A stretch of DNA of 57,265 nt. Origin: a virus. The DNA lies in the IMG/VR virus record IMGVR_UViG_3300037247_000734, positions 1-57,265 of that record; one strand, given 5' to 3'. Position 1 is the stretch's first letter. Each line of letters begins with the position of its first letter. Shown here one piece after another: positions 1-57,265 of this stretch. The notes beneath the pieces are model-generated. The model ran no database searches. It worked only from the letters and a program-made list of their open reading frames with translations, and was not told where the DNA came from. The position numbers were made by a program, and so were the translations under genes.

Positions 1-139
1 CCTCCTGCTCTCTGCGGGGGTAGCTCAGAAGCGGTTAGAGCCCCTGGGACGCCAGGAAGAAGCAGGTTCAATTCCTGCCCCCCGCTGTTGAAGGGAGGAG
101 TTATGAGTAACTACGGTACAATGGCCACCAGTGCTAGCC
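1..139. repeat. Terminal direct repeat, left copy
   Basis: These 139 bases recur at 57127-57265 with one difference (A at 127, G at 57253). The repeat contains the tRNA-like element and the start of the first gene. The simplest reading is a circular or circularly permuted genome whose assembly ran past its starting point; the mismatch then reflects population variation, and changes codon 9 of the first gene from Thr to Ala. A true 139-bp terminal repeat cannot be excluded from sequence alone. Confidence 0.95.
14..86 (+). tRNA. tRNA-like element with shortened anticodon arm
   Basis: A 73-nt cloverleaf can be folded. The acceptor stem is seven perfect pairs (14-20 with 79-85). The D stem is GCTC/GAGC with an 11-nt loop carrying AG, GG and A at expected places. 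The T arm is GCAGG TTCAATT CCTGC, and the discriminator base is T86. The anticodon arm is abnormal: CCTGG and CCAGG pair around only four bases (GACG) instead of seven, so no standard anticodon exists. No CCA is encoded. It is either a tRNA pseudogene that lost three bases or a tRNA mimic. Gene 1 begins 17 bases downstream. A repeat copy lies at 57140-57212. Confidence 0.5.
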
Positions 140-669
140 TACAACTCCAGGGACACACACGGGAGACCGAGGGACCCTGGAATCTTCGGATCGCCCCCAA
201 GTTCCAGCCTCCAATCATCCAGGGGTGGACAGCCAAACAGGTTTTCCTCTCGATGGAGCAGCCGAACAAGGACGACAACTTCACCTTGATCCGTGTGCTC
301 TACTTACGTGGTGTGAAGAAGCCAAGTCTCGTGGCGGGACTGACATTCCGCAGGGCTCGGTGGCGTCGGCGTCCACAAGGGGGGGTCGAGGTCCGGATCA
401 AAAAACGCTACGGCAACTCGTTCCCACATCCCCTCCCTCTAGGTAGGTACACTGGCACCTGTATGTACGATATGGAAGAGGGGTTCGGAGTTTTTACCTT
501 CCAGGCAATAACTCTGAGAAGGGAACCAAAGCCACAGGAGCCGAAGGTTATCATTACGCCAGGAGATAGGGGTTTCAATGAGTCCCTTAGAAACGCTAAG
601 AGAACTCTTTCACGAACTCATGGCCTGGGAGGGCGAGGAGCTAATGCCGGTGGACTTCGTAATGGCTAG
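103..669 (+). CDS. Hypothetical protein, 188 aa
   Basis: No family was recognised. The ATG at 103 is preceded by GGGAGGAG two bases upstream; an in-frame TTG at 88 is less likely because it would start inside the tRNA-like element. The protein is basic in the middle, with an Arg-rich stretch around residue 90 and several Pro/Gly turns. It has no membrane segment, signal peptide or Cys cluster. Its last 92 bases overlap the start of the downstream ATPase gene. The gene sits in the plus-strand replication operon, which continues from the right end of the contig, so a replication-associated or regulatory role is only a guess. Confidence 0.7.
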   Translation: MSNYGTMATSASLQLQGHTRETEGPWNLRIAPKFQPPIIQGWTAKQVFLSMEQPNKDDNFTLIRVLYLRGVKKPSLVAGLTFRRARWRRRPQGGVEVRIKKRYGNSFPHPLPLGRYTGTCMYDMEEGFGVFTFQAITLRREPKPQEPKVIITPGDRGFNESLRNAKRTLSRTHGLGGRGANAGGLRNG

Positions 670-1777
670 TTACCTGACGGCGTTCCTTCCTGGAGCAGTT
701 GAGAAGGCATGGGGTGACTTATGTGGTCCGCCCGCGATTGGCAAGACCGAGATACTTCGGGCGTTGGAGGACGGCCAACGTCGGACTGTCATGCTCGACA
801 CTCTCACGGAGAATGCCTTCTCCAGTGCCATGCGGGACCCCGACCAACCAGACAAGGACTTCTCTCTGCTCTATCAGTTGTCCAACGCCCGCGAGCCAAG
901 AGGTCCGAAAGTGCTGGTTATCAAGGAGTTTTCGACGTTCCTGAACATGCGGAGTGAGAAGGTGGACAAGATTTTTGCGGACCTTCGTGCGGCGTATGAT
1001 GGGACCTATGCGACGGCGGCGGGAAACATCGGTTTGGAGACCAGGACCGATCTGAACTTTGGTATGTTGACAGCCTGTACGGAGAAGCTCGATGAATTTC
1101 GACGGACTAATCAAACACTTGGTGAGCGAACACTGGTATGTCGTATTGGACGACAGACACGTTCATACGCTGCCCGTGCGGCGGTTGCGGATCACGTTGT
1201 ACGAGGCTGTCGAATCAAAAAGGCTTCGCTCCGTGCTCGAATCAAGATTGCCACTCGCAAGGCGATCGACGCGGCTATCACGGACATTAGAGCTAGCGGT
1301 GGTAAGGTTGTGCAGAGAGACTCGTTTATCCACCGGGTCGGACGCCTTGCTGCGATCGCTACTTCCGTCCGTTCGTTGCCTCTATCGAAGAAGAGCTATA
1401 CGAATCTGGCAGAGGGAGCTGGACGGTTTGCAGGGCAGCTCACTTCTTGGGGTGATTGTCGTGTCTTGTTTGACTCTCGGAAGTCTTGGACCGACGACGA
1501 TTATGCAATGGTGCGACGGATTGCTCAGGACACTATGCCCCCGGAGTCTCTTCGAGCCATTTCTTGTATCTGGAGGAGCGGACAAGATGAGGCAGTAAAA
1601 CCCATGTCGGGTAACGAAATCTGCGTCAGGGCAATATGTGACGGGAGTTTCTACCGGCAGTTGAGGCAGTGGGAGATCATCGGAATTCTCCACTCCTTCG
1701 ACACCGACGAGTACGGAATGAACCCGGAGTTCGCCAGGGACATTGAGTACACCGGCTTCATGGAGGGTCTGGAGTAA
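578..1777 (+). CDS. P-loop AAA-type ATPase, possible replicative helicase or loader
   Basis: A 399-aa ATPase. Residues 50-57 form a Walker A loop (GPPAIGKT), and KVLVIKEF at 111-118 sits where Walker B is expected, although it lacks the usual DE pair. A polar loop follows (TACTEK, about 165-170), which could be a sensor 1 region. The C-terminal 170 residues are basic and helical and may bind DNA. It lies among replication genes, upstream of the co-chaperonin and HD genes. The start at 578 has AGGAG 12 bases upstream. Being the only ATPase besides the RecA-like protein, it is the best candidate for the phage helicase or helicase loader. The exact AAA subfamily is not determined. Confidence 0.7.
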   Translation: MSPLETLRELFHELMAWEGEELMPVDFVMASYLTAFLPGAVEKAWGDLCGPPAIGKTEILRALEDGQRRTVMLDTLTENAFSSAMRDPDQPDKDFSLLYQLSNAREPRGPKVLVIKEFSTFLNMRSEKVDKIFADLRAAYDGTYATAAGNIGLETRTDLNFGMLTACTEKLDEFRRTNQTLGERTLVCRIGRQTRSYAARAAVADHVVRGCRIKKASLRARIKIATRKAIDAAITDIRASGGKVVQRDSFIHRVGRLAAIATSVRSLPLSKKSYTNLAEGAGRFAGQLTSWGDCRVLFDSRKSWTDDDYAMVRRIAQDTMPPESLRAISCIWRSGQDEAVKPMSGNEICVRAICDGSFYRQLRQWEIIGILHSFDTDEYGMNPEFARDIEYTGFMEGLE

Positions 1778-1977
1778 TGGAAAGTGAGCCGTGTGGGTAC
1801 TGTGGGAACGAACCGGATGAGTGCGTATGCTATCTGGCTCAGGACTTTCCGGACGACCCGATTGAGGAGTTGGATACTGACTACCTAGATTGGGAGTTCT
1901 ACGAAGAGGAGGAAAACAATGAAGGTGGTAGGCAAGAGAATCTTGGTGAAGCAGGCCAAGACGAAGGAAGTGAGTGA
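1777..1977 (+). CDS. Small acidic Cys-rich protein, 66 aa
   Basis: The start codon shares one base with the upstream stop (TAATG), which indicates translational coupling to the ATPase gene. The N-terminus carries CGYCGNEPDECVC, a possible metal-binding cluster. The rest is strongly acidic (runs of Asp/Glu, pI clearly low), like DNA-mimic or small inhibitory phage proteins. The last 59 bases overlap the GroES-like gene in another frame. Function unknown. Confidence 0.65.
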   Translation: MESEPCGYCGNEPDECVCYLAQDFPDDPIEELDTDYLDWEFYEEEENNEGGRQENLGEAGQDEGSE

Positions 1978-2194
1978 AGGCGGTATCGTTATGACTGCCG
2001 CCTCAATCCAGAACCTTCCCTACGGGACTGTCGAACAGGTCGGTCCCAGAGCGGGGAGGTTGTGCGGTACTCTGAAGGTTGGTGACGTAGTCCTGTTCGA
2101 GGGGATGGGTGCAATTCCACTGAGGATCAAAGAGGGTTATGTGCTCATTGAACCTGGGGACATTCTGGCGGTTCTGGAAGAAGGAGAGTTCTGA
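1919..2194 (+). CDS. groES: GroES-like co-chaperonin
   Basis: A 91-aa Cpn10 protein, close to the usual 95-97 aa. The mobile-loop region is well conserved (SEGGIVMTAAS, about residues 19-29, against GGIVLTGSA in E. coli GroES). It is followed by the GTVEQVG strand, the KVGDVVLFEG strand around residue 53 and the C-terminal GDILAVLEE strand. Known Cpn10s cap the GroEL chamber; phage versions (T4 gp31 type) adapt host GroEL for folding the capsid protein. No GroEL gene is present here, so it must work with the host chaperonin. GAGGAGG precedes the ATG. It is translationally coupled to the HD gene (TGATG). Confidence 0.93.
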   Translation: MKVVGKRILVKQAKTKEVSEGGIVMTAASIQNLPYGTVEQVGPRAGRLCGTLKVGDVVLFEGMGAIPLRIKEGYVLIEPGDILAVLEEGEF

Positions 2195-2853
2195 TGTTGA
2201 CCAGTGGTGATGTTATGAAAGCCGAGAAAGAGGAATGGAAGGGGGACGCCTTCATTCTTACCCACGCAGGGAGAAAGTTCCGCTACGATGGTTTCGGACC
2301 CGAGGACATTTGCATCGAGGACATTGCCCACTCGCTGGCACACCTGTGTCGGTACACGGGACACACGATCATGTTCTACTCAGTCGCCCAGCACTCGTTG
2401 CTGGTATCCGAGAAGGTTCCGGGTGGTCCGGAGGACAAGTTGGTAGCATTACTACACGACGTAGCGGAAGCATACACCAACGATCTTGCCTCACCCTTGA
2501 AGAAGTACCTCCGACAGTTGCTCGACGAGGACGGCTACTGTCCCTATGCCGACTTGCAAAATAGGATCACAGCAGCGGTCTATGAGCGGTATGGAGTCGA
2601 GAGGATTCCCGACGACGTGCGACTGTACGACCAGGCAGCGGGAGTGTTCGAGGCCGAAGGCTTCATGGGGTTATCGGTCGGGGACCTGGGGAAGTACAAG
2701 TTCCCCACGGAGTTGCGAGGGCTGTGGGTACCCTGGGAACCCAGGGAGTTCGCGGGCAAGAATGCAGACCGCGAGTTCGGTGAGGTCGAAACAGAGTTCA
2801 TCCGTAGGTTTGAGGCGTTGATGTTCGCCGTCGGTAGGGAGAAGCTGGTATGA
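2194..2853 (+). CDS. HD-domain phosphohydrolase (YfbR/DatZ-like dNTPase)
   Basis: A 219-aa HD-superfamily hydrolase. The metal-binding residues are visible: H57 (YTGH), H67 (SVAQHS), the H88-D89 doublet (LLHDVAEAY) and D97 (NDLASPLK). This order and the FYSVAQHS element match the YfbR-like deoxynucleotidase group common in phages, which also includes DatZ, the dATP-removing enzyme of some 2-aminoadenine phages. The likely role is trimming dNTP or dNMP pools during replication; which nucleotide cannot be told. ATG 2194 overlaps the co-chaperonin stop. A second in-frame ATG at 2215 is possible, which would remove seven residues without affecting the domain. Confidence 0.85.
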   Translation: MLTSGDVMKAEKEEWKGDAFILTHAGRKFRYDGFGPEDICIEDIAHSLAHLCRYTGHTIMFYSVAQHSLLVSEKVPGGPEDKLVALLHDVAEAYTNDLASPLKKYLRQLLDEDGYCPYADLQNRITAAVYERYGVERIPDDVRLYDQAAGVFEAEGFMGLSVGDLGKYKFPTELRGLWVPWEPREFAGKNADREFGEVETEFIRRFEALMFAVGREKLV

Positions 2854-3116
2854 CAATGATTTCGAGACCCAACCCGTTTCGGGAACACAGCAAACTGCAC
2901 GACACCTTCGAGTTCATGGCGGATGGCGAGTGGCACACACTATCAGACATTGCTTTCCATGTCTACAGACATGACTACCGCCCACGACTTGCTACGGACC
3001 AGGTCACCTGTCGCAGGGTGGGGTCGGCCCTACGGACAATCCGAGCCACACCCGGCCTGGACGTGAACTACCACTACAGAAACGGCTATCAGTTGGTTGC
3101 CGCAGGCTACTTCTAG
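2850..3116 (+). CDS. Small winged-helix-like protein, 88 aa
   Basis: Overlaps the HD gene by four bases (ATGA). Residues 20-75 read like a winged-helix domain: FEFMADGEWHTLSDIAF (turn plus helix), a basic region with CRRVGSALRTIR as a possible recognition helix, then the wing YHYRNGYQL near the C-terminus. A DNA-binding or regulatory role fits but is inferred. It ends the long plus-strand run apart from one further small gene. Confidence 0.7.
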   Translation: MTMISRPNPFREHSKLHDTFEFMADGEWHTLSDIAFHVYRHDYRPRLATDQVTCRRVGSALRTIRATPGLDVNYHYRNGYQLVAAGYF

Positions 3117-3249
3117 AATAGGGGCTGTTGTTGATTCATACACTAACGATCTGGTTTCGACCTAGACGGTGGTGGTCTTGGAGCCTCAGCCGACGCTTGA
3201 TTGGTCTCGGACCAGTAGCTATTAGCTGGGACCTTTAGGAGGACTTGAC

Positions 3250-3420
3250 ATGGCTTCCCCTTTCAATTTGGCGGACATCTGGCTGAAAACCATGAAAGAA
3301 GTCAACGAGCCCTACAGCCTTGAAGCCGAAGTTACTCAATTCGCCCTCCAAAACCTGGGGGTAACTGAGGAGAAACTTCGGGAGGCCCTGTGGCACGCCC
3401 GCTGCGAATGGGACGTTTAG
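3250..3420 (+). CDS. Small hypothetical protein, 56 aa
   Basis: An ATG at 3250 with TAGGAGG eight bases upstream opens a 56-codon frame beginning MASPFNLADIW and ending RCEWDV. It is predicted mainly helical (EVTQFALQNLGVTEEKLREAL). The stop overlaps the convergent gene at 3417 by four bases, so the two opposing operons meet tail to tail with no room for a terminator. The 133 bases before it (3117-3249) hold no gene; I see only a short GGTC-TCG-GACC hairpin near 3219. Confidence 0.65.
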   Translation: MASPFNLADIWLKTMKEVNEPYSLEAEVTQFALQNLGVTEEKLREALWHARCEWDV

Positions 3421-6400
3421 AAGGGCGGTTGCTGCTGGTTGACGCCGCGTTGTCGTCCGATCGTCTGGGGGTTGATGGTATCGAGCGGTCCGAGATTCCG
3501 GGCAGCGTTGAATCCGGGCCGTCCGATATTGGCGGTCCTCGCTGCCTGCCGCACCGCTGACGGTTCACCGAGGATGGTCGGGTCAACACCTAGGACCTGC
3601 TGGCCCTGAGTTCCCAGGGTCGCAGCGATCAACTGGACGAGTTGGTTACGGGCTGGCCCGGGCGGCAGGGTCCTGACGACCTGCTCCAGCCGTGTCATCT
3701 GACGCCGTAGCTGCATGGCCCGCATGTCCTTTTCCGTAACCGGCAAATTGAACCCGAACCGTTGCTTGAATCCCTCCAAAATCTGGTTGGCCTCGCTCGC
3801 GTTGTTCCGGAACCGGGCATCCATGTAGGTCTGTCGGGCCTCTCGAATCTGATCCCGATTCTTCACGAGGGTTTCCAGAAGGAGCGACTCTTTCTCGATG
3901 TCGCCTCCCTTCACACCCAAGCCGTACCGTATGATCTCCCAGGGACGATAGAACCCCTTGAGGGTCCCCCGTCCACTAAACAGGGCGATCCGGCCATCGG
4001 GGGCGGGCTGGCTGTAGTCCGCATAGGTCCGCTCGAACGCCTTGGCCGCTACTTGACCGACATTGCCGGGCAGGCCGGGAACGAGTCCCATCGCACGGAA
4101 GATCGCGGTCCCACCGGGGATCAACAGGGGGGTGGACCGTGCCAGTTCCGAGAAGTCACCTGACCCCAAGCCGACGCCAGCCGCACCCAAAATCTGGAAG
4201 AACGGAGGCACGACCGGGATGGGAGCAAGCACCTTGCCCGCCGGTGTGAACGTCGGCAGAGCACCCCCGATGAGGGCATCCCCTACGTTCCAGTTCATAG
4301 CTTCACCTAGCTCCATAGCGATGATGGAACCGGCGATCATGCGGGCGAACGTACCGGGGTTCACGCCCAGGAAGTTCATCTCTTTACCTGTGCGAGGGTC
4401 AATCGCCCCGGACCCCAATGACATCGCCGTAACGGTGGCGAACTCCAACATGCGGAGGGGGAACTGGGCTAGCTGTCGGACCAGGGGAGACCTATCCACC
4501 AAGAAGAATGGTGTGTTCTGTGGTCCCGTAAGGAACTGAGTCTTTTCCACGAGCCTCCGGGAGAATTCAATCGCGGCCTCCATAGGCATCTTCGCTCGAC
4601 GGGCATGGATCATTCCGGCCTCGAATGAGGCGAGCCGGACCGTGGTCTCGGACGTGGCGAACAGCGACATCATTGCCCGCTTCACCTTGTCTGCCACCTT
4701 AGTAACTCCGGAGGGTAGGGCAGCAATCTCGTGGGCATTGATGAGAGTATTCTGGACGGCTTCTTCGGTAAGAGGTGAAGCCACCAGTCCAGCCTTGCCG
4801 AACTCGGGGTACGCTGCTCGAAGAGCTTTGTCGTGTCCGAACCTTCGGGGACCCAGTCGCAAGGCAAAGTACTTGTGGGACTTCCGCATCGCCTCACCGA
4901 GCCCAGCAGCGGCCGTCCGGTATCCGATGACGGGGCCGGTGGTCAACACGAGCTGGAGAGTATTCTTGAGGGCAGAGCCGGGATTGAGACCTAGAGTAGA
5001 CAGGTAAAAGTACCCGGCTGTTTTCCGCTCCAGGTTGACGAGACTGAACGCACCCTTGGAGGATTTCATTCCTGCAACAAGGGAGTTGGTCGCCGACTCA
5101 CCCAGAATCTTACGGAGACCGGGACTCGATTCCAGCTTGACTGCCAGCGTTTGGTTGGCCTGGGACCACATCTGGGCACGTAGGGCATTGCGGAACGTCC
5201 CCCGTCCCATCGCCAGTGGAATGTAGGTCTCTTCGAGGATATGTGCTTGATAACGGGCTACGGAGTTCACCTTTCCCCGGAACTTTAGCTCGTCGAGCAT
5301 CTGTACTGCCTTCTCACCACCGCCTTTTATGGTCCAGGCATAGGTGCCAGCCAACGTGTGGTTGTATTGGCTGATGACAGGCATCAACTTGAGGCTGTAC
5401 TCCGAGGGCCTATGCTCGGCGAGGAGGGTCGCAATCTTCTGAGCCTCTGCTGGTTGGAACAGCTTGGGATAGGTTTCTTCCAACTCCCGAAGGGGGAGCC
5501 GTTTCATCATGGCAATAGTTGATCCACGTACACCTGCAACTCGTGCCTGGTGAATCAACCGCGACTTCGTAAGGATGTCTAAACGGGAACGAGCCCCCTT
5601 ATCCACAAGGTCTCCCATTGCGTCCAGGTCTTGGAAGCTGGGAAGCATCTGGAACTTCCGCTTGTATATTTCGGGCGAAGCCCACATTCCCATCTTCCGG
5701 ACTCCCGACTTAGCGAACTTCTTCGCACTGGCTGACTCGGTAAGTACCGCGATCAGCTTCCGGAAGTCCTCCTCGCTCTGGAGTATGCGACGGGGAAAGT
5801 AGTCGGGAATCTTCTTCGGGTTGCGGAGGAACTCGGACATTGCCTCACTGATGTCATCACCGAACCCCGCCGCCTTCTGACGACTGATAGCTGCAAGGAT
5901 ACGCTTTCGTCCCTTGACATCTGAGAACACTTCTCGCCACTGATCGTCGAGCGTCTGCCGGAAACCCTTCGCCAATTGCAGCGTCGGTCCTCCCATCCTC
6001 TGTTCGAGGCCCGGCATCAGGGTCCCAACTCCGTCAATAACAGTAGTGGTCTCTCCGCTCCCCAACCTGATCTTCCCATGCTTGCCCTGGAACCCACGAA
6101 GAGGCTTATGTAGTCCATCAAGCCATGCCGCAACCATCCTCTGTTCGTTCAGCTTAGGCAGATGACCTGTGCCACGACGGAATGTCTCCAAGTGAGCCGC
6201 GAACAACCCACCGTACTTGGATCGGAAGTCGTGCACGTCCTTGATGATGAATCCGAACTCATCGACGAAGTCCGCTGCCGATCCGGTACGCTTCATCCCC
6301 TGGAAGAGACCCTGCATCGAGGCCAGGTGCCGAAGGACCGGAAACTTGGCTGCGAAGCCCTGCATCGCCTTGGACAGCTTGAAGATGTTGTCACCCGAAG

Positions 6401-6677
6401 GGATCGGGAACTTGTGGGCCAGAGCCAGAGATGCAATCAACAGAGGGTTGGTAAGAGTCTTGAATACCTGGGCATACGGTCCCTGGTCCAAGCCCCACTT
6501 CCGAAGAAGCTGGTCCCGTTCGACAGGCGTCAGCTCCTTGGGTTGGAATGCCGCACGCCACACCGCAGGCAGGTCCCCAGAGAACGCCTGTTGCATAACC
6601 TGCCCAGGCCGGTCCGTGATCCCAATCGCCCGAGCCAACGGCTGCGGTGTGATCCCTCCCATGTCACTCAATGGCAT
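3417..6677 (-). CDS. Large internal virion / ejection-type protein, about 1086 aa
   Basis: One of the largest genes, at the distal end of the minus-strand structural operon. Long helical stretches alternate with short hydrophobic segments, notably around FARMIAGSIIAMELGEAMNW and the Gly/Ala-rich region that follows. Size, position after tail genes and alternating amphipathic content resemble podoviral internal core proteins that are ejected into the host envelope. No transglycosylase or protease motif was found. I chose ATG 6677, with GGGGGA 9 bases upstream and one base after the preceding stop; a GTG at 6695 would add six residues. Confidence 0.7.
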   Translation of the reverse strand: MPLSDMGGITPQPLARAIGITDRPGQVMQQAFSGDLPAVWRAAFQPKELTPVERDQLLRKWGLDQGPYAQVFKTLTNPLLIASLALAHKFPIPSGDNIFKLSKAMQGFAAKFPVLRHLASMQGLFQGMKRTGSAADFVDEFGFIIKDVHDFRSKYGGLFAAHLETFRRGTGHLPKLNEQRMVAAWLDGLHKPLRGFQGKHGKIRLGSGETTTVIDGVGTLMPGLEQRMGGPTLQLAKGFRQTLDDQWREVFSDVKGRKRILAAISRQKAAGFGDDISEAMSEFLRNPKKIPDYFPRRILQSEEDFRKLIAVLTESASAKKFAKSGVRKMGMWASPEIYKRKFQMLPSFQDLDAMGDLVDKGARSRLDILTKSRLIHQARVAGVRGSTIAMMKRLPLRELEETYPKLFQPAEAQKIATLLAEHRPSEYSLKLMPVISQYNHTLAGTYAWTIKGGGEKAVQMLDELKFRGKVNSVARYQAHILEETYIPLAMGRGTFRNALRAQMWSQANQTLAVKLESSPGLRKILGESATNSLVAGMKSSKGAFSLVNLERKTAGYFYLSTLGLNPGSALKNTLQLVLTTGPVIGYRTAAAGLGEAMRKSHKYFALRLGPRRFGHDKALRAAYPEFGKAGLVASPLTEEAVQNTLINAHEIAALPSGVTKVADKVKRAMMSLFATSETTVRLASFEAGMIHARRAKMPMEAAIEFSRRLVEKTQFLTGPQNTPFFLVDRSPLVRQLAQFPLRMLEFATVTAMSLGSGAIDPRTGKEMNFLGVNPGTFARMIAGSIIAMELGEAMNWNVGDALIGGALPTFTPAGKVLAPIPVVPPFFQILGAAGVGLGSGDFSELARSTPLLIPGGTAIFRAMGLVPGLPGNVGQVAAKAFERTYADYSQPAPDGRIALFSGRGTLKGFYRPWEIIRYGLGVKGGDIEKESLLLETLVKNRDQIREARQTYMDARFRNNASEANQILEGFKQRFGFNLPVTEKDMRAMQLRRQMTRLEQVVRTLPPGPARNQLVQLIAATLGTQGQQVLGVDPTILGEPSAVRQAARTANIGRPGFNAARNLGPLDTINPQTIGRQRGVNQQQPPF

Positions 6678-6678
6678 C

Positions 6679-7875
6679 TTACTGTCCCCCGCCACCCATC
6701 TGATTGAACAACTGATCCAGTAGGAACTGAATGTCCTTGCCTGGTCGTCCTCGTCGTAGAACGCCCTGTTGTGGGTCGGACCCGATTCTCCGCTCGGTAC
6801 TCGTCAGCGTCTCGGTACTCTGACCCGTGTCCGCCAGTATCCTCACCACCTCCTGGAACAGTTCCGGCTCGAACCTTTGCATAGTCACCTTACGACGAGC
6901 CACAGCCTCCTGCTTATCCACGATATCCCGTAAGAAGTCCACACTTGACGACGGACCGAGACCCTCGAACCCTTGGAGAGCGAGCTTCCTCGCCCGACCC
7001 TCCCGACCCATGATACCGACCGCTCGGTGAGCCTCAAGAACACCAATCACTCCCATGCCCACCGCACCGAAGGCCGTCTTACCCAAGAGACCCGCAGCCT
7101 TTCGACCGATTCCGGCTCCCGTGGCAAGCCCCCCCTTCTCCAGGGCCTTGACAGCGGAGCCCGCTACCTTCGGCAGCTTGCCCGCATTAGTCTGCTTGAG
7201 TAGGTCCTGCATCCCCTGGGGGAGGACTGCCGTACCTTCCCTCTTAAACAACCGATTGAACTGTCTGAGAATGAAGGGGTCCTCACCTCTACGGGCCAGT
7301 ACGGATAGAGCCTGGTTCGACCCCACACTGGCCACAACCTTCGGGTCTACTGCCCGAAGTTCCTTGAGGATACGCCGACCATCTGCCGTCTGGAACTCAG
7401 CCTCCTTGGCAAGGTCGTCGAGCATCTCGGTCCACTTCGTCATTAGCTGTTCAGGCTTCGCCCCTTTAATCGCAGCCCTCGCAGCCTTCAACGCCTCCTT
7501 GGCTTCCCCCAGGTTCTCTTTACCAATTACGCCTGTAACCGACTTCGGGAAACCCTTCTTACCCATGAGGTGCTTCGCACCCAGGGACTCAATACGCTCA
7601 CGAGCCTCAGCACCAACCCCCATGTCATCCATCTCATTAAGGAAGGTTGCCCAGATGTCGTCGATACTCCGACCTGCACCGGCAGTACCAACGGACAACT
7701 GGCTAAACCGCAATAGCCGACGGAAGGCTCCTGGAGCCTCCGTAAGATTGGCCGTACCGACGCCAATATTGCGAGGGGTTGTGCGACGGGAACGAGTTCT
7801 TTCCTTCGGAGCCCTCCGTGTTTTCTGGAGGGGTCGTCCATCGGGTCCCACGAGTTTTGATTTTCGTTCTGGCAT
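6679..7875 (-). CDS. Putative internal virion protein, 398 aa
   Basis: The N-terminal 35 residues are very basic (RRAPKERTRSRRTTPR), and the middle is helical. A glycine/alanine-rich hydrophobic stretch near residues 245-280 (GLATGAGIGRKAAGLLG, then AVGMGVIGVLEAH) may be a membrane-active segment. It lies in a four-gene cassette (3417-10608) of the same composition. A second virion ejection protein is the likely role, inferred from context. One copy of the dispersed 12-bp motif (7787) encodes its TRSR. Confidence 0.6.
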   Translation of the reverse strand: MPERKSKLVGPDGRPLQKTRRAPKERTRSRRTTPRNIGVGTANLTEAPGAFRRLLRFSQLSVGTAGAGRSIDDIWATFLNEMDDMGVGAEARERIESLGAKHLMGKKGFPKSVTGVIGKENLGEAKEALKAARAAIKGAKPEQLMTKWTEMLDDLAKEAEFQTADGRRILKELRAVDPKVVASVGSNQALSVLARRGEDPFILRQFNRLFKREGTAVLPQGMQDLLKQTNAGKLPKVAGSAVKALEKGGLATGAGIGRKAAGLLGKTAFGAVGMGVIGVLEAHRAVGIMGREGRARKLALQGFEGLGPSSSVDFLRDIVDKQEAVARRKVTMQRFEPELFQEVVRILADTGQSTETLTSTERRIGSDPQQGVLRRGRPGKDIQFLLDQLFNQMGGGGQ

Positions 7876-7878
7876 TGC

Positions 7879-8310
7879 TTACTGTCCAGAGGTTTGAGGT
7901 GAAGTACCCATCTGTCGGGCGATGGAGGACATGTCCCCCATCCGAGAAGGTGAGGAGACCTGGTTGAGTGTACGGGGTGAGATGCCCAACCGCTGCGAGA
8001 TCATATCGAGGACGGCAGTGTTGCCGCCTCCACCGACTTCCGGTTGAGGCATACGAGACAAGGCTGCCTGAGTCAGGAGTCGGGAGGGAATCCTGTTGAA
8101 CTTGGCGAACTTCTCTTGGAGGTGTTCGGCTCCCCGCTGCTCGGTTGCCATTGTGGCGAACGCCCGGCGTTGGTTCTTCGCAGCCAGTTGTTTAAGGGCC
8201 AACTCCACGTCGGCTTCGGGGTCTCCCTCAAGATGCTCAAGGAGAGCAGCGACCCCCTCGAACAAGGCGATGCTGCCCATGAGCCCAGCTATAGTGAGTA
8301 GTGCCGCCAT
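7879..8310 (-). CDS. Small putative virion protein with N-terminal membrane segment, 143 aa
   Basis: The first 24 residues are hydrophobic (MAALLTIAGLMGSIALFEGVAALLEHL) with no signal cleavage site. A helical middle and a low-complexity C-terminus with Met, Ser and Gln follow. It is spaced three bases from the next gene. Its position between two large internal-protein genes suggests a virion component that inserts into membranes. No family was recognised. Confidence 0.6.
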   Translation of the reverse strand: MAALLTIAGLMGSIALFEGVAALLEHLEGDPEADVELALKQLAAKNQRRAFATMATEQRGAEHLQEKFAKFNRIPSRLLTQAALSRMPQPEVGGGGNTAVLDMISQRLGISPRTLNQVSSPSRMGDMSSIARQMGTSPQTSGQ

Positions 8311-8319
8311 TCTTAACCC

Positions 8320-10608
8320 CTACTGATTGCTTTTCCGAATGGTATCCCGAATTTCTTCGGGAGTAAGAGTCTCTCTGATCCGCTTGGCTTCGCTAGGGAA
8401 TGGCAGAGGAACGTCACCCTTGAAGGCTGCACGAGCTCCAAGGTGAGCAGGAACTCCGAGAGTCCGTCCACCAATACCAGCAGCCATAGCAGTTCCACCA
8501 TAGACTAACGCTGATTTGACTCCACTGTGTGCTAAGCTAATCATCGTAGGAACCTGCTCAGCAAGCACTCCGATTGCCCCGCCCTTCTCGAAAGACTCGC
8601 CGATACTTGGGGGTCCCTCTCGTTGGCTGCTGGCCTCGCGGGCTTGCCGTGCCCGCTGGTTACGCTTGTAATTGAAGGACGCTCCCTCGACTGCATTCTT
8701 AACATAGCCCGAACGCTCCTGTTCCACCCTCGTCTGGTTGATGTAGGCTTGCAGATTCGGGGAAGTCAGAGGTTCCAACTCAGCAGTGATAAAGGCTGAC
8801 ACCTCGTTGAGAACGTCCGGACCCAGGTCGTTGCCGATCTTGATAATTGCGTCCATATGAGTCATGGTAGACTGGAGGTCCGCTGCATTGATACGGTTGA
8901 GGCTACCTTGTACTTCACCGGGAGGAGTCGCGGCCACACGCTCGGCAGCACCCTCCAGGGCCTCTTCCGTACTCATAAGTTCCTGAACCCGACGTTCATT
9001 CTGTTCACCTTCGTCGAGGATGCGGGTGGCGTAGACATCGGCGAGACGAGCGTACCGACCCAGTTCGCCTCGGAACTGTTCCAAGATGCTGTTCTTCTCG
9101 AAGCCCATGTGTGTCCGGTTGGCAAAGGCAGCAGCTTCACCCAAGCGGCTCTGCATCACATCCAGTCCCTTGACGAGGCCAACTGCACCCGATGGTACTC
9201 CAAGTGCCAAGGCTGTCTGTTCCGGTCCAAGCTCCGCTTCCATTTGCTGAACGAGTGAACTTGCGAGGCTGGCACCCCCTTCGCCGACGTTCTGGAACTC
9301 GGTCATCATGTGTTCTTTGATGTTATACAGGGCAGACTCAAGAGCCATCGCAGTCGCCAGTTCCTTGTCGGACTTCAGTTCCCTCTTGCCATCGAAGATT
9401 TCCGCTGCGATGACAGCAATTTCATCACCGTTCCTGCCACCACCGAAGATTTCCGCAACAGCCCCAAACGTGATCTGACGACCCATGTCGTTGAACTTGT
9501 TGGGGTTGGGGTCCGCCAGAAAGTTTTCCAACGACCGTTCAATCGCACTCCCAGCCATTGGGTTGAACATCTTGTTGTAGCCCTCATACATCTCAAGGTG
9601 GGGCCTAAGTCGATCCATTGACTGGACTATAATCCCTGCATTCTTCCGGTCCAACTCCTGTCGGAGGGACTTGTCGGTGGCGAACCGTAGATAGTCGTCT
9701 CGGGCCATCGCATCGAGAACCACGTCGGAGCTTACCAGTCGAGGAGAGTACCCCTCGGGCAACCCAAAGTTCTCTTCGTCGTTGAACACAACGCCATCCC
9801 GGGGGTAGCCCCCGAATATCTTCATCTCGAACATCTTGTCGGGGCTGATCTCACCAGGTTCGGCAATCCGCCTACCGCTCTGATGGGGAGGATCAATCAT
9901 CGGCATCATAAGAGGCTCGACGACAAGGTTGGACAAGTCCATAGTCCCGTCACCCAGGATCGTCGTCTGTACATTCTTGTTGTGTACCCGATACGCTTCG
10001 GCAATGTGACGGTCGTCATAGCTATCGTCGTGGTTGGCCGACATCAGGTCGAGCAGGTGACGACGCTTCTTGAGTTCTTTTCGACCTTCCGAACTTGAGA
10101 ACCATCCAGCCGTGAGCATCTCATCGGTGCGAGCCGAGTAGGCTGCAATAGCCTCCGAGTTCGCCGCCTTCTTAGAGAGAAAGGAATCGTGGTAGTTCGT
10201 AATCTGGTCCCGCTGGCCCTGAATAGCCGCACCCATCGCCGCTGCTTCCTTGGCTGCATCCTGTTGTAGCTTCGCGTTCAACTCTTGTTGCTGTACCGCG
10301 AACGTCTTGTCCTCAGCTCGTTCCCGTTGCCTCGTTGATTGTTGTTCCGCACGCTCAAGGCCCCTGGTTACTTGATTGGCCACCTCAGTAGCCGCTCCAC
10401 CACCGGCCTGTGCCGCAGCAGCAACTTGCCTCTGATTCTCTTCCTGGGCCTGCTGCATGGTCCTGAGTAGTTTGTTGAACTGCTCCTGTTGCTGCTGTTG
10501 CATGGCAACCAACGCCGCAATCGGGCTGGACTTAACCCCCGGTCCGAGCATCTGAGGGATGCGAACCTGTGTGCCCGCCGGTGCCGCCTTATCTCTTGCT
10601 CTTGGCAT
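8320..10608 (-). CDS. Large helical virion protein, 762 aa
   Basis: The N-terminal 140 residues are Gln/Ala-rich coiled coil (MQQQQQEQFNKLL, TRGLERAEQQSTRQRERAE), the typical look of podoviral internal or tail-inner proteins. The middle is mixed; the C-terminus has a Gly/Ala-rich hydrophobic stretch (VYGGTAMAAGIGGRTLG). No enzymatic signature was seen. It belongs with the neighbouring genes to a virion ejection apparatus by context. Confidence 0.62.
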   Translation of the reverse strand: MPRARDKAAPAGTQVRIPQMLGPGVKSSPIAALVAMQQQQQEQFNKLLRTMQQAQEENQRQVAAAAQAGGGAATEVANQVTRGLERAEQQSTRQRERAEDKTFAVQQQELNAKLQQDAAKEAAAMGAAIQGQRDQITNYHDSFLSKKAANSEAIAAYSARTDEMLTAGWFSSSEGRKELKKRRHLLDLMSANHDDSYDDRHIAEAYRVHNKNVQTTILGDGTMDLSNLVVEPLMMPMIDPPHQSGRRIAEPGEISPDKMFEMKIFGGYPRDGVVFNDEENFGLPEGYSPRLVSSDVVLDAMARDDYLRFATDKSLRQELDRKNAGIIVQSMDRLRPHLEMYEGYNKMFNPMAGSAIERSLENFLADPNPNKFNDMGRQITFGAVAEIFGGGRNGDEIAVIAAEIFDGKRELKSDKELATAMALESALYNIKEHMMTEFQNVGEGGASLASSLVQQMEAELGPEQTALALGVPSGAVGLVKGLDVMQSRLGEAAAFANRTHMGFEKNSILEQFRGELGRYARLADVYATRILDEGEQNERRVQELMSTEEALEGAAERVAATPPGEVQGSLNRINAADLQSTMTHMDAIIKIGNDLGPDVLNEVSAFITAELEPLTSPNLQAYINQTRVEQERSGYVKNAVEGASFNYKRNQRARQAREASSQREGPPSIGESFEKGGAIGVLAEQVPTMISLAHSGVKSALVYGGTAMAAGIGGRTLGVPAHLGARAAFKGDVPLPFPSEAKRIRETLTPEEIRDTIRKSNQ

Positions 10609-10632
10609 AATTAAATTCTTGATCCCTTTCGT

Positions 10633-11772
10633 CTAGAGGACTGCACCCAGGACTACTTCGAGGAGGTTCTCTATGGGACTGCCCCTCATGGATGCCACCA
10701 TTTCCTTGGTGATTTCCATGCTAGCAGTCTGTAGCCTCATAACGAAGTCCCTGCTCACAACGTCGCTGCCGATTGTGTATGCTGCTGTTGCCGCCCCGGT
10801 CAAGTCAAGGTACGGAGTGCTCTGTTCCGGAAGCGTCCGGAGAAGAATGTCGTTCCCCGTCATGGTTGCCTGTGTCCGGGTGGCCAACAACTGAGACTGC
10901 GAACTGGCAAAGGATGCTGAGGCGTTTGCCTCAATCTCTAGGAGTTGATTGGACATCTGCCCAACGGCGACCTGGGCAGCAGAGAACGCCTGTCCCTGGA
11001 GGCCGGTCAACTGTGCCTTTGCTCCCAGAACCGTACTCTCGATCTGTCCAGTGATCCCCCCGAACTTTGTGGCAATGTCCGCCGACAGTTGATTGAACGC
11101 AAGCACCGTCTGTCCGATTGCCGGAGCCATTGAAGAAGCCCCCGCCAATTTCACCTGGGAGATCATGCTTTGCTTCTGAGACTGGGTCAGGTCGGGATTC
11201 GCATTGATCTGGGCGACCTGATTGTTTACGTTACCTTGGATACCTTCAACGGCTGCCTGCATCGCAGCCGACCTGCCCTCCTCAGCCTTCCCAAGTGCCG
11301 CCTCTCGTTGAGTGTCGATCCGGTCGAAGGAGACATCGGCCTCCGCACCGAACTCATCTCGCAGTCGGTCGAACTCGTTGGTGATCTCGTCCGGAATTCC
11401 CTCAATTCGCCCTCGGGCACCTTCTATCTCCGTCCGGAACCGCTGGCGATCCTTTTCGACCTCCCCACTGGCTACGTCAATTAGCCCGGTGGTCTCTTCA
11501 ATGTCTCCCCGAACATCCCCGGCGAACAAATCGGCCTGTTTCTTGTCCTCCTGTTCAGCGAGGTTCTGTCTCGATGCTGTTACCGTATAGGCGTCTACAA
11601 GTTCCTGACCCAAACCTGCAACTGTTTCCTCCCCCCGATATGCAATGCCTGTAGGAGTTTCCGTAAGGCTGGGAGCTTCGGGTATGCCATCACCAGGCTT
11701 CTTCTTATTTCCAGAGGCCATAGAGCCCAAGCCACCAAATAACAGGTCCCGCAGTTCAGTACGTGCTGCCAT
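10633..11772 (-). CDS. Coiled-coil virion protein, 379 aa
   Basis: Residues 65-200 form long charged heptad-like helices (VEKDRQRFRTEIEGARGRIE and following). A central part is rich in Ala, Gln and Ser without Cys, and the C-terminus is hydrophobic (IENLLEVVLGAVL). One base separates it from the propeller-like gene stop. This composition and position match small internal virion proteins of podoviruses, but no homolog was recognised. Confidence 0.6.
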   Translation of the reverse strand: MAARTELRDLLFGGLGSMASGNKKKPGDGIPEAPSLTETPTGIAYRGEETVAGLGQELVDAYTVTASRQNLAEQEDKKQADLFAGDVRGDIEETTGLIDVASGEVEKDRQRFRTEIEGARGRIEGIPDEITNEFDRLRDEFGAEADVSFDRIDTQREAALGKAEEGRSAAMQAAVEGIQGNVNNQVAQINANPDLTQSQKQSMISQVKLAGASSMAPAIGQTVLAFNQLSADIATKFGGITGQIESTVLGAKAQLTGLQGQAFSAAQVAVGQMSNQLLEIEANASASFASSQSQLLATRTQATMTGNDILLRTLPEQSTPYLDLTGAATAAYTIGSDVVSRDFVMRLQTASMEITKEMVASMRGSPIENLLEVVLGAVL

Positions 11773-11773
11773 C

Positions 11774-14311
11774 CTATGCTACCCCTTGTCGTGACTGGGC
11801 CTCGGACGATCCGAGCATACCCTTTACCAGGACGGCTTGAAGTTCCCAATCCTGATTGCCTGCCTTGAATTCCAGGTACGGGAATAGACGGGTACTGGAG
11901 TGGTTCAAGTATACCGCCGTCTTGTCGGGAACGATGTTGAAGTTCGTCTCTACGGAGCCCAAATCAGTTTCCATCTGCCGAACACCGAACCGGAACTTCC
12001 CGTTCGTGTCGGTTGTGCCGGTGTGCCCGCCCAAATCGGAGAAGCTCGCCATGAACGACTTCGTGGTCTTTCGGGTGAACGGGTCCGGCTGGCCCGTCGC
12101 TCCCACCATAACAGGCAGAACCAGCCTCGTGACCACGGGAGCCACGGAGTAACGATCGCCCACAGCCGGGGTCCCGGACATGGTGGGTACGGTCAACTGA
12201 GTGGCACTATCCCGCGAGGTGATCGTAGCTGACTCCCCCAACAGGTCCCCCGAGAGGATGTGGAGTGTGAAACCAGCACACCCGGTCGGGAAGGTCGCAG
12301 TAGAGTCGGCGATGTTGGTCGTACTCGTTCCCGACGTGAAAGTCCCATTGACTGTTTCCCCTGCTGCGGTACCGCACATCGAACGCTTGCCCATCTCGCG
12401 GGACCCGTCGATGATGTGAACCAACCCCGCATCCGTTACAAAGTATGCCCGAACCGACCCGTCAGTCAAGACATCGGGGCCTGCTGTGAGGTGGGTCCAC
12501 GGGATGTCCTCTAGTCGGGTTACTGCACCCGTGGACTCCCAAAGAATATACACTTCCTTCTTAGTCGTATTCAAGAGGATCAGGGCACCCACCTTGGCAT
12601 CGAATTCTACATGAACGCTACCTAGAGAACCGGCCCACTCGGAGTCATCGAGGAGAACCCTGTCCAGGACGGTTACGGAGTTGATGGCTCCCGTGTTGCC
12701 GTCGATCTGCTTGAGACCCGATGACGTAACGATGAACAGTGAGTTGCCCACGCCCGTGCACCCAAAACGAGAGACACCCCCCAGCCGAAACTGGAGTCGG
12801 TTGATGACCACCTCGGAACCGGATCGCGTCACTCGATAGATGCTCGCATTGGTTACGCCGAATAGATGGTCACCTGTAGGGTAGAGCCCGAAGAACCGTT
12901 CCGCCGCATCATCGGGTCGATACTGCTGTTCGGGAGGAAAGTTCTCCGGTTCGTTGGCAGTAAGGATCGACCACACGATCGCTTCTGGAACCTGTTCGGA
13001 CTCGTCCCAGTCCTGATCCGGCGTAGCTGGCTCCTCAATGTCGGTAATGCCCACCAGAAGTCCATCCCATGCCTGGAGCCTCTTGAGCCGGGGAGTCGGA
13101 TGGAAGGTATCCAGGTATGCCGTGTACTGATGCTGTACCAGCAGTCCCGTAGGACCGAACCACTTACACTTGGCATCACCATACGTCGTACCGAGAGTTG
13201 AGTCGTTGTCGAAGTAGAGTTGAAAGAGACTCGTTCCCGTCGTGTACGTCTCCTTTTCCAGGTATTCGTTTATGAGATACAAGTTGCCCACCGGCGTATA
13301 TTTGTCGAAGGAAACTCCGCCACTGTCAATCGGTGACTTCCAAAATCGGAACCCGTCCACGTGGGGAATACCCCAATTGATGATACACGTTCGTTCGTGG
13401 AGATTGGCCTTGATCTGGTGAGTCGCACCGGCCTGGTTAGCCGGGAGATTGATCTCGTCGAGGAAGTACCGCAAGGCCGAGTTTCCCGTACCAAGGGCAG
13501 TCTCCGTCATAAGTCTCAGGTATGACCGGAGGTTGTGTTTTCGACTGATAAGCTCCACCGCCAGGGTATACTCACCTCCGGGTGTAATGTGAGCGGACGG
13601 GCCGTACACCTGGCTCGCCATCGCGTCTGAGGAGTCTCCTACAAAGGTGCCGTCGTTGTCGGCATTCAAAGGATGTCCCAGACACCGACGAGGCATGAGG
13701 CCCATGAAGCGATGCTCGAAACTATCAGAGACATACTTGTCCCAGTCATTGATCTTGTAGTCCCAGAAGTATGCCTTGTTGTAGGGCAGTTCCTTATTTT
13801 GCCACTGCGTCACATTTGAGGAGGTGTCCCCACTGATACACACGTAGATGTAGCGGCCCAGCGACGTAATGTCGAACTGGTTATAGCTGGTCAGCTTGAA
13901 GTCGTCGTAGGTATCGTAGTCCTCCAGTTCCACCACGTCGGTTGATCCGTCGCTGGAGTCCCGGTATGCGAAGTACAGCGACTTGCCGGTCCCTCCCGGA
14001 TTGTCGGCGAGAATCGCAAGACCCTTGAACGTGTGGGCGGTATTCCCCTTTTGTACAGAAACGTACTTGACAAGTACGACGTTGGCAACAGTCGTAATCG
14101 TATGACCTGCTTCGGGGTTCGGGACCCCGTGGATCGTCTCGTCGGCCATACCGGGGAACGGACGGATTGCACCCATAAAGCGGCCATCCACGCCGGTTGC
14201 CTCCACGAGCTTCGGGAGGGCTACGGCGTGCTTGTTGACCTTTGCGTCCATACCCGGCACCAGGAGCGGGTATGTCCACACGGTACTATCATCATGTTCC
14301 CGTTGAGGCAT
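11774..14311 (-). CDS. Beta-propeller-like tail protein (nozzle / gp12-type candidate), 845 aa
   Basis: Mostly short beta strands separated by turns, with repeated kelch- or propeller-like units: AWDGLLVGITDIEE, GDHLFGVTNASIYRVTR, GNSLFIVTSSGLKQIDG and AYFVTDAGLVHIIDGS (about residues 425-650). This pattern is characteristic of the central beta-propeller in podoviral tail tubular protein B/nozzle proteins and DNA-stabilisation proteins. A smaller Ser/Thr-rich domain and a C-terminal strand-rich domain follow. It is adjacent to the connector-like gene, as in T7-like gene order. No enzymatic signature. Confidence 0.6.
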   Translation of the reverse strand: MPQREHDDSTVWTYPLLVPGMDAKVNKHAVALPKLVEATGVDGRFMGAIRPFPGMADETIHGVPNPEAGHTITTVANVVLVKYVSVQKGNTAHTFKGLAILADNPGGTGKSLYFAYRDSSDGSTDVVELEDYDTYDDFKLTSYNQFDITSLGRYIYVCISGDTSSNVTQWQNKELPYNKAYFWDYKINDWDKYVSDSFEHRFMGLMPRRCLGHPLNADNDGTFVGDSSDAMASQVYGPSAHITPGGEYTLAVELISRKHNLRSYLRLMTETALGTGNSALRYFLDEINLPANQAGATHQIKANLHERTCIINWGIPHVDGFRFWKSPIDSGGVSFDKYTPVGNLYLINEYLEKETYTTGTSLFQLYFDNDSTLGTTYGDAKCKWFGPTGLLVQHQYTAYLDTFHPTPRLKRLQAWDGLLVGITDIEEPATPDQDWDESEQVPEAIVWSILTANEPENFPPEQQYRPDDAAERFFGLYPTGDHLFGVTNASIYRVTRSGSEVVINRLQFRLGGVSRFGCTGVGNSLFIVTSSGLKQIDGNTGAINSVTVLDRVLLDDSEWAGSLGSVHVEFDAKVGALILLNTTKKEVYILWESTGAVTRLEDIPWTHLTAGPDVLTDGSVRAYFVTDAGLVHIIDGSREMGKRSMCGTAAGETVNGTFTSGTSTTNIADSTATFPTGCAGFTLHILSGDLLGESATITSRDSATQLTVPTMSGTPAVGDRYSVAPVVTRLVLPVMVGATGQPDPFTRKTTKSFMASFSDLGGHTGTTDTNGKFRFGVRQMETDLGSVETNFNIVPDKTAVYLNHSSTRLFPYLEFKAGNQDWELQAVLVKGMLGSSEAQSRQGVA

Positions 14312-14332
14312 CCTGATTACACCAACAAATAG

Positions 14333-14389
14333 TCAATGGGGATACGAACTGCTCACGTCGTCTGTGTGAGCAGTTCGTATCCCCATTGA
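14333..14389. repeat. Perfect 24-bp inverted repeat with 9-nt loop
   Basis: Arms 14333-14356 and 14366-14389 are exact reverse complements around the loop GTCGTCTGT. The right arm lies in the last codons of the 148-aa gene and the left arm just past its stop, before the next minus-strand gene at 14311. The hairpin is far longer than a normal intrinsic terminator and has no clear U-tract on either strand. It could be an RNA-processing or stability element, a weak bidirectional terminator, or the scar of a local inverted duplication. Confidence 0.9.
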
Positions 14390-14799
14390 GCAGTAGTACG
14401 CTTAACCACGAACCACGTCAATCCTCCTCCTCCATCAATAACGAAACCAGCGGACCCCGCAGGAGGATTCCCGAATATGGCGGCTAGTTCAGTAGTAGTA
14501 GGAGGGTTACTTACATCAGCCAACGAAATCGGAAGCAACACTGTTCTGGCAAGCCCCTCCTCCTTGATGAGGTCGGTACGAGCTTTCGATCCTTTACTTT
14601 CATCAACCGGGGTTACACCCTCCAACTGAACTTCGGGTGCCAACCGCCCCTCGTCAGGAGGAGGTTGATCCGGACCGGGCTCGCTGAACATAGGCCGTTG
14701 TCCCCATTGTGAAGTAGCCGAGCCAAGAGCCGGACGTAGTGCAGAACGGGAACGAGTCTCCGGCTTATTGGGGTCTCGTAATCTGTCCCAGTATCTCAT
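14353..14799 (-). CDS. Hypothetical tail-associated protein, 148 aa
   Basis: The N-terminal half is Pro/Ser-rich and probably disordered. The C-terminal 55 residues look folded: ELAAIFGNPPAG, then a Gly-rich turn and TWFVVKRTTAQWGYELLTQ, a compact unit of the type often found at the end of phage tail proteins. The start overlaps the stop of the 993-aa gene by one base. The final codons form one arm of the 24-bp inverted repeat. Role unknown, structural by context. Confidence 0.65.
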   Translation of the reverse strand: MRYWDRLRDPNKPETRSRSALRPALGSATSQWGQRPMFSEPGPDQPPPDEGRLAPEVQLEGVTPVDESKGSKARTDLIKEEGLARTVLLPISLADVSNPPTTTELAAIFGNPPAGSAGFVIDGGGGLTWFVVKRTTAQWGYELLTQTT

Positions 14800-17780
14800 T
14801 AGTAGTTGCTCCGGTTCGGGTTGTCCCAGGTGTCCCCATCAAAGTGGTGGGGGAACCGACCCTCCATCTTGCTGACCTGCCGCCGCATTGCGGACATCTT
14901 GACCGCGTAGTTCGTGGAGAGCGTGGACATCCGTTGCGAGTTGCCCTCCTGAGAGAGCAGGTCGATCGAAGCCCGCAGAGCCACGAGGTGCTTAATCATC
15001 CGACTGTAGATCGGAATGACTTCGTACACGAGTGTCCCTGTCGGAGTGGTGTCCCACGCCTTATTGATCGTGGCAACACGGGTGGTTACATTGTAGGCCG
15101 TGATGAGCCGTTCCTCCTGGACGTTCTCGGTGGAGGAGATGACACGAACCAACATGCCCACGTATTCGTTTGGTCTCTTCCCCAGAGTCCCGTCCGTGGG
15201 GGTCGCCATTAGGGTAATGGTACTAGCCGCCACGTCCTCCGCAGTGCCCTTGTGCATGAGGGGCTCGGAGTTCGGCATGTACATCAGTTCCAACGTGTCG
15301 GTCGAGACCCAGTTGCGGAGGAGACGGAGGACGTTACCTTCCAGCACCCAACCAGACCCGATGGGATTCATGTAGGACCCGGGCCATATCTCATAGTCGG
15401 GCAGCCCGGTGGTGGAGTTAATCTTCGCAACCCGAATCAATTCTGCCACGTTCGGGGGTAGAATGTAATCCTGGGTCCCGTCCACCAGAGTAATGCTGTA
15501 CCGGATGATAATCGGGTGGTCGGTGTTGACGTGAATGTCCGTCATAACCGTGTCCATACCGACCTGGATCAGTTCGACAATGTCGCCGTCCGTGTACTTC
15601 GCCGAAGCACCCGGCTCATCAGTGGCCTTGCGAATAAGCGACACCACGTCAGAAAGGAATCCAGAGCCGGAGAGAGAGGAAGCACTAACCACAGCAGGAG
15701 CCACAAGGGTATCAATGGCATCCCGAATCTCCTTAAGACTGTCGGTACTTGTATCGAAACCCGACCCTTCGATGAGGGCAAGCCGCTCACCCTGGTACTC
15801 CAGACTGTCGGTCGTTGGGTCATACGTGCCGACAGAGGACGGCGTAACCGCCCCCTTCGACATGATGGACCGAAGGTGGTCGATCAGTCTGTTGGGTGAC
15901 GTGGCAGCGAAGCCTGATGCCAGAACACTGAGTAGGGTAAGAGCACCTGCGTCAGCCCGGAAAACCTCAACGAGGTCTCCGGAACCAGGCGTAAACCCGA
16001 GAGCGGGGCTGACTGTAAAAGACGGGTCGCTGTCATCGTAGTCATCGACCACACGCATGTTGAACCGGGCGGTCGTCTTATCAGTGCCGTCATAGACGAC
16101 AATGATCGTGTTATTGTAGTCGTCGTCAGCACCCCCTGATGGCGGATCAGCGGCTTGTACGAACACCTTCGTGGTGGTTGAGGAAGCTGTTGAGGTCCCG
16201 TTAAAGATTCGAGTGGACGAGTCAAGAATCTGTCCACTGTCAATTCGGGCATCATCCACCAGGGTAAGGTTCGTGATTCCGGAAATAGTAAATGGTCCTC
16301 GGATGGCAACAGTTCCTCCGGTACAGGTTCCTTCGATAACCTGCCCTCGTCCCTCAATGGAGGCCGTATCGGTGCTGGCGGCGTCCCCCATTGACTCCAA
16401 CTGGATGCCTCCACTGTAGTCCCGCATGTTCAGGTTTGTGTTACCGATCGCGTCCCCAAACTCGAATACGGGGGTGCCTGTTCCGGCAATCGCGGAGCCA
16501 CACCTATCATAGAAGTAGTCCCCAGCCTCAACGACCGTTTGGGTTCCGGCGATCCCACACTCCATGAAGTGGGTGTCCTTTATGATGGACATCGCTCCGA
16601 GTTGGCAGCCCATGAAGGATTGGCCCGACCCCGTTCCCGCCATTAACCCACTGACGGTAGCCCCCTGGACATGGATACCGACCATCGTCTGGTTCTCCAG
16701 GGCCAGGGTCCAGTTGTCACCGAAGAAGGAGTATCCGGAGGACGTTGCAGCCAACGTGATTGTGGACCCGTTGATGATGTGAAAGTCCTTGATGCCCAGA
16801 CTGATAGCCAGGACGTATGCCGCTGCAATTGTGCTTACCGGATTGTCAGCAGTCCCATCTACGAAATCCTCGGTGTTGGTGTTGGGTGGGGAGGCATTCG
16901 TGTCTACCCATATGGCTCCTCCTGCGTACCCAACTGTTCTCGAAACTATGGTGTACTCCACGAGAATCTGGTCCACCAGCAACTTCGTCGTATCGGTAAA
17001 AGCCACACTTCCGGTATTATACCGAATTCGGACTTTCCCTATGTCGCTACCTGTTCCTACGTGAGCGGCAATCAGGGTATAGTCGTCGCTTTGATGAACG
17101 GTCCCGGATTGAAGTGAACCAATTTGGTTCCACGCCGGGGTGCCGGTCCAGTTCCAGGCGTATACTGTAATGTTTTTCCCGGTACCACCGCCTTTGTTCA
17201 ACTGGTGATGGGCTGTAACACCAGTAGGCAAGCCATCGCCACCGATGGTGAACTCATAGTACACGTCGATCTTTCTGGTCCCGCCGTCATTTATGGCCTC
17301 GATGTCGTGGGTTGTTTCATCGAGAACGTGTGTACTGTCCTCGTCGTTGGCCTCGTTCTCACCCTTTGTAATGGTGAACCCATCAGGCTCATCCTTAGGT
17401 GGTTGACTGATCGCAGCCCCGGTGGAGAACACCACTTCGTTCGTTAGCTGAACGTCCTCTACAGCGGGGGCGAATCCCGTTCCTGAAACGACTAATAGAA
17501 CACCCTCGACTCCAATGGCGAAGGCTGCATCTGGCCAGTCCACCCTGTATAGACCGGGACTGGAGGTGCCATCCACCTCAAACATCTTGTTGTCTGCATG
17601 AACCGAGTCGGTTGCATCCAAGGCTGTTGCGTCCGCCTTCGCTGCGGGAGCCTCCCCATACCGGGTATACTGTAGATCGAGGTCCGTGATGGTTACACCA
17701 GTTTCGGGAGACCCATCGGAGGAATCCACGATCATCACGTACCGAGAAACGTCAGTTGTACCCTTGGTAAGTTCCGGCAC
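14799..17780 (-). CDS. Fibre/spike-like domain joined to a head-tail connector-like C-terminus, 993 aa
   Basis: Residues 1-125 resemble N-terminal domains of phage receptor-binding proteins (strand-rich, GLYRVDWPDAAFAIGVEGVLL). Residues 300-560 contain repeated short strands with Gly/Asn turns typical of a beta-helix. From about residue 700 the character changes: DGDIVELIQVGMDTVMTDI, YRYSITLVDG-like strands, then a helical end (IKHLVALRASIDLL and a terminal helix with MSAMRRQVSKMEG). This resembles podoviral tail tubular A/adaptor proteins. The protein may thus combine an adhesin with a connector, or the C-terminal likeness may be superficial. It overlaps both neighbours by one base. Confidence 0.55.
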   Translation of the reverse strand: MPELTKGTTDVSRYVMIVDSSDGSPETGVTITDLDLQYTRYGEAPAAKADATALDATDSVHADNKMFEVDGTSSPGLYRVDWPDAAFAIGVEGVLLVVSGTGFAPAVEDVQLTNEVVFSTGAAISQPPKDEPDGFTITKGENEANDEDSTHVLDETTHDIEAINDGGTRKIDVYYEFTIGGDGLPTGVTAHHQLNKGGGTGKNITVYAWNWTGTPAWNQIGSLQSGTVHQSDDYTLIAAHVGTGSDIGKVRIRYNTGSVAFTDTTKLLVDQILVEYTIVSRTVGYAGGAIWVDTNASPPNTNTEDFVDGTADNPVSTIAAAYVLAISLGIKDFHIINGSTITLAATSSGYSFFGDNWTLALENQTMVGIHVQGATVSGLMAGTGSGQSFMGCQLGAMSIIKDTHFMECGIAGTQTVVEAGDYFYDRCGSAIAGTGTPVFEFGDAIGNTNLNMRDYSGGIQLESMGDAASTDTASIEGRGQVIEGTCTGGTVAIRGPFTISGITNLTLVDDARIDSGQILDSSTRIFNGTSTASSTTTKVFVQAADPPSGGADDDYNNTIIVVYDGTDKTTARFNMRVVDDYDDSDPSFTVSPALGFTPGSGDLVEVFRADAGALTLLSVLASGFAATSPNRLIDHLRSIMSKGAVTPSSVGTYDPTTDSLEYQGERLALIEGSGFDTSTDSLKEIRDAIDTLVAPAVVSASSLSGSGFLSDVVSLIRKATDEPGASAKYTDGDIVELIQVGMDTVMTDIHVNTDHPIIIRYSITLVDGTQDYILPPNVAELIRVAKINSTTGLPDYEIWPGSYMNPIGSGWVLEGNVLRLLRNWVSTDTLELMYMPNSEPLMHKGTAEDVAASTITLMATPTDGTLGKRPNEYVGMLVRVISSTENVQEERLITAYNVTTRVATINKAWDTTPTGTLVYEVIPIYSRMIKHLVALRASIDLLSQEGNSQRMSTLSTNYAVKMSAMRRQVSKMEGRFPHHFDGDTWDNPNRSNY

Positions 17781-18814
17781 TACTGCTTACCTCCCCGCTT
17801 ATTCGGCATCAGGAGTCCACCGACTGCTCCACCACCGGCTGCTTGGATGGCACCCATGTCCATCTCGTCCGCCGAATAGTCCGAACCAGTCCCTTTCGCC
17901 GGGGAAGCCGCGTTCAGAGAGTAATCAGCACCAGCTACTTCGTCCACAAAGTCGGGGGCATCGGTCACTTCCGCCTCCTGCCCCGAAGCGTCTCCTGCAT
18001 AGTTTGCTGTATTACTATTGAGAAGATTGTGTACCAGGATGTCCCTATCACCTGAGTAACTTTGTATACCAGTAGCACAATCGTAAATGATAGTGTTGAT
18101 GACAACGACGTGGTTACGCCAAGCACTGGTCGTATAGACCCCAAAGGTCGTGCCCTTACCATCGCCATCTATGGTGCAGTTTATGACTACTATACCTCGC
18201 TCATTGGACGGCCCTGCGTCAATGGCTTGTGACCCCTGTGAGAAGAATACACAGTTGTAACAAATGAGATTTCCATCGCAGTCAATACCCGCTCCACCAT
18301 TTCGGTAGAACCCACAGTTGATGAACGTCGATCCAGTTCTGACAGCAGCACCGTCGCTTGTATTGTCAAGGAACTCACACTCGTAGAAACAACCGGCGTA
18401 ACCCATCACACAACCGTCAGCGGTGGCATTCTTAAAGACGCAGTTACGCCATGTAATGTCGTAGGATGAGAGGCTCGTACAGTTAGCGTTTGCACTGTTA
18501 GCATCGAAGATGAAGTTCTTGAAGCAGTAGAGACACTGCGTAGCAATGCTATCAAGGAGCGTGCCCACAATAGTTACCTGCCCACCGTCGCCTGGACTAG
18601 CAGTGTAACCCTCAAAGACGATCTCGGTGACAGTACCTCCGGCTGTATCTATAATCGGAGATTCAGTATATGTGCCATCGGCCTTGACCCAGACCTTCTC
18701 CCCCGCCGCGATTGTATTCATGGCCTTGTCAATGGTTTTGAAGGCCAGGGCTTCACTGAGGCCAGTGTCGGTGTCGTCCCCTGTTGCGTCACTAACGTAG
18801 TATGGACCCGCCAT
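17780..18814 (-). CDS. Right-handed parallel beta-helix protein, tailspike or decoration candidate, 344 aa
   Basis: Begins with the common beta-helix entry pattern (YYVSDATGDDTDTG, then FKTIDKAMNTIAAGEKVWVKAD) and continues with ladder-like repeats such as WRNCVFKNAT, FYECEFLDNT, FINCGFYRNGG and CYNCVFF. The C-terminus shows the familiar cap DYSLNAASPAKGTG followed by MDMGAIQ. Such folds make up tailspikes and polysaccharide-binding or depolymerising virion proteins. It is unusually rich in Cys spaced by the repeat, which could be stacked ladder residues. No catalytic residues were assigned. Confidence 0.78.
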   Translation of the reverse strand: MAGPYYVSDATGDDTDTGLSEALAFKTIDKAMNTIAAGEKVWVKADGTYTESPIIDTAGGTVTEIVFEGYTASPGDGGQVTIVGTLLDSIATQCLYCFKNFIFDANSANANCTSLSSYDITWRNCVFKNATADGCVMGYAGCFYECEFLDNTSDGAAVRTGSTFINCGFYRNGGAGIDCDGNLICYNCVFFSQGSQAIDAGPSNERGIVVINCTIDGDGKGTTFGVYTTSAWRNHVVVINTIIYDCATGIQSYSGDRDILVHNLLNSNTANYAGDASGQEAEVTDAPDFVDEVAGADYSLNAASPAKGTGSDYSADEMDMGAIQAAGGGAVGGLLMPNKRGGKQ

Positions 18815-19243
18815 TTACTGTACCTCCCCACCACTAATAGGAGAACTGAAAGCAAAGGGGATCGGCCTGAGACCCTTATCGGTCAGCCTCTTTTTCGCCC
18901 AGTCCCAACGATTCTGGTCCTCCCGAATCTTGTCAACCTCGTTCCGAACTCGGTCCCTCTCCTTGGAGATAAGACGCTGCTTCTTAACCTTCCAGTCAAC
19001 GGGCTTCCAGCACTCCACGATCATCCGGATAAACTCGGGAGTTATCTTCTCGAACGACATCCCGAGGTCCTCCATCTCCTCGACAAGGTGACGACCCTCA
19101 TGGACATAGTAGGCCAACACCCACTCGCCGGTCTCTGCGTTCCAGAAGGTGATGATGTCCGGGAACTGTAGTTTGCGTCGAAACAGCCTCGCAGCAGGAG
19201 TGTCCTTCACCAGATGCTTATTGGGATCAATGACTGTAAGCAT
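18815..19243 (-). CDS. Hypothetical protein between capsid and spike genes, 142 aa
   Basis: Start chosen at ATG 19243 (MLTVIDPNKHLV), which has GAGAGGAG just upstream; an in-frame start at 19267 would run toward the terminator. The middle has IITFWNAETGEWVLAYYVHEG, a compact beta hairpin, followed by a strongly basic helix (KVKKQRLISKERDRVRNE). Such small proteins beside the capsid gene are often head-completion or minor structural proteins; that role is inferred. Confidence 0.7.
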   Translation of the reverse strand: MLTVIDPNKHLVKDTPAARLFRRKLQFPDIITFWNAETGEWVLAYYVHEGRHLVEEMEDLGMSFEKITPEFIRMIVECWKPVDWKVKKQRLISKERDRVRNEVDKIREDQNRWDWAKKRLTDKGLRPIPFAFSSPISGGEVQ

Positions 19244-19270
19244 AACTCCTCTCGCTCGTTCCTCCAACAG

Positions 19271-19305
19271 AAAAGCCGGGCCGGATTTCTCCGAACCCGG
19301 CTTCT
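19271..19305 (-). terminator. Rho-independent terminator after the major capsid gene
   Basis: On the minus strand AAGCCGGG pairs with CCCGGCTT, with further pairing inside (CGGA/TCCG), and is followed by TTTTCT. It lies 20 bases beyond the capsid stop, as expected for a gene needing the highest expression, and would reduce transcription into the downstream tail genes. Confidence 0.8.
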
Positions 19306-19324
19306 CTTGGGGAGGAGGAGGATT

Positions 19325-20836
19325 TTACCCAAGCACTTCGGTGATACCAGTGAGTTTCATCCAGTTCTTGGACTGCGTACTCGGCATCACGTTCCACTGA
19401 CGCAGGAACGGGGCTTCGACGAAGTCCGTCGTCGCACCAGTCGTGCTGTGAGCGTGCTTGAAAATTCCCTGTAAACCACCGGTCCCACCGAGGGACGCGA
19501 CGAACTCAACTTCCGTACCGAACCGCGAGTCCACCTTCGCACCAGGAATGGGCGGGGGGACATACCGAGTCAGCCCACCACCGCGAATCTTCCCGCAGTA
19601 GGCCGTACCAGGATTGCAGTACGTGGAAGTGAGAATTTCAACCGACCGAGATGCGAACCGATACCGGAACGCTTCCCAGCCAGCCTCGACCGTTACAGCC
19701 TGACCGTTACGATCATAGCGGAAGCGACCCGGCTGGGACGCGACTGCCGTATTGTACGTGTCAAGGTTGTCAATGAAGCCGATAAGGACACCCATCGTGG
19801 TCAGCATGGTGTCGATCTTCATGCCTGGGAACGACTCGAAGAACTTCGCAAAGTGCTTGTTCAGAGTGTTCTCAGTCATAGCCGCATTGATCGCACTCGG
19901 AACGTAAGAACGGAACTGACCGAAGTTCCGAACGTCAATCCCGAAGAACGACGTGACGGTCGAGCCGTCAGCGATCCAGGACTCCAGACCCTTCGGGGCC
20001 TTGTTAACCGAGTCCTTGATAACAAAGATGTCATTGTCGGCACCGCTTCCGGCATAGGTGAAGCCGCCGCCGAGGGATGTATCGGTCTGGAACGTGCCGC
20101 CGTCAACACGACGAACGTGAATCTTGTTATCCAACGGGTCCACGTTGTCGATTACGAGGAAGTACCCCGCATTCCGCTTCGTAGTCCCAGTGGAGTCATA
20201 CAAGTCCACCATCATACCCGTGCGGAACCTATGGACACGACCCGACGCACCCGTTCCCGAAAGGTCGAAGATCATAACCGCAGTATCGCTAGTCGGGCTC
20301 GTCTTGTTTGTGACATTAGCCGAACTGTCGCCAATGTCTGCCAGTTCGCCGGTGCTTGCCGAAGAACTGTAGAAGATCGCCGCCTCCTGCTGAGCGAGGA
20401 GGTCTGATACACCTTTGAGGTTCTGAGCGACCACCGAACCGATGGAAGCATTCAGCCTGTCCGCACGCAAAATCTGGTGGGGCAGGTAGAAGTTACCACG
20501 GTGCTCGATGAGCGTGACCTCCGTCTGGATGAACGCCGGAGCAGTGACCTCATCCACAGCCTGGAAGGTCTGTGGGGTGTCGTACATGTTAAAACCGAGT
20601 GGCCCGGACAAGGTGTTACCCCCGGCCACATCCATGAACTTGGCCCCACCGGAAACCCCAGTGACCCAAGTCTTAATAACCTTCCACCCACGACCGATCC
20701 CACGGTTCCGCATAACGTTCATGCTGGACCGACGAATCATCGGGTAGACAGGGTCCAAGTCCCACAGAGACTCGAAGATCGTCGGAACAATCTTCTGCTC
20801 CAGGGTGTATTGGACAGCATCAGTGATCGTTGCCAT
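19325..20836 (-). CDS. Major capsid protein (HK97-fold candidate), 503 aa
   Basis: Length, position immediately after the scaffold gene and before a strong terminator, and sequence character all fit a major capsid protein. An N-terminal helix (TDAVQYTLEQKIVP) precedes a region naming inter-subunit contacts (WDLDPVYPMIRRS). A long helix carries NFYLPHQILRADRLNASIG, and the C-terminal part holds RYRFASRSVEILTSTYC. The likely fold is HK97-like, inferred, not demonstrated. The start ATG 20836 follows the scaffold gene by 76 bases. Confidence 0.85.
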   Translation of the reverse strand: MATITDAVQYTLEQKIVPTIFESLWDLDPVYPMIRRSSMNVMRNRGIGRGWKVIKTWVTGVSGGAKFMDVAGGNTLSGPLGFNMYDTPQTFQAVDEVTAPAFIQTEVTLIEHRGNFYLPHQILRADRLNASIGSVVAQNLKGVSDLLAQQEAAIFYSSSASTGELADIGDSSANVTNKTSPTSDTAVMIFDLSGTGASGRVHRFRTGMMVDLYDSTGTTKRNAGYFLVIDNVDPLDNKIHVRRVDGGTFQTDTSLGGGFTYAGSGADNDIFVIKDSVNKAPKGLESWIADGSTVTSFFGIDVRNFGQFRSYVPSAINAAMTENTLNKHFAKFFESFPGMKIDTMLTTMGVLIGFIDNLDTYNTAVASQPGRFRYDRNGQAVTVEAGWEAFRYRFASRSVEILTSTYCNPGTAYCGKIRGGGLTRYVPPPIPGAKVDSRFGTEVEFVASLGGTGGLQGIFKHAHSTTGATTDFVEAPFLRQWNVMPSTQSKNWMKLTGITEVLG

Positions 20837-20912
20837 TTCTTGGCCCTTACACTACCAATTCAATTACTGACAGCCAGGAAAGGATTGGTCTGGACCCTGG
20901 CGGTCCACCTCA

Positions 20913-21881
20913 CTAAGTTTTGCCTCGCTCAGCCTGGGCCTGGTGGTAAGCCAGGGTCTCCAGGACGTTCTGCTCGAAAGCATCACCCTCAGTGGAAGGT
21001 ACGTGGTCGGGGAGTTTGGTGGGATAGACTTCCGTATCACCGCCGCCCGGAGCATGGCCGAGACCCGTGGGGGTCCGTTTGCCTGGAGTACCTAGAGCTT
21101 GCAGGTGCTCCCTGATCTCAGGGAGGACTTCCGCAAGGATACGGGCTCCATCTCCGAAGTCGCCGCTGAACGAGTCAAGTCGTCCTCGAATCTTCTCATC
21201 CACGTATTGACGAATTGCCGTACGCCCCTCGGGCGTCTGTGCATTCATATTATAGGCAATAGCTTCGTCCTTGTCAAGTGCATTTCCTACAATTTTGTCA
21301 ATTCTCACTTTCTCGGCCTCCCGGAGCACCCTCTGGACATCCGGAGACAACCCGGCATACCCTACTGGGCCGTCCTCACGGGAACGAGTAGCCGGTTTGC
21401 CAGACTCTCCAGCCTTGTCAGCCTCCTTGAAGTAGTCGTCTACAACGTCCTCGTCGTCGTCCGGGGTCTCGAAGGTCCTCTTGGCGATCTCCTCGACCCT
21501 ATCGCCGGGGACCCCGAACTGGGCACCGATGCGACGGAAGGCATCCATGCGGTCCGGGAGGGGGGTGTCCTCACCATCCTTGAACACCAGTTCCATGTCC
21601 TCCTGGATGGCCAGGGCCTTTGCATTCTCCTTGCGAATACCGGCAGCTTCTTGGAACTTCTCCCGACCGGCGGCACCTGTCTGGGCCTCCGAGATCAGCT
21701 TGTCCAGGGGCCACTGCTCCTGCTTCCCGTTGATCGTCACGTCATAGAGACGAGCCTGGTCAGGGTGGGGCGACTTTGCCAGACTTGGGTGAACCTGGTC
21801 GTTTGGGATGTTCGTCACGCCAGCGTCATCGTCCGCGATTGGGGTACTTCGTCCGTCCGCCGTATTGGTAGGATCGGGCAT
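20913..21881 (-). CDS. Scaffolding protein, 322 aa
   Basis: Highly acidic and helix-rich, with disordered termini, directly upstream of the capsid gene: the standard signature of a podoviral scaffold. Asp/Glu clusters occur around residues 135-150 (PDDDEDVVDDYF). The C-terminus has no clear protease motif. AGGAG precedes ATG 21881. Scaffolds direct procapsid assembly and leave before or during packaging. A copy of the dispersed 12-bp motif (21379) encodes TRSR here. Confidence 0.82.
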   Translation of the reverse strand: MPDPTNTADGRSTPIADDDAGVTNIPNDQVHPSLAKSPHPDQARLYDVTINGKQEQWPLDKLISEAQTGAAGREKFQEAAGIRKENAKALAIQEDMELVFKDGEDTPLPDRMDAFRRIGAQFGVPGDRVEEIAKRTFETPDDDEDVVDDYFKEADKAGESGKPATRSREDGPVGYAGLSPDVQRVLREAEKVRIDKIVGNALDKDEAIAYNMNAQTPEGRTAIRQYVDEKIRGRLDSFSGDFGDGARILAEVLPEIREHLQALGTPGKRTPTGLGHAPGGGDTEVYPTKLPDHVPSTEGDAFEQNVLETLAYHQAQAERGKT

Positions 21882-21918
21882 CTCTACTCTCCTGAAAAGG
21901 GGTTAAAGTCGTGGTCCT

Positions 21919-22110
21919 CTAGACAAGCCGCTCTAGCTTGGTATCCGCGTATGGGACCCTAAATACGGCGGGTATGAACCTGTCACACTTCTTACAGTGG
22001 TCAAGAACCAACTGAATCGTTGCTGTAGGGTCCACTCCATCGTGACATCGTGAATCCAGTGGTTCCCACATTTTCTTATGAAACCAGTTACACCACAGCC
22101 TTCCAAACAT
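21919..22110 (-). CDS. Small Cys/His-containing protein, 63 aa
   Basis: ATG 22110 has a strong TAGGAGG site seven bases upstream. The protein carries paired Cys/His groups (LWCNWFHKK, SRCHDG, HCKKCDRF) that could bind one zinc. It is wedged between portal and scaffold genes. No family was recognised; it may be a minor head protein or an unrelated insertion. Confidence 0.68.
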   Translation of the reverse strand: MFGRLWCNWFHKKMWEPLDSRCHDGVDPTATIQLVLDHCKKCDRFIPAVFRVPYADTKLERLV

Positions 22111-22129
22111 TACATCCTCCTAAAGGGGG

Positions 22130-24196
22130 TTAAAGTGGTCCGCCAGGCGAAATGCCGGGTGGGATTCCTGCTTGTTCGTTACCCGGCCTCTGCTGAGCAC
22201 CGGCCTGTTCTGCGAGAGCTACCTCTTCGGGGGGAGGCATCTCATCCGGGAACCGCTGTCCCGCGAGTATCTCAAGGTCCAACTTCCAGTCCTCGAACAC
22301 CTTGCGGACCGCCTCACTGGACAGACTGAATTCGATCTTGTTCATAAACTCCTGGAGCTTGATGAGTTGGATGTCGGGGTTCTGAGTATGCTCCCCGATG
22401 TCCAAGTTGCCAGGTGCCTGACCATCCCGGAATAGAGTGATTATCTGCCAGGTACACTTCCGCCAGGTCTCCCATATCTCGCGGGGGGCACCCGGCATAT
22501 CCAGGTTCTCTTCCATCGCAGTGATCCAGAACCGTGTCGGGTCCACAAGCTGCATCCCATACAGTTCCTTCAACTCCTGCTTCCGGACTTCCCGATCACG
22601 AGGCTGGCGGTCCTTAATGTCGATCTTGATCTCCCACGACTCGGGGATCGGGTTCTCAGCCAACTTCATATCCCCGGTCTGGGGATCGAGGATGACGCCC
22701 GCGATCGCGTCGTCTATCGTCGCCAGCTTGATGGTCTCACCCGGTTTAAGACGCTCCTTAGCCACCTGCAACATCCGTGAGTAGACACCTGCGAGTGCAT
22801 CAGCAAGGCCATGACTAGGTAGACCGAGGCTGATATTGCCAGTGTTAAACAGAAAGCCGAGACCAGCAGCAGAGTCAATACGGCCACTTGTTTCTCCTTG
22901 GAAGGCGGGTCCCTGACCCGACAGTTTTTGCAGCATCTCGCTAGCGATAGCAGCGAACTTCGCGGGCATCAGGCCCGTGTTCGACGGGGCAATGGTGAAC
23001 GGCTGGAGACTCGGGTTAAGGGGGTCGGGCTCGAACTTTTCAGCCCTCGGACGCGGTCCCGTTCTCCACCGCTTGATGTCAATACCGGAGGCACCGGGGA
23101 TGAACAGAGTGCCGAACATGTCGAGTTCCTGAATATTCTTGAACAACGACTGGAGCATCTTCTCAATCTGGTCGTTCATCGGCATTAAGGGAGCGACGAA
23201 ACCACGGGCGAACATCTTGCCAATGTCCGTGTGCCGAGCTACATGGAGCGGGCAAAGGACACGGACCTTCTGTTCCTCGAAGTTCTCGTCAATGAGAATC
23301 TTCTTCCCTACCTTGACGATGAAGCGTGCAACGAACATCTGGGTGTCGTCGTAGATGTAGATTTCCTCCAATGGAACGTACAGCCGTCCGTCCCTCCGGG
23401 GTCCCGGACGATCGCTGTAGCCAGCCGAGCCCTTACTGATGTTCAGGCCCATAGCATCAATCCTGGGTGCCCAGATGCTACCGCCGCCGGATGCCACCAC
23501 ACCCTGACCGATCGGGTCCGGGGGTGGACCGCCCCACGGTACGTCACGGGCGTCCATGTTTGACTCGGGCCGCTTGAGGTCGATCCGCTTGTCGAACACG
23601 CTCTTCATACGGTCGGCAAGCCAGTGGATCGGTATCCACCGCTTACGGGCGATACCCATCAGGTTGCCGGTGCCATCCACCCATGCAGGCATACCTCGAA
23701 GTTGGCGGGCGGTAACGACCTCAATCTGATCCGGCATATCCGACATGCCGGTCTCGACATGGTTCAGGCCCACGGTCCCGTGCTTGAGGAAGGGGATCAG
23801 AATTTGCCGCTTGATGGACTCCAGGGGCAGAGGAGCTGAGAGTGCCCCAAGCGTAGCCGCACCAATAGCGGCCTTCCGGAGAGCATCGAGGGACTCCCCC
23901 TTCTTTGCCGCTGTCGGGAGAATCTCTATCTTCATGTACCGGCCCATCTCAGCCAGATACAACCGTGTAATCTCCTCATACCGCATACTAAGTTCACCCT
24001 GTGCGTTCTCAAACGCAACCTCAAGGCTCCCAGCAAAGCGGTCGTTAATCTTGAAACGACGAGTACCGGCGAGATAGGCGTCAATTATCTTGTGAGTCGT
24101 AACATGGACGTTGGTTTCCTGTTCAGCCGGGATCAACTCGGCGTCGAGGGCACCTATCAGGTCGTTTTCTTTCTTGGGGAGGGCGAGTCTAGCCAT
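22130..24196 (-). CDS. Portal protein, 688 aa
   Basis: Position between terminase and scaffold/capsid genes, and length similar to large podoviral portals (500-750 aa). The helical N-terminus is followed by a stem/wing-like region. FVAPLMPMNDQIEKMLQSLFKNIQ and GLPSHGLADALAGVYSRMLQVAKERLKPG resemble the long portal helices that line the channel. The C-terminus is Gly/Pro/Gln-rich. It forms the dodecameric DNA channel and the terminase docking site. The family is assigned by context and helical pattern, not by a unique motif. Confidence 0.82.
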   Translation of the reverse strand: MARLALPKKENDLIGALDAELIPAEQETNVHVTTHKIIDAYLAGTRRFKINDRFAGSLEVAFENAQGELSMRYEEITRLYLAEMGRYMKIEILPTAAKKGESLDALRKAAIGAATLGALSAPLPLESIKRQILIPFLKHGTVGLNHVETGMSDMPDQIEVVTARQLRGMPAWVDGTGNLMGIARKRWIPIHWLADRMKSVFDKRIDLKRPESNMDARDVPWGGPPPDPIGQGVVASGGGSIWAPRIDAMGLNISKGSAGYSDRPGPRRDGRLYVPLEEIYIYDDTQMFVARFIVKVGKKILIDENFEEQKVRVLCPLHVARHTDIGKMFARGFVAPLMPMNDQIEKMLQSLFKNIQELDMFGTLFIPGASGIDIKRWRTGPRPRAEKFEPDPLNPSLQPFTIAPSNTGLMPAKFAAIASEMLQKLSGQGPAFQGETSGRIDSAAGLGFLFNTGNISLGLPSHGLADALAGVYSRMLQVAKERLKPGETIKLATIDDAIAGVILDPQTGDMKLAENPIPESWEIKIDIKDRQPRDREVRKQELKELYGMQLVDPTRFWITAMEENLDMPGAPREIWETWRKCTWQIITLFRDGQAPGNLDIGEHTQNPDIQLIKLQEFMNKIEFSLSSEAVRKVFEDWKLDLEILAGQRFPDEMPPPEEVALAEQAGAQQRPGNEQAGIPPGISPGGPL

Positions 24197-24279
24197 TCTG
24201 CCACATCTTCCTCGGTTAGTTCACCGACTTCTGGATCGTCATACTCAAGCCATTCTCGAAGCTCATCCTCTTCGGTCAT
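24157..24279 (-). CDS. Tiny acidic protein, 40 aa
   Basis: The ATG at 24279 overlaps the stop of the upstream gene in an ATGA arrangement, and the frame runs into the portal start, overlapping it by 40 bases. The product is acidic (MTEEDELREWLEYDD, then ELTEEDVAEWLD) with a basic tail. Coupling and composition make it plausible, but no separate Shine-Dalgarno is obvious. Confidence 0.45.
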   Translation of the reverse strand: MTEEDELREWLEYDDPEVGELTEEDVAEWLDSPSPRKKTT

Positions 24280-24614
24280 GGCACGCTTATGACATCACAG
24301 CCGGGGGGAGGCCATTGAGTATCCGGAGAGTCCTGCCACGGGTCTCCCTCTTCTCTCTGTGACCCCTCCTCAAGCGACCGACGATGGCTCACGGCCTCAA
24401 CCGCCTTACCCTGATTCACCATCGCCATCTCGATCATGCGGTCAGCCATCCGGTCGGCAGCGTGGGAACGAGTTTTCTCGGCCTGCTCGACTATGACCCG
24501 CATCGCCTCAATCCGCTTACTGTTGATTGCCGTCTGGCCCTGCAACACCCGGAGCAGCTTTGTCACAGTCTCCATCTGCTCCGACATCTTCTCAATCTGT
24601 TCCTTCCAGTTCAT
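24276..24614 (-). CDS. Coiled-coil protein, 112 aa
   Basis: Residues 1-70 are an amphipathic helix with heptads (MNWKEQIEKMSEQMETVTKL and following). The C-terminal 40 residues are polar and Pro-rich. It overlaps the 67-aa gene by four bases. It lies between terminase and portal; unknown function, possibly a head-assembly accessory. Confidence 0.65.
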   Translation of the reverse strand: MNWKEQIEKMSEQMETVTKLLRVLQGQTAINSKRIEAMRVIVEQAEKTRSHAADRMADRMIEMAMVNQGKAVEAVSHRRSLEEGSQREEGDPWQDSPDTQWPPPGCDVISVP

Positions 24615-24814
24615 AACTTCCCCCCTTCATTCAGACCCTTTACCATGTTCTCAACAGCCTCTTCGATCCGCTTCTGGAGACCGTCAACACCTTCAACCTT
24701 CATCAACTCATGGGGGACTTGCAAGTTCAAAGGAACAAACAGAAGGTCTGTTGTGGTCTTTGTACCTGTCTTAAATATGACGGGGGCCTCTGATCCAAAC
24801 TTGTAAGTAATCAT
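24611..24814 (-). CDS. Small hypothetical protein, 67 aa
   Basis: An N-terminal beta region (MITYKFGSEAPVIFKTGTKT, then DLLFVPLNL) is followed by a helix (DGLQKRIEEAVENMVKGL). It starts six bases after the terminase stop and is coupled to the next gene. No family was recognised. Confidence 0.65.
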   Translation of the reverse strand: MITYKFGSEAPVIFKTGTKTTTDLLFVPLNLQVPHELMKVEGVDGLQKRIEEAVENMVKGLNEGGKL

Positions 24815-24820
24815 CTCTTT

Positions 24821-26695
24821 CTACCTCCCTTCAAACGGTATCCAGTCCATCCACCAACTCTCCGATGGTCCGAACTGCTCCTCTGCCCGATCGTATCGAG
24901 CGTTGAGAAGCTCGTGTAGATCATCGTTCGACAGGTCCGATGCATTGATGCCCGACATCAGCGGTACACCCAGGTACTCGGTCTCTCCCTTCTTCATCTC
25001 CCCGATCAAACTGACCGGCTCGTAGATGTCGGGAGCAGCACCCCTATGTTGTTTCCCGATCGCCTGGTGCATCGCCAGGGTGTCAATTGCATCATCGTGA
25101 TCGAGCAACGCCATGTCCTCGGTGAAGTTCTCCACTTCGTAGAACAGGCGTGCGTAGCCCGGCAGTCCCCGACGATCAACCGGCAACTTCATCCGGAAGT
25201 GCCGGAACCGCCACTCCATCTGCATGATCTTATCTTCCTTCCGCATCTTCGGAGGGAACTTCAACGGGATCACGCGGGGGATCGTTTCATTCTTCCCATA
25301 CAGGCCCGGAAGGTTATCGCGGACACGCTCGTAGAACTCGGCCATGACGGGGTACGCCTCGACCCCAATCAGCCTGATGTCCCACTTGAGGGCCATCCGG
25401 TACACCTGCCGGAGCAGTTCTTCGGGTCTTACTCTTCCCACCCATATATCTAGTGAGTACAGCGTGTCTCTATGTTCATGGCTATTCTCGAAGCCCATAA
25501 CGTGAACAACAGAGAAGTCGGAGGTTGGAGTCGTCGTGCGAGATGAATCAACCGTAATGAACCGACGCATATTTGATACCACCTCTGACCAACAACGATG
25601 CTGTACGATCGGGACCGGTAGTTCATCGCCCTCCTCAGTCTTTCGGATGCCTTTGAGACAGTGGGTGACCACGATAGCTTGACTGCCGAGGGGATCGTTG
25701 TATGCTGCATCATCTAAATCCTCCAACCAATAAGTGTTTAGTTCGGGGTGGATAGCCAACACGCGGTCGGCTGCCGTCCCCGGATCGTTCATGTACTGAG
25801 CGTTGTACGCCGCGACACCGAGTCGCCGCTTCTCCGATACCTGCCACTTCTCATCCATGACCTCCCAATCGAGGTCAATGACGTTCATCAGGGTCCGGTT
25901 CCAGAACTCCTTGATTCGGGAATCGTCAGTAGTGTATAACCAGTAGATGAACATCCGTCGATTATATAGAGTCCCGATAATCCTAATAGGTACAGAGAAT
26001 CCCGGCGAGCGGGCCATCGGGTAGATGGCGTTGAAGAAGAACTTCTCAAAGTTCTCACGTAGGTCAGAAGGCGTCTGGACCAAGTCATCTGATTTCTCCA
26101 CGTCATCCAGGACAACCAGACCTGATGGCCGCGTACCCAGAGACGCACCCGTAATCGGGATGGCCCTTACGCTGGAACCGTTGGAGAGGTCCATTCGAGA
26201 CCCCCGGTTCCACACGCCGTCCCCCCGCGAACACTTGAGCTTCCCGAAGTCGTCGATGAGGGCCTCGTTGTTAGCGACTTCGGCCATCAAGCGACCCAAC
26301 CGATCACCGCAGAATGCCTGAGTGGCAAGGAACAATGCACACTCCCAATAGGGCGTAGTCACACACTTGCGGAGCACTTCCTCCAGGTTCACCGTAGTCT
26401 TGCAAGTACCACGAGGTGCAGCATGAACCAACAGGTCATGCTTGTGCCAATCCATCACCCATTTGTAGTGCGATGGGGGACTGGGTGTGAAGCCTGTCCG
26501 ATACCATGCTGGGCCACGAGGCACGAGGTATTGCTCCCGGAAGAACGACCACCCGGCCACCTCCAACTCGGGAGTTCCCCCGAGCGAGGCCGCATTCACA
26601 CGAGCAAGCCGTCGCCCCTCCTTCGTGTACCCGCCATCATAGTAATCGTCCGGCAGGGGAAAGAACCTAGAATCTCGAAAAACTACTGACTGCAT
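24821..26695 (-). CDS. terL: Terminase large subunit
   Basis: A 624-aa packaging motor. Walker A is APRGTCKTT (residues 93-101), Walker B LVVLDDVE (193-200). The C-terminal RNase-H-like nuclease begins with an acidic strand (RRFITVDSSRTT) and ends with HDDAIDTLA, supplying the metal-binding Asp residues. The enzyme cuts concatemers and drives DNA into the head through the portal. The start is ATG 26695, overlapping the stop of the previous gene (TAATG); an upstream in-frame ATG would lie inside that gene. Confidence 0.93.
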   Translation of the reverse strand: MQSVVFRDSRFFPLPDDYYDGGYTKEGRRLARVNAASLGGTPELEVAGWSFFREQYLVPRGPAWYRTGFTPSPPSHYKWVMDWHKHDLLVHAAPRGTCKTTVNLEEVLRKCVTTPYWECALFLATQAFCGDRLGRLMAEVANNEALIDDFGKLKCSRGDGVWNRGSRMDLSNGSSVRAIPITGASLGTRPSGLVVLDDVEKSDDLVQTPSDLRENFEKFFFNAIYPMARSPGFSVPIRIIGTLYNRRMFIYWLYTTDDSRIKEFWNRTLMNVIDLDWEVMDEKWQVSEKRRLGVAAYNAQYMNDPGTAADRVLAIHPELNTYWLEDLDDAAYNDPLGSQAIVVTHCLKGIRKTEEGDELPVPIVQHRCWSEVVSNMRRFITVDSSRTTTPTSDFSVVHVMGFENSHEHRDTLYSLDIWVGRVRPEELLRQVYRMALKWDIRLIGVEAYPVMAEFYERVRDNLPGLYGKNETIPRVIPLKFPPKMRKEDKIMQMEWRFRHFRMKLPVDRRGLPGYARLFYEVENFTEDMALLDHDDAIDTLAMHQAIGKQHRGAAPDIYEPVSLIGEMKKGETEYLGVPLMSGINASDLSNDDLHELLNARYDRAEEQFGPSESWWMDWIPFEGR

Positions 26696-27879
26696 TACCC
26701 ATCCAAACCGCACAAAGCGAACGCAGTAAAGCCAGCCGTCGCTACGAGGAAGGACGTGACCCATTTGGCCCCGAGGACGTGCCCCATTTCCATACTGATG
26801 ACCTTGCGGCACACCGACGTAACGAACTGCGGGTCGCACAAGAAGCCCTTGAAGCGGTTGTCGAACTCGATCTGGAGCTTCTGTGGCCAACCGTTGTAGC
26901 CGACGTGGCGGTGAACCTTCTGCCCAAGGTGCCGTCGCCAGAACCGATGGACATCGTTCCCCCGCATGAAGTCATTCACGTCCTGGACCAACTGCTGTGT
27001 TTTGGCAAGCTCCATGTCAGCCCGAACCCTTCCAGGATCATCCGGAGGGCCGTCCTGCTCCGGTTCCGGAACCTTGGCAATCGGCTCATCCCAATTCCCA
27101 TCATAGCCGTCGTCGTTAAAGTTGATGCTGTCCCTCTGGCATGGGGTCCCGTCGTAGTTCGGAACTTGCTTCTGCTCAGGTACAGGACCGAGGTTCATCG
27201 CCGGGGGCGAGATTTGAGGGACGCTGATTTTTCTCCCGTCTTTCAAGGTAACTTGCCGCAGCTTCGGCTGCTTGTTCTCGGGCTCGGTCGATTCGCTTGA
27301 GGCGATCGACGGAGGATTCGGCGGTGGCACAGTCACGGATGGACCCGGCGTCTGAATCGGGGCTGCGACGGGGGACACCGGGCTCCCACCAGTTGGTACG
27401 CTTTGCGGCGTGCTCGCCGGGGATGATTGGCCTGCGGGGTTCAACAGTACTGGCCCCTCCGGACGGTCCATCCTCTCCGGGCCGCTGGGCGGGACCCCCT
27501 GTAGGTGCGACAGGATTTGGCTGATCCCCGACTCGATGTTCTGTACTTTCCCCTCCAGCTCCTTCACCCTCTGGGCCTCGTCCAGGTTCGACGGATACCC
27601 CTCTTCCTCGTTCATCTTCTGCTCCCTTAATTGTGCCTTCGTCATCTTGTTCACATCCAACCCCCGTTCCCGATCCGCTATGCTGTGGGAAGGATGAGTT
27701 GGCCCGTTCTCCCTCATGTCCCTGTAAGCGAACGTCATCCCCTCCGCCGCCATCGCTGTGGGGTCCATTTCTACCATCTGTCCGGTCTGATCCGGTACTG
27801 CAATCGGAGCCTCGGGGTTGTCTTGGTAGGCTTGGTCCCCGCCCTCCAGACTCATCGCCTCCATCATTTCCTCGTTCAT
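26695..27879 (-). CDS. Hypothetical protein upstream of terminase, disordered core and C-terminal hydrophobic helix, 394 aa
   Basis: ATG 27879 has GGAGG seven bases upstream. Residues 1-110 are acidic and helical, 115-260 Pro/Ser/Gly-rich and disordered. Residues 290-370 are folded (DFMRGNDVHRFWRRHLGQK), and the last 25 are hydrophobic (VTSFLVATAGFTAFALCGL), a possible membrane segment. Its first 700 bases overlap the preceding gene in another frame. No function was recognised; the position next to terL suggests a packaging or head role. Confidence 0.65.
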   Translation of the reverse strand: MNEEMMEAMSLEGGDQAYQDNPEAPIAVPDQTGQMVEMDPTAMAAEGMTFAYRDMRENGPTHPSHSIADRERGLDVNKMTKAQLREQKMNEEEGYPSNLDEAQRVKELEGKVQNIESGISQILSHLQGVPPSGPERMDRPEGPVLLNPAGQSSPASTPQSVPTGGSPVSPVAAPIQTPGPSVTVPPPNPPSIASSESTEPENKQPKLRQVTLKDGRKISVPQISPPAMNLGPVPEQKQVPNYDGTPCQRDSINFNDDGYDGNWDEPIAKVPEPEQDGPPDDPGRVRADMELAKTQQLVQDVNDFMRGNDVHRFWRRHLGQKVHRHVGYNGWPQKLQIEFDNRFKGFLCDPQFVTSVCRKVISMEMGHVLGAKWVTSFLVATAGFTAFALCGLDG

Positions 27880-28348
27880 CTAGTACCTCCACGTCAATAA
27901 CCTTGTCGCTCTCGCTCTTGGAGGCACCCTCCAATAAAGCCAGAGTAGATTTCAGCCTCGAACTCCCCTCCTGGGTCAACCTCATTCCCTCGGCGTTGTA
28001 CTCAGCCTGGGTCCCATCCTCCAGCGTCTTTCGTATCGTCAGCCGGTCCTTCTGGATAAGTCCCCCGAGCACCATTGCTTCCTTGGCCTTCTTGTCGAGC
28101 ATCACCAGGGCTGCCATCCGTTCCTTAGCAGTGACAATCGGCTCCTCAATCAAGGTCCCATCCCTCTTGGTGATCGTCCTGACTTCCTTCCCCCGAACGA
28201 TGTCCGTAAGAACCTCGACCATCTCGACGACCGTGAACTCGTTCTCTCGGAACGCTGCGTCGATCGCACCCGGCACGAAAAAACCACAGAGCCCCTCCCC
28301 GGTTCCGGCAACCAGGTCGTGCTGCTCAGTTTTCTGGATACTGTCCAA
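27176..28348 (-). CDS. Terminase small subunit candidate with long overprinted C-terminus, 390 aa
   Basis: Residues 15-150 look folded: an N-terminal hydrophobic patch (GFFVPGAIDAAFRENEFTVVE), then helices with IVTAKERMAALVMLDKKAKEAMV that resemble small-terminase-type helical domains. From about residue 157 the reading frame overlaps the next gene for 704 bases and becomes Gly/Arg/Asp/Ser-rich without structure. TerS role is inferred from gene order before terL. The open frame through the overlap is unusually long; either both frames are translated or the tail is tolerated by chance. Confidence 0.5.
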   Translation of the reverse strand: MDSIQKTEQHDLVAGTGEGLCGFFVPGAIDAAFRENEFTVVEMVEVLTDIVRGKEVRTITKRDGTLIEEPIVTAKERMAALVMLDKKAKEAMVLGGLIQKDRLTIRKTLEDGTQAEYNAEGMRLTQEGSSRLKSTLALLEGASKSESDKVIDVEVLDERGNDGGDESGGRGPSLPRQPRGSDCSTGSDRTDGRNGPHSDGGGGDDVRLQGHEGERANSSFPQHSGSGTGVGCEQDDEGTIKGAEDERGRGVSVEPGRGPEGEGAGGESTEHRVGDQPNPVAPTGGPAQRPGEDGPSGGASTVEPRRPIIPGEHAAKRTNWWEPGVPRRSPDSDAGSIRDCATAESSVDRLKRIDRAREQAAEAAASYLERREKNQRPSNLAPGDEPRSCT

Positions 28349-28350
28349 CG

Positions 28351-28722
28351 TCAGGCTTTCCGATAACCTTCCATTCGGGAATGAGGGACCTTGATCCCCT
28401 TCTTCCCAGGATTCTTGATTGTGTGCGGGCCACGCTTGCTCAGAGCCCGCTGAAGGGCCTGTAGCCGCTCCCTAATGGCCTCTTTACTCAAAGTGCCATA
28501 GACGATACCCGCCGAGGCGTGGATGGCCCTCACGGCGTCCTGGGACCCCTTAGCGGCTTCGGGAAGCCCGGCCTCAAACAGGGCCATCTCAAGAGCCCAC
28601 AAGTTCACATACTGCTTGTCTCCCCCCGGCAACGTAATGAGGGGAATGGCGAATGTAGCCAAGAGGGACATGACACCCTTCTCTGGGACCCCCCAATCCG
28701 TGGCGAGCCCATCCGCACTCAC
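28351..28722 (-). CDS. Hypothetical protein, 123 aa
   Basis: Starts with GTG 28722, though an ATG at 28671 (MSLLATFAIPLITL) is an alternative; neither has a strong Shine-Dalgarno. Residues 18-32 are hydrophobic, the middle helical (LWALEMALFEAGLPEAAKG) and the C-terminus basic. It precedes the small-terminase candidate by two bases, suggesting the same operon. Function unknown. Confidence 0.6.
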   Translation of the reverse strand: MSADGLATDWGVPEKGVMSLLATFAIPLITLPGGDKQYVNLWALEMALFEAGLPEAAKGSQDAVRAIHASAGIVYGTLSKEAIRERLQALQRALSKRGPHTIKNPGKKGIKVPHSRMEGYRKA

Positions 28723-28745
28723 GAGGATTACACCCGCACCAACCT

Positions 28746-28973
28746 TTATTCTGTGTGGCTGAATAGTGGACCCTCCAACTCCTCAACCGTCACTGTAACT
28801 CCCGGCAGGTTCTTGATAGCAACAATGCAGAGTTCATCCTCCTCGCTACCGTTATCCTCAATCCAAGCCTTCCGATCTGGGTCCCAATGCCACGCCCAAC
28901 TCGTGAGGGTTTCACGATGGGGGTACGTGTCCCCGGTTGCGACAAACCTCTTAGTTCCTGTCCAGCTACCCAT
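28746..28973 (-). CDS. Small hypothetical protein, 75 aa
   Basis: TAGGAG sits 8 bases before ATG 28973. The protein is Trp-rich at the start (GSWTGTKRFVATGD, SWAWHWDPDRKAWIEDNG) and ends in a short strand pair (LCIVAIKNLPGVTVTVEEL). It is the first gene after the 29.13 kb promoter, so it should be expressed early from that site. Unknown function. Confidence 0.65.
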   Translation of the reverse strand: MGSWTGTKRFVATGDTYPHRETLTSWAWHWDPDRKAWIEDNGSEEDELCIVAIKNLPGVTVTVEELEGPLFSHTE

Positions 28974-28990
28974 GCCTCACTCCTAAACCA

Positions 28991-29012
28991 CTGCTGCTGC
29001 TGTAATAGGTTT
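28991..29012 (-). repeat. Inverted copy of the CAGCAGCAG leader repeat
   Basis: On the minus strand this reads AAACCTATTACAGCAGCAG, just upstream of the Shine-Dalgarno of the gene starting at 28973. The same words occur in the other orientation at 29569-29584 (first transcribed bases of the 29.59 kb promoter) and 29304-29319. The two leaders are therefore complementary over about 19 bases and could pair in RNA. Confidence 0.55.
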
Positions 29013-29127
29013 GGATTTCCCCCCACCCCGAGGAAGAAGAAGCGGTGCTCCCCGCCCCTTCCGTCCTATATTAAAAGTTATGTAGGTGGTTCCCGTCCCT
29101 CCCGATTACTTAACGAGGAACCACTAT

Positions 29128-29156
29128 ATTATAGGCTCCTCATCTCCCAATATCAA
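29128..29156 (-). promoter_or_regulatory. Sigma-70 promoter, TTGATA-17-TATAAT
   Basis: On the minus strand the -35 (29151-29156) and perfect -10 (29128-29133) are separated by 17 bp. The -35 overlaps the stop of the upstream gene. It would transcribe the 75-aa gene and the packaging operon beyond. The 150-base leader up to 28973 has no gene. Confidence 0.8.
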
Positions 29157-29542
29157 GAAGATTCTTGATTTACTTTACGCCAACCCGGCTCACCGTCCAC
29201 CGTCGTTGGATCGTACTCCCATCCCTCCGGTGGCCTACAGGTCCTAAACTGGTGGTGCTGGTACAACCGGGTTCCCTCATCCCCCAGGGGAAAGTCTCCC
29301 CTTATTACTACAGCAGCAGCGAACCCTCCCATCTCGTTGACGCATCCCCGACAATACCAACCCCGCTTCCTGATAGCGTCCTTGATCTCCTCCACGGAAG
29401 CCCCCCCTCGGTACAAGGCGGACAAGGTGGGTCGTCCTCGCAATACCAGCCGACCTCGTCTCTCCTTACACTTCCGGCACCCCCCTCGGGACCCCCGCTT
29501 CCTTACCTTCCCCACGAACTCCACGACTCGATCAAATTTCAT
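29153..29542 (-). CDS. Small zinc-binding protein, 129 aa
   Basis: ATG 29542 has GGAGG six bases upstream; an in-frame TTG at 29548 is weaker. Two Cys pairs (GGCRKCKERR near residue 22 and GWYCRGCVNE near residue 67) flank a basic helix with SVEEIKDAIRKRG, reminiscent of a zinc-stabilised helix-turn-helix fold. It follows a consensus promoter and could be a regulator; no family was recognised. Confidence 0.68.
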   Translation of the reverse strand: MKFDRVVEFVGKVRKRGSRGGCRKCKERRGRLVLRGRPTLSALYRGGASVEEIKDAIRKRGWYCRGCVNEMGGFAAAVVIRGDFPLGDEGTRLYQHHQFRTCRPPEGWEYDPTTVDGEPGWRKVNQESS

Positions 29543-29587
29543 CCTCAACCTCCAACGGCTGCAAACCTATTACTACAGCAGCAGGAG

Positions 29588-29616
29588 ATTATAGCACCTT
29601 ATCGGTCCTTTGTCAA
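29588..29616 (-). promoter_or_regulatory. Consensus sigma-70 promoter with TTATCGG site in the spacer
   Basis: TTGACA (29611-29616) and TATAAT (29588-29593) are both perfect on the minus strand and exactly 17 bp apart. The spacer contains TTATCGG at 29599-29605, the same word that is clustered at 32.7-35.4 kb, placed where a bound protein would block RNA polymerase. This supports reading that word as an operator. Confidence 0.85.
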
Positions 29617-29852
29617 ACGGGACGGTGCTTCTCGTGAAAAAGCCACGGCTCAAGAAGAAAGTTCGGAATCTCCTCCACGCTCGCCTGCGACAGCAACTCG
29701 TCGCACTGCGGACATTGGAAGTCCCCCAGTCGAACCTCCTTCATCTCCATGTACTTCCTTCGACCCTTGGCTACAAGACGGGCCTTGACTGCCTTGTTGC
29801 TGCTCAACCTCTTATACGACTTCCACTCACTCAAGATCGACAATGGTAGCAT
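29613..29852 (-). CDS. Small zinc-knuckle protein, 79 aa
   Basis: ATG 29852 has GGGAGGAG six bases upstream. Residues 1-40 are basic helices (SILSEWKSYKRLSSNKAVKAR). A single CPQC motif follows (GDFQCPQCDELL), which alone would give only half a zinc site. Its stop overlaps the -35 element of the promoter for the next gene. Unknown function. Confidence 0.62.
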   Translation of the reverse strand: MLPLSILSEWKSYKRLSSNKAVKARLVAKGRRKYMEMKEVRLGDFQCPQCDELLSQASVEEIPNFLLEPWLFHEKHRPV

Positions 29853-29882
29853 AATGAACTCCTCCCTACCCACCTGGACGCG

Positions 29883-30269
29883 TTACTTCTTTCCCGCTCT
29901 CTTGGCAAGCTCCCCCAATTTCCTCAATGGATCAATAAGCTTAGAGGTGCCCGTTGCTTTCTCAATGGGCCTCCGCCTACTCTTCGGCGTGGACTTCCCC
30001 GTCGGCGTTCGCCGACCGCCCGGCTGAGACACAGATTGAGCAGAACCCTTCTTCTGCGGACCGATCCCCATCCTTTTCTCTAGCCTCCCAACGGCCTTCA
30101 AAACCGTCTGATGCTTTCCCCTCTCCTCAACAGTCAGACGTTTATAACCTTTACCAACCGCCTTGTCTGCTTTGAGGGCTGCACTTGCTTGCTTCTTTGC
30201 AGCCTTGATACGAGCCGGGAATTCACGTTTCTGGAATTCAGTATTGGTCTCTTTATTAGGTTTGGGCAT
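29883..30269 (-). CDS. Lys/Arg-rich protein, 128 aa
   Basis: Start assigned to ATG 30269 (MPKPNKETNTEFQKREF), preceded by AGGAAAG; a longer frame upstream would overlap the neighbouring gene heavily. It is very basic throughout, with a helical middle (KRLTVEERGKHQTVLKAVGRLEKRM) and repeated TPTGKSTPKSRRRP. Possibly a DNA- or RNA-binding virion or early protein. No family assigned. Confidence 0.6.
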   Translation of the reverse strand: MPKPNKETNTEFQKREFPARIKAAKKQASAALKADKAVGKGYKRLTVEERGKHQTVLKAVGRLEKRMGIGPQKKGSAQSVSQPGGRRTPTGKSTPKSRRRPIEKATGTSKLIDPLRKLGELAKRAGKK

Positions 30270-30483
30270 CTTCAACTTTCCTATGTGGTTTGTCTTTCCA
30301 ATAATGGCTAGCAAGTACCTTACACTCACTGCACCGAGCGTCGAACTGCTCCGGAGCAATCAGATAGATACGCCACTCCATCTTGAAGCCACAGTTCACA
30401 CACTCCAACTTCCTGGAACCCTCACCGACAGTCTCAAGTTTGTACATCGTTCCCCACGGAACAAACCCCGGACCCTTCAACAT
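30256..30483 (-). CDS. Zinc-ribbon protein, 75 aa
   Basis: Two Cys pairs form a compact ribbon: LECVNCGFKMEW (about residues 28-37) and ARCSECKVLA (about 50-58). A basic C-terminus follows. It overlaps the next gene by 14 bases. Small ribbons of this type in phages often bind nucleic acid or host polymerase; that is inference. Confidence 0.68.
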   Translation of the reverse strand: MLKGPGFVPWGTMYKLETVGEGSRKLECVNCGFKMEWRIYLIAPEQFDARCSECKVLASHYWKDKPHRKVEDAQT

Positions 30484-30544
30484 CCCCCCCCCTTATTCGT
30501 TCGACGGTGCTGCTCGTTCGACTCTCCGGCTGGACTACTTACCG

Positions 30545-30964
30545 TCATCGGACAGCCGCCGCCCAGTCCATCACGGCCTGGCTCAACGTCGCCAGGGCCA
30601 TCTCCTTACGCCTCTTGATCTCCCCGACCTTATCCACTACCTTCGTAAGCCTCCGCCGCTTCGGCCTATTCTCGGCACGTTGAGCTGCCTTCCCCCTTTG
30701 GTTGGCATCCACGGCTCCCCCAATGGCTCCGATCCCAGCCCCGATAGCAGTGCCAATTCCAGGAGCAATAGCAGTACCCATTGCGGCACCCGCCATAGCT
30801 CCCTTGGCTGCTCCAGCACCGGCAGACTCGTTCCCGTTTGCCTTCTTGGAGGTCTTTGCAGCCTTTGCCTTCTTCTCTGCTTCCCGCTCTTTCCTCCTTC
30901 GTTCAAGGTCAGAAACAGCAAGAGAGGCCCCGGCCAATCCACCTGCACCTATAGGCATAGGCAT
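30545..30964 (-). CDS. Glycine-zipper membrane-active protein, 139 aa
   Basis: AGGAG precedes ATG 30964. Residues 50-86 are an Ala/Gly repeat of the GxxxG type (AGAAMGTAIAPGIGTAIGAG) that can form a transmembrane bundle, flanked by Lys/Arg-rich helices (ERRRKEREAEKKAKAAK and RPKRRRLTKVVDK). This looks like a virion ejection or membrane-perturbing protein. One 12-bp motif copy (30826) encodes NGNES. Confidence 0.6.
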   Translation of the reverse strand: MPMPIGAGGLAGASLAVSDLERRRKEREAEKKAKAAKTSKKANGNESAGAGAAKGAMAGAAMGTAIAPGIGTAIGAGIGAIGGAVDANQRGKAAQRAENRPKRRRLTKVVDKVGEIKRRKEMALATLSQAVMDWAAAVR

Positions 30965-30988
30965 ATCAAACTCCTATCTCATAGACGC

Positions 30989-31450
30989 TCATCTGAGCGT
31001 GGTCGCGGCTCCCGCAAGGGTAGCCTGCTGTTGAAGATTCTTCCTACGATCCCGAGCCTTCGACGCGGCCCCCAACCGAGCCCCCAGTCCCGCCTCCGGA
31101 GGAGCCGCCAATTCCGGATTCGCCGTCTGGGCAGCATCCCTAGAAACATTCTGCTGAACCGGCCCGGTAGCCGGTCTCACAATAGACGGCGGGGCCTTAG
31201 AAGCCTCGTCCCCAGCGTTTTCCTGGTATCCTTGACGTTCAAGCCCGGTTGGCTGACCTGCCGACTTTACAGTCGGTGGCATAGGACTGGTGGTAGCCGC
31301 CTGAGACACCGCATTCGTCGGAGGTCCCTGCGGCTGTGTATTGATGGCCGATCCGAAGGCCGCACCCGCCCTCGCCTGTCGCCTTTTGCTCACAAGTCTC
31401 CCGAGTGCCCCCAGGGCCAACCCAGCCAACGGTATGAGGAATCCAGGCAT
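30989..31450 (-). CDS. Small protein with N-terminal hydrophobic anchor, 153 aa
   Basis: ATG 31450 (MPGFLIPLAGLALGALGRLV) with GAGG upstream gives a hydrophobic N-terminal segment followed by RKKR-like positive charges. The rest is Ala/Pro/Gln-rich and disordered, ending in basic Gln-rich sequence. It resembles small virion or membrane-anchored phage proteins. Function unknown. Confidence 0.6.
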   Translation of the reverse strand: MPGFLIPLAGLALGALGRLVSKRRQARAGAAFGSAINTQPQGPPTNAVSQAATTSPMPPTVKSAGQPTGLERQGYQENAGDEASKAPPSIVRPATGPVQQNVSRDAAQTANPELAAPPEAGLGARLGAASKARDRRKNLQQQATLAGAATTLR

Positions 31451-31451
31451 A

Positions 31452-31637
31452 CTACCTCGGTGCCCTCTCCATCCAGAATGGACCAACGTGGTAACAGAAC
31501 CCAAAGCTCGTTGCCTGACTGTGTATCAATCGAGCCCTGTATAGGGACCAGTAGAACGGAGTGAAGCAGAATTCCCACCTACCCCAAGTTACGGTCACAT
31601 TAGGTATTGGGACATTTAAGTGGAATCTGATTCTCAT
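31452..31637 (-). CDS. Small aromatic-rich protein, 61 aa
   Basis: The start shares a base with the upstream stop (TGATG) and the stop lies one base before the next ATG, so the frame exactly fills the interval. The product is rich in Phe, Trp, Tyr and Arg (WGRWEFCFTPFYWSLYRAR). The tight fit supports it, but composition is unusual and no family is known. Confidence 0.5.
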   Translation of the reverse strand: MRIRFHLNVPIPNVTVTWGRWEFCFTPFYWSLYRARLIHSQATSFGFCYHVGPFWMERAPR

Positions 31638-31966
31638 CAGGATTCCCACTCCGAACTCTTTATACACACTTCCCTACCTTTACGGGAACGAGTAGGCGGA
31701 CCCGGCGAACCAGAGCTACCAGATCGCCCACGCCAGGAGTTCCAGGCCAAACGAGCCTTCCTCTGAGCCGGGTAGGAGATGAGAGCGACGGAAGTCAGAC
31801 CCATAATTGCGATCCACGAGGCAACGCTGTCGCCGTCTCCGCCTTTGAGGCCGATCATCTGGTCTCCGCCTGCGGTCGGGCTGGCTACTTTGAAGGCGGC
31901 CTTGAAAGCGGCACACCCTCCGAGCAATAGTCCCAGAACGATGATAACGGGAACGAGTCGCCGCAT
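31637..31966 (-). CDS. Lipoprotein with second membrane segment, spanin candidate, 109 aa
   Basis: A clear lipoprotein signal: MRRLVPVIIVLGLLLGGC with the lipobox ending at C18. A second hydrophobic stretch at about 50-66 (WIAIMGLTSVALISYPAQ) is followed by a basic tail. Together with the next gene, also a lipoprotein, it may form part of the outer-membrane disruption step of lysis (outer or unimolecular spanin), implying a diderm host. Such an assignment rests on architecture only. Confidence 0.6.
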   Translation of the reverse strand: MRRLVPVIIVLGLLLGGCAAFKAAFKVASPTAGGDQMIGLKGGDGDSVASWIAIMGLTSVALISYPAQRKARLAWNSWRGRSGSSGSPGPPTRSRKGREVCIKSSEWES

Positions 31967-32199
31967 TATTCACCTGTGGACGGGGGACTGGGGGAATCGT
32001 CCAGCAGGTCGATTAGTTGACTCAGGTCCATCCGGGAACTGGCCTTCTTGCCGTCCTTGTCCCCGTCTACCGTGTGACCGACGAAAACTTCGGAGGTGCT
32101 CCGATAGCCGATCGAGTAACTGCCCGCACCTTCCAGGACGACACATCCGTTGAGGGCCAGGCTCAGAATCGCCAAACTTACTGTAGGTCGTTTTGACAC
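31966..32199 (-). CDS. Small lipoprotein, spanin candidate, 77 aa
   Basis: GTG start at 32199 with AGGAG eight bases before. The signal peptide ends in ALNGC, lipidation at C19. The mature part is short and polar (SYSIGYRSTSEVFVGHTVDG). It overlaps the preceding gene end and the next start. Two adjacent small lipoproteins in a phage most often serve lysis; alternatively superinfection exclusion. Confidence 0.62.
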   Translation of the reverse strand: MSKRPTVSLAILSLALNGCVVLEGAGSYSIGYRSTSEVFVGHTVDGDKDGKKASSRMDLSQLIDLLDDSPSPPSTGE

Positions 32200-32432
32200 G
32201 TATTCTCTCCTATTTGAGGGTTCTTGTCCGTGGTTGTGCCTTCACAAGTGAATTCGTAAGTGAACGGGGGTTGTTCCCACCAGGGTCGGGGCCACTCCCA
32301 GGGCCACTGGTAAGGTATTTGTGGGATGGAGACTACAGGGGGGTCGCTCCGACCACATGTGGGACAACGCCCACAGTTCGGGCAAGGCTTTTCAGACTTG
32401 CAGGACACCATCTCTTCTGGTCTGAGGGGCAT
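32178..32432 (-). CDS. Cys- and Trp-rich small protein, 84 aa
   Basis: Six Cys are packed near the N-terminus (CKSEKPCPNCGRCPTCG), suggesting one or two zinc sites, followed by a Pro/Trp-rich stretch (PYQWPWEWPRPWWEQPP) and two more Cys at the end. ATG 32432 has GGAG nine bases upstream; ATG 32411 is an alternative. It is the first gene transcribed from the 32.55 kb promoter. Function unknown. Confidence 0.55.
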   Translation of the reverse strand: MPLRPEEMVSCKSEKPCPNCGRCPTCGRSDPPVVSIPQIPYQWPWEWPRPWWEQPPFTYEFTCEGTTTDKNPQIGENTCQNDLQ

Positions 32433-32549
32433 AGTTTAGGTCTCCAGGCGGGAGGTCCTCCCTTCTACGATGTTCGGGCCATGACAGCCCCATTGAGTTC
32501 ATGGCCCGGAAAACCCAACGAGGCTGCCACTTCTTTACCCCGCATCACT

Positions 32550-32578
32550 ATTATAGGGGGGTTGAAACGGAAAGTCAA
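32550..32578 (-). promoter_or_regulatory. Sigma-70 promoter, TTGACT-17-TATAAT
   Basis: On the minus strand the -35 lies at 32573-32578 and the perfect -10 at 32550-32555. It should drive the Cys/Trp-rich gene, the two lipoproteins and the membrane-protein genes leftward. Confidence 0.8.
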
Positions 32579-32851
32579 GAATAATCGGGAAATTGGAGTT
32601 CGACATCCTAAGTAGTATATATACGACTTAGGACGGAGGTGTGACGGGGGTCCGGACGTCCTAGGGAGGGTCTACTCGTTCCCGTATGCACTTTAAGAAG
32701 GAAAGTGGGGCTTTAGGTATGGGAAAGGGGTCCCAGATCGGTTTTCAACACGGGTAGTCATTCCCTTCCCCCCAGCCGTCGCCGGGGGCCGATAACCTTG
32801 GGGCCGAGGGTCCGATAGCCCATCCCCCGGCCTGTTGTTATCGGACTGCGA

Positions 32852-32964
32852 CTGCCATAATGGCAGGTGGAGGTTGGGTACTATTACCCATATCCCTCTT
32901 ATCGGCCCCTAATCCCCATCTCACCCTGCCATAATGGCAGTCCACCAACCTGCCAAAGTGGCAG
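32852..32964. repeat. Three copies of a 15-bp palindrome
   Basis: CTGCCATAATGGCAG occurs exactly at 32852-32866 and 32926-32940; a variant with centre AAG is at 32950-32964. Arms are 7, 7 and 6 bp. Spacing of the starts is 74 and 24 bp. Perfect dyads of this length, repeated, are typical operators for dimeric regulators. No obvious promoter overlaps them. Confidence 0.8.
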
Positions 32965-33165
32965 TCCTTCCGATAACCCCAAGGGGGCCACGTCCCATAA
33001 CCTCACCCCGCCGATCCTCCCGGCCACGTTATCGAACCACCCCGCGATCTCCCCACCTTATCGGACCATGAGTTATCGGACCTTGGACCCCACAAGAAGA
33101 GCGGCGAACCCCCAGATGGCTGCCGGCATACCGGCCAGAGCTGACGGCTCAAACCGCTCTATCTC

Positions 33166-33546
33166 TCAGTAAGGTAGCGAGTCAAGGTAGGCCGACACAC
33201 CACCCGACAGGTCAGCCTCAAGTGAGTCCATCGTCGCATCATCGAGACGGTCATACTCTACGTAATACACGCAGTCCATACACACATCCAGATGGAGAAT
33301 CTTGTTGTCACTGCCAACACCGTGGAGCGGGTGACGGTTGCCCGCCAGCTTCGAGCCGCAAGCATCGCATGATGCTTTCGAGAAGTAGGGCTCCGGTTCC
33401 GACTCGAACGTCTCGGCTTCATCGTCATACCCATAATCGTCGCGGCATTTCTCACAGCCCGAACAGGCTCCCGATGAGACATGCGACAGTCCCTCAAGGC
33501 CACGGTCAACGGCCACTTTATACTCGGCATATTCGGTCCTAGTCAT
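33166..33546 (-). CDS. Conserved phage protein with zinc-binding Cys pairs, 126 aa
   Basis: ATG 33546 with GGAG seven bases upstream. The protein starts with a helical EYAEYKVAVDRGLEGL, then ACSGCEKC, an acidic stretch, KASCDACGSKLAGNRHPLHG and LDVCMDCVYYVEY. Eight Cys in four pairs could bind two zinc ions. I recall this arrangement as a frequent small hypothetical protein of unrelated phages, but no function is known. Confidence 0.75.
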   Translation of the reverse strand: MTRTEYAEYKVAVDRGLEGLSHVSSGACSGCEKCRDDYGYDDEAETFESEPEPYFSKASCDACGSKLAGNRHPLHGVGSDNKILHLDVCMDCVYYVEYDRLDDATMDSLEADLSGGVSAYLDSLPY

Positions 33547-33550
33547 TGTC

Positions 33551-33733
33551 CTACTCCAGCAAATAGGTCGCATGGGGGGTGCGTCCGATAACCTCCCCGT
33601 CCGAGAGTATTTCTTCGTCGATTGTTTCGCCCGATAGAAACATTTCGTCCGCTTCGTCGCGGGTCTCCGCTTCCACCGTGTATCGGACCCTGCGAGCAAT
33701 CGTTTCATCCACAATCGAAGTCCACCGTTTCAT
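33551..33733 (-). CDS. Small protein, 60 aa
   Basis: A beta/alpha-like acidic protein (MKRWTSIVDETIARRVRYTV, then EADEMFLSGETIDEEILSDG). It ends four bases before the next start and overlaps the previous gene by 29 bases. Composition resembles small phage early proteins that modulate host enzymes. Unknown. Confidence 0.6.
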   Translation of the reverse strand: MKRWTSIVDETIARRVRYTVEAETRDEADEMFLSGETIDEEILSDGEVIGRTPHATYLLE

Positions 33734-34010
33734 GTCCTATAACCCCCCAAGATAGTATGCCCGATAACCGTCCGCCGATAATCTCCACATCGGTGGCGTA
33801 TAATCCTACCCCCACATCTTCCGCCCATCGGGCCGTATTTTCGGGCCACGCGTACCCTGCCAATGGGGATGCCCAGTACACGAAGCCTGAGTGTGGCACT
33901 GTCGTCGCTTGCTCCAGCCGAACGGGCAACCCGGCCGGGAGTACCCGGCTGTCTCCGGGGTTACCGTGGCGTGTCTCACCCAGTGTTCGTCCGATAAGAT
34001 AACTACGCAC
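33705..34010 (-). CDS. Small hypothetical protein, 101 aa
   Basis: GTG start at 34010 with GGAG seven bases before, overlapping the upstream gene by eight bases. Strand-rich with several Gly/Pro turns (VLPAGLPVRLEQATTV, HSGFVYWASPL, YATDVEIIGGRLSGI). TTATCGG words encode its Ile-Gly pairs. No family recognised. Confidence 0.6.
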   Translation of the reverse strand: MRSYLIGRTLGETRHGNPGDSRVLPAGLPVRLEQATTVPHSGFVYWASPLAGYAWPENTARWAEDVGVGLYATDVEIIGGRLSGILSWGVIGHETVDFDCG

Positions 34011-34356
34011 CGATTTGCTCCACTCCGATAATCTCCACTCCGATAATCTTGTCTACAAGCATGGCCGTCTCTACATGGGCCGATAAGAACACACTGTCCT
34101 GATCGAACGTTGCCCGGACCGTCTCCGCTAGGTCAAACCACCATTCTCGGACGGAACGCACCTGTCTCCATTCGCCACCAATGCTGCATTCTAGCACCGA
34201 CACTTGATCCTTGACAGGCACGCCGTCTTCGTCCGCCCACCAACCGACTGCTTTCGAGACAGTGACCCCGCCCCATCGTCCGATAATCCTTCCAATGATC
34301 GGACCTAGTTCTTCTTCGCTGTGTGTCGGCACTATCAGTCTGACGTTGAATCCCAT
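34003..34356 (-). CDS. Small hypothetical protein, 117 aa
   Basis: An alpha/beta pattern: MGFNVRLIVPTHSEEELGPII (strand, helix), VSVLECSIGGEWRQVRS (strands), then WWFDLAETVRATFDQDSVFLSAHVE. The C-terminus repeats IIGVEIIGVEQIG, generated by two adjacent TTATCGG words (34027, 34042). GGGAG lies ten bases before the start. It appears to be a small early protein; function unknown. Confidence 0.65.
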   Translation of the reverse strand: MGFNVRLIVPTHSEEELGPIIGRIIGRWGGVTVSKAVGWWADEDGVPVKDQVSVLECSIGGEWRQVRSVREWWFDLAETVRATFDQDSVFLSAHVETAMLVDKIIGVEIIGVEQIGA

Positions 34357-34372
34357 AATCGTATACTCCCTC

Positions 34373-34453
34373 TTACCATAAGGCGATAGTTGTCGCGACG
34401 GCTAGTATGACCGTCTGAATCCAGAACAAACTCTCACTACGTTGTTCCATCAT
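34373..34453 (-). CDS. Micro membrane protein, 26 aa
   Basis: The frame starts at ATG 34453 (or the next ATG, 34450) with AGGGAG three to six bases upstream, overlapping the end of the upstream gene, and encodes one hydrophobic helix (LFWIQTVILAVATTIALW). It fills an otherwise empty 80-base gap. Very small, so only moderately supported. Confidence 0.4.
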   Translation of the reverse strand: MMEQRSESLFWIQTVILAVATTIALW

Positions 34454-34808
34454 GTACTCCCTTTGTGCAGCCGATAATCTCGTTCACTGTTGAACCACAG
34501 CTCGGACAATGCTGTGTGGGGGGGTTACTCGGACCACTACGGCGGAAGAATGCCGAACAATCGAGGCACCGATGTGTACCTAAACACCTGAGCACGAGCG
34601 TGTCGAGGATATCAGTCCAAGTGAGCCGGTCATACCCGGCAGGGACCGGCACCCATTCTCCAATATGCTCACTCCATACTCGTGCGGAGGCTAGCGTATT
34701 GAGAAGGGCGGGAGACCGCGAGCCGAGCCCATACCCCCCGACCGCCATTTTAATCGACCCGTTATGTTCCATCGCCCGATAATTCCGTTCACTTTCGCAC
34801 AATCTCAT
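34437..34808 (-). CDS. Zinc-ribbon protein, 123 aa
   Basis: Start at ATG 34808 with GGAGG ten bases before; a longer frame to 34895 would run into the structured RNA candidate. A C-terminal ribbon (HRCLDCSAFFRRSG, then HCPSCGSTVNEIIG) follows a helical region (DRLTWTDILDTLVLRC). Probably a nucleic-acid-binding early protein. Confidence 0.62.
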   Translation of the reverse strand: MRLCESERNYRAMEHNGSIKMAVGGYGLGSRSPALLNTLASARVWSEHIGEWVPVPAGYDRLTWTDILDTLVLRCLGTHRCLDCSAFFRRSGPSNPPTQHCPSCGSTVNEIIGCTKGVHDGTT

Positions 34809-34858
34809 CACAGTACACCCTCCGACACTTACACGACCTACTGTAGGCCGATAAGTCC

Positions 34859-34928
34859 GAGCTCCCGCGTGGTTCCGCTCCACTAGGCAAGGCACGTCTG
34901 CCTTTCAGGCTAGCCTATTCGGGAGCCC
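34859..34928 (-). ncRNA. Possible structured leader RNA (three-way junction)
   Basis: On the minus strand GGGCTCCCG pairs with CGGGAGCTC (nine pairs, one G-U), enclosing a TAGGC/GCCTA stem with an inner AGGCA-GACG-TGCCT hairpin and a GTGG/CCAC hairpin with a seven-base loop. This multibranch fold lies directly upstream of the zinc-ribbon gene. It is tRNA-sized but lacks T-loop and anticodon features. A regulatory leader is likelier than a tRNA. Confidence 0.35.
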
Positions 34929-34940
34929 GGTGTTATCGGT

Positions 34941-35198
34941 CTACTTCCCAGAGCGTCCGATAACGTGAAGCATTACCTTGACACCCGATATGTCGAGTAT
35001 TCGGTAACTCCCGGTCGAGCATACTCGCGGGTTGCCCTTTGCGTTCTCGTCCGCCTCAAGAGCCTTCTTGGACGGGTTGAACGCCCCGATAATCCGCTTC
35101 GGATCAAACTCAATCTGGACCTTATCGGTCCCATCAGTGATACGAAGGTTGTTCGGGCCGAACGTCTGCGTCTCTGTCTGCGTCTCTGTTTTCGCCAT
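34941..35198 (-). CDS. Small early-type protein, 85 aa
   Basis: ATG 35198 has GGGGA nine bases upstream. The N-terminus is a Thr/Gln/Glu repeat (KTETQTETQTFGP), the rest beta-rich (NNLRITDGTDKVQIEFDPKR, ISGVKVMLHVIG). It is the first gene after the 35.27 kb promoter and leader hairpin, so expected early. Unknown function. Confidence 0.68.
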   Translation of the reverse strand: MAKTETQTETQTFGPNNLRITDGTDKVQIEFDPKRIIGAFNPSKKALEADENAKGNPRVCSTGSYRILDISGVKVMLHVIGRSGK

Positions 35199-35249
35199 TG
35201 TACAATCCCCTACGGACCTTACGGTTCGATCCACCCGGACCTCACCCTA

Positions 35250-35266
35250 TCGGCGTCCGCTGCCGA
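35250..35266 (-). promoter_or_regulatory. Leader hairpin TCGGC/GCCGA
   Basis: In the transcript from the 35.27 kb promoter TCGGC pairs with GCCGA around AGCGGAC. Equivalent hairpins follow the promoters at 36.69 kb (36670-36687) and 41.28 kb (41210-41225). The downstream flank GCGGACGCCGATAGG is shared with the 41.2 kb leader. Confidence 0.55.
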
Positions 35267-35273
35267 CAATTCA

Positions 35274-35302
35274 AGCCTACGATACCTATCTGCAATTGTC
35301 AA
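35274..35302 (-). promoter_or_regulatory. Sigma-70 promoter, TTGACA-17-TAGGCT
   Basis: A perfect -35 (35297-35302) with 17-bp spacing to a weak -10. The first transcribed bases TTGAATTGTCGGCA are shared with the 36.69 kb promoter, indicating a common promoter-leader module. Confidence 0.65.
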
Positions 35303-35360
35303 CCCGCGTGCAAAGTTTTCTTTTCGCCGTCGGGTTGTCCAATAACCCTGTAACGAATGT

Positions 35361-35392
35361 GGGCAGTCTAGGTCTAATAACCCAGACTGCCC
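35361..35392. promoter_or_regulatory. Hairpin GGGCAGTCT/AGACTGCCC
   Basis: Nine perfect pairs around 14 bases, between the 67-aa gene and the next promoter. No T-tract follows on the minus strand, so it is a weak terminator or an RNA element. A TTATCGG word abuts its right arm. The rest of 35303-35462 shows no gene. Confidence 0.5.
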
Positions 35393-35462
35393 GATAAGTC
35401 TGTCCTGCCCAAGACTAGTTCCAGAAATTGACCTTCCCCTGTCCTGAACCTGGAAATTGGCA

Positions 35463-35666
35463 TTAGTCCGTCAGACTAGCGATCCCCTCCCCTATCTCAC
35501 GGGCCACCCCGACCCACCCCCCGGTCTTCACTTGGGCTACCTGAACTCGTGCCTCAGCCCAGATAGTGGCCTCCTTTACCCTATAATGCCCCACCCCTCC
35601 AATAAGAAGGGCGAAGGCGGCAAGTGCACCTCCAACAATCCAACATGCGGTCTCACGGTCTTTCAT
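35463..35666 (-). CDS. Single-pass membrane protein, 67 aa
   Basis: GGGAG precedes ATG 35666. Residues 8-28 (CWIVGGALAAFALLIGGVGHY) form one membrane helix; the remainder is amphipathic (YRVKEATIWAEARVQVAQV). Holin or accessory membrane roles are possible but not shown. Confidence 0.62.
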   Translation of the reverse strand: MKDRETACWIVGGALAAFALLIGGVGHYRVKEATIWAEARVQVAQVKTGGWVGVAREIGEGIASLTD

Positions 35667-35684
35667 TTCTGTCTCTCCCCACGA

Positions 35685-35837
35685 TCACAGTGTGGCGATC
35701 CCGTTCAACACCACAAATGTGGTTCCCCAAATTAGAGGCGGCCAATCCCACGGCCTCCCACTTTTCCTTTCCAGGACCACCTTCATGCCCACGTAGAACA
35801 GCCACCCTACAACAAACGCTTGTCCGTACCCAATCAC
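35685..35837 (-). CDS. Small two-helix membrane protein, 50 aa
   Basis: A GTG at 35837 overlaps the upstream stop by four bases (GTGA). The product has two hydrophobic segments (QAFVVGWLFYVGMKVVL and LIWGTTFVVLNGIATL) joined by a basic, Trp-containing loop. It fits the gap exactly and has holin-like size and topology. Assignment as holin is speculative. Confidence 0.5.
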   Translation of the reverse strand: MIGYGQAFVVGWLFYVGMKVVLERKSGRPWDWPPLIWGTTFVVLNGIATL

Positions 35838-36175
35838 TTCGGCACCCCCATCCCGTCCACGAAGTCCACTTTTCTATCTGTTTCCCAGTTCCATAATTGC
35901 CACTCGAACTCCACTTGGCAGAGTTTCCACGGCCTCGGCAGTACCTTGTTCAACCGATTTTTGGTGATGGCTGTGCGATACCCGCGAGTGTATAGGAAAA
36001 GTGAGCCATCCGCGTATAGCCGAGCAATTACGTGCTTGTGCAGAAGCACCGCGACACCGCAACCCACCACACAGTTCCGCAACACGGTATTGTTGCACAC
36101 TGTCTTTTGCTCCCTGCCCTTCAACAAGACTTGAGCCTGCTTGTATGATCGACACTCAAAGTCTTTCACCCTCAT
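35834..36175 (-). CDS. Hypothetical protein, 113 aa
   Basis: ATG 36175 with GGGAGG six bases upstream. The protein has four Cys in the first 40 residues, then a central hydrophobic strand (VVGCGVAVLLHKHVIARLYAD) and an aromatic C-terminus (EFEWQLWNWETDRKV). It overlaps the next gene by four bases. No family recognised. Confidence 0.65.
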   Translation of the reverse strand: MRVKDFECRSYKQAQVLLKGREQKTVCNNTVLRNCVVGCGVAVLLHKHVIARLYADGSLFLYTRGYRTAITKNRLNKVLPRPWKLCQVEFEWQLWNWETDRKVDFVDGMGVPK

Positions 36176-36468
36176 GGTTTCACCTCCCCGCCGCAAGCTA
36201 AAACGTGCACTCCCAAGAACCGAGCCGCTACCTGACGTTCGATGTCATCGGGAATAGAAGCCCGACCATGAGACAACCTGGGAAGGGCTAACATTGGTGG
36301 AACCCCCATCTTGCACAAACCATTTTCGATCAGACGGGCAGCCATACGTCCATAGCTCCCCTGTAAGTGCCACACAGTACCATCGTCGATCCCTTTCTGG
36401 AATCCGGCGACAGTGGCCTCCTGACCCAACTCCCCCGCTTCGTATGCTATGATGAAGTCAACGTCCAT
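36172..36468 (-). CDS. Conserved small phage protein, 98 aa
   Basis: The pattern DFIIAYEAGELGQEATVAGF followed by FQKGIDDGTVWHLQGSYGR and MAARLIENG is one I recognise as a widespread, uncharacterised phage protein. The C-terminal 35 residues are more variable. It overlaps both neighbours by a few bases, indicating coupled translation from the 36.69 kb promoter. Confidence 0.72.
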   Translation of the reverse strand: MDVDFIIAYEAGELGQEATVAGFQKGIDDGTVWHLQGSYGRMAARLIENGLCKMGVPPMLALPRLSHGRASIPDDIERQVAARFLGVHVLACGGEVKP

Positions 36469-36655
36469 AGCTCTCTACCTTTCTTACCAAATAATCTCGC
36501 TGCTTCAAGAGGTCACCTAGGATCTCCTTCACCCTTCCGGTCTTCAAGTTCCATTCCGTCATAGAAATGTGATGCTTCTTGACGCGGTGCTCAATGGCGA
36601 CTTGAACCTGTCCCAACGCAATCTCCGTATCCGCTAGTCTCGGTCCCTTTTTCAT
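36458..36655 (-). CDS. Small basic helical protein, 65 aa
   Basis: Start at ATG 36655 with GGGAG ten bases upstream, adjacent to the leader hairpin; the longer frame would start within the promoter leader. Entirely helical and basic (TEIALGQVQVAIEHRVKKHH, VKEILGDLLKQRDYLVRKV). First gene after the 36.69 kb promoter. Possibly DNA-binding. Confidence 0.65.
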   Translation of the reverse strand: MKKGPRLADTEIALGQVQVAIEHRVKKHHISMTEWNLKTGRVKEILGDLLKQRDYLVRKVESYGR

Positions 36656-36693
36656 TGCCCTATCTCCCGGTCGGCCCCGTTGCCGACAATTCA

Positions 36694-36722
36694 AGCATAG
36701 CATTTGAGTATTTCGATGTCAA
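36694..36722 (-). promoter_or_regulatory. Sigma-70 promoter, TTGACA-17-TATGCT
   Basis: Perfect -35 at 36717-36722, -10 at 36694-36699 on the minus strand. The spacer is AT-rich. A GTCGGC/GCCGAC hairpin (36670-36687) follows immediately and ends at the Shine-Dalgarno region of the 65-aa gene. Confidence 0.8.
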
Positions 36723-36733
36723 GAAAAAACTTT

Positions 36734-36868
36734 TCACGATCGCAGCCCTTTCACTATAGCCAGTGTCAGGAAGAAGGCACCAAGCCAGTACAGTGCCTTC
36801 CAGTACATCCCCTTCCACAGAGCCTCGACGAGACACCCCACCTGCAACAGCAACATCAGGGTCTCCAT
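36734..36868 (-). CDS. Micro membrane protein, 44 aa
   Basis: ATG 36868 shares bases with the upstream stop (TGATG). Two short hydrophobic stretches (LMLLLQVGCLVEALW and WLGAFFLTLAIVKGL) make a likely hairpin membrane protein. The coupled start and exact fit before the next promoter support expression. Confidence 0.5.
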   Translation of the reverse strand: METLMLLLQVGCLVEALWKGMYWKALYWLGAFFLTLAIVKGLRS

Positions 36869-37125
36869 CACCCGAACATCTCCCGTAGATTCGCATTCCG
36901 CTGTTCTCTGAGAGACTCATCCGGGTCCCTCGCCTTACATTGAACTTGCTCTTCCGGAAGAGCGTACAAGGGGATTGCTCCAACCCCCTCGATCGGGTAC
37001 CTTATCTTGAAGTCCCGCATGAATGCCTTCGGGAATGGCGGTACGATTTCAAGTTGGATTGATTCCTCCGCCTCCCTCAGCGTCCTCTGTTGTTCCGCCA
37101 TCCGTAGGTCCTCCGTCTGGTCCAT
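36868..37125 (-). CDS. Hypothetical protein, 85 aa
   Basis: ATG 37125 (MDQTEDLRMAEQQRTL) has GAGGAG seven bases before it, inside the preceding gene, so 77 bases are shared in two frames. Helical ends flank a central IQLEIVPPFPKAFMRDF and YPIEGVGAIPLYALP. Function unknown. Confidence 0.6.
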   Translation of the reverse strand: MDQTEDLRMAEQQRTLREAEESIQLEIVPPFPKAFMRDFKIRYPIEGVGAIPLYALPEEQVQCKARDPDESLREQRNANLREMFG

Positions 37126-37531
37126 CACTGCTCTCCTCATTAAGATTATATGAACACATGTCCTTCGATCCTCCCAAGGGTCCATCGGGGACCGCAATAG
37201 TAAGATGACCCTCCTTGTCGAATGTTATGCTTGCTGTTTCCTGTAACATGAGTAGACACATCGAGAGCACCCTGAGCAACGGGCAAAGGGCATGAGGGTC
37301 CTGGGTCAGATGGCCAAACAGGGTTAGTGCGACCTTCTCAAGGAAGTCCTCTTCGTGGCCCGCTTTCATTGTCGCAGTTAATGTACACATGGCAGACCAG
37401 ATACTTACTACAGTGCTGATACCATTCATGTTCAACTCTACAGACTGCCCCGTGTCAGGATGCTTTCCGACTCTGACCTGCCTCACTCTTCGATCATCAT
37501 TCGGACACCGACTGTAGTTCATATCACTCAT
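37049..37531 (-). CDS. Hypothetical protein, 160 aa
   Basis: GGGAG precedes ATG 37531. The N-terminal 60 residues are mixed, the middle helical and hydrophobic (EKVALTLFGHLTQDPHALCP, LRVLSMCLLMLQETASI), followed by a beta strand and a Gly/Asp/Glu-rich tail that overprints the next gene. It starts four bases inside the end of the 403-aa gene and may belong to the ubiquitin-like operon. Confidence 0.6.
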   Translation of the reverse strand: MSDMNYSRCPNDDRRVRQVRVGKHPDTGQSVELNMNGISTVVSIWSAMCTLTATMKAGHEEDFLEKVALTLFGHLTQDPHALCPLLRVLSMCLLMLQETASITFDKEGHLTIAVPDGPLGGSKDMCSYNLNEESSDGPDGGPTDGGTTEDAEGGGGINPT

Positions 37532-38739
37532 GGTAGTCTCCCATTCGTCAGCCTGTGGAGTATCTTACCTCTCTCGTCCGTGTGGGATATATCCACGTTG
37601 CCCGGCCCGTCGAGGTTCGACTTGAGCAACTGCAGGCTGAAGTAGTCGAGACTTTGATCCTCACGCTGTACTGTTATGGGCAACTCACGCAACATAGCTA
37701 AGCCGAAGGCTCTCCTTTGACGTTCGGAGCACTCGGAACCCGCCACCCCGGACAACAGTTCGCGTACCAACTCCTGTGCCTTTTCTATCCACGCTATCGG
37801 AGGACGAACGTTGGTGTAATTGATCGGGTTCCCCGGCACATGTAGGCTGTAGCCCATAACAGAATGACGTAGGAGACGGAGTTCTATCGCACTCGGAGAG
37901 GGCTCGCATTCAAAGCCACGGAAGTCACCTATACAACCACCCATATAGCCTCGATTGTACTGATGCTTGTAGGGACCCAACCACTGCGGTGTCACGGGAG
38001 GCCAACCCCTCTCGCCTAGTGCCCTGTTCATTTCGTACAACCAGTCAGGCACCACGTACAGTCCCATCATTTTCTCTCTTGTGATAGGCAATGTTAAACC
38101 GAATGCGTAAGCCGCTGCTTCACGTAGGGTTTCATTCGCCATAAGAGTCCTAATATCGTGAGTCCGGCACCCTGCGTAGCGTTTAATGATGTCCAGGACC
38201 AGTGGACCCTCCCAGGGTTCCTTTCCAGTAAAATATACTTCTTCCCCTGCCAGGAAGGTGGCAGCATACTCGGAAGCGAGCTTGAGCCAATCTAGTTCGA
38301 CGCCCCCCTGACGTTGCTCCATCATGGCTTCAAGAACCAACGACAGTCCCCACTGTCTCTTTATCCTCCGGGGTGGCAAGGTCCCTAGCTTTTCATACCC
38401 ATACTTGATTAACTTGTCACGTAAGGGTGCCACGTCCAATTGGGCAAAGCCACAGCAATAGGGAGTCCCCTCGGGAGCCGGGATCATTAGGGCCTTATAC
38501 CTCGCGGTCTCTACCGAACCTTCTTCGCAGGTCCACTCAAGGTAGTTCTTCCTCACTTCGGTTACACCTCCGCTCTGTTCAGGCCAAATGAGGTGGAATG
38601 CTTCCGTAATCGTACCGAACAGTTCCCCAGCCTTATAACTCCTCGCCGGTGGGTTTTCCCACTCCGCCAACTGGTCAATTCCTATGGTTATGCAGTCCGC
38701 TACGGTCCCTCCTACACCACAACTAGGCCACTTTGCCAT
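37528..38739 (-). CDS. Unknown protein at the end of the ubiquitin-like operon, 403 aa
   Basis: ATG 38739 has GAGGAGG seven bases upstream and overlaps the JAMM gene by 17 bases. Cys occur at the N-terminus (WPSCGVGGTVADC), in PYCCGF (near residue 115), in MGGCIGDFRGFEC (near residue 280) and in a late GSEC. No E2 (UBC) signature such as an HPN tripeptide is visible, and no known domain was recognised. Its conserved coupling to E1 and JAMM makes it a candidate for the missing transfer or substrate-recognition component. Confidence 0.72.
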   Translation of the reverse strand: MAKWPSCGVGGTVADCITIGIDQLAEWENPPARSYKAGELFGTITEAFHLIWPEQSGGVTEVRKNYLEWTCEEGSVETARYKALMIPAPEGTPYCCGFAQLDVAPLRDKLIKYGYEKLGTLPPRRIKRQWGLSLVLEAMMEQRQGGVELDWLKLASEYAATFLAGEEVYFTGKEPWEGPLVLDIIKRYAGCRTHDIRTLMANETLREAAAYAFGLTLPITREKMMGLYVVPDWLYEMNRALGERGWPPVTPQWLGPYKHQYNRGYMGGCIGDFRGFECEPSPSAIELRLLRHSVMGYSLHVPGNPINYTNVRPPIAWIEKAQELVRELLSGVAGSECSERQRRAFGLAMLRELPITVQREDQSLDYFSLQLLKSNLDGPGNVDISHTDERGKILHRLTNGRLP

Positions 38740-39751
38740 TATTGCCTCCTCTATCGGGAACGAGTCGAATGCCAATCGGAGCATCGTCCCACCTGTTGGC
38801 TAAGCACAGATTCCTGTAACCTCGGTAGTCAGCCGAGTCCAGAAGATACGTATCCCCGTCACTAGTCACCAGCCACAGGTCGCCAACACTCTCCAGGACA
38901 GGCTCGTCCCACGCTGTCATTAGAGCTACTGCATATAGCCCCGGTTCCCACGGGGTCTCCTCTTCCTTCCCGTGTGGCCTGGTGAACTTCGTGTCCCCTA
39001 TTAGATTCTTGAACCATTCACTCTGTTGCCACTTGAGCTGTCCTCGCTTGGACCTCGGATCATACAGCATCGGTTGTTTGGTTGGCTTGGGCACTTGCAG
39101 GAGTTTCTTGAGCTTCCTGTTCAAGGACGTATAGAGAGGGGCGGCTTTCCTCTCCATGTCCATAATCGTACCATCGGTGATATGGACACAGTGGCCGTAT
39201 GCACTTCCGTAGGTCGAGAAGGTTCCATCACGTCCGAAAATGACGTGAATTCCGGAACATTCCTTCTCCGTCCAATGACCGAGGTCGAAGGAGGAGGCAC
39301 CTGACGCCGATCCGGGATGTATATGGACGGTCCCGAGGAAACGTGCCCGTTCAAGAAACCAGTTCATACCCTCCTTGTCCTGCCACTCAATGCCTCCGGA
39401 AGTCCCCACCTGTTTCGGAACCATAAAGAACCACGGACACTTGTCCTTTACAATCTGGTGTTGCCTGCCCACGACGTACATGACCTCACGCTTGTACTGC
39501 GAGAGGAAACGGTCATACAGGTCCGCCAACCACCCCATTTCGGGATACTGATCCCAGTCCACGCCTCCGTAGTACAAGGCGGGTTTGGTCTTGTCAGCCG
39601 GTTCCGCCGGGCAGATAAGGGTCATCAAGCCCCGCGTCGTGCGATACAGACGGAGGTCCTCGCCGACCATCACTTCACCCACGCCGGGCAGGGCCTCAGT
39701 CGTGGCGAGAGCCTTGAACTCTTCAACCAAAGGCAGCGGGTCCCTAGCCAT
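38723..39751 (-). CDS. JAMM/MPN (JAB) metallo-isopeptidase
   Basis: A 342-aa protein with an intact JAMM zinc signature: H143, H145, P146, then six residues, S153 and D156 (HIHPGSASGASSFD). The next strand follows (GIHVIFGRDGTFSTYG). JAMM enzymes of this kind (eukaryotic Rpn11/AMSH, bacterial Cap3, BilD and PRTRC-A) remove ubiquitin-like proteins from targets or trim their C-termini. The C-terminal 150 residues have no recognised domain. ATG 39751 overlaps the E1 stop (TGATG) and has GGAGGAG upstream. No NlpC/P60 domain is attached, unlike lambda tail protein K. Confidence 0.85.
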   Translation of the reverse strand: MARDPLPLVEEFKALATTEALPGVGEVMVGEDLRLYRTTRGLMTLICPAEPADKTKPALYYGGVDWDQYPEMGWLADLYDRFLSQYKREVMYVVGRQHQIVKDKCPWFFMVPKQVGTSGGIEWQDKEGMNWFLERARFLGTVHIHPGSASGASSFDLGHWTEKECSGIHVIFGRDGTFSTYGSAYGHCVHITDGTIMDMERKAAPLYTSLNRKLKKLLQVPKPTKQPMLYDPRSKRGQLKWQQSEWFKNLIGDTKFTRPHGKEEETPWEPGLYAVALMTAWDEPVLESVGDLWLVTSDGDTYLLDSADYRGYRNLCLANRWDDAPIGIRLVPDRGGNNGKVA

Positions 39752-40515
39752 CAGAGTATCTCCTCCGGCTCGACAGCCGTGCGGGCCACGACGGTAGTCC
39801 AAGCCTTGGTAGTATAGGTCTTGGGATTCCGCCGCCAGTAGTATTCCCCCACTACTACGGGCAGGTCTCCCTCCGGCTTCCAGAACGTCACGGCCTCAAG
39901 GATAGCTGGACCAAACAAGGCCCCCGTCATAAGGTTCGAGAGCGTACTCTGAGCACCGCAGCCCTGTGGCTCGTTCCCGTCGATAGGCTTGTGGTTCGGA
40001 TCACCGACCTCTAAATGGAAGGGCTTCCAATCGTGCACAGCACCGTAGTTCTCGTAGACCCCAAAGTACACCTGTCCGTAGTTCATGTCGCAGCCGCTCA
40101 TCACCATAAGAGTACGGCCCCCTCGGTTCACACACCACTCCCGAACGGCAAGGCGAGCGTCGTCCACATCCACATTCACGATAACAATCACATCCGCTCG
40201 TGGACCTATCGACACATCACCCTCAAGAGCCCACGCTTGGAATGTACACGTCCGTGCCGAGGTTCGGGCGAGTAGCCCCTTGGGGGTGTGGGTATCCTTA
40301 GCACTGGCGACTTTGCTAATGCCGAGGATATTGAAGTTGTCTTCTCTGCACCACTGTCGCTCGGTGTTCCTCGGCGTCAGCCAATCCGGGTCCAGGTAGC
40401 GAATTGCCAAAGGTTGGAGTCTCTTGAGTAGGGAACAAAAGTAGTTCCCCGAGGTCCAGTACGTACCGCCGCAGCCGACGAATATGACCGCCACGTCGTT
40501 AGGCATATAAGTCAT
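39751..40515 (-). CDS. E1/ThiF-like adenylyltransferase
   Basis: A 254-aa Rossmann-fold adenylyltransferase. The nucleotide loop is GCGGT at 14-18. D42 and D44 occur in the YLDPDW strand. TPRNTERQ at 48-54 corresponds to the NLxRQ motif of ThiF/MoeB, and K68 (GISKVAS) to the conserved lysine. A later strand VMSGCDMNYG resembles the post-Rossmann region, and Cys occurs in QGCGAQST. This enzyme adenylates the C-terminal Gly of a ubiquitin-like or sulfur-carrier protein. ATG 40515 has GGAGG eight bases upstream and overlaps the preceding gene by 17 bases. No fused E2 domain. Confidence 0.87.
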   Translation of the reverse strand: MTYMPNDVAVIFVGCGGTYWTSGNYFCSLLKRLQPLAIRYLDPDWLTPRNTERQWCREDNFNILGISKVASAKDTHTPKGLLARTSARTCTFQAWALEGDVSIGPRADVIVIVNVDVDDARLAVREWCVNRGGRTLMVMSGCDMNYGQVYFGVYENYGAVHDWKPFHLEVGDPNHKPIDGNEPQGCGAQSTLSNLMTGALFGPAILEAVTFWKPEGDLPVVVGEYYWRRNPKTYTTKAWTTVVARTAVEPEEIL

Positions 40516-40894
40516 CGGGTTCCCCTCCATTATCAACCGGGTCAACTGGGTCAACCGGGTTATCGTCCAATTCCAGAAGGTTCGGCCACGCCGGATTTCT
40601 CCGGAGCCAATTAACTTCCGAACCAGTCAGAAACGTCTTATCCTCGAAGTGCTTCGATGCAAGTCGGGGGTCGTAGACAACTTTTCCTGTTTCAAGGTTC
40701 TGTACTACAACCTTCTTGTTCAGCACCTCAGTATCCCCATTCCCAAACAGGAGGAACAGTTCTGTCAACTCGGGGTATCGTGCATGGTGCCGAATACCCA
40801 ACCAACAGATGGTCTCCTTTGTCTCCCCATTGGGAGCAAAAACCTTCATTCTTGCAGGTGGACTACCAAAGAAGTCCTCTAAGAATGGGTGCAT
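40499..40894 (-). CDS. Unknown protein between Ubl and E1 genes, 131 aa
   Basis: ATG 40894 with AAAGGTGG five bases before. Residues 14-75 are beta-rich (ARMKVFAPNGETKETICWLG, LTELFLLFGNGDTEVLNKKV), with ARYPEL in between; then a charged helix with NWLRRNPAWPNLLEL. The tail is a short DPV repeat (NPVDPVDPVDNGG). No E2 active-site pattern is evident; the single Cys of the core lies in TICWLG. Position inside the operon suggests a partner or substrate of the conjugation pathway. Confidence 0.68.
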   Translation of the reverse strand: MHPFLEDFFGSPPARMKVFAPNGETKETICWLGIRHHARYPELTELFLLFGNGDTEVLNKKVVVQNLETGKVVYDPRLASKHFEDKTFLTGSEVNWLRRNPAWPNLLELDDNPVDPVDPVDNGGEPDDLYA

Positions 40895-40965
40895 TGTCCA
40901 CCTTTCAGCAAGGGGGGGAGGGAACTTTTCCCCCGCCCCCCACCTCCGTGGCCACAAGAGGATCG

Positions 40966-41196
40966 CTACGCGAGACGCCCACCAACCGGGGCTGTCGCTA
41001 CCGTGTCGCCTTCTTTGACGACCGTCGCCGCAGTCGCGGGATGACCATTGACACGTATGGCATTAATAGTGTCGATACCTCGTAGGTGTCCATCCTCGAA
41101 CAGAGCCCGCACCGTGGAGTCTACAGGGACCTCCGTGGTGATGAACTCACCGTTGACCTCAATCGAGACCTTCATCGCTGCTTGTTCCTCAGCCAT
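40966..41196 (-). CDS. Ubiquitin-like / ThiS-like beta-grasp modifier, 76 aa
   Basis: Start at ATG 41196, with AGGAGG eight bases upstream; it gives 76 residues, the length of ubiquitin. The order is beta hairpin (KVSIEVNGEFITTEVPVDST), helix (VRALFEDGHL), strand INAIRVNG, then KEGDTVATAPVGG: the hallmark of ThiS/MoaD proteins, whose last strand ends in GG. Here GG is at 72-73 and three residues (RLA) follow, as in precursors of ubiquitin-like modifiers that must be trimmed. E1 and JAMM genes in the same operon supply activation and a plausible trimming enzyme. Confidence 0.8.
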   Translation of the reverse strand: MAEEQAAMKVSIEVNGEFITTEVPVDSTVRALFEDGHLRGIDTINAIRVNGHPATAATVVKEGDTVATAPVGGRLA

Positions 41197-41274
41197 TACC
41201 CGTCCTCCTATCGGCGTCCGCCGATGATGAGGCTGCCTCAACTCTGAGCATCCCGTCGATGCCCTTACGTTCAA

Positions 41275-41303
41275 AACATAGCATCTTCCCGGAAGATTGT
41301 CAA
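41275..41303 (-). promoter_or_regulatory. Sigma-70 promoter of the ubiquitin-like operon with a palindromic spacer
   Basis: TTGACA (41298-41303) and TATGTT (41275-41280) are 17 bp apart. The spacer contains ATCTTCC-C-GGAAGAT, a 15-bp dyad with 7-bp arms, an ideal operator position. A hairpin (ATCGGC/GCCGAT, 41210-41225) ends next to the AGGAGG of the modifier gene, which suggests control of translation as well. Confidence 0.78.
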
Positions 41304-41311
41304 CAACTATC

Positions 41312-41629
41312 CTAAAGTTTTTTTGAACCCGATAATACCTTCAATGCTTCGGCGATGAAGCGAGGATTATCGGCAAGGAATTGGGTAAGGGCTTCTCCCA
41401 AGATAACGAGGATGGCCTCCTCGTCCTTGAAGTCATGCCCTGCAACCATAGCATGGAGACTCTCGTGGATCACAAGCTCGATCTTACGGGAACGAGTCGT
41501 CCGACGGAGAACTCGGATGGTGGTCGTGCCGCTATCCATATCGGCGGCGACATCAGACCCGAGTTCCCTTTGGGTAGCCGACTTGACCTTGTAGGTGTGA
41601 GCACCGATCTTGACTGACCTGGGAAGCAT
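41312..41629 (-). CDS. HExxH zinc-metalloprotease-like protein, 105 aa
   Basis: AGGAGG precedes ATG 41629. The second half carries IELVIHESLHAMV, an exact HExxH zinc motif (His-Glu-Ser-Leu-His), and then a helix with EEAILVILGEALTQFL that may supply the third ligand (Glu). Size resembles SprT- or ImmA-like minimal phage metallopeptidases. The N-terminus is a beta sheet (VKIGAHTYKVKSATQR). It lies just upstream of the modifier promoter, so co-function is possible but not shown. Confidence 0.75.
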   Translation of the reverse strand: MLPRSVKIGAHTYKVKSATQRELGSDVAADMDSGTTTIRVLRRTTRSRKIELVIHESLHAMVAGHDFKDEEAILVILGEALTQFLADNPRFIAEALKVLSGSKKL

Positions 41630-41699
41630 GGGACCTCCTATAGGAAAGGCTGCCAGCCTGTCGAGCCAGTAGCCTATAAGGGGGAAATTGAAATTGACC

Positions 41700-41933
41700 C
41701 TACCTACTGAGCAGGGTGTCCAGCTTCTCGTTCACACTGTCCATCTTGCCCGACAGGCTGGAAAGCTCCCTCTCGATCCACTTGGCATCACGAATGTAGG
41801 GACTCTCCACCTGGATCATCTGGCTTACCTCCACTCGGTTCACGTACCGGCCAACCACAGCCACGTACATGACTCCACAGGTGATTAGCCCCCCCACGCA
41901 GGCCGCGACTACTCGTTCCCGTTGTCCGTTCAT
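41700..41933 (-). CDS. Membrane-anchored coiled-coil protein, 77 aa
   Basis: ATG 41933 directly follows the preceding stop by a base. Residues 8-28 are hydrophobic (VVAACVGGLITCGVMYVAVVG), followed by a C-terminal coiled coil (WIERELSSLSGKMDSVNEKL). This arrangement resembles small holin- or inner-spanin-type proteins. No strong Shine-Dalgarno is visible; translation may be coupled. One 12-bp motif copy (41911) encodes QRERV. Confidence 0.6.
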   Translation of the reverse strand: MNGQRERVVAACVGGLITCGVMYVAVVGRYVNRVEVSQMIQVESPYIRDAKWIERELSSLSGKMDSVNEKLDTLLSR

Positions 41934-41934
41934 G

Positions 41935-42345
41935 TTATGCCGGTTGTCCGCCAAATCCGACGACACTAACGTCATCCAGGTCATCGGCTTGGTGGGTGGT
42001 GCAGAAGGACACCGAATGAACGGCGATCTGTCCTCCACAACTTACGTCCACCCAGTTTGCCGAGCCGTCAGGAGCATCAGTTCCGCCATCGGCGACGAAC
42101 TTGGTCTCCTTTGGAGGAATCACGAAATGACCGAGGCCGTTAGCCGCCGAGAACGTCTCACTCACGGTCCCGTTCAACTCGGTGTTGACCTTGACCAGCA
42201 GCTCCGAGTTCGTACAGTGGTTTGTAACAATGCAGGGCCGTACCGGATTCCTGAACAGGATAATTCTCGGCAGAACCAGACTGTCGTCCGTCCCCGCCGC
42301 AGCTTGAGTCCCCGTACTGGGGGCACCTGACCGTGTTCTGGACAT
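41935..42345 (-). CDS. Putative minor virion protein, 136 aa
   Basis: GGGAG precedes ATG 42345. Beta-rich with a Thr/Ala-rich disordered start, then LVLPRIILFRNPVRPCIVTN, LLVKVNTELNGT and FVIPPKETKFVADG. Small beta proteins of this look attach to capsids or connectors. It lies at the end of a block of virion fibre candidates. Confidence 0.6.
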   Translation of the reverse strand: MSRTRSGAPSTGTQAAAGTDDSLVLPRIILFRNPVRPCIVTNHCTNSELLVKVNTELNGTVSETFSAANGLGHFVIPPKETKFVADGGTDAPDGSANWVDVSCGGQIAVHSVSFCTTHQADDLDDVSVVGFGGQPA

Positions 42346-42354
42346 CGTTTCTCC

Positions 42355-43104
42355 CTACGTACCGAGGGCACGGCTGATCGCCATACCAACCAGGTTGATC
42401 TTCGGATCGGCACCGGCAGACGAATCTTCGAGGACACTCAGAAACGGAATCAGGTCCACGATATTTCCGGCTCCTACAGCCCCCCCAAAGTACCCGTTAC
42501 AACTGACTTCTCGTTCATCGACAAACACTCGGGCGATGCCTTGGGGATCAAACTTGATCGCGAGGTGGACATACTGGCTGGCTGCTACTGTTGCCACACC
42601 GGCAATGACGGTGTCGGAGTTGCCGATGGAGCTGACTGCGTCGAGTATGGCATCATCAGTCGCTTGGAGAGCGATACAGTCGTTGTCCGCGTTCGACGCT
42701 GTGCCATTTGTCAACATCAGGCCAACCTTGATGACTCGATCAGTCAGGACGGCATCATATTGGAACAACCACTCACACTCAGTCTCCTGGTCTGTACCCC
42801 AGGTAAACTCAGTGAGAGGGCTCCCATTCGCGAGGGTTGCCGGTCCTATTGCAACTCCAAGGACGGTATCCGCCACCACAGCATAAAAGTTGCCACCCGA
42901 TTCGACCGCCACTGCCGCTGTTGCCGACGTAATGCTGGCCCCCGTGAGGATCATATCGGCGTCCGCGATCATCCGGGTGCTATCTGTAGCGTTAACGTAG
43001 TCTGCGAGGATCGCAACCTTACCACGGAGAGGACGCCAGACGAAGTTTATCCTGTCCCGGCGGTCAACCTCGTGGGTGATGAAGCTCTGTAGTGAGGCTC
43101 TCAC
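42355..43104 (-). CDS. Jelly-roll-like virion protein, paralogue 4 of 4, 249 aa
   Basis: The last of four tandem relatives (42355-45402). Shared landmarks are DSTRMIADAD near residue 40, GTDQETECEW near 104, a VHLAIKFDPQG strand near 185 with a following VDER turn, and the end ISRALG. The pattern of alternating strands suggests a concanavalin/laminin-G-type sandwich, as used in decoration or receptor-binding proteins. Closest relative is paralogue 3. Function inferred from fold and location. Confidence 0.62.
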   Translation of the reverse strand: MRASLQSFITHEVDRRDRINFVWRPLRGKVAILADYVNATDSTRMIADADMILTGASITSATAAVAVESGGNFYAVVADTVLGVAIGPATLANGSPLTEFTWGTDQETECEWLFQYDAVLTDRVIKVGLMLTNGTASNADNDCIALQATDDAILDAVSSIGNSDTVIAGVATVAASQYVHLAIKFDPQGIARVFVDEREVSCNGYFGGAVGAGNIVDLIPFLSVLEDSSAGADPKINLVGMAISRALGT

Positions 43105-43113
43105 GATTTCTCC

Positions 43114-43890
43114 TTATGCACCGAGGGCACGGCTAATGGCAAACCCAACCAGATTGTACTTGGGATCAGCCGCTCCGGACGTGTCCTCTTTGCCGCCGTA
43201 GAACGGGATTAGATCAACGACGTTTCCGGCCCCTACCGAGCCCCCGAAGTTTGGAGCCCCTATATGGACTTCTCGTCCGTCGATGTAGCAGTGGGGGGTC
43301 CCCGCCGGATCGAACTTGATGGCGAGGTGAACGTAGCCACTTGCGGCCCGAGTCGCAGCCCCGGTCGTGAGCAGGTCCGCACCACTCCCTCCAATTGAGA
43401 CTCCAACGTCGATAACCGCTACGTTCTCGTCGATTGAGAAGTACACCTGATCGTTATCGGTGGTCTGAGCAGCTACGGGATCGTCGATCGCGTCCGACAG
43501 ACGCAGGCCGCAGACCATCCACCTGTCGGTAATGGCCGAGTCTATCTGAATCAGCCACTCAGCCTCGGTCTCCTGGTCCGTGCCCCACGTAAACTCCGTG
43601 AGGGGACTGTTGTTCGTCAGGGTAGCCGGGCCGAAGATGCATTCGTCGGTGCCTCCGCTCACTACCGCGTAAAAGTTACCACCACTTTCAACGGCTACGG
43701 CCGCTGTACCCGACGTGATGTTCAAACCTGTAAGGATCACATCGGGATCAGCGATCATTCGTGTAGCGTCGGTCGCATGGACGTAGTCAGCCAGGAGGGC
43801 AGCCTTGCCCTTGAGGGGACGCCAGATGTGGTTGATTCGGTCCCGGCGACTCGGTTCACGGGTGATGAAACTATGAAGAGATGCTCTCAC
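43114..43890 (-). CDS. Jelly-roll-like virion protein, paralogue 3 of 4, 258 aa
   Basis: Starts RASLHSFITREPSRRDRIN, nearly the same as paralogue 4, and has the same landmarks (DATRMIADPD, GTDQETEAEW, VHLAIKFDPAG, ISRALG). It differs mainly by extra loops near residues 140-170. Spaced nine bases from paralogue 4. Recent duplication of this pair is likely. Confidence 0.62.
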   Translation of the reverse strand: MRASLHSFITREPSRRDRINHIWRPLKGKAALLADYVHATDATRMIADPDVILTGLNITSGTAAVAVESGGNFYAVVSGGTDECIFGPATLTNNSPLTEFTWGTDQETEAEWLIQIDSAITDRWMVCGLRLSDAIDDPVAAQTTDNDQVYFSIDENVAVIDVGVSIGGSGADLLTTGAATRAASGYVHLAIKFDPAGTPHCYIDGREVHIGAPNFGGSVGAGNVVDLIPFYGGKEDTSGAADPKYNLVGFAISRALGA

Positions 43891-43902
43891 AATACTTACT
43901 CC

Positions 43903-44646
43903 TTATCGGGCCTGTCCGATAGCCCGTGAAATTCGCCACCCGTACACGGTCATAGCCTCGGTCGCTCCGGAATTCTCCAGGACTTGTACCCCGATCATCG
44001 GCGTTTGGGCCACGGCTGCACCGCCTGTCATGTCAAGGTGGGCTACGAGCTGGCCGTTGATTCGGGCTTCGCATCGGCCCAACCCGGTGTACTTGATTGA
44101 AAAGTGGTACACGCCACCGGCTACAACAAGTACGCCTGTGTCAACGTCCAGGTCGGTTCCGCCCGACGCTACGTCGGTAACAAAACCCCAGTTCGTGTCG
44201 CTGTCGTCACCCTCGTTGAAGTTGAAAACCGCCATGCCATTGTTATTAACGGCCATGTCAGCCGGGTTGGTGTTTAGCTGGAGCCCTGCCATCACTATGA
44301 GGTCCGTAATAGTCGAGGGCATCTTGATAGCACACTCGAATTCAGCCTCGCGGTCGGTCCGCAGGGTGAGGTTGTCAACGTGGCATTGGCAGGCATTCGC
44401 CAGTTCGTGTACAACCAGGATCGACTGATCGTTATCCACGGCTGCCGTCACTACGTCGATTCCGCCCTCAGCGTTGACGCTGGTGTTTCCGACGACCGCA
44501 TTAGTACCTGCAACCTCGACTAGCGGATCGGTAATCATCCGCGTGGACTCAGCCGTAGCCGTCAGGTTCGCTGTGACGCCGGGCTTACCGTTCTCACCAG
44601 CGATCCACAGCCACTCACGATAATGTCTGTTCAGAAGGAAACTCAT
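43903..44646 (-). CDS. Jelly-roll-like virion protein, paralogue 2 of 4, 247 aa
   Basis: Same architecture with ESTRMITDPL, RTDREAEFECAIKMPSTIT, YHFSIKYTGLG, ARINGQLVAHLD and ISRAIGQ. More distant from paralogues 3 and 4 than these are from each other. Starts with a short N-terminal WRE-type motif (HYREWLWIAGENGKPG). Confidence 0.62.
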   Translation of the reverse strand: MSFLLNRHYREWLWIAGENGKPGVTANLTATAESTRMITDPLVEVAGTNAVVGNTSVNAEGGIDVVTAAVDNDQSILVVHELANACQCHVDNLTLRTDREAEFECAIKMPSTITDLIVMAGLQLNTNPADMAVNNNGMAVFNFNEGDDSDTNWGFVTDVASGGTDLDVDTGVLVVAGGVYHFSIKYTGLGRCEARINGQLVAHLDMTGGAAVAQTPMIGVQVLENSGATEAMTVYGWRISRAIGQAR

Positions 44647-44649
44647 GGT

Positions 44650-45402
44650 TTAGGCTCCGTAAAGGCGACTGATCTTCTGCTCGTACCACACAACCTCGTC
44701 GGTGGTGGCAGACAGCGATTGCAGTCCCATCACTGGTTTAAGGTCTACGGTATTCCCACCGAAGTCCACCTCGGCGACCTTAACGCCGTTGATGTAGCAG
44801 TGGGCCGTCTCGTTCACGTCAAACTCGATACGGAAGTGATAACGAGTGAGCCCCGCCACCCGAACTCCCGAATCCGTATCAACCACGGTTCCGCCACCAG
44901 CGTTGCTCACGACACCCCAGGAGGCATCGGAATCGTCAGTGTTGAAGTTGAACAGTACAAGGTCATCATCATCTAGGCCCATGTCCAGGTCACTCTTGAG
45001 CCCGGCAATGAGGTGAATTCCAGTGGTGATGTCAGCGGGTGTTTCAAGATATCCTTCCCACCGGACCTCTCGATCACTGCCCCACGTCACATAGTTCCAC
45101 GGGCTCTGTCCCGCGTCCTGGTGAGGTACCAGAATCTCCTGATCGTCGTCCGCACCACCTGTCTGAGCAGTTAGTCCACCCTCAGAATTGTGCGTTACGT
45201 CGTCAGTCGCGGCACTCGTCCCCAGAATCTCGAAATCCGGGTCCGCCGTCATCCGAGTTGCCTCAGTCGAGTTTTGAATGTCGGCATTTATCGAGGGAAT
45301 ACCCCGCTCGCCACCGACCCACGTCAACTGCAACCTTCCACCTCGCCAGTCACGTTGTGGCCCGGCACAGACAGGAATATAGTCACTCGCCTTACCCATC
45401 AT
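44650..45402 (-). CDS. Jelly-roll-like virion protein, paralogue 1 of 4, 250 aa
   Basis: Landmarks EATRMTADPD, GSDREVRWEGYLETPADIT, YHFRIEFDVNE, CYINGVKVAEVDFG and ISRLYGA. N-terminus GRLQLTWVGGERGIPS corresponds to the same region in paralogue 2. It is upstream of the others, three bases from paralogue 2. Confidence 0.62.
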   Translation of the reverse strand: MMGKASDYIPVCAGPQRDWRGGRLQLTWVGGERGIPSINADIQNSTEATRMTADPDFEILGTSAATDDVTHNSEGGLTAQTGGADDDQEILVPHQDAGQSPWNYVTWGSDREVRWEGYLETPADITTGIHLIAGLKSDLDMGLDDDDLVLFNFNTDDSDASWGVVSNAGGGTVVDTDSGVRVAGLTRYHFRIEFDVNETAHCYINGVKVAEVDFGGNTVDLKPVMGLQSLSATTDEVVWYEQKISRLYGA

Positions 45403-45408
45403 TCTCTC

Positions 45409-45936
45409 CTAGATGACTCGCACGCATCGAAGCGTGATGAGCAGTTTGTACGTAAAAGCCTTGTCGTGAAGTCCGAGACGGGAGTTCGCCTGTACACGGA
45501 GAGAGTCGTCTGTACTGACAACGTCGTTGCCCGACATCCCCATGTCTATCTTACGGACCTCGCCCACCTTCATTCCGCCACAGTCCACCGAACCGATGCT
45601 CGAAGCTCCGCCCTTATTGACGCCCACTGAGCACCCGTTCTGCCCACCTTCGCTGGCACCCTTGCCATCATCCAGGCAGGTCACTTCGCCTCCCATAATC
45701 AGGAAGTTGTATGGGGCATCCGAAGAGCAAAAGTCAACCGCCGTCTCAGTTGACGTGGCATGTGCCACATAGCAGTTTAGGTCAAAGGGGGTACCATAGT
45801 TCCTGTTTCCAGTAGCACCCTTGAGCCCGTTTGGACTGTGCCTGATCCCCTTTTCCGGGACCTGGGTCATCACTCCAAGAGTGTCGTTGGCAGCCAACTC
45901 CGTTGGTCCACCACTTTGTCCAAGAATCGTTAGCAT
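45409..45936 (-). CDS. Virion fibre/decoration protein, 175 aa
   Basis: ATG 45936 with GGAG eight bases upstream. Beta-rich with FCSSDAPYNFLIMGGEVTCL and a C-terminal TDDSLRVQANSRLG followed by YKLLITLRCVRV. The same two landmarks (DAPYKFKMC, VDESLRIVLTLADS) occur in the 192-aa protein at 46456, so the two are distant paralogues. Structural by location. Confidence 0.6.
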   Translation of the reverse strand: MLTILGQSGGPTELAANDTLGVMTQVPEKGIRHSPNGLKGATGNRNYGTPFDLNCYVAHATSTETAVDFCSSDAPYNFLIMGGEVTCLDDGKGASEGGQNGCSVGVNKGGASSIGSVDCGGMKVGEVRKIDMGMSGNDVVSTDDSLRVQANSRLGLHDKAFTYKLLITLRCVRVI

Positions 45937-45940
45937 ATCG

Positions 45941-46444
45941 TTACTCCGAGGAAGGAATCGCGTAGAATTCAACTAGGACCAGCAGCTTGCCAGTCACGAC
46001 CGAGATGGCAGTAGTTATCGCTGCGTCAACATTCAACCCCGCTGCGACCATGTGACTCGTGTAGTCCACATTGTTTGCCAGGGCTTCCCATTCTGCTGTG
46101 AACCCCGAGGAATCGAACTTGACCAACTCTCCGACATCATCGGCAGTTACAGGAGTAAGGGTCGCCAGGGTGTTGTTATCCTCATCATTAACAGTGATAA
46201 CCACTGTCGAGGACGAGAAAATCTCAGTGACGAACCCCTTGATCCCCGTAATGATGAGCCCATACTTGTTCAGTGACGCCGGGATCAGCTCCAGGTATGT
46301 GTCCACCGGCACTTTTGACTCGTCAAAGTCGAACTCCAGCATCGCACACTGGAGGTTCACAATCTTCCCCTCGATCGCAGCGTTCCGCGTCACCGCATTC
46401 GCTGTTGTTCCCTTCAAGCTAGCTGGAACTGTAAAGTCCGCCAT
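45941..46444 (-). CDS. Virion protein candidate, 167 aa
   Basis: Strand-rich: VDTYLELIPASLNKYGLIITG, FSSSTVVITVNDEDNNTLAT and a C-terminal TGKLLVLVEFYAIP. Final strand resembles those of its neighbours (LLVLVEFYAI against LLITLRCVRV). Between two fibre-like genes. Confidence 0.58.
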   Translation of the reverse strand: MADFTVPASLKGTTANAVTRNAAIEGKIVNLQCAMLEFDFDESKVPVDTYLELIPASLNKYGLIITGIKGFVTEIFSSSTVVITVNDEDNNTLATLTPVTADDVGELVKFDSSGFTAEWEALANNVDYTSHMVAAGLNVDAAITTAISVVTGKLLVLVEFYAIPSSE

Positions 46445-46455
46445 CTATCTTCTCC

Positions 46456-47034
46456 TTACTCGTCTGCGATACAACGCATACAGAGCATATACACTTTCAC
46501 TGCCGTATTATGGTTACTTGAGTCGGCCAACGTCAGCACGATCCGTAGACTCTCGTCCACGTCGATGACGGCGTTGTCCTGGTTAAACTGGCTCGTTCCC
46601 TGTACCAGACCGAAGAGTTCATCGTCGTTTATGCCACTAAGTGCGATCGCATCGGTGATCGTTACAAAGCTTTCCGAATCCGCCCCGTCGCCCCGCGAAA
46701 TGGTGATGGTATCCGACGCTATGGTCCCGGTCTCATCGAGTACAACGCCCCACGCCAGGCACATCTTGAACTTGTAGGGGGCGTCCTTGTTGAACACCGC
46801 GAAGTTGTGGACCTGTCCGTCTGTCTCGGCCCCGTGGCATACTGCCTCGATGATGAAGGGAATCCCGAAGCTAACCCTTATGGCCGCAGCAAGCTCGCCC
46901 CCTGGATCGGCGGCTGCACCCATATCCTCAGCCTGGGTCTGCCCCGTGGGGTCTTGCATCACCAGTCCGTCAAGACGGCTGACAACCTCTAGTTCCTGAT
47001 CCGTGCCAGCGAGATGCTTTAAGCTAATGCCCAT
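46456..47034 (-). CDS. Virion protein candidate, first gene of the leftward operon, 192 aa
   Basis: It lies 90 bases from the perfect leftward promoter at 47.12 kb. Contains DAPYKFKMCLAWGVVLDETG and VDESLRIVLTLADSSNHN, then YMLCMRC, matching the 45409 protein. A helical N-terminus (KHLAGTDQELEVVSRLDG) precedes. Being the first gene of the strongest leftward promoter, it is probably abundant. Confidence 0.6.
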   Translation of the reverse strand: MGISLKHLAGTDQELEVVSRLDGLVMQDPTGQTQAEDMGAAADPGGELAAAIRVSFGIPFIIEAVCHGAETDGQVHNFAVFNKDAPYKFKMCLAWGVVLDETGTIASDTITISRGDGADSESFVTITDAIALSGINDDELFGLVQGTSQFNQDNAVIDVDESLRIVLTLADSSNHNTAVKVYMLCMRCIADE

Positions 47035-47122
47035 GTTTCGTGTTCCCGCTAAGAATTAAAGTATGGCTGACCGGGCTGGAATCCACTCGGGACCCAACCC
47101 GATCAACTCGTTCCCACGCTCT

Positions 47123-47151
47123 ATTATAGGACCCCCGGGGTCCACTGTCAA
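47123..47151 (-). promoter_or_regulatory. Consensus leftward promoter with palindromic spacer
   Basis: TTGACA (47146-47151) and TATAAT (47123-47128), 17 bp apart, on the minus strand. The spacer begins with the dyad GGACCCC-C-GGGGTCC, which occupies 47129-47143. A copy of the dispersed 12-bp motif (variant, 47106-47116) lies in the first transcribed bases. Confidence 0.88.
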
Positions 47152-47178
47152 GGGCGAAAAGTTTTTTCTTGAAAACTC

Positions 47179-47207
47179 TTGACTCCGGGGCTTCGGGGAC
47201 CTACGCT
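47179..47207 (+). promoter_or_regulatory. Rightward promoter, TTGACT-17-TACGCT
   Basis: The -35 at 47179-47184 and a weak -10 at 47202-47207, back to back with the leftward promoter. It would transcribe the replication operon beginning at 47261. The A/T-rich run GTTTTTTCTTGAAAAC just upstream could act as an UP element. Confidence 0.65.
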
Positions 47208-47260
47208 TCAATCGAAGGCCGAAAAGGCGGCAGCGACGTAGAAATTGAAGGAAGGCTGTA

Positions 47261-47458
47261 ATGGAAGAGTGGAATATGACCCCGATCGAGGCCCACATGG
47301 CCGCGAAGGTGTGCGACCGCCTTTGGGAGGAGTTCGATGAATTCTCTGAGGAGGTACTGAACGACGGGGGGGAGGGAACACTTCGGGTTCTAGACGACCT
47401 ACATGAACTCAAGGGACGCCTGATGCGGGTGCTCCCCTACGAACCAAGGGAGGTATAG
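47261..47458 (+). CDS. Small acidic protein, first gene of the replication operon, 65 aa
   Basis: Helical, acidic (MTPIEAHMAAKVCDRLWEEF, DEFSEEVLNDGGEG) with GGAAGG before ATG 47261. Two bases separate it from the polymerase gene. Possibly a regulator or an inhibitor; unknown. Confidence 0.65.
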   Translation: MEEWNMTPIEAHMAAKVCDRLWEEFDEFSEEVLNDGGEGTLRVLDDLHELKGRLMRVLPYEPREV

Positions 47459-47460
47459 GG

Positions 47461-50121
47461 ATGGAGACCACACTAGACATTATTCAGCTAGGTCGGGACC
47501 GGGAGTGCACCCGGTGTGACCTACACGAGGAATGCAAGACGGTCTGTATCCCGACAACGTCGCACGGCGTGCCAGCGTGTCGCTCCCGTGCCATCCTGAT
47601 AATCGGTGAGGCTCCTGGTGGAGTTGAGGACCTCAAGGATCGGCCCTTCGTCGGGCCATCCGGACATATTCTCCGAAAACTGTACATCGAGTTCTTCAAG
47701 CTGGCCGAGAGGACTGACGTGTACTGTGCAAATGCGGCGAGGTGCCGCCCTCCTGGGAATCGGACCCCGAATAAAACTCAACTGAGAGCCTGTCACGGCT
47801 TTCTACTCGCTGATGTTGTTCAACTACAGCGGGAATACAATGAGGTCCTGGTCCTAGTGGTAGGTGGCCCCGCCGCTCGTGCAGTATGGGGTGGCTCCCT
47901 CAAAGATTCCTTCCGCAGGCAAGGTGACTTCACCGACTGGCACAACCTCGTAAAGAACCCGGACCCTGTGCCTAAGCCGTGTCGGGTGTTTTCGACCTAT
48001 CATCCTGCGTTCATTCGACGCGAACCCTCCACCGCACTGTCGGTCAAGCGTCACATGCAGATGCTATCCGACTACCTGGACGGCAAACTGAAGTATGAGC
48101 TTGACGATCTGCTGGACATTAGCACCGCCCCAATGCCCCCCGAGTACAAACTGGGCCGCTTGTCTCTCGATATCGAGACCTACGGAATCGTGAAGAGCTT
48201 TCCGAAGCAGCGGTTCTTCCATCCCAAGCTATCCGTCGGACGGGACTTCATCGCCTCAAAGAACCTAGTTCAAACATGCGGTCTGACTTGGCGGGAGCCT
48301 CTCACGAGTTGTGGTCTTGGAGCAGGTGAGGGCTTGCAGCAACACGCTATCTTCTACATGGACGATAGGGTTCATCGTAGTAGGTTGTGGGCATGGCTCA
48401 AGAAGTGCCGCAGGGAGTCGGGTTTCGAGTTCCTGTTGGGCCAGAACATCGTATTCGATCTGATGTACCTCCGTCATGCGTACCCGGAGGCCCGCATCCT
48501 GCTCGACGACCCCCTACCCATTATGGACCTGATGGTCCTTAACTACCTACACGACGAGTCCCGTCCGGAGAAGTCGCTCAAGGCCCTGGCTCCTCTCTTC
48601 CGCGTGTCCAAGTATGGCGACCCCAAGACCAAGGGGGAATTCAAGCGATACGACAACAACCGTGTTCCCGAACTTGTTCAGTACAACTGTCAGGACACGG
48701 CCAGTACATTGCGGATTGCTGAGAAACTGATGACCGAGATCAAGGGATTCTACGGTAATGACACCAAAAAGCTCTCCCCGTTCTGTATGAAGTGGTACAG
48801 TCAGCTTCTATGGCTAATTGTTTGGATGTCCGAGAACGGCCTCCGTATGGATAAAGGCAAGCTCGTAGAGTTGTTCGACCGGAATGAACGAGCCCAGAAT
48901 GCCATCACGCGGGCAGCCCGAGAACTCTACAATATGCCCCTCCGTGGTACGGGCTCTGAGAGGGCCAAACGTGCTATGATGGACGACGCTGTTACAGTTG
49001 TGGATCAAACTAACGAATTGCCAGACCTGGAGCTTACGGACAAGAAAAAAGAGATTTGCTTCTCGGCAGATAACCGCAATGCCCTGATGGACCTACTGGA
49101 CCGAGAGCTGCTTGCTTATAAGCAACTCAAGCTGTTCGGGGCGTATCAGGATGTGTCCGGTCTCATGGACCGCTACTTATACCCACTACTTGTGGGAGGA
49201 GGAAAGAAGCATGACAACAAGGCTAGTGTACTCCTCAATGGGTTTGCCTATCCGCGTTGGTTTCCCGTGCCCTCCGAGTTTGAGGATCGCTCGACCGGAG
49301 GGACCAAACAAGCTCGCATTGTGGCAAAAGGACCACCATGCCAGACATTTCCGCCTGTCGTCAAAAGACTTATTAGAGGCCGGTTCCCTACTGGCTGGCA
49401 GATATGGTTCGACTACTCGCAAATCGAGTTTCGCGTGGCTGCTCTGCTCTCGAACGACCCAGCCATGATGGAGGAGTATCAGGGGTCGCCGGACCTGCAC
49501 GGCACGACGACGTGCCTCATGTTCGGTGATGATATCGTCAACCACCCCCAGTACAAGGCCAAGTATCGGCAGGCGGGCAAGGTGTTCAACTTCCGTGCCC
49601 TCTACCGAGGCGGTGCCAAGAGAGCCCAAACTTCCCTTATGAAGGACCTCGGTATCCACCTCGACCTGGTTCAGATCACCAAGATCGACAACGCCTTCTG
49701 GAAGAAGCACCGCCGATTGCGTATATGGCAGGATGAACTGATGGCGTTCGTCCAGAAACGAGGGTTCTACGAACTACCCTTAATCGGACAATCGAGATTG
49801 TTCCTTGGTGGCAGGAAGGCCAGAGAACAGAAGCTCAACGAAGTCGTGAACCTGCCCGTCCAGGCGATCGCCGCCGACATCATGTTGTCGGCCCAGTACG
49901 TCCTGTGGGCCAAGCTCCGTCAAGCAGGCTTGAAGGCGGTCATCCCCTGCAACGTGTACGATGCGGCTCTCATCGAATGCCCGAAATACGAAGTCCATCG
50001 GGTGCGACGGATCATGGCCGAGGTCCTTCCGAACCCACCCTTCTACCAAGCGTTGTGCGACGAACTAGGACGTACACTCCCACTTGAATACGAGATAGAG
50101 GAGAAACGTGTTGTTGCTTGA
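47461..50121 (+). CDS. Uracil-DNA glycosylase / family A DNA polymerase fusion, 886 aa
   Basis: Residues 1-205 are a family 4-like UDG: C16, C19, C95 and C111 have the Fe-S spacing (C-x2-C and C-x15-C), GEAPGG at 49-54 and HPA at 181-183 are the catalytic loops. Residues 230-430 are a 3'-5' exonuclease (D237, E239, then YNCQD with D412). Residues 470-886 are a family A polymerase: motif A DYSQIEFR (651-658), motif B R703-K707-F711-Y715, motif C D834. It is the replicative polymerase, with an added uracil-recognising domain. Odd residues: NFRALYR instead of NFGxxYG in motif B, and VYDA instead of VHDE in motif C. Confidence 0.9.
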   Translation: METTLDIIQLGRDRECTRCDLHEECKTVCIPTTSHGVPACRSRAILIIGEAPGGVEDLKDRPFVGPSGHILRKLYIEFFKLAERTDVYCANAARCRPPGNRTPNKTQLRACHGFLLADVVQLQREYNEVLVLVVGGPAARAVWGGSLKDSFRRQGDFTDWHNLVKNPDPVPKPCRVFSTYHPAFIRREPSTALSVKRHMQMLSDYLDGKLKYELDDLLDISTAPMPPEYKLGRLSLDIETYGIVKSFPKQRFFHPKLSVGRDFIASKNLVQTCGLTWREPLTSCGLGAGEGLQQHAIFYMDDRVHRSRLWAWLKKCRRESGFEFLLGQNIVFDLMYLRHAYPEARILLDDPLPIMDLMVLNYLHDESRPEKSLKALAPLFRVSKYGDPKTKGEFKRYDNNRVPELVQYNCQDTASTLRIAEKLMTEIKGFYGNDTKKLSPFCMKWYSQLLWLIVWMSENGLRMDKGKLVELFDRNERAQNAITRAARELYNMPLRGTGSERAKRAMMDDAVTVVDQTNELPDLELTDKKKEICFSADNRNALMDLLDRELLAYKQLKLFGAYQDVSGLMDRYLYPLLVGGGKKHDNKASVLLNGFAYPRWFPVPSEFEDRSTGGTKQARIVAKGPPCQTFPPVVKRLIRGRFPTGWQIWFDYSQIEFRVAALLSNDPAMMEEYQGSPDLHGTTTCLMFGDDIVNHPQYKAKYRQAGKVFNFRALYRGGAKRAQTSLMKDLGIHLDLVQITKIDNAFWKKHRRLRIWQDELMAFVQKRGFYELPLIGQSRLFLGGRKAREQKLNEVVNLPVQAIAADIMLSAQYVLWAKLRQAGLKAVIPCNVYDAALIECPKYEVHRVRRIMAEVLPNPPFYQALCDELGRTLPLEYEIEEKRVVA

Positions 50122-50145
50122 CTTCGTCCAATTAGTGGGTATAAT
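50118..50145 (+). promoter_or_regulatory. Sigma-70 promoter, TTGACT-16-TATAAT
   Basis: A -35 at 50118-50123 and a perfect -10 at 50140-50145 overlap the end of the polymerase gene and the gap after it. AAAGGA follows and the phosphoesterase begins at 50169. It should raise expression of the downstream replication genes. Confidence 0.82.
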
Positions 50146-50168
50146 ATAGGCGAAAGGAACCTTTTCAA

Positions 50169-50933
50169 ATGAAAACTCAGAGAAGAATTATCCTTCCGGA
50201 CCTACACCTACCCTTCCACGATAAGAAGCTCTTGGCGTGCTGGCTGGAACGGCTCCGTTCCCGTATTTGGGACGGCGTGGACATCATAGGCGACTTCCTC
50301 GACTGCTATACGCTGAGCCGATTCGACGCCAATCCCACTCGAAAGGACACTCTCCAACAGGAGATCGACGAGAGCCATAAACTCCTACAGTATATCCGTA
50401 CCATATCTCCCGAAGCGGACATCAGGTATTCGGAGGGCAACCACGAGGATCGACTTCGTAAGATGCTGTGGGGAAAGGCCCCCGCTCTGGCTCACCTTCG
50501 CAACCTTACGATCCCCGACCTTCTGGACCTCCAGAACTTGTGTATCAAATGGCACAGTACCCAGAACCCCTACAAGATCAGCGACTTATGGTACACCCAC
50601 GGAGACGTTCTCCGAAAGCACGCAGGCATGTCGGCCCGAGCCAAATCTGAGGCCATCCACGGGTCAGTCATTGTTGGGCACACTCACCGTCAGGGTTGGT
50701 CGCCCCTGACGACGTGGAGCGGCACTGACGACGCCTATGAAGTCGGGTACATGGCTGATCCTACTCAGCTTGACTATGTCCGTACCCCCTTCAACTGGCA
50801 GTCGGGCTGGGCCGAGGTACAATTTGTTGATGGTACCCACCATGTGGACTTCTACCGAACGGTTGACCGTGGACGGGAACGAGTCGTAATCGGACCCGAG
50901 GGAGTGATAGCACAATGGAGAACACGAAGATGA
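50169..50933 (+). CDS. Calcineurin-like metallophosphoesterase, 254 aa
   Basis: All motifs of the family are visible: D11-x-H13, GDFLD (41-45), GNHE (90-93), H144 in YTHGD and GHTHR (170-174). It binds two metal ions. Phage members act as nucleases or phosphatases on DNA ends, nucleotides or tRNA; the substrate is undetermined. It follows the polymerase, as in several phages where the pair may act in replication or repair. A 12-bp motif copy (50874) lies in its end. Confidence 0.87.
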   Translation: MKTQRRIILPDLHLPFHDKKLLACWLERLRSRIWDGVDIIGDFLDCYTLSRFDANPTRKDTLQQEIDESHKLLQYIRTISPEADIRYSEGNHEDRLRKMLWGKAPALAHLRNLTIPDLLDLQNLCIKWHSTQNPYKISDLWYTHGDVLRKHAGMSARAKSEAIHGSVIVGHTHRQGWSPLTTWSGTDDAYEVGYMADPTQLDYVRTPFNWQSGWAEVQFVDGTHHVDFYRTVDRGRERVVIGPEGVIAQWRTRR

Positions 50934-51109
50934 GGATGATGGACTTCCATCTTACATTGAGCTGCCAGTTCGGGAACCGCTATCGTCAGGTGAGGTTCCA
51001 TCTACGTCCTTTCAAGTGGCAGTTTGGGGATGCCTCCTACAGACTCTCTTGCGGACTCGGACTGTTTCGCATGTATGCCTTTGGTCCTTTCGCGGTGCAG
51101 TGGGGATAA
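50915..51109 (+). CDS. Small hypothetical protein, 64 aa
   Basis: Overlaps the phosphoesterase by 19 bases, with GGGAG 11 bases before ATG. The protein is beta-like and aromatic (FHLTLSCQFGNRYRQVRFHL, FGDASYRLSCGLGLFRMY). Unknown. Confidence 0.6.
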   Translation: MENTKMRMMDFHLTLSCQFGNRYRQVRFHLRPFKWQFGDASYRLSCGLGLFRMYAFGPFAVQWG

Positions 51110-51115
51110 AAGACG

Positions 51116-51358
51116 ATGAAACATTTGTGGCATAGGTGGCATACTTGCCATGTACGGTCGGAATGTGGGCAGCGGCCTCCCCAAATTAAGCGGGTGGATA
51201 TGGTATTCTACATTGCAGAGGCAACCTGCGAAGAATGTCTCACAATACGTCGAGAGAACGCACTCAGACAAGCGACTGAATGTATTGACCGTCGCTTCGC
51301 CCTACTTGATATAAAGCTCCACTTTAAGCAAGGGAAAACCGAAAAGGACGAGTTTTAA
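51116..51358 (+). CDS. Small Cys/His-rich protein, 80 aa
   Basis: His/Trp/Cys-rich start (MKHLWHRWHTCHVRSECG) and a later TCEECLTIRREN suggest a zinc finger, followed by a helix. No family recognised. Confidence 0.6.
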   Translation: MKHLWHRWHTCHVRSECGQRPPQIKRVDMVFYIAEATCEECLTIRRENALRQATECIDRRFALLDIKLHFKQGKTEKDEF

Positions 51359-51378
51359 AATTCGACGGGGAAATCGGG

Positions 51379-51603
51379 ATGTCATCTGAGAAAACGCAAA
51401 AACCAGAACCGTTTTGGACAGGACCGGGATACCGGGGCGAGTACCAGTGCCCGCACGGTGTGGGCCACGGCAACCACATCCACGGTTGTGACGGTTGTTG
51501 TGAACGGCCTGACTACCCTCTTCGGGGAAAGTTGAAGGACGTTCCGTTCTTTGAGAGACTTGACAAGATCGACAAGATCATTGAGGAAGGGGAAGGGAAA
51601 TGA
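51379..51603 (+). CDS. Small Cys/His-rich protein, 74 aa
   Basis: A tight cluster CPHGVGHGNHIHGCDGCCE (residues 24-42) is likely a metal-binding knuckle; the C-terminus is a charged helix (FFERLDKIDKIIEEG). It overlaps the membrane-protein gene by four bases. I recall similar CPHGVGHG proteins in other phages, with no known function. Confidence 0.68.
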   Translation: MSSEKTQKPEPFWTGPGYRGEYQCPHGVGHGNHIHGCDGCCERPDYPLRGKLKDVPFFERLDKIDKIIEEGEGK

Positions 51604-51821
51604 CTGTTGACTTATATGTACTAGTACCGATTAGTGCCTGCTTAGTGTCTTGGATTGGGGGGTGTCTCGTTGGCAGGGCACTCCTTCGACGAGAGATGTC
51701 AGAGCAACTGGATCACATGAGGATGAGGTACGAAGTCGCGTGCAAGACAGCAGAGACCTGGAGAGATGAGGTTGAGGTCCTCGCTGCACGGGTAAAGGAG
51801 GACGACGATGGGAAAGGGTGA
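51600..51821 (+). CDS. Membrane-anchored coiled-coil protein, 73 aa
   Basis: Residues 5-26 are a membrane helix (LYVLVPISACLVSWIGGCLVG); the rest is a coiled coil (SEQLDHMRMRYEVACKTAET). Topology resembles inner-membrane spanin-like or accessory lysis proteins. The end overlaps the next gene by 14 bases. Confidence 0.62.
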   Translation: MTVDLYVLVPISACLVSWIGGCLVGRALLRREMSEQLDHMRMRYEVACKTAETWRDEVEVLAARVKEDDDGKG

Positions 51822-52113
51822 CAATACACGACCATTGAGCGTGTCAAAGGAGGAGTACGATGACAACTTCGAAGCAATCTTCGGAGAGAAGAAGCTCAAC
51901 GTCTGGGAAAACCCTCCCCGAATTGATGAGGGAGATCGACCGGACGGTGGACAAACTGTTGGCGTGCCCGAAGGACCGGACGGATCACTGGATTCACAGA
52001 CTCAAGAGCCTGCAAAGGAGACGGGATGCCCTTGCTGTGGAAAGACCCTGTGGCCCGATGGAACTGACAGGTGGTGGTGCCCAAGTTGTAAATGGACTGG
52101 AGAAGCCAAATGA
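51808..52113 (+). CDS. Conserved small phage protein with zinc ribbon, 101 aa
   Basis: AGGAGG precedes ATG 51808. The N-terminus GDNTRPLSVSKEEYDDNFEA matches a common phage pattern; a disordered acidic linker and a ribbon CPCCGKTLW...WWCPSCKWTG follow. Likely an early protein. A second frame with its own strong start overlaps it (see 51860-52489). Confidence 0.72.
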   Translation: MGKGDNTRPLSVSKEEYDDNFEAIFGEKKLNVWENPPRIDEGDRPDGGQTVGVPEGPDGSLDSQTQEPAKETGCPCCGKTLWPDGTDRWWCPSCKWTGEAK

Positions 52114-52489
52114 GCAGACGAAGTGCAAAGCCAGCCGGGCCGGTGACACGACGGGAACAGGTCGAGAGTCTCCGACAGATGAAGGCCCAGGAGGTAGCGA
52201 GTCGGGTGGCAGAGAGCATCCGCGAGGCAGTGAAGCAGGAGGTGGAGGCCCAATTGAAACCAATCAAGGACACGATGTTGGACCTGATCGACCGGGTGGT
52301 GGACCTGGAGAAAGACCTGTCACAAGCGATCGTCATGGTAGGCCAAAAAACCCCCAGCGAGGACTAGGTGATTGCGACGGTGACGATCGACAGGCGGGAG
52401 CAGAGGGAGCTGAGGTTCCCAGAGGTAATGAAGTGGTATGGGGACCGGGCCACCACTGGACAGATAGTCATAGTCCGGACCCAGACTAA
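51860..52489 (+). CDS. Overlapping frame with strong Shine-Dalgarno, 209 aa, doubtful
   Basis: AGGAGG lies five bases before ATG 51860. The first 75 residues are helical and plausible (TLPELMREIDRTVDKLLACP, DRTDHWIHRLKSLQRRRDAL); the remainder is Gly/Pro/Asp-rich and runs through three other genes in a different frame. Either a real overprinted gene, possibly much shorter in effect, or a long chance frame. Confidence 0.25.
   Translation: MTTSKQSSERRSSTSGKTLPELMREIDRTVDKLLACPKDRTDHWIHRLKSLQRRRDALAVERPCGPMELTGGGAQVVNGLEKPNEQTKCKASRAGDTTGTGRESPTDEGPGGSESGGREHPRGSEAGGGGPIETNQGHDVGPDRPGGGPGERPVTSDRHGRPKNPQRGLGDCDGDDRQAGAEGAEVPRGNEVVWGPGHHWTDSHSPDPD
52110..52367 (+). CDS. Coiled-coil protein, 85 aa
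   Basis: ATGA overlap with the zinc-ribbon gene. Basic start, then a long amphipathic helix (REQVESLRQMKAQEVASRVA, SIREAVKQEVEAQLKPIKDT) suggesting a trimeric or tetrameric coiled coil. Function unknown. Confidence 0.65.
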   Translation: MSRRSAKPAGPVTRREQVESLRQMKAQEVASRVAESIREAVKQEVEAQLKPIKDTMLDLIDRVVDLEKDLSQAIVMVGQKTPSED

Positions 52490-52928
52490 GCAGATGCCAG
52501 TCGGCGACTATGCTCTCAAAGGTTTCGAGGAGACCTGTATCATCGAACGGAAGGGCTCCATTCGTGAGCTTGCTACGAACCTGTTGGGTGACGATTGGGC
52601 TCGGGCGATGGATGCCTTCAAACGGTTGGCCGACGCCACGGCCCACCCGTACCTCATGGTGGAGTGTACCCCGGCGGACCTCAGAACTCGTTCCCGTTGG
52701 GTACATGAACCGGAGCGTGTGGTTGATGCACTCGCTGCCCTCATCGAGAAATTGGACTTACGCCTCATCCTGTGCGGCAGGGTGACAGATGTAAAGCAGA
52801 AGCGGACAGTGGGCGAGCTGATGCTACGACTCATGTTGGCCCACGCTTACCAACGGGAGACTGACTATGGCGAAGTCGAGGATGTTATCAAAAAAATTGG
52901 AGCAGGAAATCCACGAGGCTCTGGCTAA
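52368..52928 (+). CDS. ERCC4-type nuclease, 186 aa
   Basis: The catalytic signature of the XPF/ERCC4 family is present: D8 and E11 (TIDRREQRE), GDY at 46-48 and ERK at 60-62 (CIIERKG). These enzymes cut branched or structured DNA; phage versions act in recombination. GTG start directly after the upstream stop (TAG-GTG). Its end overlaps a small gene by 62 bases. One 12-bp motif copy (52686) encodes RTRSRW. Confidence 0.88.
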   Translation: MIATVTIDRREQRELRFPEVMKWYGDRATTGQIVIVRTQTKQMPVGDYALKGFEETCIIERKGSIRELATNLLGDDWARAMDAFKRLADATAHPYLMVECTPADLRTRSRWVHEPERVVDALAALIEKLDLRLILCGRVTDVKQKRTVGELMLRLMLAHAYQRETDYGEVEDVIKKIGAGNPRGSG

Positions 52929-53034
52929 GTGGGATGATGGCGACCACTGGGTGGGAGGTACTCCTCGGGAGACGCTTGATCTCCTAGATTCGGTGCTTTA
53001 CGAAACGACGGGGGCCTTTCATGGGAAGGAGTAA
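52867..53034 (+). CDS. Small helical protein, 55 aa
   Basis: GGGAG seven bases before ATG 52867 makes a convincing start inside the nuclease gene. The product is MAKSRMLSKKLEQEIHEALA plus WDDGDHWVGGTPRETLDLLDS. Size and helix content resemble antirepressors or nuclease partners; unknown. The word ATTGGAGCAGGAAAT recurs before the next gene. Confidence 0.6.
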   Translation: MAKSRMLSKKLEQEIHEALAKWDDGDHWVGGTPRETLDLLDSVLYETTGAFHGKE

Positions 53035-53092
53035 TCTGGCGGGGGGAAGAGTTACAGAAGCAATGGGCAGACAGTTCATATTGGAGCAGGAA

Positions 53093-53641
53093 ATGAGACA
53101 TGGGAACGAGAAAACTGAGTTCGAGACCGGGGCACACCGGGACACCGCCGAAGGGAAAGGAACCCCCAGTCTAATAAGTCCGATATTGATTCACCGACTT
53201 GGAGTGCTTCTTGAGGAGGGAGCAAAGCATTACGGGACCGATAACTGGAGGAAGGGAATGCCGTACCGTCGCGTGATCGACAGTATGATCCGACACACCT
53301 TCCTTGAGTTGGCCGGGGATAAAGAGGAGGACCACCTCGCTGCCATCGTCTTTGGGTGCATGTGTCTGATGACCTACAAATCTGACAAGGTCCTTGACCA
53401 GAAGCTCGACGACAGAGATGAGGGCCTGAAAAAAATTCTTCCATCTCTCTTGACTCCGACCCCGCCGAAGCCTAGACTTGAACGTGATGTACGCGAACAA
53501 GAGTTATCAACGCCCTCAAAGTGGCCAACGAAGATGCAGCCTTGCAAGGGTAGCTGTGGGGGAATGACGGTCTGGGAGGATGGGTATTGTCAGACTTGTA
53601 CAGTAAGGGGGGAGAATCCTAACCATGTCTGCTCTCAATAA
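53093..53641 (+). CDS. dATP/dGTP diphosphohydrolase-like protein (DUF5664 type), 182 aa
   Basis: The conserved region is GAHRDTAEGKGTPSLISPIL, then HRLGVLLEEGAKHYGTDNWR and FLELAGDKEEDHLAAIVFG, matching the dATP/dGTP diphosphohydrolase N-terminal family named after 2-aminoadenine phages but common elsewhere. The all-helical fold with acidic EExxD residues suggests a MazG-like metal-dependent pyrophosphatase acting on dNTPs. The C-terminus adds a Cys-rich tail (QPCKGSCGGMTVWEDGYC). Start ATG 53093 has GGAG six bases before; 53063 and 53021 are alternatives. Confidence 0.75.
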   Translation: MRHGNEKTEFETGAHRDTAEGKGTPSLISPILIHRLGVLLEEGAKHYGTDNWRKGMPYRRVIDSMIRHTFLELAGDKEEDHLAAIVFGCMCLMTYKSDKVLDQKLDDRDEGLKKILPSLLTPTPPKPRLERDVREQELSTPSKWPTKMQPCKGSCGGMTVWEDGYCQTCTVRGENPNHVCSQ

Positions 53642-54830
53642 AGAACCAACGGTTAATGTCAAGCCGGGGACCAAGGTGCTCTCGGCGAAGTGCCGAACGG
53701 TACAGCAGGCCCATGAAGGCGGTAAGATGGGGTGGAATGTTCCGAAGTCCACCGTGGACTTCTTCAAGGAGATTCGTAAGCCGTTGATCCGGTCCTCGCC
53801 GCTCATGTGCCTGGACCATTGTCCGAGGAGGTTCCTCTATGAGTATCGTCTTGGTATTCGTCCGCGTCGTTACGAGTCTGCTCTCACGAGGGGCACGATC
53901 GTTCACAAGATTCTGCAAGCCCTCTTCCTGGGTCAGGAACCGACGGAGGCCCTCGCGGTTTGTGAGCGTCTCCTCGCAAAGGAGCAGGCAAAGCTGATCG
54001 AGGATGCCGGTCCCGATGGGTTCCTCCCTACTGGAGAGGCCCTTGAGCCCACCCTCAAGAAGTTAGAAGAGGATTACCATAAAGCCAGGGCGACCGGGTT
54101 GGTGTTCTGGCAATTCGTACCGTTCGCCAAAGAGAAGTATGAGGTTCTGCGAACGCCGGATGGCACTCCCATGATCGAGGTGCTCCTAGAAGCAAGGTAC
54201 CCTGGTCTCAGTCGCCCCATCCGGACCCCTTGTGACTTAGCCCTGGTTGAGAAAGCAACCGGGGATGTCTGGATCGTGGACCACAAAACCACGAGCTTCG
54301 ATCCAAAGAAGCGAGCGATCCCCACGAAGATCAGTGCCCAACTCGCCATCTACCGACTGGTCCTCCAGTCCCACCTGGATGCGTGGGCCGAGATTGCTTT
54401 TGAGAACCGTGGAGTCGAGGAACCTCCTCGGACAGTGGTGGGGTCCATGCACGCTATCATTAAGACACCGGGGATCAAGTTCTGTAAGAAGGACGCCAAC
54501 TTCGCGGCGTACATCGAGCGGCTAGTCCAGTGGTACAAGGACGCCGAGGCTAAGGACCCGGACAATCCTCCCCTGATCCTGGACCCCAATCGCTTCGCTG
54601 GCTCCCTAATGACCGGCGAGTTGTGGGGGCGACTCAAGCAATACTGTAAGGCGTGCCACGCATCCCCGAACATAGACCACTTCTACCGGGTCGGGGAGTC
54701 AGCGTGCCTCCAGTACAACAAGATTTGTCCCTATATGAAGCTGTGCAACAGTGACCCGTCCATGTGGCCGGACCTCGTTGAACAGCGATATGAAATCAGT
54801 TTCCGTGAGGACAGAGAGGAGAACGATTAA
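53625..54830 (+). CDS. Cas4/RecB-like PD-(D/E)XK nuclease with Fe-S Cys, 401 aa
   Basis: Nuclease residues: H94 (RGTIVHKIL), D204 (PCDLALVEK), D219 and K221 (IVDHKT) and Q239/Y243 (QLAIYR). Fe-S ligands: one Cys before PRRF (C62 or C66) and three at the C-terminus (about C361, C368, C374), as in Cas4 and AddB. Such enzymes resect DNA ends with 5'-3' or 3'-5' polarity. It sits with an ERCC4 nuclease and a RecA-like ATPase, forming a recombination module. No CRISPR array is present, so a Cas4-immunity role is unlikely. Confidence 0.87.
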   Translation: MSALNKEPTVNVKPGTKVLSAKCRTVQQAHEGGKMGWNVPKSTVDFFKEIRKPLIRSSPLMCLDHCPRRFLYEYRLGIRPRRYESALTRGTIVHKILQALFLGQEPTEALAVCERLLAKEQAKLIEDAGPDGFLPTGEALEPTLKKLEEDYHKARATGLVFWQFVPFAKEKYEVLRTPDGTPMIEVLLEARYPGLSRPIRTPCDLALVEKATGDVWIVDHKTTSFDPKKRAIPTKISAQLAIYRLVLQSHLDAWAEIAFENRGVEEPPRTVVGSMHAIIKTPGIKFCKKDANFAAYIERLVQWYKDAEAKDPDNPPLILDPNRFAGSLMTGELWGRLKQYCKACHASPNIDHFYRVGESACLQYNKICPYMKLCNSDPSMWPDLVEQRYEISFREDREEND

Positions 54831-54831
54831 G

Positions 54832-55014
54832 ATGATCTTCGCAGTCTGGAGTCGGCTGTGTCGGCGTGTCCATCGGGCATTATGCTTCGTAGGCATCCAC
54901 GCATCGAACAGTACCTTCGAGTGTGGCAAAGACGCAGACGGCAAATGGGTGCCAATTGGATGGTTCTGTGGAGTGTGTTGTAAGTCTTGGGACACAGATA
55001 AGGAGAACAGCTAA
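54832..55014 (+). CDS. Small Cys-rich protein, 60 aa
   Basis: ATG 54832 two bases after the nuclease stop with AGGAG 11 bases upstream. Cys occur at TFECGKD and WFCGVCCKSW. Likely zinc-binding, function unknown. Confidence 0.6.
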   Translation: MIFAVWSRLCRRVHRALCFVGIHASNSTFECGKDADGKWVPIGWFCGVCCKSWDTDKENS

Positions 55015-55015
55015 G

Positions 55016-55423
55016 ATGAACTTTGAGGGAATGGACAGGCGGCTTCGGGACCGAGTTCACTGGGCCACGGGTGATCTTCTGGGTAAGGTAGTAAGAGACC
55101 ACCTGCTCAAGGGCGGCAAGTTTGACAGAACGAAGATGACTCAGATGTTCTATGAGTGTGTCCGAACCGCTCAACTAATCGAGGACCTGTACGTGGGAAC
55201 GGGACTGAACCCACTGGAAAAGGAGGGGATGGATGAAGTCAGTGATAACGGGACGGGAAATCCCGAAGGACTTGCAGGGAGTGACGGGGCTGCGGGCCGG
55301 GTTTGTTATACCCCCCGTCCAGCAGATACGGTTGACGATAACAGGGCAGCCGGGAGCAGGGAAATCGACGTTTCTGAACTCGAACCCCCATCTCCTAAGT
55401 CTGGACCCGGAACGAGGGGGTGA
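55016..55423 (+). CDS. Hypothetical protein, 135 aa
   Basis: AAGGAG ten bases before ATG 55016. The first 70 residues are helical (MDRRLRDRVHWATGDLLGKV, KMTQMFYECVRTAQLIEDLY); the last 63 overprint the RecA-like gene and are Gly/Pro-rich, so the true product may matter only in its N-terminal part. Confidence 0.55.
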   Translation: MNFEGMDRRLRDRVHWATGDLLGKVVRDHLLKGGKFDRTKMTQMFYECVRTAQLIEDLYVGTGLNPLEKEGMDEVSDNGTGNPEGLAGSDGAAGRVCYTPRPADTVDDNRAAGSREIDVSELEPPSPKSGPGTRG

Positions 55424-56132
55424 CACGGCGGCGGACCCACGAGCCATCCGGTTCACCCCGCCGCCTGACACTGATCTGGCGGTATTGGACCAGGCGTACC
55501 TGACGTTCGTGGACAAGCTTGTTGTCCGCAAGCTAAAGGGGGCGAACGACTTTCAGATGATTGCCATCGACACGATCGACGAGATGATCCTCCTGTTCCA
55601 GAAGGCCCTGTGTCTCCGGGAGAAGGTTCTCGACGTTGGGGACGTTGGTGGTGGGCACGGCAAGGGCTACTTCATCGTTCGGGACGCCATCTTTGGGATG
55701 CTCGACAAAGTGTACCGTGCAGGTATGGGGTGGGCCATCATTGCCCACACTCGTACCAGAACCGTGACGGTGGGCAAGGACGAGAAGCAGGTTTCGGGGC
55801 TGGCCATCAGTGACTCGTACAAGAGTGCTGTATTCCAGAAGTGTGAGCACATGCTGTTCGTTGAGCACGGCGTTGAGGTTGTTCCAGGAAAGAAGGAGAT
55901 AAAGATAGTCAACGGTAAGAAGATCGAGAAGTCGGGTAAGACGACAACAAGAGGAGTACAGAAGCTCAAGACGAGACCGGGAGGACTGTGGCAAGGAGGA
56001 GGTACGACCGACATAAAGGTGCGGGTCCCATTGGTTGAGGAAATAATCCTGCCCAAGGTGGGCGGGTGGGACACGTTCGCCAAGGCTTACGAGGATGCCA
56101 CCAAGCTCCTCGTAGAGGGAGACAAAGCATGA
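55233..56132 (+). CDS. RecA/Sak4-like ATPase, 299 aa
   Basis: Walker A GQPGAGKST (38-46), Walker B MIAIDTID (109-116). Middle helices with KGYFIVRDAIFGMLDKVY and IIAHTRTRTV follow, the core of the phage RecA-like (Sak4/nucleotide-binding AAA) group that anneals ssDNA together with a DUF669-type SSB. The start is ATG 55233 after AAAAGGAGGGG. It is coupled by ATGA to the next gene. Confidence 0.83.
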   Translation: MKSVITGREIPKDLQGVTGLRAGFVIPPVQQIRLTITGQPGAGKSTFLNSNPHLLSLDPERGGDTAADPRAIRFTPPPDTDLAVLDQAYLTFVDKLVVRKLKGANDFQMIAIDTIDEMILLFQKALCLREKVLDVGDVGGGHGKGYFIVRDAIFGMLDKVYRAGMGWAIIAHTRTRTVTVGKDEKQVSGLAISDSYKSAVFQKCEHMLFVEHGVEVVPGKKEIKIVNGKKIEKSGKTTTRGVQKLKTRPGGLWQGGGTTDIKVRVPLVEEIILPKVGGWDTFAKAYEDATKLLVEGDKA

Positions 56133-56353
56133 GGTGGAATTTTTTGTGCGGGGATAGCCTTCGTGGGTTCCTCAACGAGAAGGACGAAGTGAAGAATACA
56201 AAGAGTGTGGAGGTCATATTCGACGATGGAGAGTCAACAGGTGTCCTGGTGGAACTAGAGAACGGGGACCTCATCCATTTCTGTTCCAGGGAGACCGAGC
56301 ACGATGGCTGTCGTAAATCACTGTCTGTTTCTACCACAAAAGGAGACGAGTAG
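56129..56353 (+). CDS. Small hypothetical protein, 74 aa
   Basis: Begins in the ATGA overlap with the RecA-like gene; GGAG precedes. Beta-rich (VEVIFDDGESTGVLVELENG, DLIHFC). Between an ATPase and an SSB-like gene, so perhaps recombination-related. No family known. Confidence 0.62.
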   Translation: MRWNFLCGDSLRGFLNEKDEVKNTKSVEVIFDDGESTGVLVELENGDLIHFCSRETEHDGCRKSLSVSTTKGDE

Positions 56354-56868
56354 TGTCTGATGATGCATTTTTGGAAGTTCTAGCAGGTTGTACTGATGCT
56401 TGTGCGGACATGGACCTGAGCGACGACGGTTGGAGTCCACCGGACGGTCCATACGACGTAATGGTTGAGGACGTCGCTTCGGGTATTAAGGAAAAGGACG
56501 GGATCAACAACGCTTGGATCAAGCCGGTGTTCACCATCCTGGACGGTGACTTCAAAGGCCGCACGTTTTGCGATTTCTACTGGATCGAGCCTGGGATGAC
56601 GGAGCCGACGATCAGTATCAAGAACCTCTGTCGGTTTGCTACCTGCCTCCAGGGCAGTGAGACAAGGAACCCAGTCGAGGCGGCTGAGATCGCCAAGGCA
56701 TCCGTTGGTGAGTTTATGAGTGTCGAGGTCTATCGTACAACCTCAAAGAAAACACGCAAGACCTACGCGAACATTCGGTTCTGTCAATGCCTCCCCGCAA
56801 CCGACGTACCGGCTGAGGAGGCCGAGGAGGCCGAGGCAGGTGCACCACACGAGGCAACCAAAGGCTAG
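56353..56868 (+). CDS. DUF669-type protein, SSB candidate, 171 aa
   Basis: GTG start shares a base with the upstream stop (TAGTG), AGGAG seven bases before. The pattern PPDGPYDVMVEDV, AWIKPVFTILDGDFKGRTFCDFYW and a later MSVEVYRTTSKKTRKTYANI is typical for DUF669 proteins, often found next to Sak4-like ATPases and thought to bind ssDNA. The acidic tail (EEAEEAEAGAPHEA) is typical for SSBs. Function inferred. Confidence 0.75.
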   Translation: MSDDAFLEVLAGCTDACADMDLSDDGWSPPDGPYDVMVEDVASGIKEKDGINNAWIKPVFTILDGDFKGRTFCDFYWIEPGMTEPTISIKNLCRFATCLQGSETRNPVEAAEIAKASVGEFMSVEVYRTTSKKTRKTYANIRFCQCLPATDVPAEEAEEAEAGAPHEATKG

Positions 56869-56900
56869 GGGTCAATCCCCTCTTTTACAGGAGAAGTAAG

Positions 56901-57086
56901 ATGAAGATTCAGTTTATCGTGGTCAAGGTGGGAACCACTAAGGAGCCCACAACCATAGGGGATCAGGAAGCGGTCCTCGAAACGTTCTCGAATCGACTGC
57001 AAGAGCAGTTCCCCAACACACCGATCCAGGTGGTGCCTGAGCACACCTCAATAAAGATCGACGGGAACGAGTACGCACCCAAGTAA
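56901..57086 (+). CDS. Small hypothetical protein, 61 aa
   Basis: AGGAGAAG precedes ATG 56901. An alpha/beta protein (MKIQFIVVKVGTTKEPTTIG, LETFSNRLQEQFPNTPIQVV). The end carries a 12-bp motif copy (57062, encoding GNEY), with a second copy 25 bases on, just past the stop. After 57097 comes the tRNA-like element. Confidence 0.65.
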   Translation: MKIQFIVVKVGTTKEPTTIGDQEAVLETFSNRLQEQFPNTPIQVVPEHTSIKIDGNEYAPK

Positions 57087-57126
57087 CGGGAACGAGTTGG
57101 GGGAGCCGGTTCCGAGCGGATCGGCC

Positions 57127-57265
57127 CCTCCTGCTCTCTGCGGGGGTAGCTCAGAAGCGGTTAGAGCCCCTGGGACGCCAGGAAGAAGCAGGTTCAATTC
57201 CTGCCCCCCGCTGTTGAAGGGAGGAGTTATGAGTAACTACGGTACAATGGCCGCCAGTGCTAGCC
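57127..57265. repeat. Terminal direct repeat, right copy
   Basis: Matches 1-139 except at 57253. It contains the second copy of the tRNA-like element (57140-57212) and the first 12 codons of the first gene (start ATG 57229). The replication operon thus runs on from 57086 into 103. Confidence 0.95.

Follow-up and report, generated by a model that had tools for sequence, protein, structure and literature searches.

Does a phage that carries genes for a ubiquitin-like modifier (Ubl), an E1-like activating enzyme and a JAMM protease side by side use them as a protein modification system of its own? The question was raised by the window, the whole 57,265-bp virus contig analyzed here, which encodes terminase, portal and DNA polymerase and in which a first-pass annotation had described these genes as a self-contained phage unit. 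The analysis gives good support to a phage module for Ubl activation and deconjugation, and it is probable that this phage-encoded module serves reversible ubiquitin-like conjugation and is related to PRTRC systems.

The operon is located on the minus strand (37049-41196) and its genes have good Shine-Dalgarno sequences. The gene for the 76-aa Ubl (40966-41196) is followed by those for a 131-aa protein (40499-40894), a 254-aa E1-like adenylyltransferase of the ThiF fold (39751-40515 from the best-placed ATG, in a frame open from 40554), a 342-aa JAMM/JAB metalloprotease (38723-39751) and a 403-aa protein (37528-38739), and all five of these coupled open reading frames were found where the first-pass annotation had placed them. 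The operon end that it gave, 37528, is one gene short: because the 403-aa gene overlaps by ATGA with the gene for a conserved 160-aa protein (RCPxD...HxLCP; 37049-37531), the operon extends to 37049 and the 160-aa gene is its last. ATGA or longer overlaps also occur at E1/JAMM and JAMM/403-aa. Concerning the operon's own promoter, a sigma-70-like sequence with an extended -10 element (TTGACA-N17-TATGTT; 41275-41303, minus strand) is located upstream of the Ubl gene in the 115-bp gap 5' of the operon, although this is a consensus match only and about three such sites are expected by chance in the region. Upstream of the operon a 105-aa HExxH protein is encoded (PHROG 1233; 41312-41629, minus strand). 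The operon shares its strand with the virion genes, and putative tail or fiber genes are directly upstream of it. A run of related genes for proteins of about 190-250 aa (42355-45972) probably encodes tail or fiber proteins, one of them with weak concanavalin/laminin-G similarity (0.0095).

When the five proteins were searched singly, no match passed the threshold in Pfam, PHROGs, NCBIfam, PADLOC or PDB, by tblastn in phages and plasmids, or in IMG/VR peptide scans, and no report on this phage family was found in the open-access literature. Relatives were found with a degenerate DNA pattern for DPDx5NxxRQW and then by further scans; none came to light when 84,980 prokaryote genomes were scanned for the E1 and the capsid protein. 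The Ubl-E1-JAMM set is present in nine related phage contigs of 27-58 kb, the window counted, the others being the five near relatives L013-L017 and the three members of a distant clade, L003, L011 and L020. The six near phages share the gene order HExxH protein, Ubl, E1, JAMM, 403-aa homolog and 160-aa homolog. The distant clade has Ubl-E1-JAMM, to which L003 adds a 403-aa homolog with several Cys-rich modules; the L020 contig is cut off inside JAMM and that of L011 ends soon past JAMM. Just upstream of the Ubl gene, several relatives, not the window, carry a gene for about 90 aa with the pattern DG..L......A.W..G (L015 6235-6528, L014 9173-9448, L016 9147-9434, L017 3053-3508 and L020 1728-1976).

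The motifs previously noted for a ThiF-type E1 (GCGGT, DPD, NxxRQ and, with the ATG at 40515 as start, K68) are present in the window protein together with D129, and in the alignment of nine phage E1s GxGG, DPD, N, RQW and D129 are invariant. Cys155 was considered as catalytic residue of the E1 and rejected, being absent in the distant clade; Cys199 is invariant instead. When family profiles were compared by hhalign, that of the phage E1s matched PRTRC E1 at 6.3e-18, with shuffled controls far lower. Matches of the E1 family to MccB, UBA5 and MoeB were at about 0.01. Among NCBIfam models, PRTRC_ThiF was matched by the most E1s (five of nine, below cut-off); the window E1 reached 18.1 bits against TIGR03736, far under the cut-off of 144.75 bits. 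In PADLOC the window E1 had no match, and E1-E2 matches among relatives were single and weak. The JAMM enzyme was likewise found intact, with HxHP (H143, H145), S153 and D156 as described earlier and E89 in addition, all of them invariant in five aligned JAMMs; in L003 the spacing ahead of the Ser is longer and the protein passes the gathering score of PF14464 (Prok-JAB). The JAMM profile aligned with PRTRC-A at 6.6e-10 (shuffled controls far lower), in a stretch of 163 columns that takes in the N-terminal part, and its first matches were the deubiquitinases AMSH (sst2, 4.8e-4) and RPN11 (RPN11-like N11, 0.006). In the PADLOC search of window proteins the sole match was JAB at 0.03.

The beta-grasp assignment of the modifier holds at the profile level, as the Ubl family profile built from the alignment of relatives had its best matches in MoaD (1.9e-5) and SAMP2 (6.7e-5) and the window Ubl alone matched PF02597 (ThiS) at 0.0012. 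The window Ubl ends in ...GDTVATAPVGGRLA, and its C-terminus had been described as GG plus RLA. From the aligned ends of the nine homologs (VGGRLA, QGGKQAA, TSGKQGN, KSGKQGA, RSGKQG, VHGQQGSDN, KSGKLG, ISSKAGC and ATEVAG) it is evident that this GG, at +8/+9 relative to the GD-turn Asp, is not conserved. The residue at +12, Gly in seven of nine Ubls and Ala in the other two (those of L013 and the window), is the last residue in four, the remaining Ubls having 1-3 extra residues. As judged from this alignment, what is conserved at the end is one small residue (Gly or Ala) 12 positions after the GD aspartate with 0-3 residues beyond, and because the +12 residue is conserved and the GG is not, the window Ubl is predicted to have its functional C-terminus at its own last residue, Ala76. 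The JAMM would then be needed for Ubl trimming only in the relatives with tails. CBASS conjugation of cGAS proceeds via a terminal Gly or Ala, and a terminal Ala gives less conjugation than Gly (PMC10097602).

The 403-aa protein had been named as a candidate for the transfer step, and in part this stands. In its family a single Cys is invariant (C269); it stands seven residues past an invariant Asn (N262), so that N-x6-C-x-[G/S] is present in all seven homologs, including that of L003 from the distant clade (N262-x6-C269-x-G in the window). Prok-E2_D proteins have N-x7-C-x-G (13/13), an N-C spacing one residue off. The comparison of the 403-aa family with Prok-E2_D by hhalign was not significant, its score being matched by 9 of 60 column-shuffled controls, PF14460 (Prok-E2_D) gave no match, and AlphaFold2 models of the family were unusable (mean pLDDT 44 and 35). 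The likeness of the motifs is suggestive, and the 403-aa protein, whether E2-like or E3-like, is a plausible Ubl carrier. Homologs in L014, L016, L017 and L003 add C-terminal Cys-rich zinc-finger modules, which may choose targets. Those of L003 (7910-9493) and L017 (6209-7963) have at least three C-terminal CxxC...CxxC modules resembling zinc ribbons or treble clefs; the L003 protein matched the double zinc ribbon at 1.8e-4, below cut-off. A more specific and distinctly more tentative version of the conjugation reading would be a three-step cascade, in which a Cys carrier that is not an E2, the 403-aa protein, attaches the Gly- or Ala-ended Ubl to virion or host proteins; in some phages zinc-finger modules fused to the carrier would choose the targets, and the cascade could be replaced at its locus by a phage ClpP peptidase.

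The closest matches of the Ubl profile (MoaD, SAMP2, ThiS), together with a ThiF equivalog model that three of the nine phage E1s also match, would fit a sulfur-carrier pathway of the CysO/Mec or QbsCDE type, in which the E1 would form a Ubl thiocarboxylate, the JAMM would process or release the Ubl and a sulfur-containing small molecule would be made. We consider this unlikely, as the E1 and JAMM align strongly with PRTRC components, the JAMM profile finds deubiquitinases first, and no sulfurtransferase, rhodanese or sulfur-acceptor enzyme was recognized in the operon; the 403-aa protein, which is lost together with the module (see below), shows no recognized biosynthetic similarity. As for features of CysO/Mec and ThiS/ThiF systems, neither a conserved di-glycine end nor a sulfur-transfer partner was found in the syntenic operons.

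The E1 tree agrees with the DNA polymerase tree in the groups {window, L013}, {L014, L015, L016} and {L003,(L011, L020)}, and the set has therefore been inherited with the phages; on these trees, it is an old, vertically inherited phage part and no recent import. As an unbiased test of occurrence, a scan for the capsid protein added nine contigs not chosen via the Ubl system. In eight of them none of E1, JAMM, Ubl and 403-aa protein was matched; three of the eight were mapped by synteny and stop short of the expected locus, and five were unmapped and short (6-12 kb). Among the ends mapped, only one capsid-scan contig, G011, reaches the locus, and G011 is the nearest relative of the window (polymerase about 70% identical, sister in the polymerase tree, 100/100). 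G011 lacks all of Ubl, E1, JAMM and 403-aa protein at this locus: the Ubl and HExxH genes are missing on one side of its 131-aa gene, and E1, JAMM and 403-aa genes on the other. At the syntenic Ubl/HExxH position it has a ClpP peptidase (L073 17235-17825; PF00574, 5.8e-32) that is absent from all the other contig pieces analyzed, and the second gap, at the E1-JAMM-403-aa position, holds two small genes. Because G011 is nested inside module-bearing phages, loss is the simplest reading, although its genome is partly unsequenced and relocation is possible. The joint absence of two separated blocks supports a single function for Ubl, E1, JAMM and 403-aa protein.

The 131-aa and 160-aa homologs are kept in G011, and so neither gene needs the Ubl module. 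The 131-aa gene, which had been proposed as a second transfer or substrate factor, is present in three of six near-clade phages with E1 and in this relative without E1, and its product probably does not belong to the modifier system. The HExxH gene stands ahead of the operon in each of the six near-clade phages and, like Ubl, is absent from G011. Thus, the five proteins do not form one functional set, since the 131-aa gene is separable, and of the self-contained Ubl-E1-JAMM unit first described, the gene order, the co-divergence with the polymerase and the joint loss argue in favor whereas the GG end and a transfer or substrate role of the 131-aa protein are not supported.

The ClpP family also serves in capsid maturation, and a ClpP peptidase occupies the locus in G011. 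Together with the position of the operon, on the virion-gene strand and directly downstream of putative tail or fiber genes, this would suit a function in which Ubl and JAMM help to build or mature the particle and conjugation is not the purpose. The precedent is the lambda/T1 tail proteins TAPI (Ubl) and TAPK (JAMM), where Ubl and JAMM occur in neighboring phage genes as in the window, but without an E1, with the JAMM fused to NlpC/P60 and the Ubl fused to another domain (PMC1779556). The phage set includes an E1 whose ATP site is invariant, an NlpC/P60 domain was not recognized, and G011 keeps capsid and fiber-like genes without the module, which makes a mere aid to virion assembly rather improbable. 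That the module is a counter-defense decoy, which binds or poisons host Bil or CBASS conjugation systems and leaves targets of its own unmodified, is very improbable: host Ubl-type systems do counter phages (PMC10097602) and one relative has lost the module in the manner of an accessory gene, but conservation of the catalytic residues of both enzymes across very large divergence and co-divergence with the phage core go beyond what a decoy needs, and the window E1 has no PADLOC match.

For reversible conjugation, the preferred reading, the analysis shows the gene identities, the conserved catalytic residues, the shared inheritance, the joint loss and the affinity to PRTRC; the conjugation chemistry, the 403-aa protein as carrier, the timing and the targets are inferred. 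The E1 would adenylate the C-terminal carboxylate of the Ubl, at a single terminal Gly or Ala and not at GG, and the Ubl would be passed to its target, probably through the conserved Cys of the 403-aa protein, whose zinc-finger modules in some homologs may choose the targets. The JAMM would trim the tails of 1-3 residues that roughly half of the relatives carry, and would remove the Ubl from conjugates. Since the operon shares the strand of the virion genes, late expression would be most likely, with targets among virion proteins or among host proteins encountered at a late stage of infection. Counted against conjugation are the terminal Ala of the window Ubl, the lack of PRTRC-C profile similarity of the Ubl and the lack of significant E2 homology of the 403-aa protein. 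Bacterial Ubl systems have so far been best known as anti-phage weapons or as unexplained plasmid genes, and the present module suggests that this group of uncultured phages is able to attach a small protein tag to proteins and to take it off again. Being a core phage version, linked to the polymerase and lost as a unit in G011 with ClpP instead, it allows one to ask directly what use a mobile element has for such tags, and the 403-aa protein is a candidate carrier outside the recognized E2 families.

Among known systems, CBASS type II (Cap2/Cap3, cGAS) likewise conjugates via a single terminal Gly or Ala and has a JAMM enzyme that reverses the reaction (PMC10097602), but there the modifier is a nucleotidyltransferase and Cap2 joins E2 and E1 in one protein. 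The window has a beta-grasp modifier instead; PADLOC matched no E1-E2 fusion among its proteins, and no cyclase or effector as in CBASS type II or Bil was recognized. The nearest known system is PRTRC of plasmids, one of those that the first-pass annotation had named. PRTRC is operon type 6d of Iyer et al. 2006, with the Ubl PRTRC-C, the JAB protein PRTRC-A, a ThiF-type E1, the E2-like PRTRC-B/Prok-E2_D and the alpha-helical PRTRC-F (PMC1779556). Both systems have a stand-alone Ubl with a single terminal residue (Gly in PRTRC-C proteins, one of which has a short tail; Gly or Ala in the phages), a separate JAMM with an N-terminal domain, a separate, homologous E1 that may be of the same class and one protein with an N..C.G motif. 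In contrast, the phage E1s form a clade of their own (100/100) separate from PRTRC E1s, the phage Ubl is not alignable to PRTRC-C and showed no similarity to it in profile comparison, the 403-aa protein is present where PRTRC has Prok-E2_D, and the gene order is Ubl-E1-JAMM-403 versus C-F-B-A-ThiF. Since neither Prok-E2_D (PRTRC-B) nor PRTRC-F or PRTRC-E was found by profile among the phage operon proteins, and profiles do not identify the Ubl as PRTRC-C, the module is PRTRC-related, not PRTRC.

The first-pass annotation had held that a self-contained phage version with an unknown carrier step would be new, which goes somewhat too far: phage carriage alone is already known from PRTRC-type E1/JAB/E2-like clusters in the cultured phages Burkholderia BgVeeders33, Vibrio D69, Bacillus KLEB27-3 and Salmonella Arash (pieces L052, L053, L054 and L055), whose cluster genes are mostly annotated as hypothetical. 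In Arash, the E1 and E2-like proteins are labeled structural in GenBank after particle mass spectrometry, although its authors state that abundant enzymes may be carried over into particles (PMC10585845) and the gene numbers of the paper's table and the GenBank record may not match. These clusters resemble the window in combining phage-borne E1, JAMM and an E2-like protein or candidate, but they carry Prok-E2_D (2e-39 in BgVeeders33; in KLEB27-3 and Arash with weak matches that miss the cut-off; in D69 recognized from the motif alone) and their E1s group with plasmid PRTRC E1s, whereas the E1s of the window and its relatives stand in their own clade.
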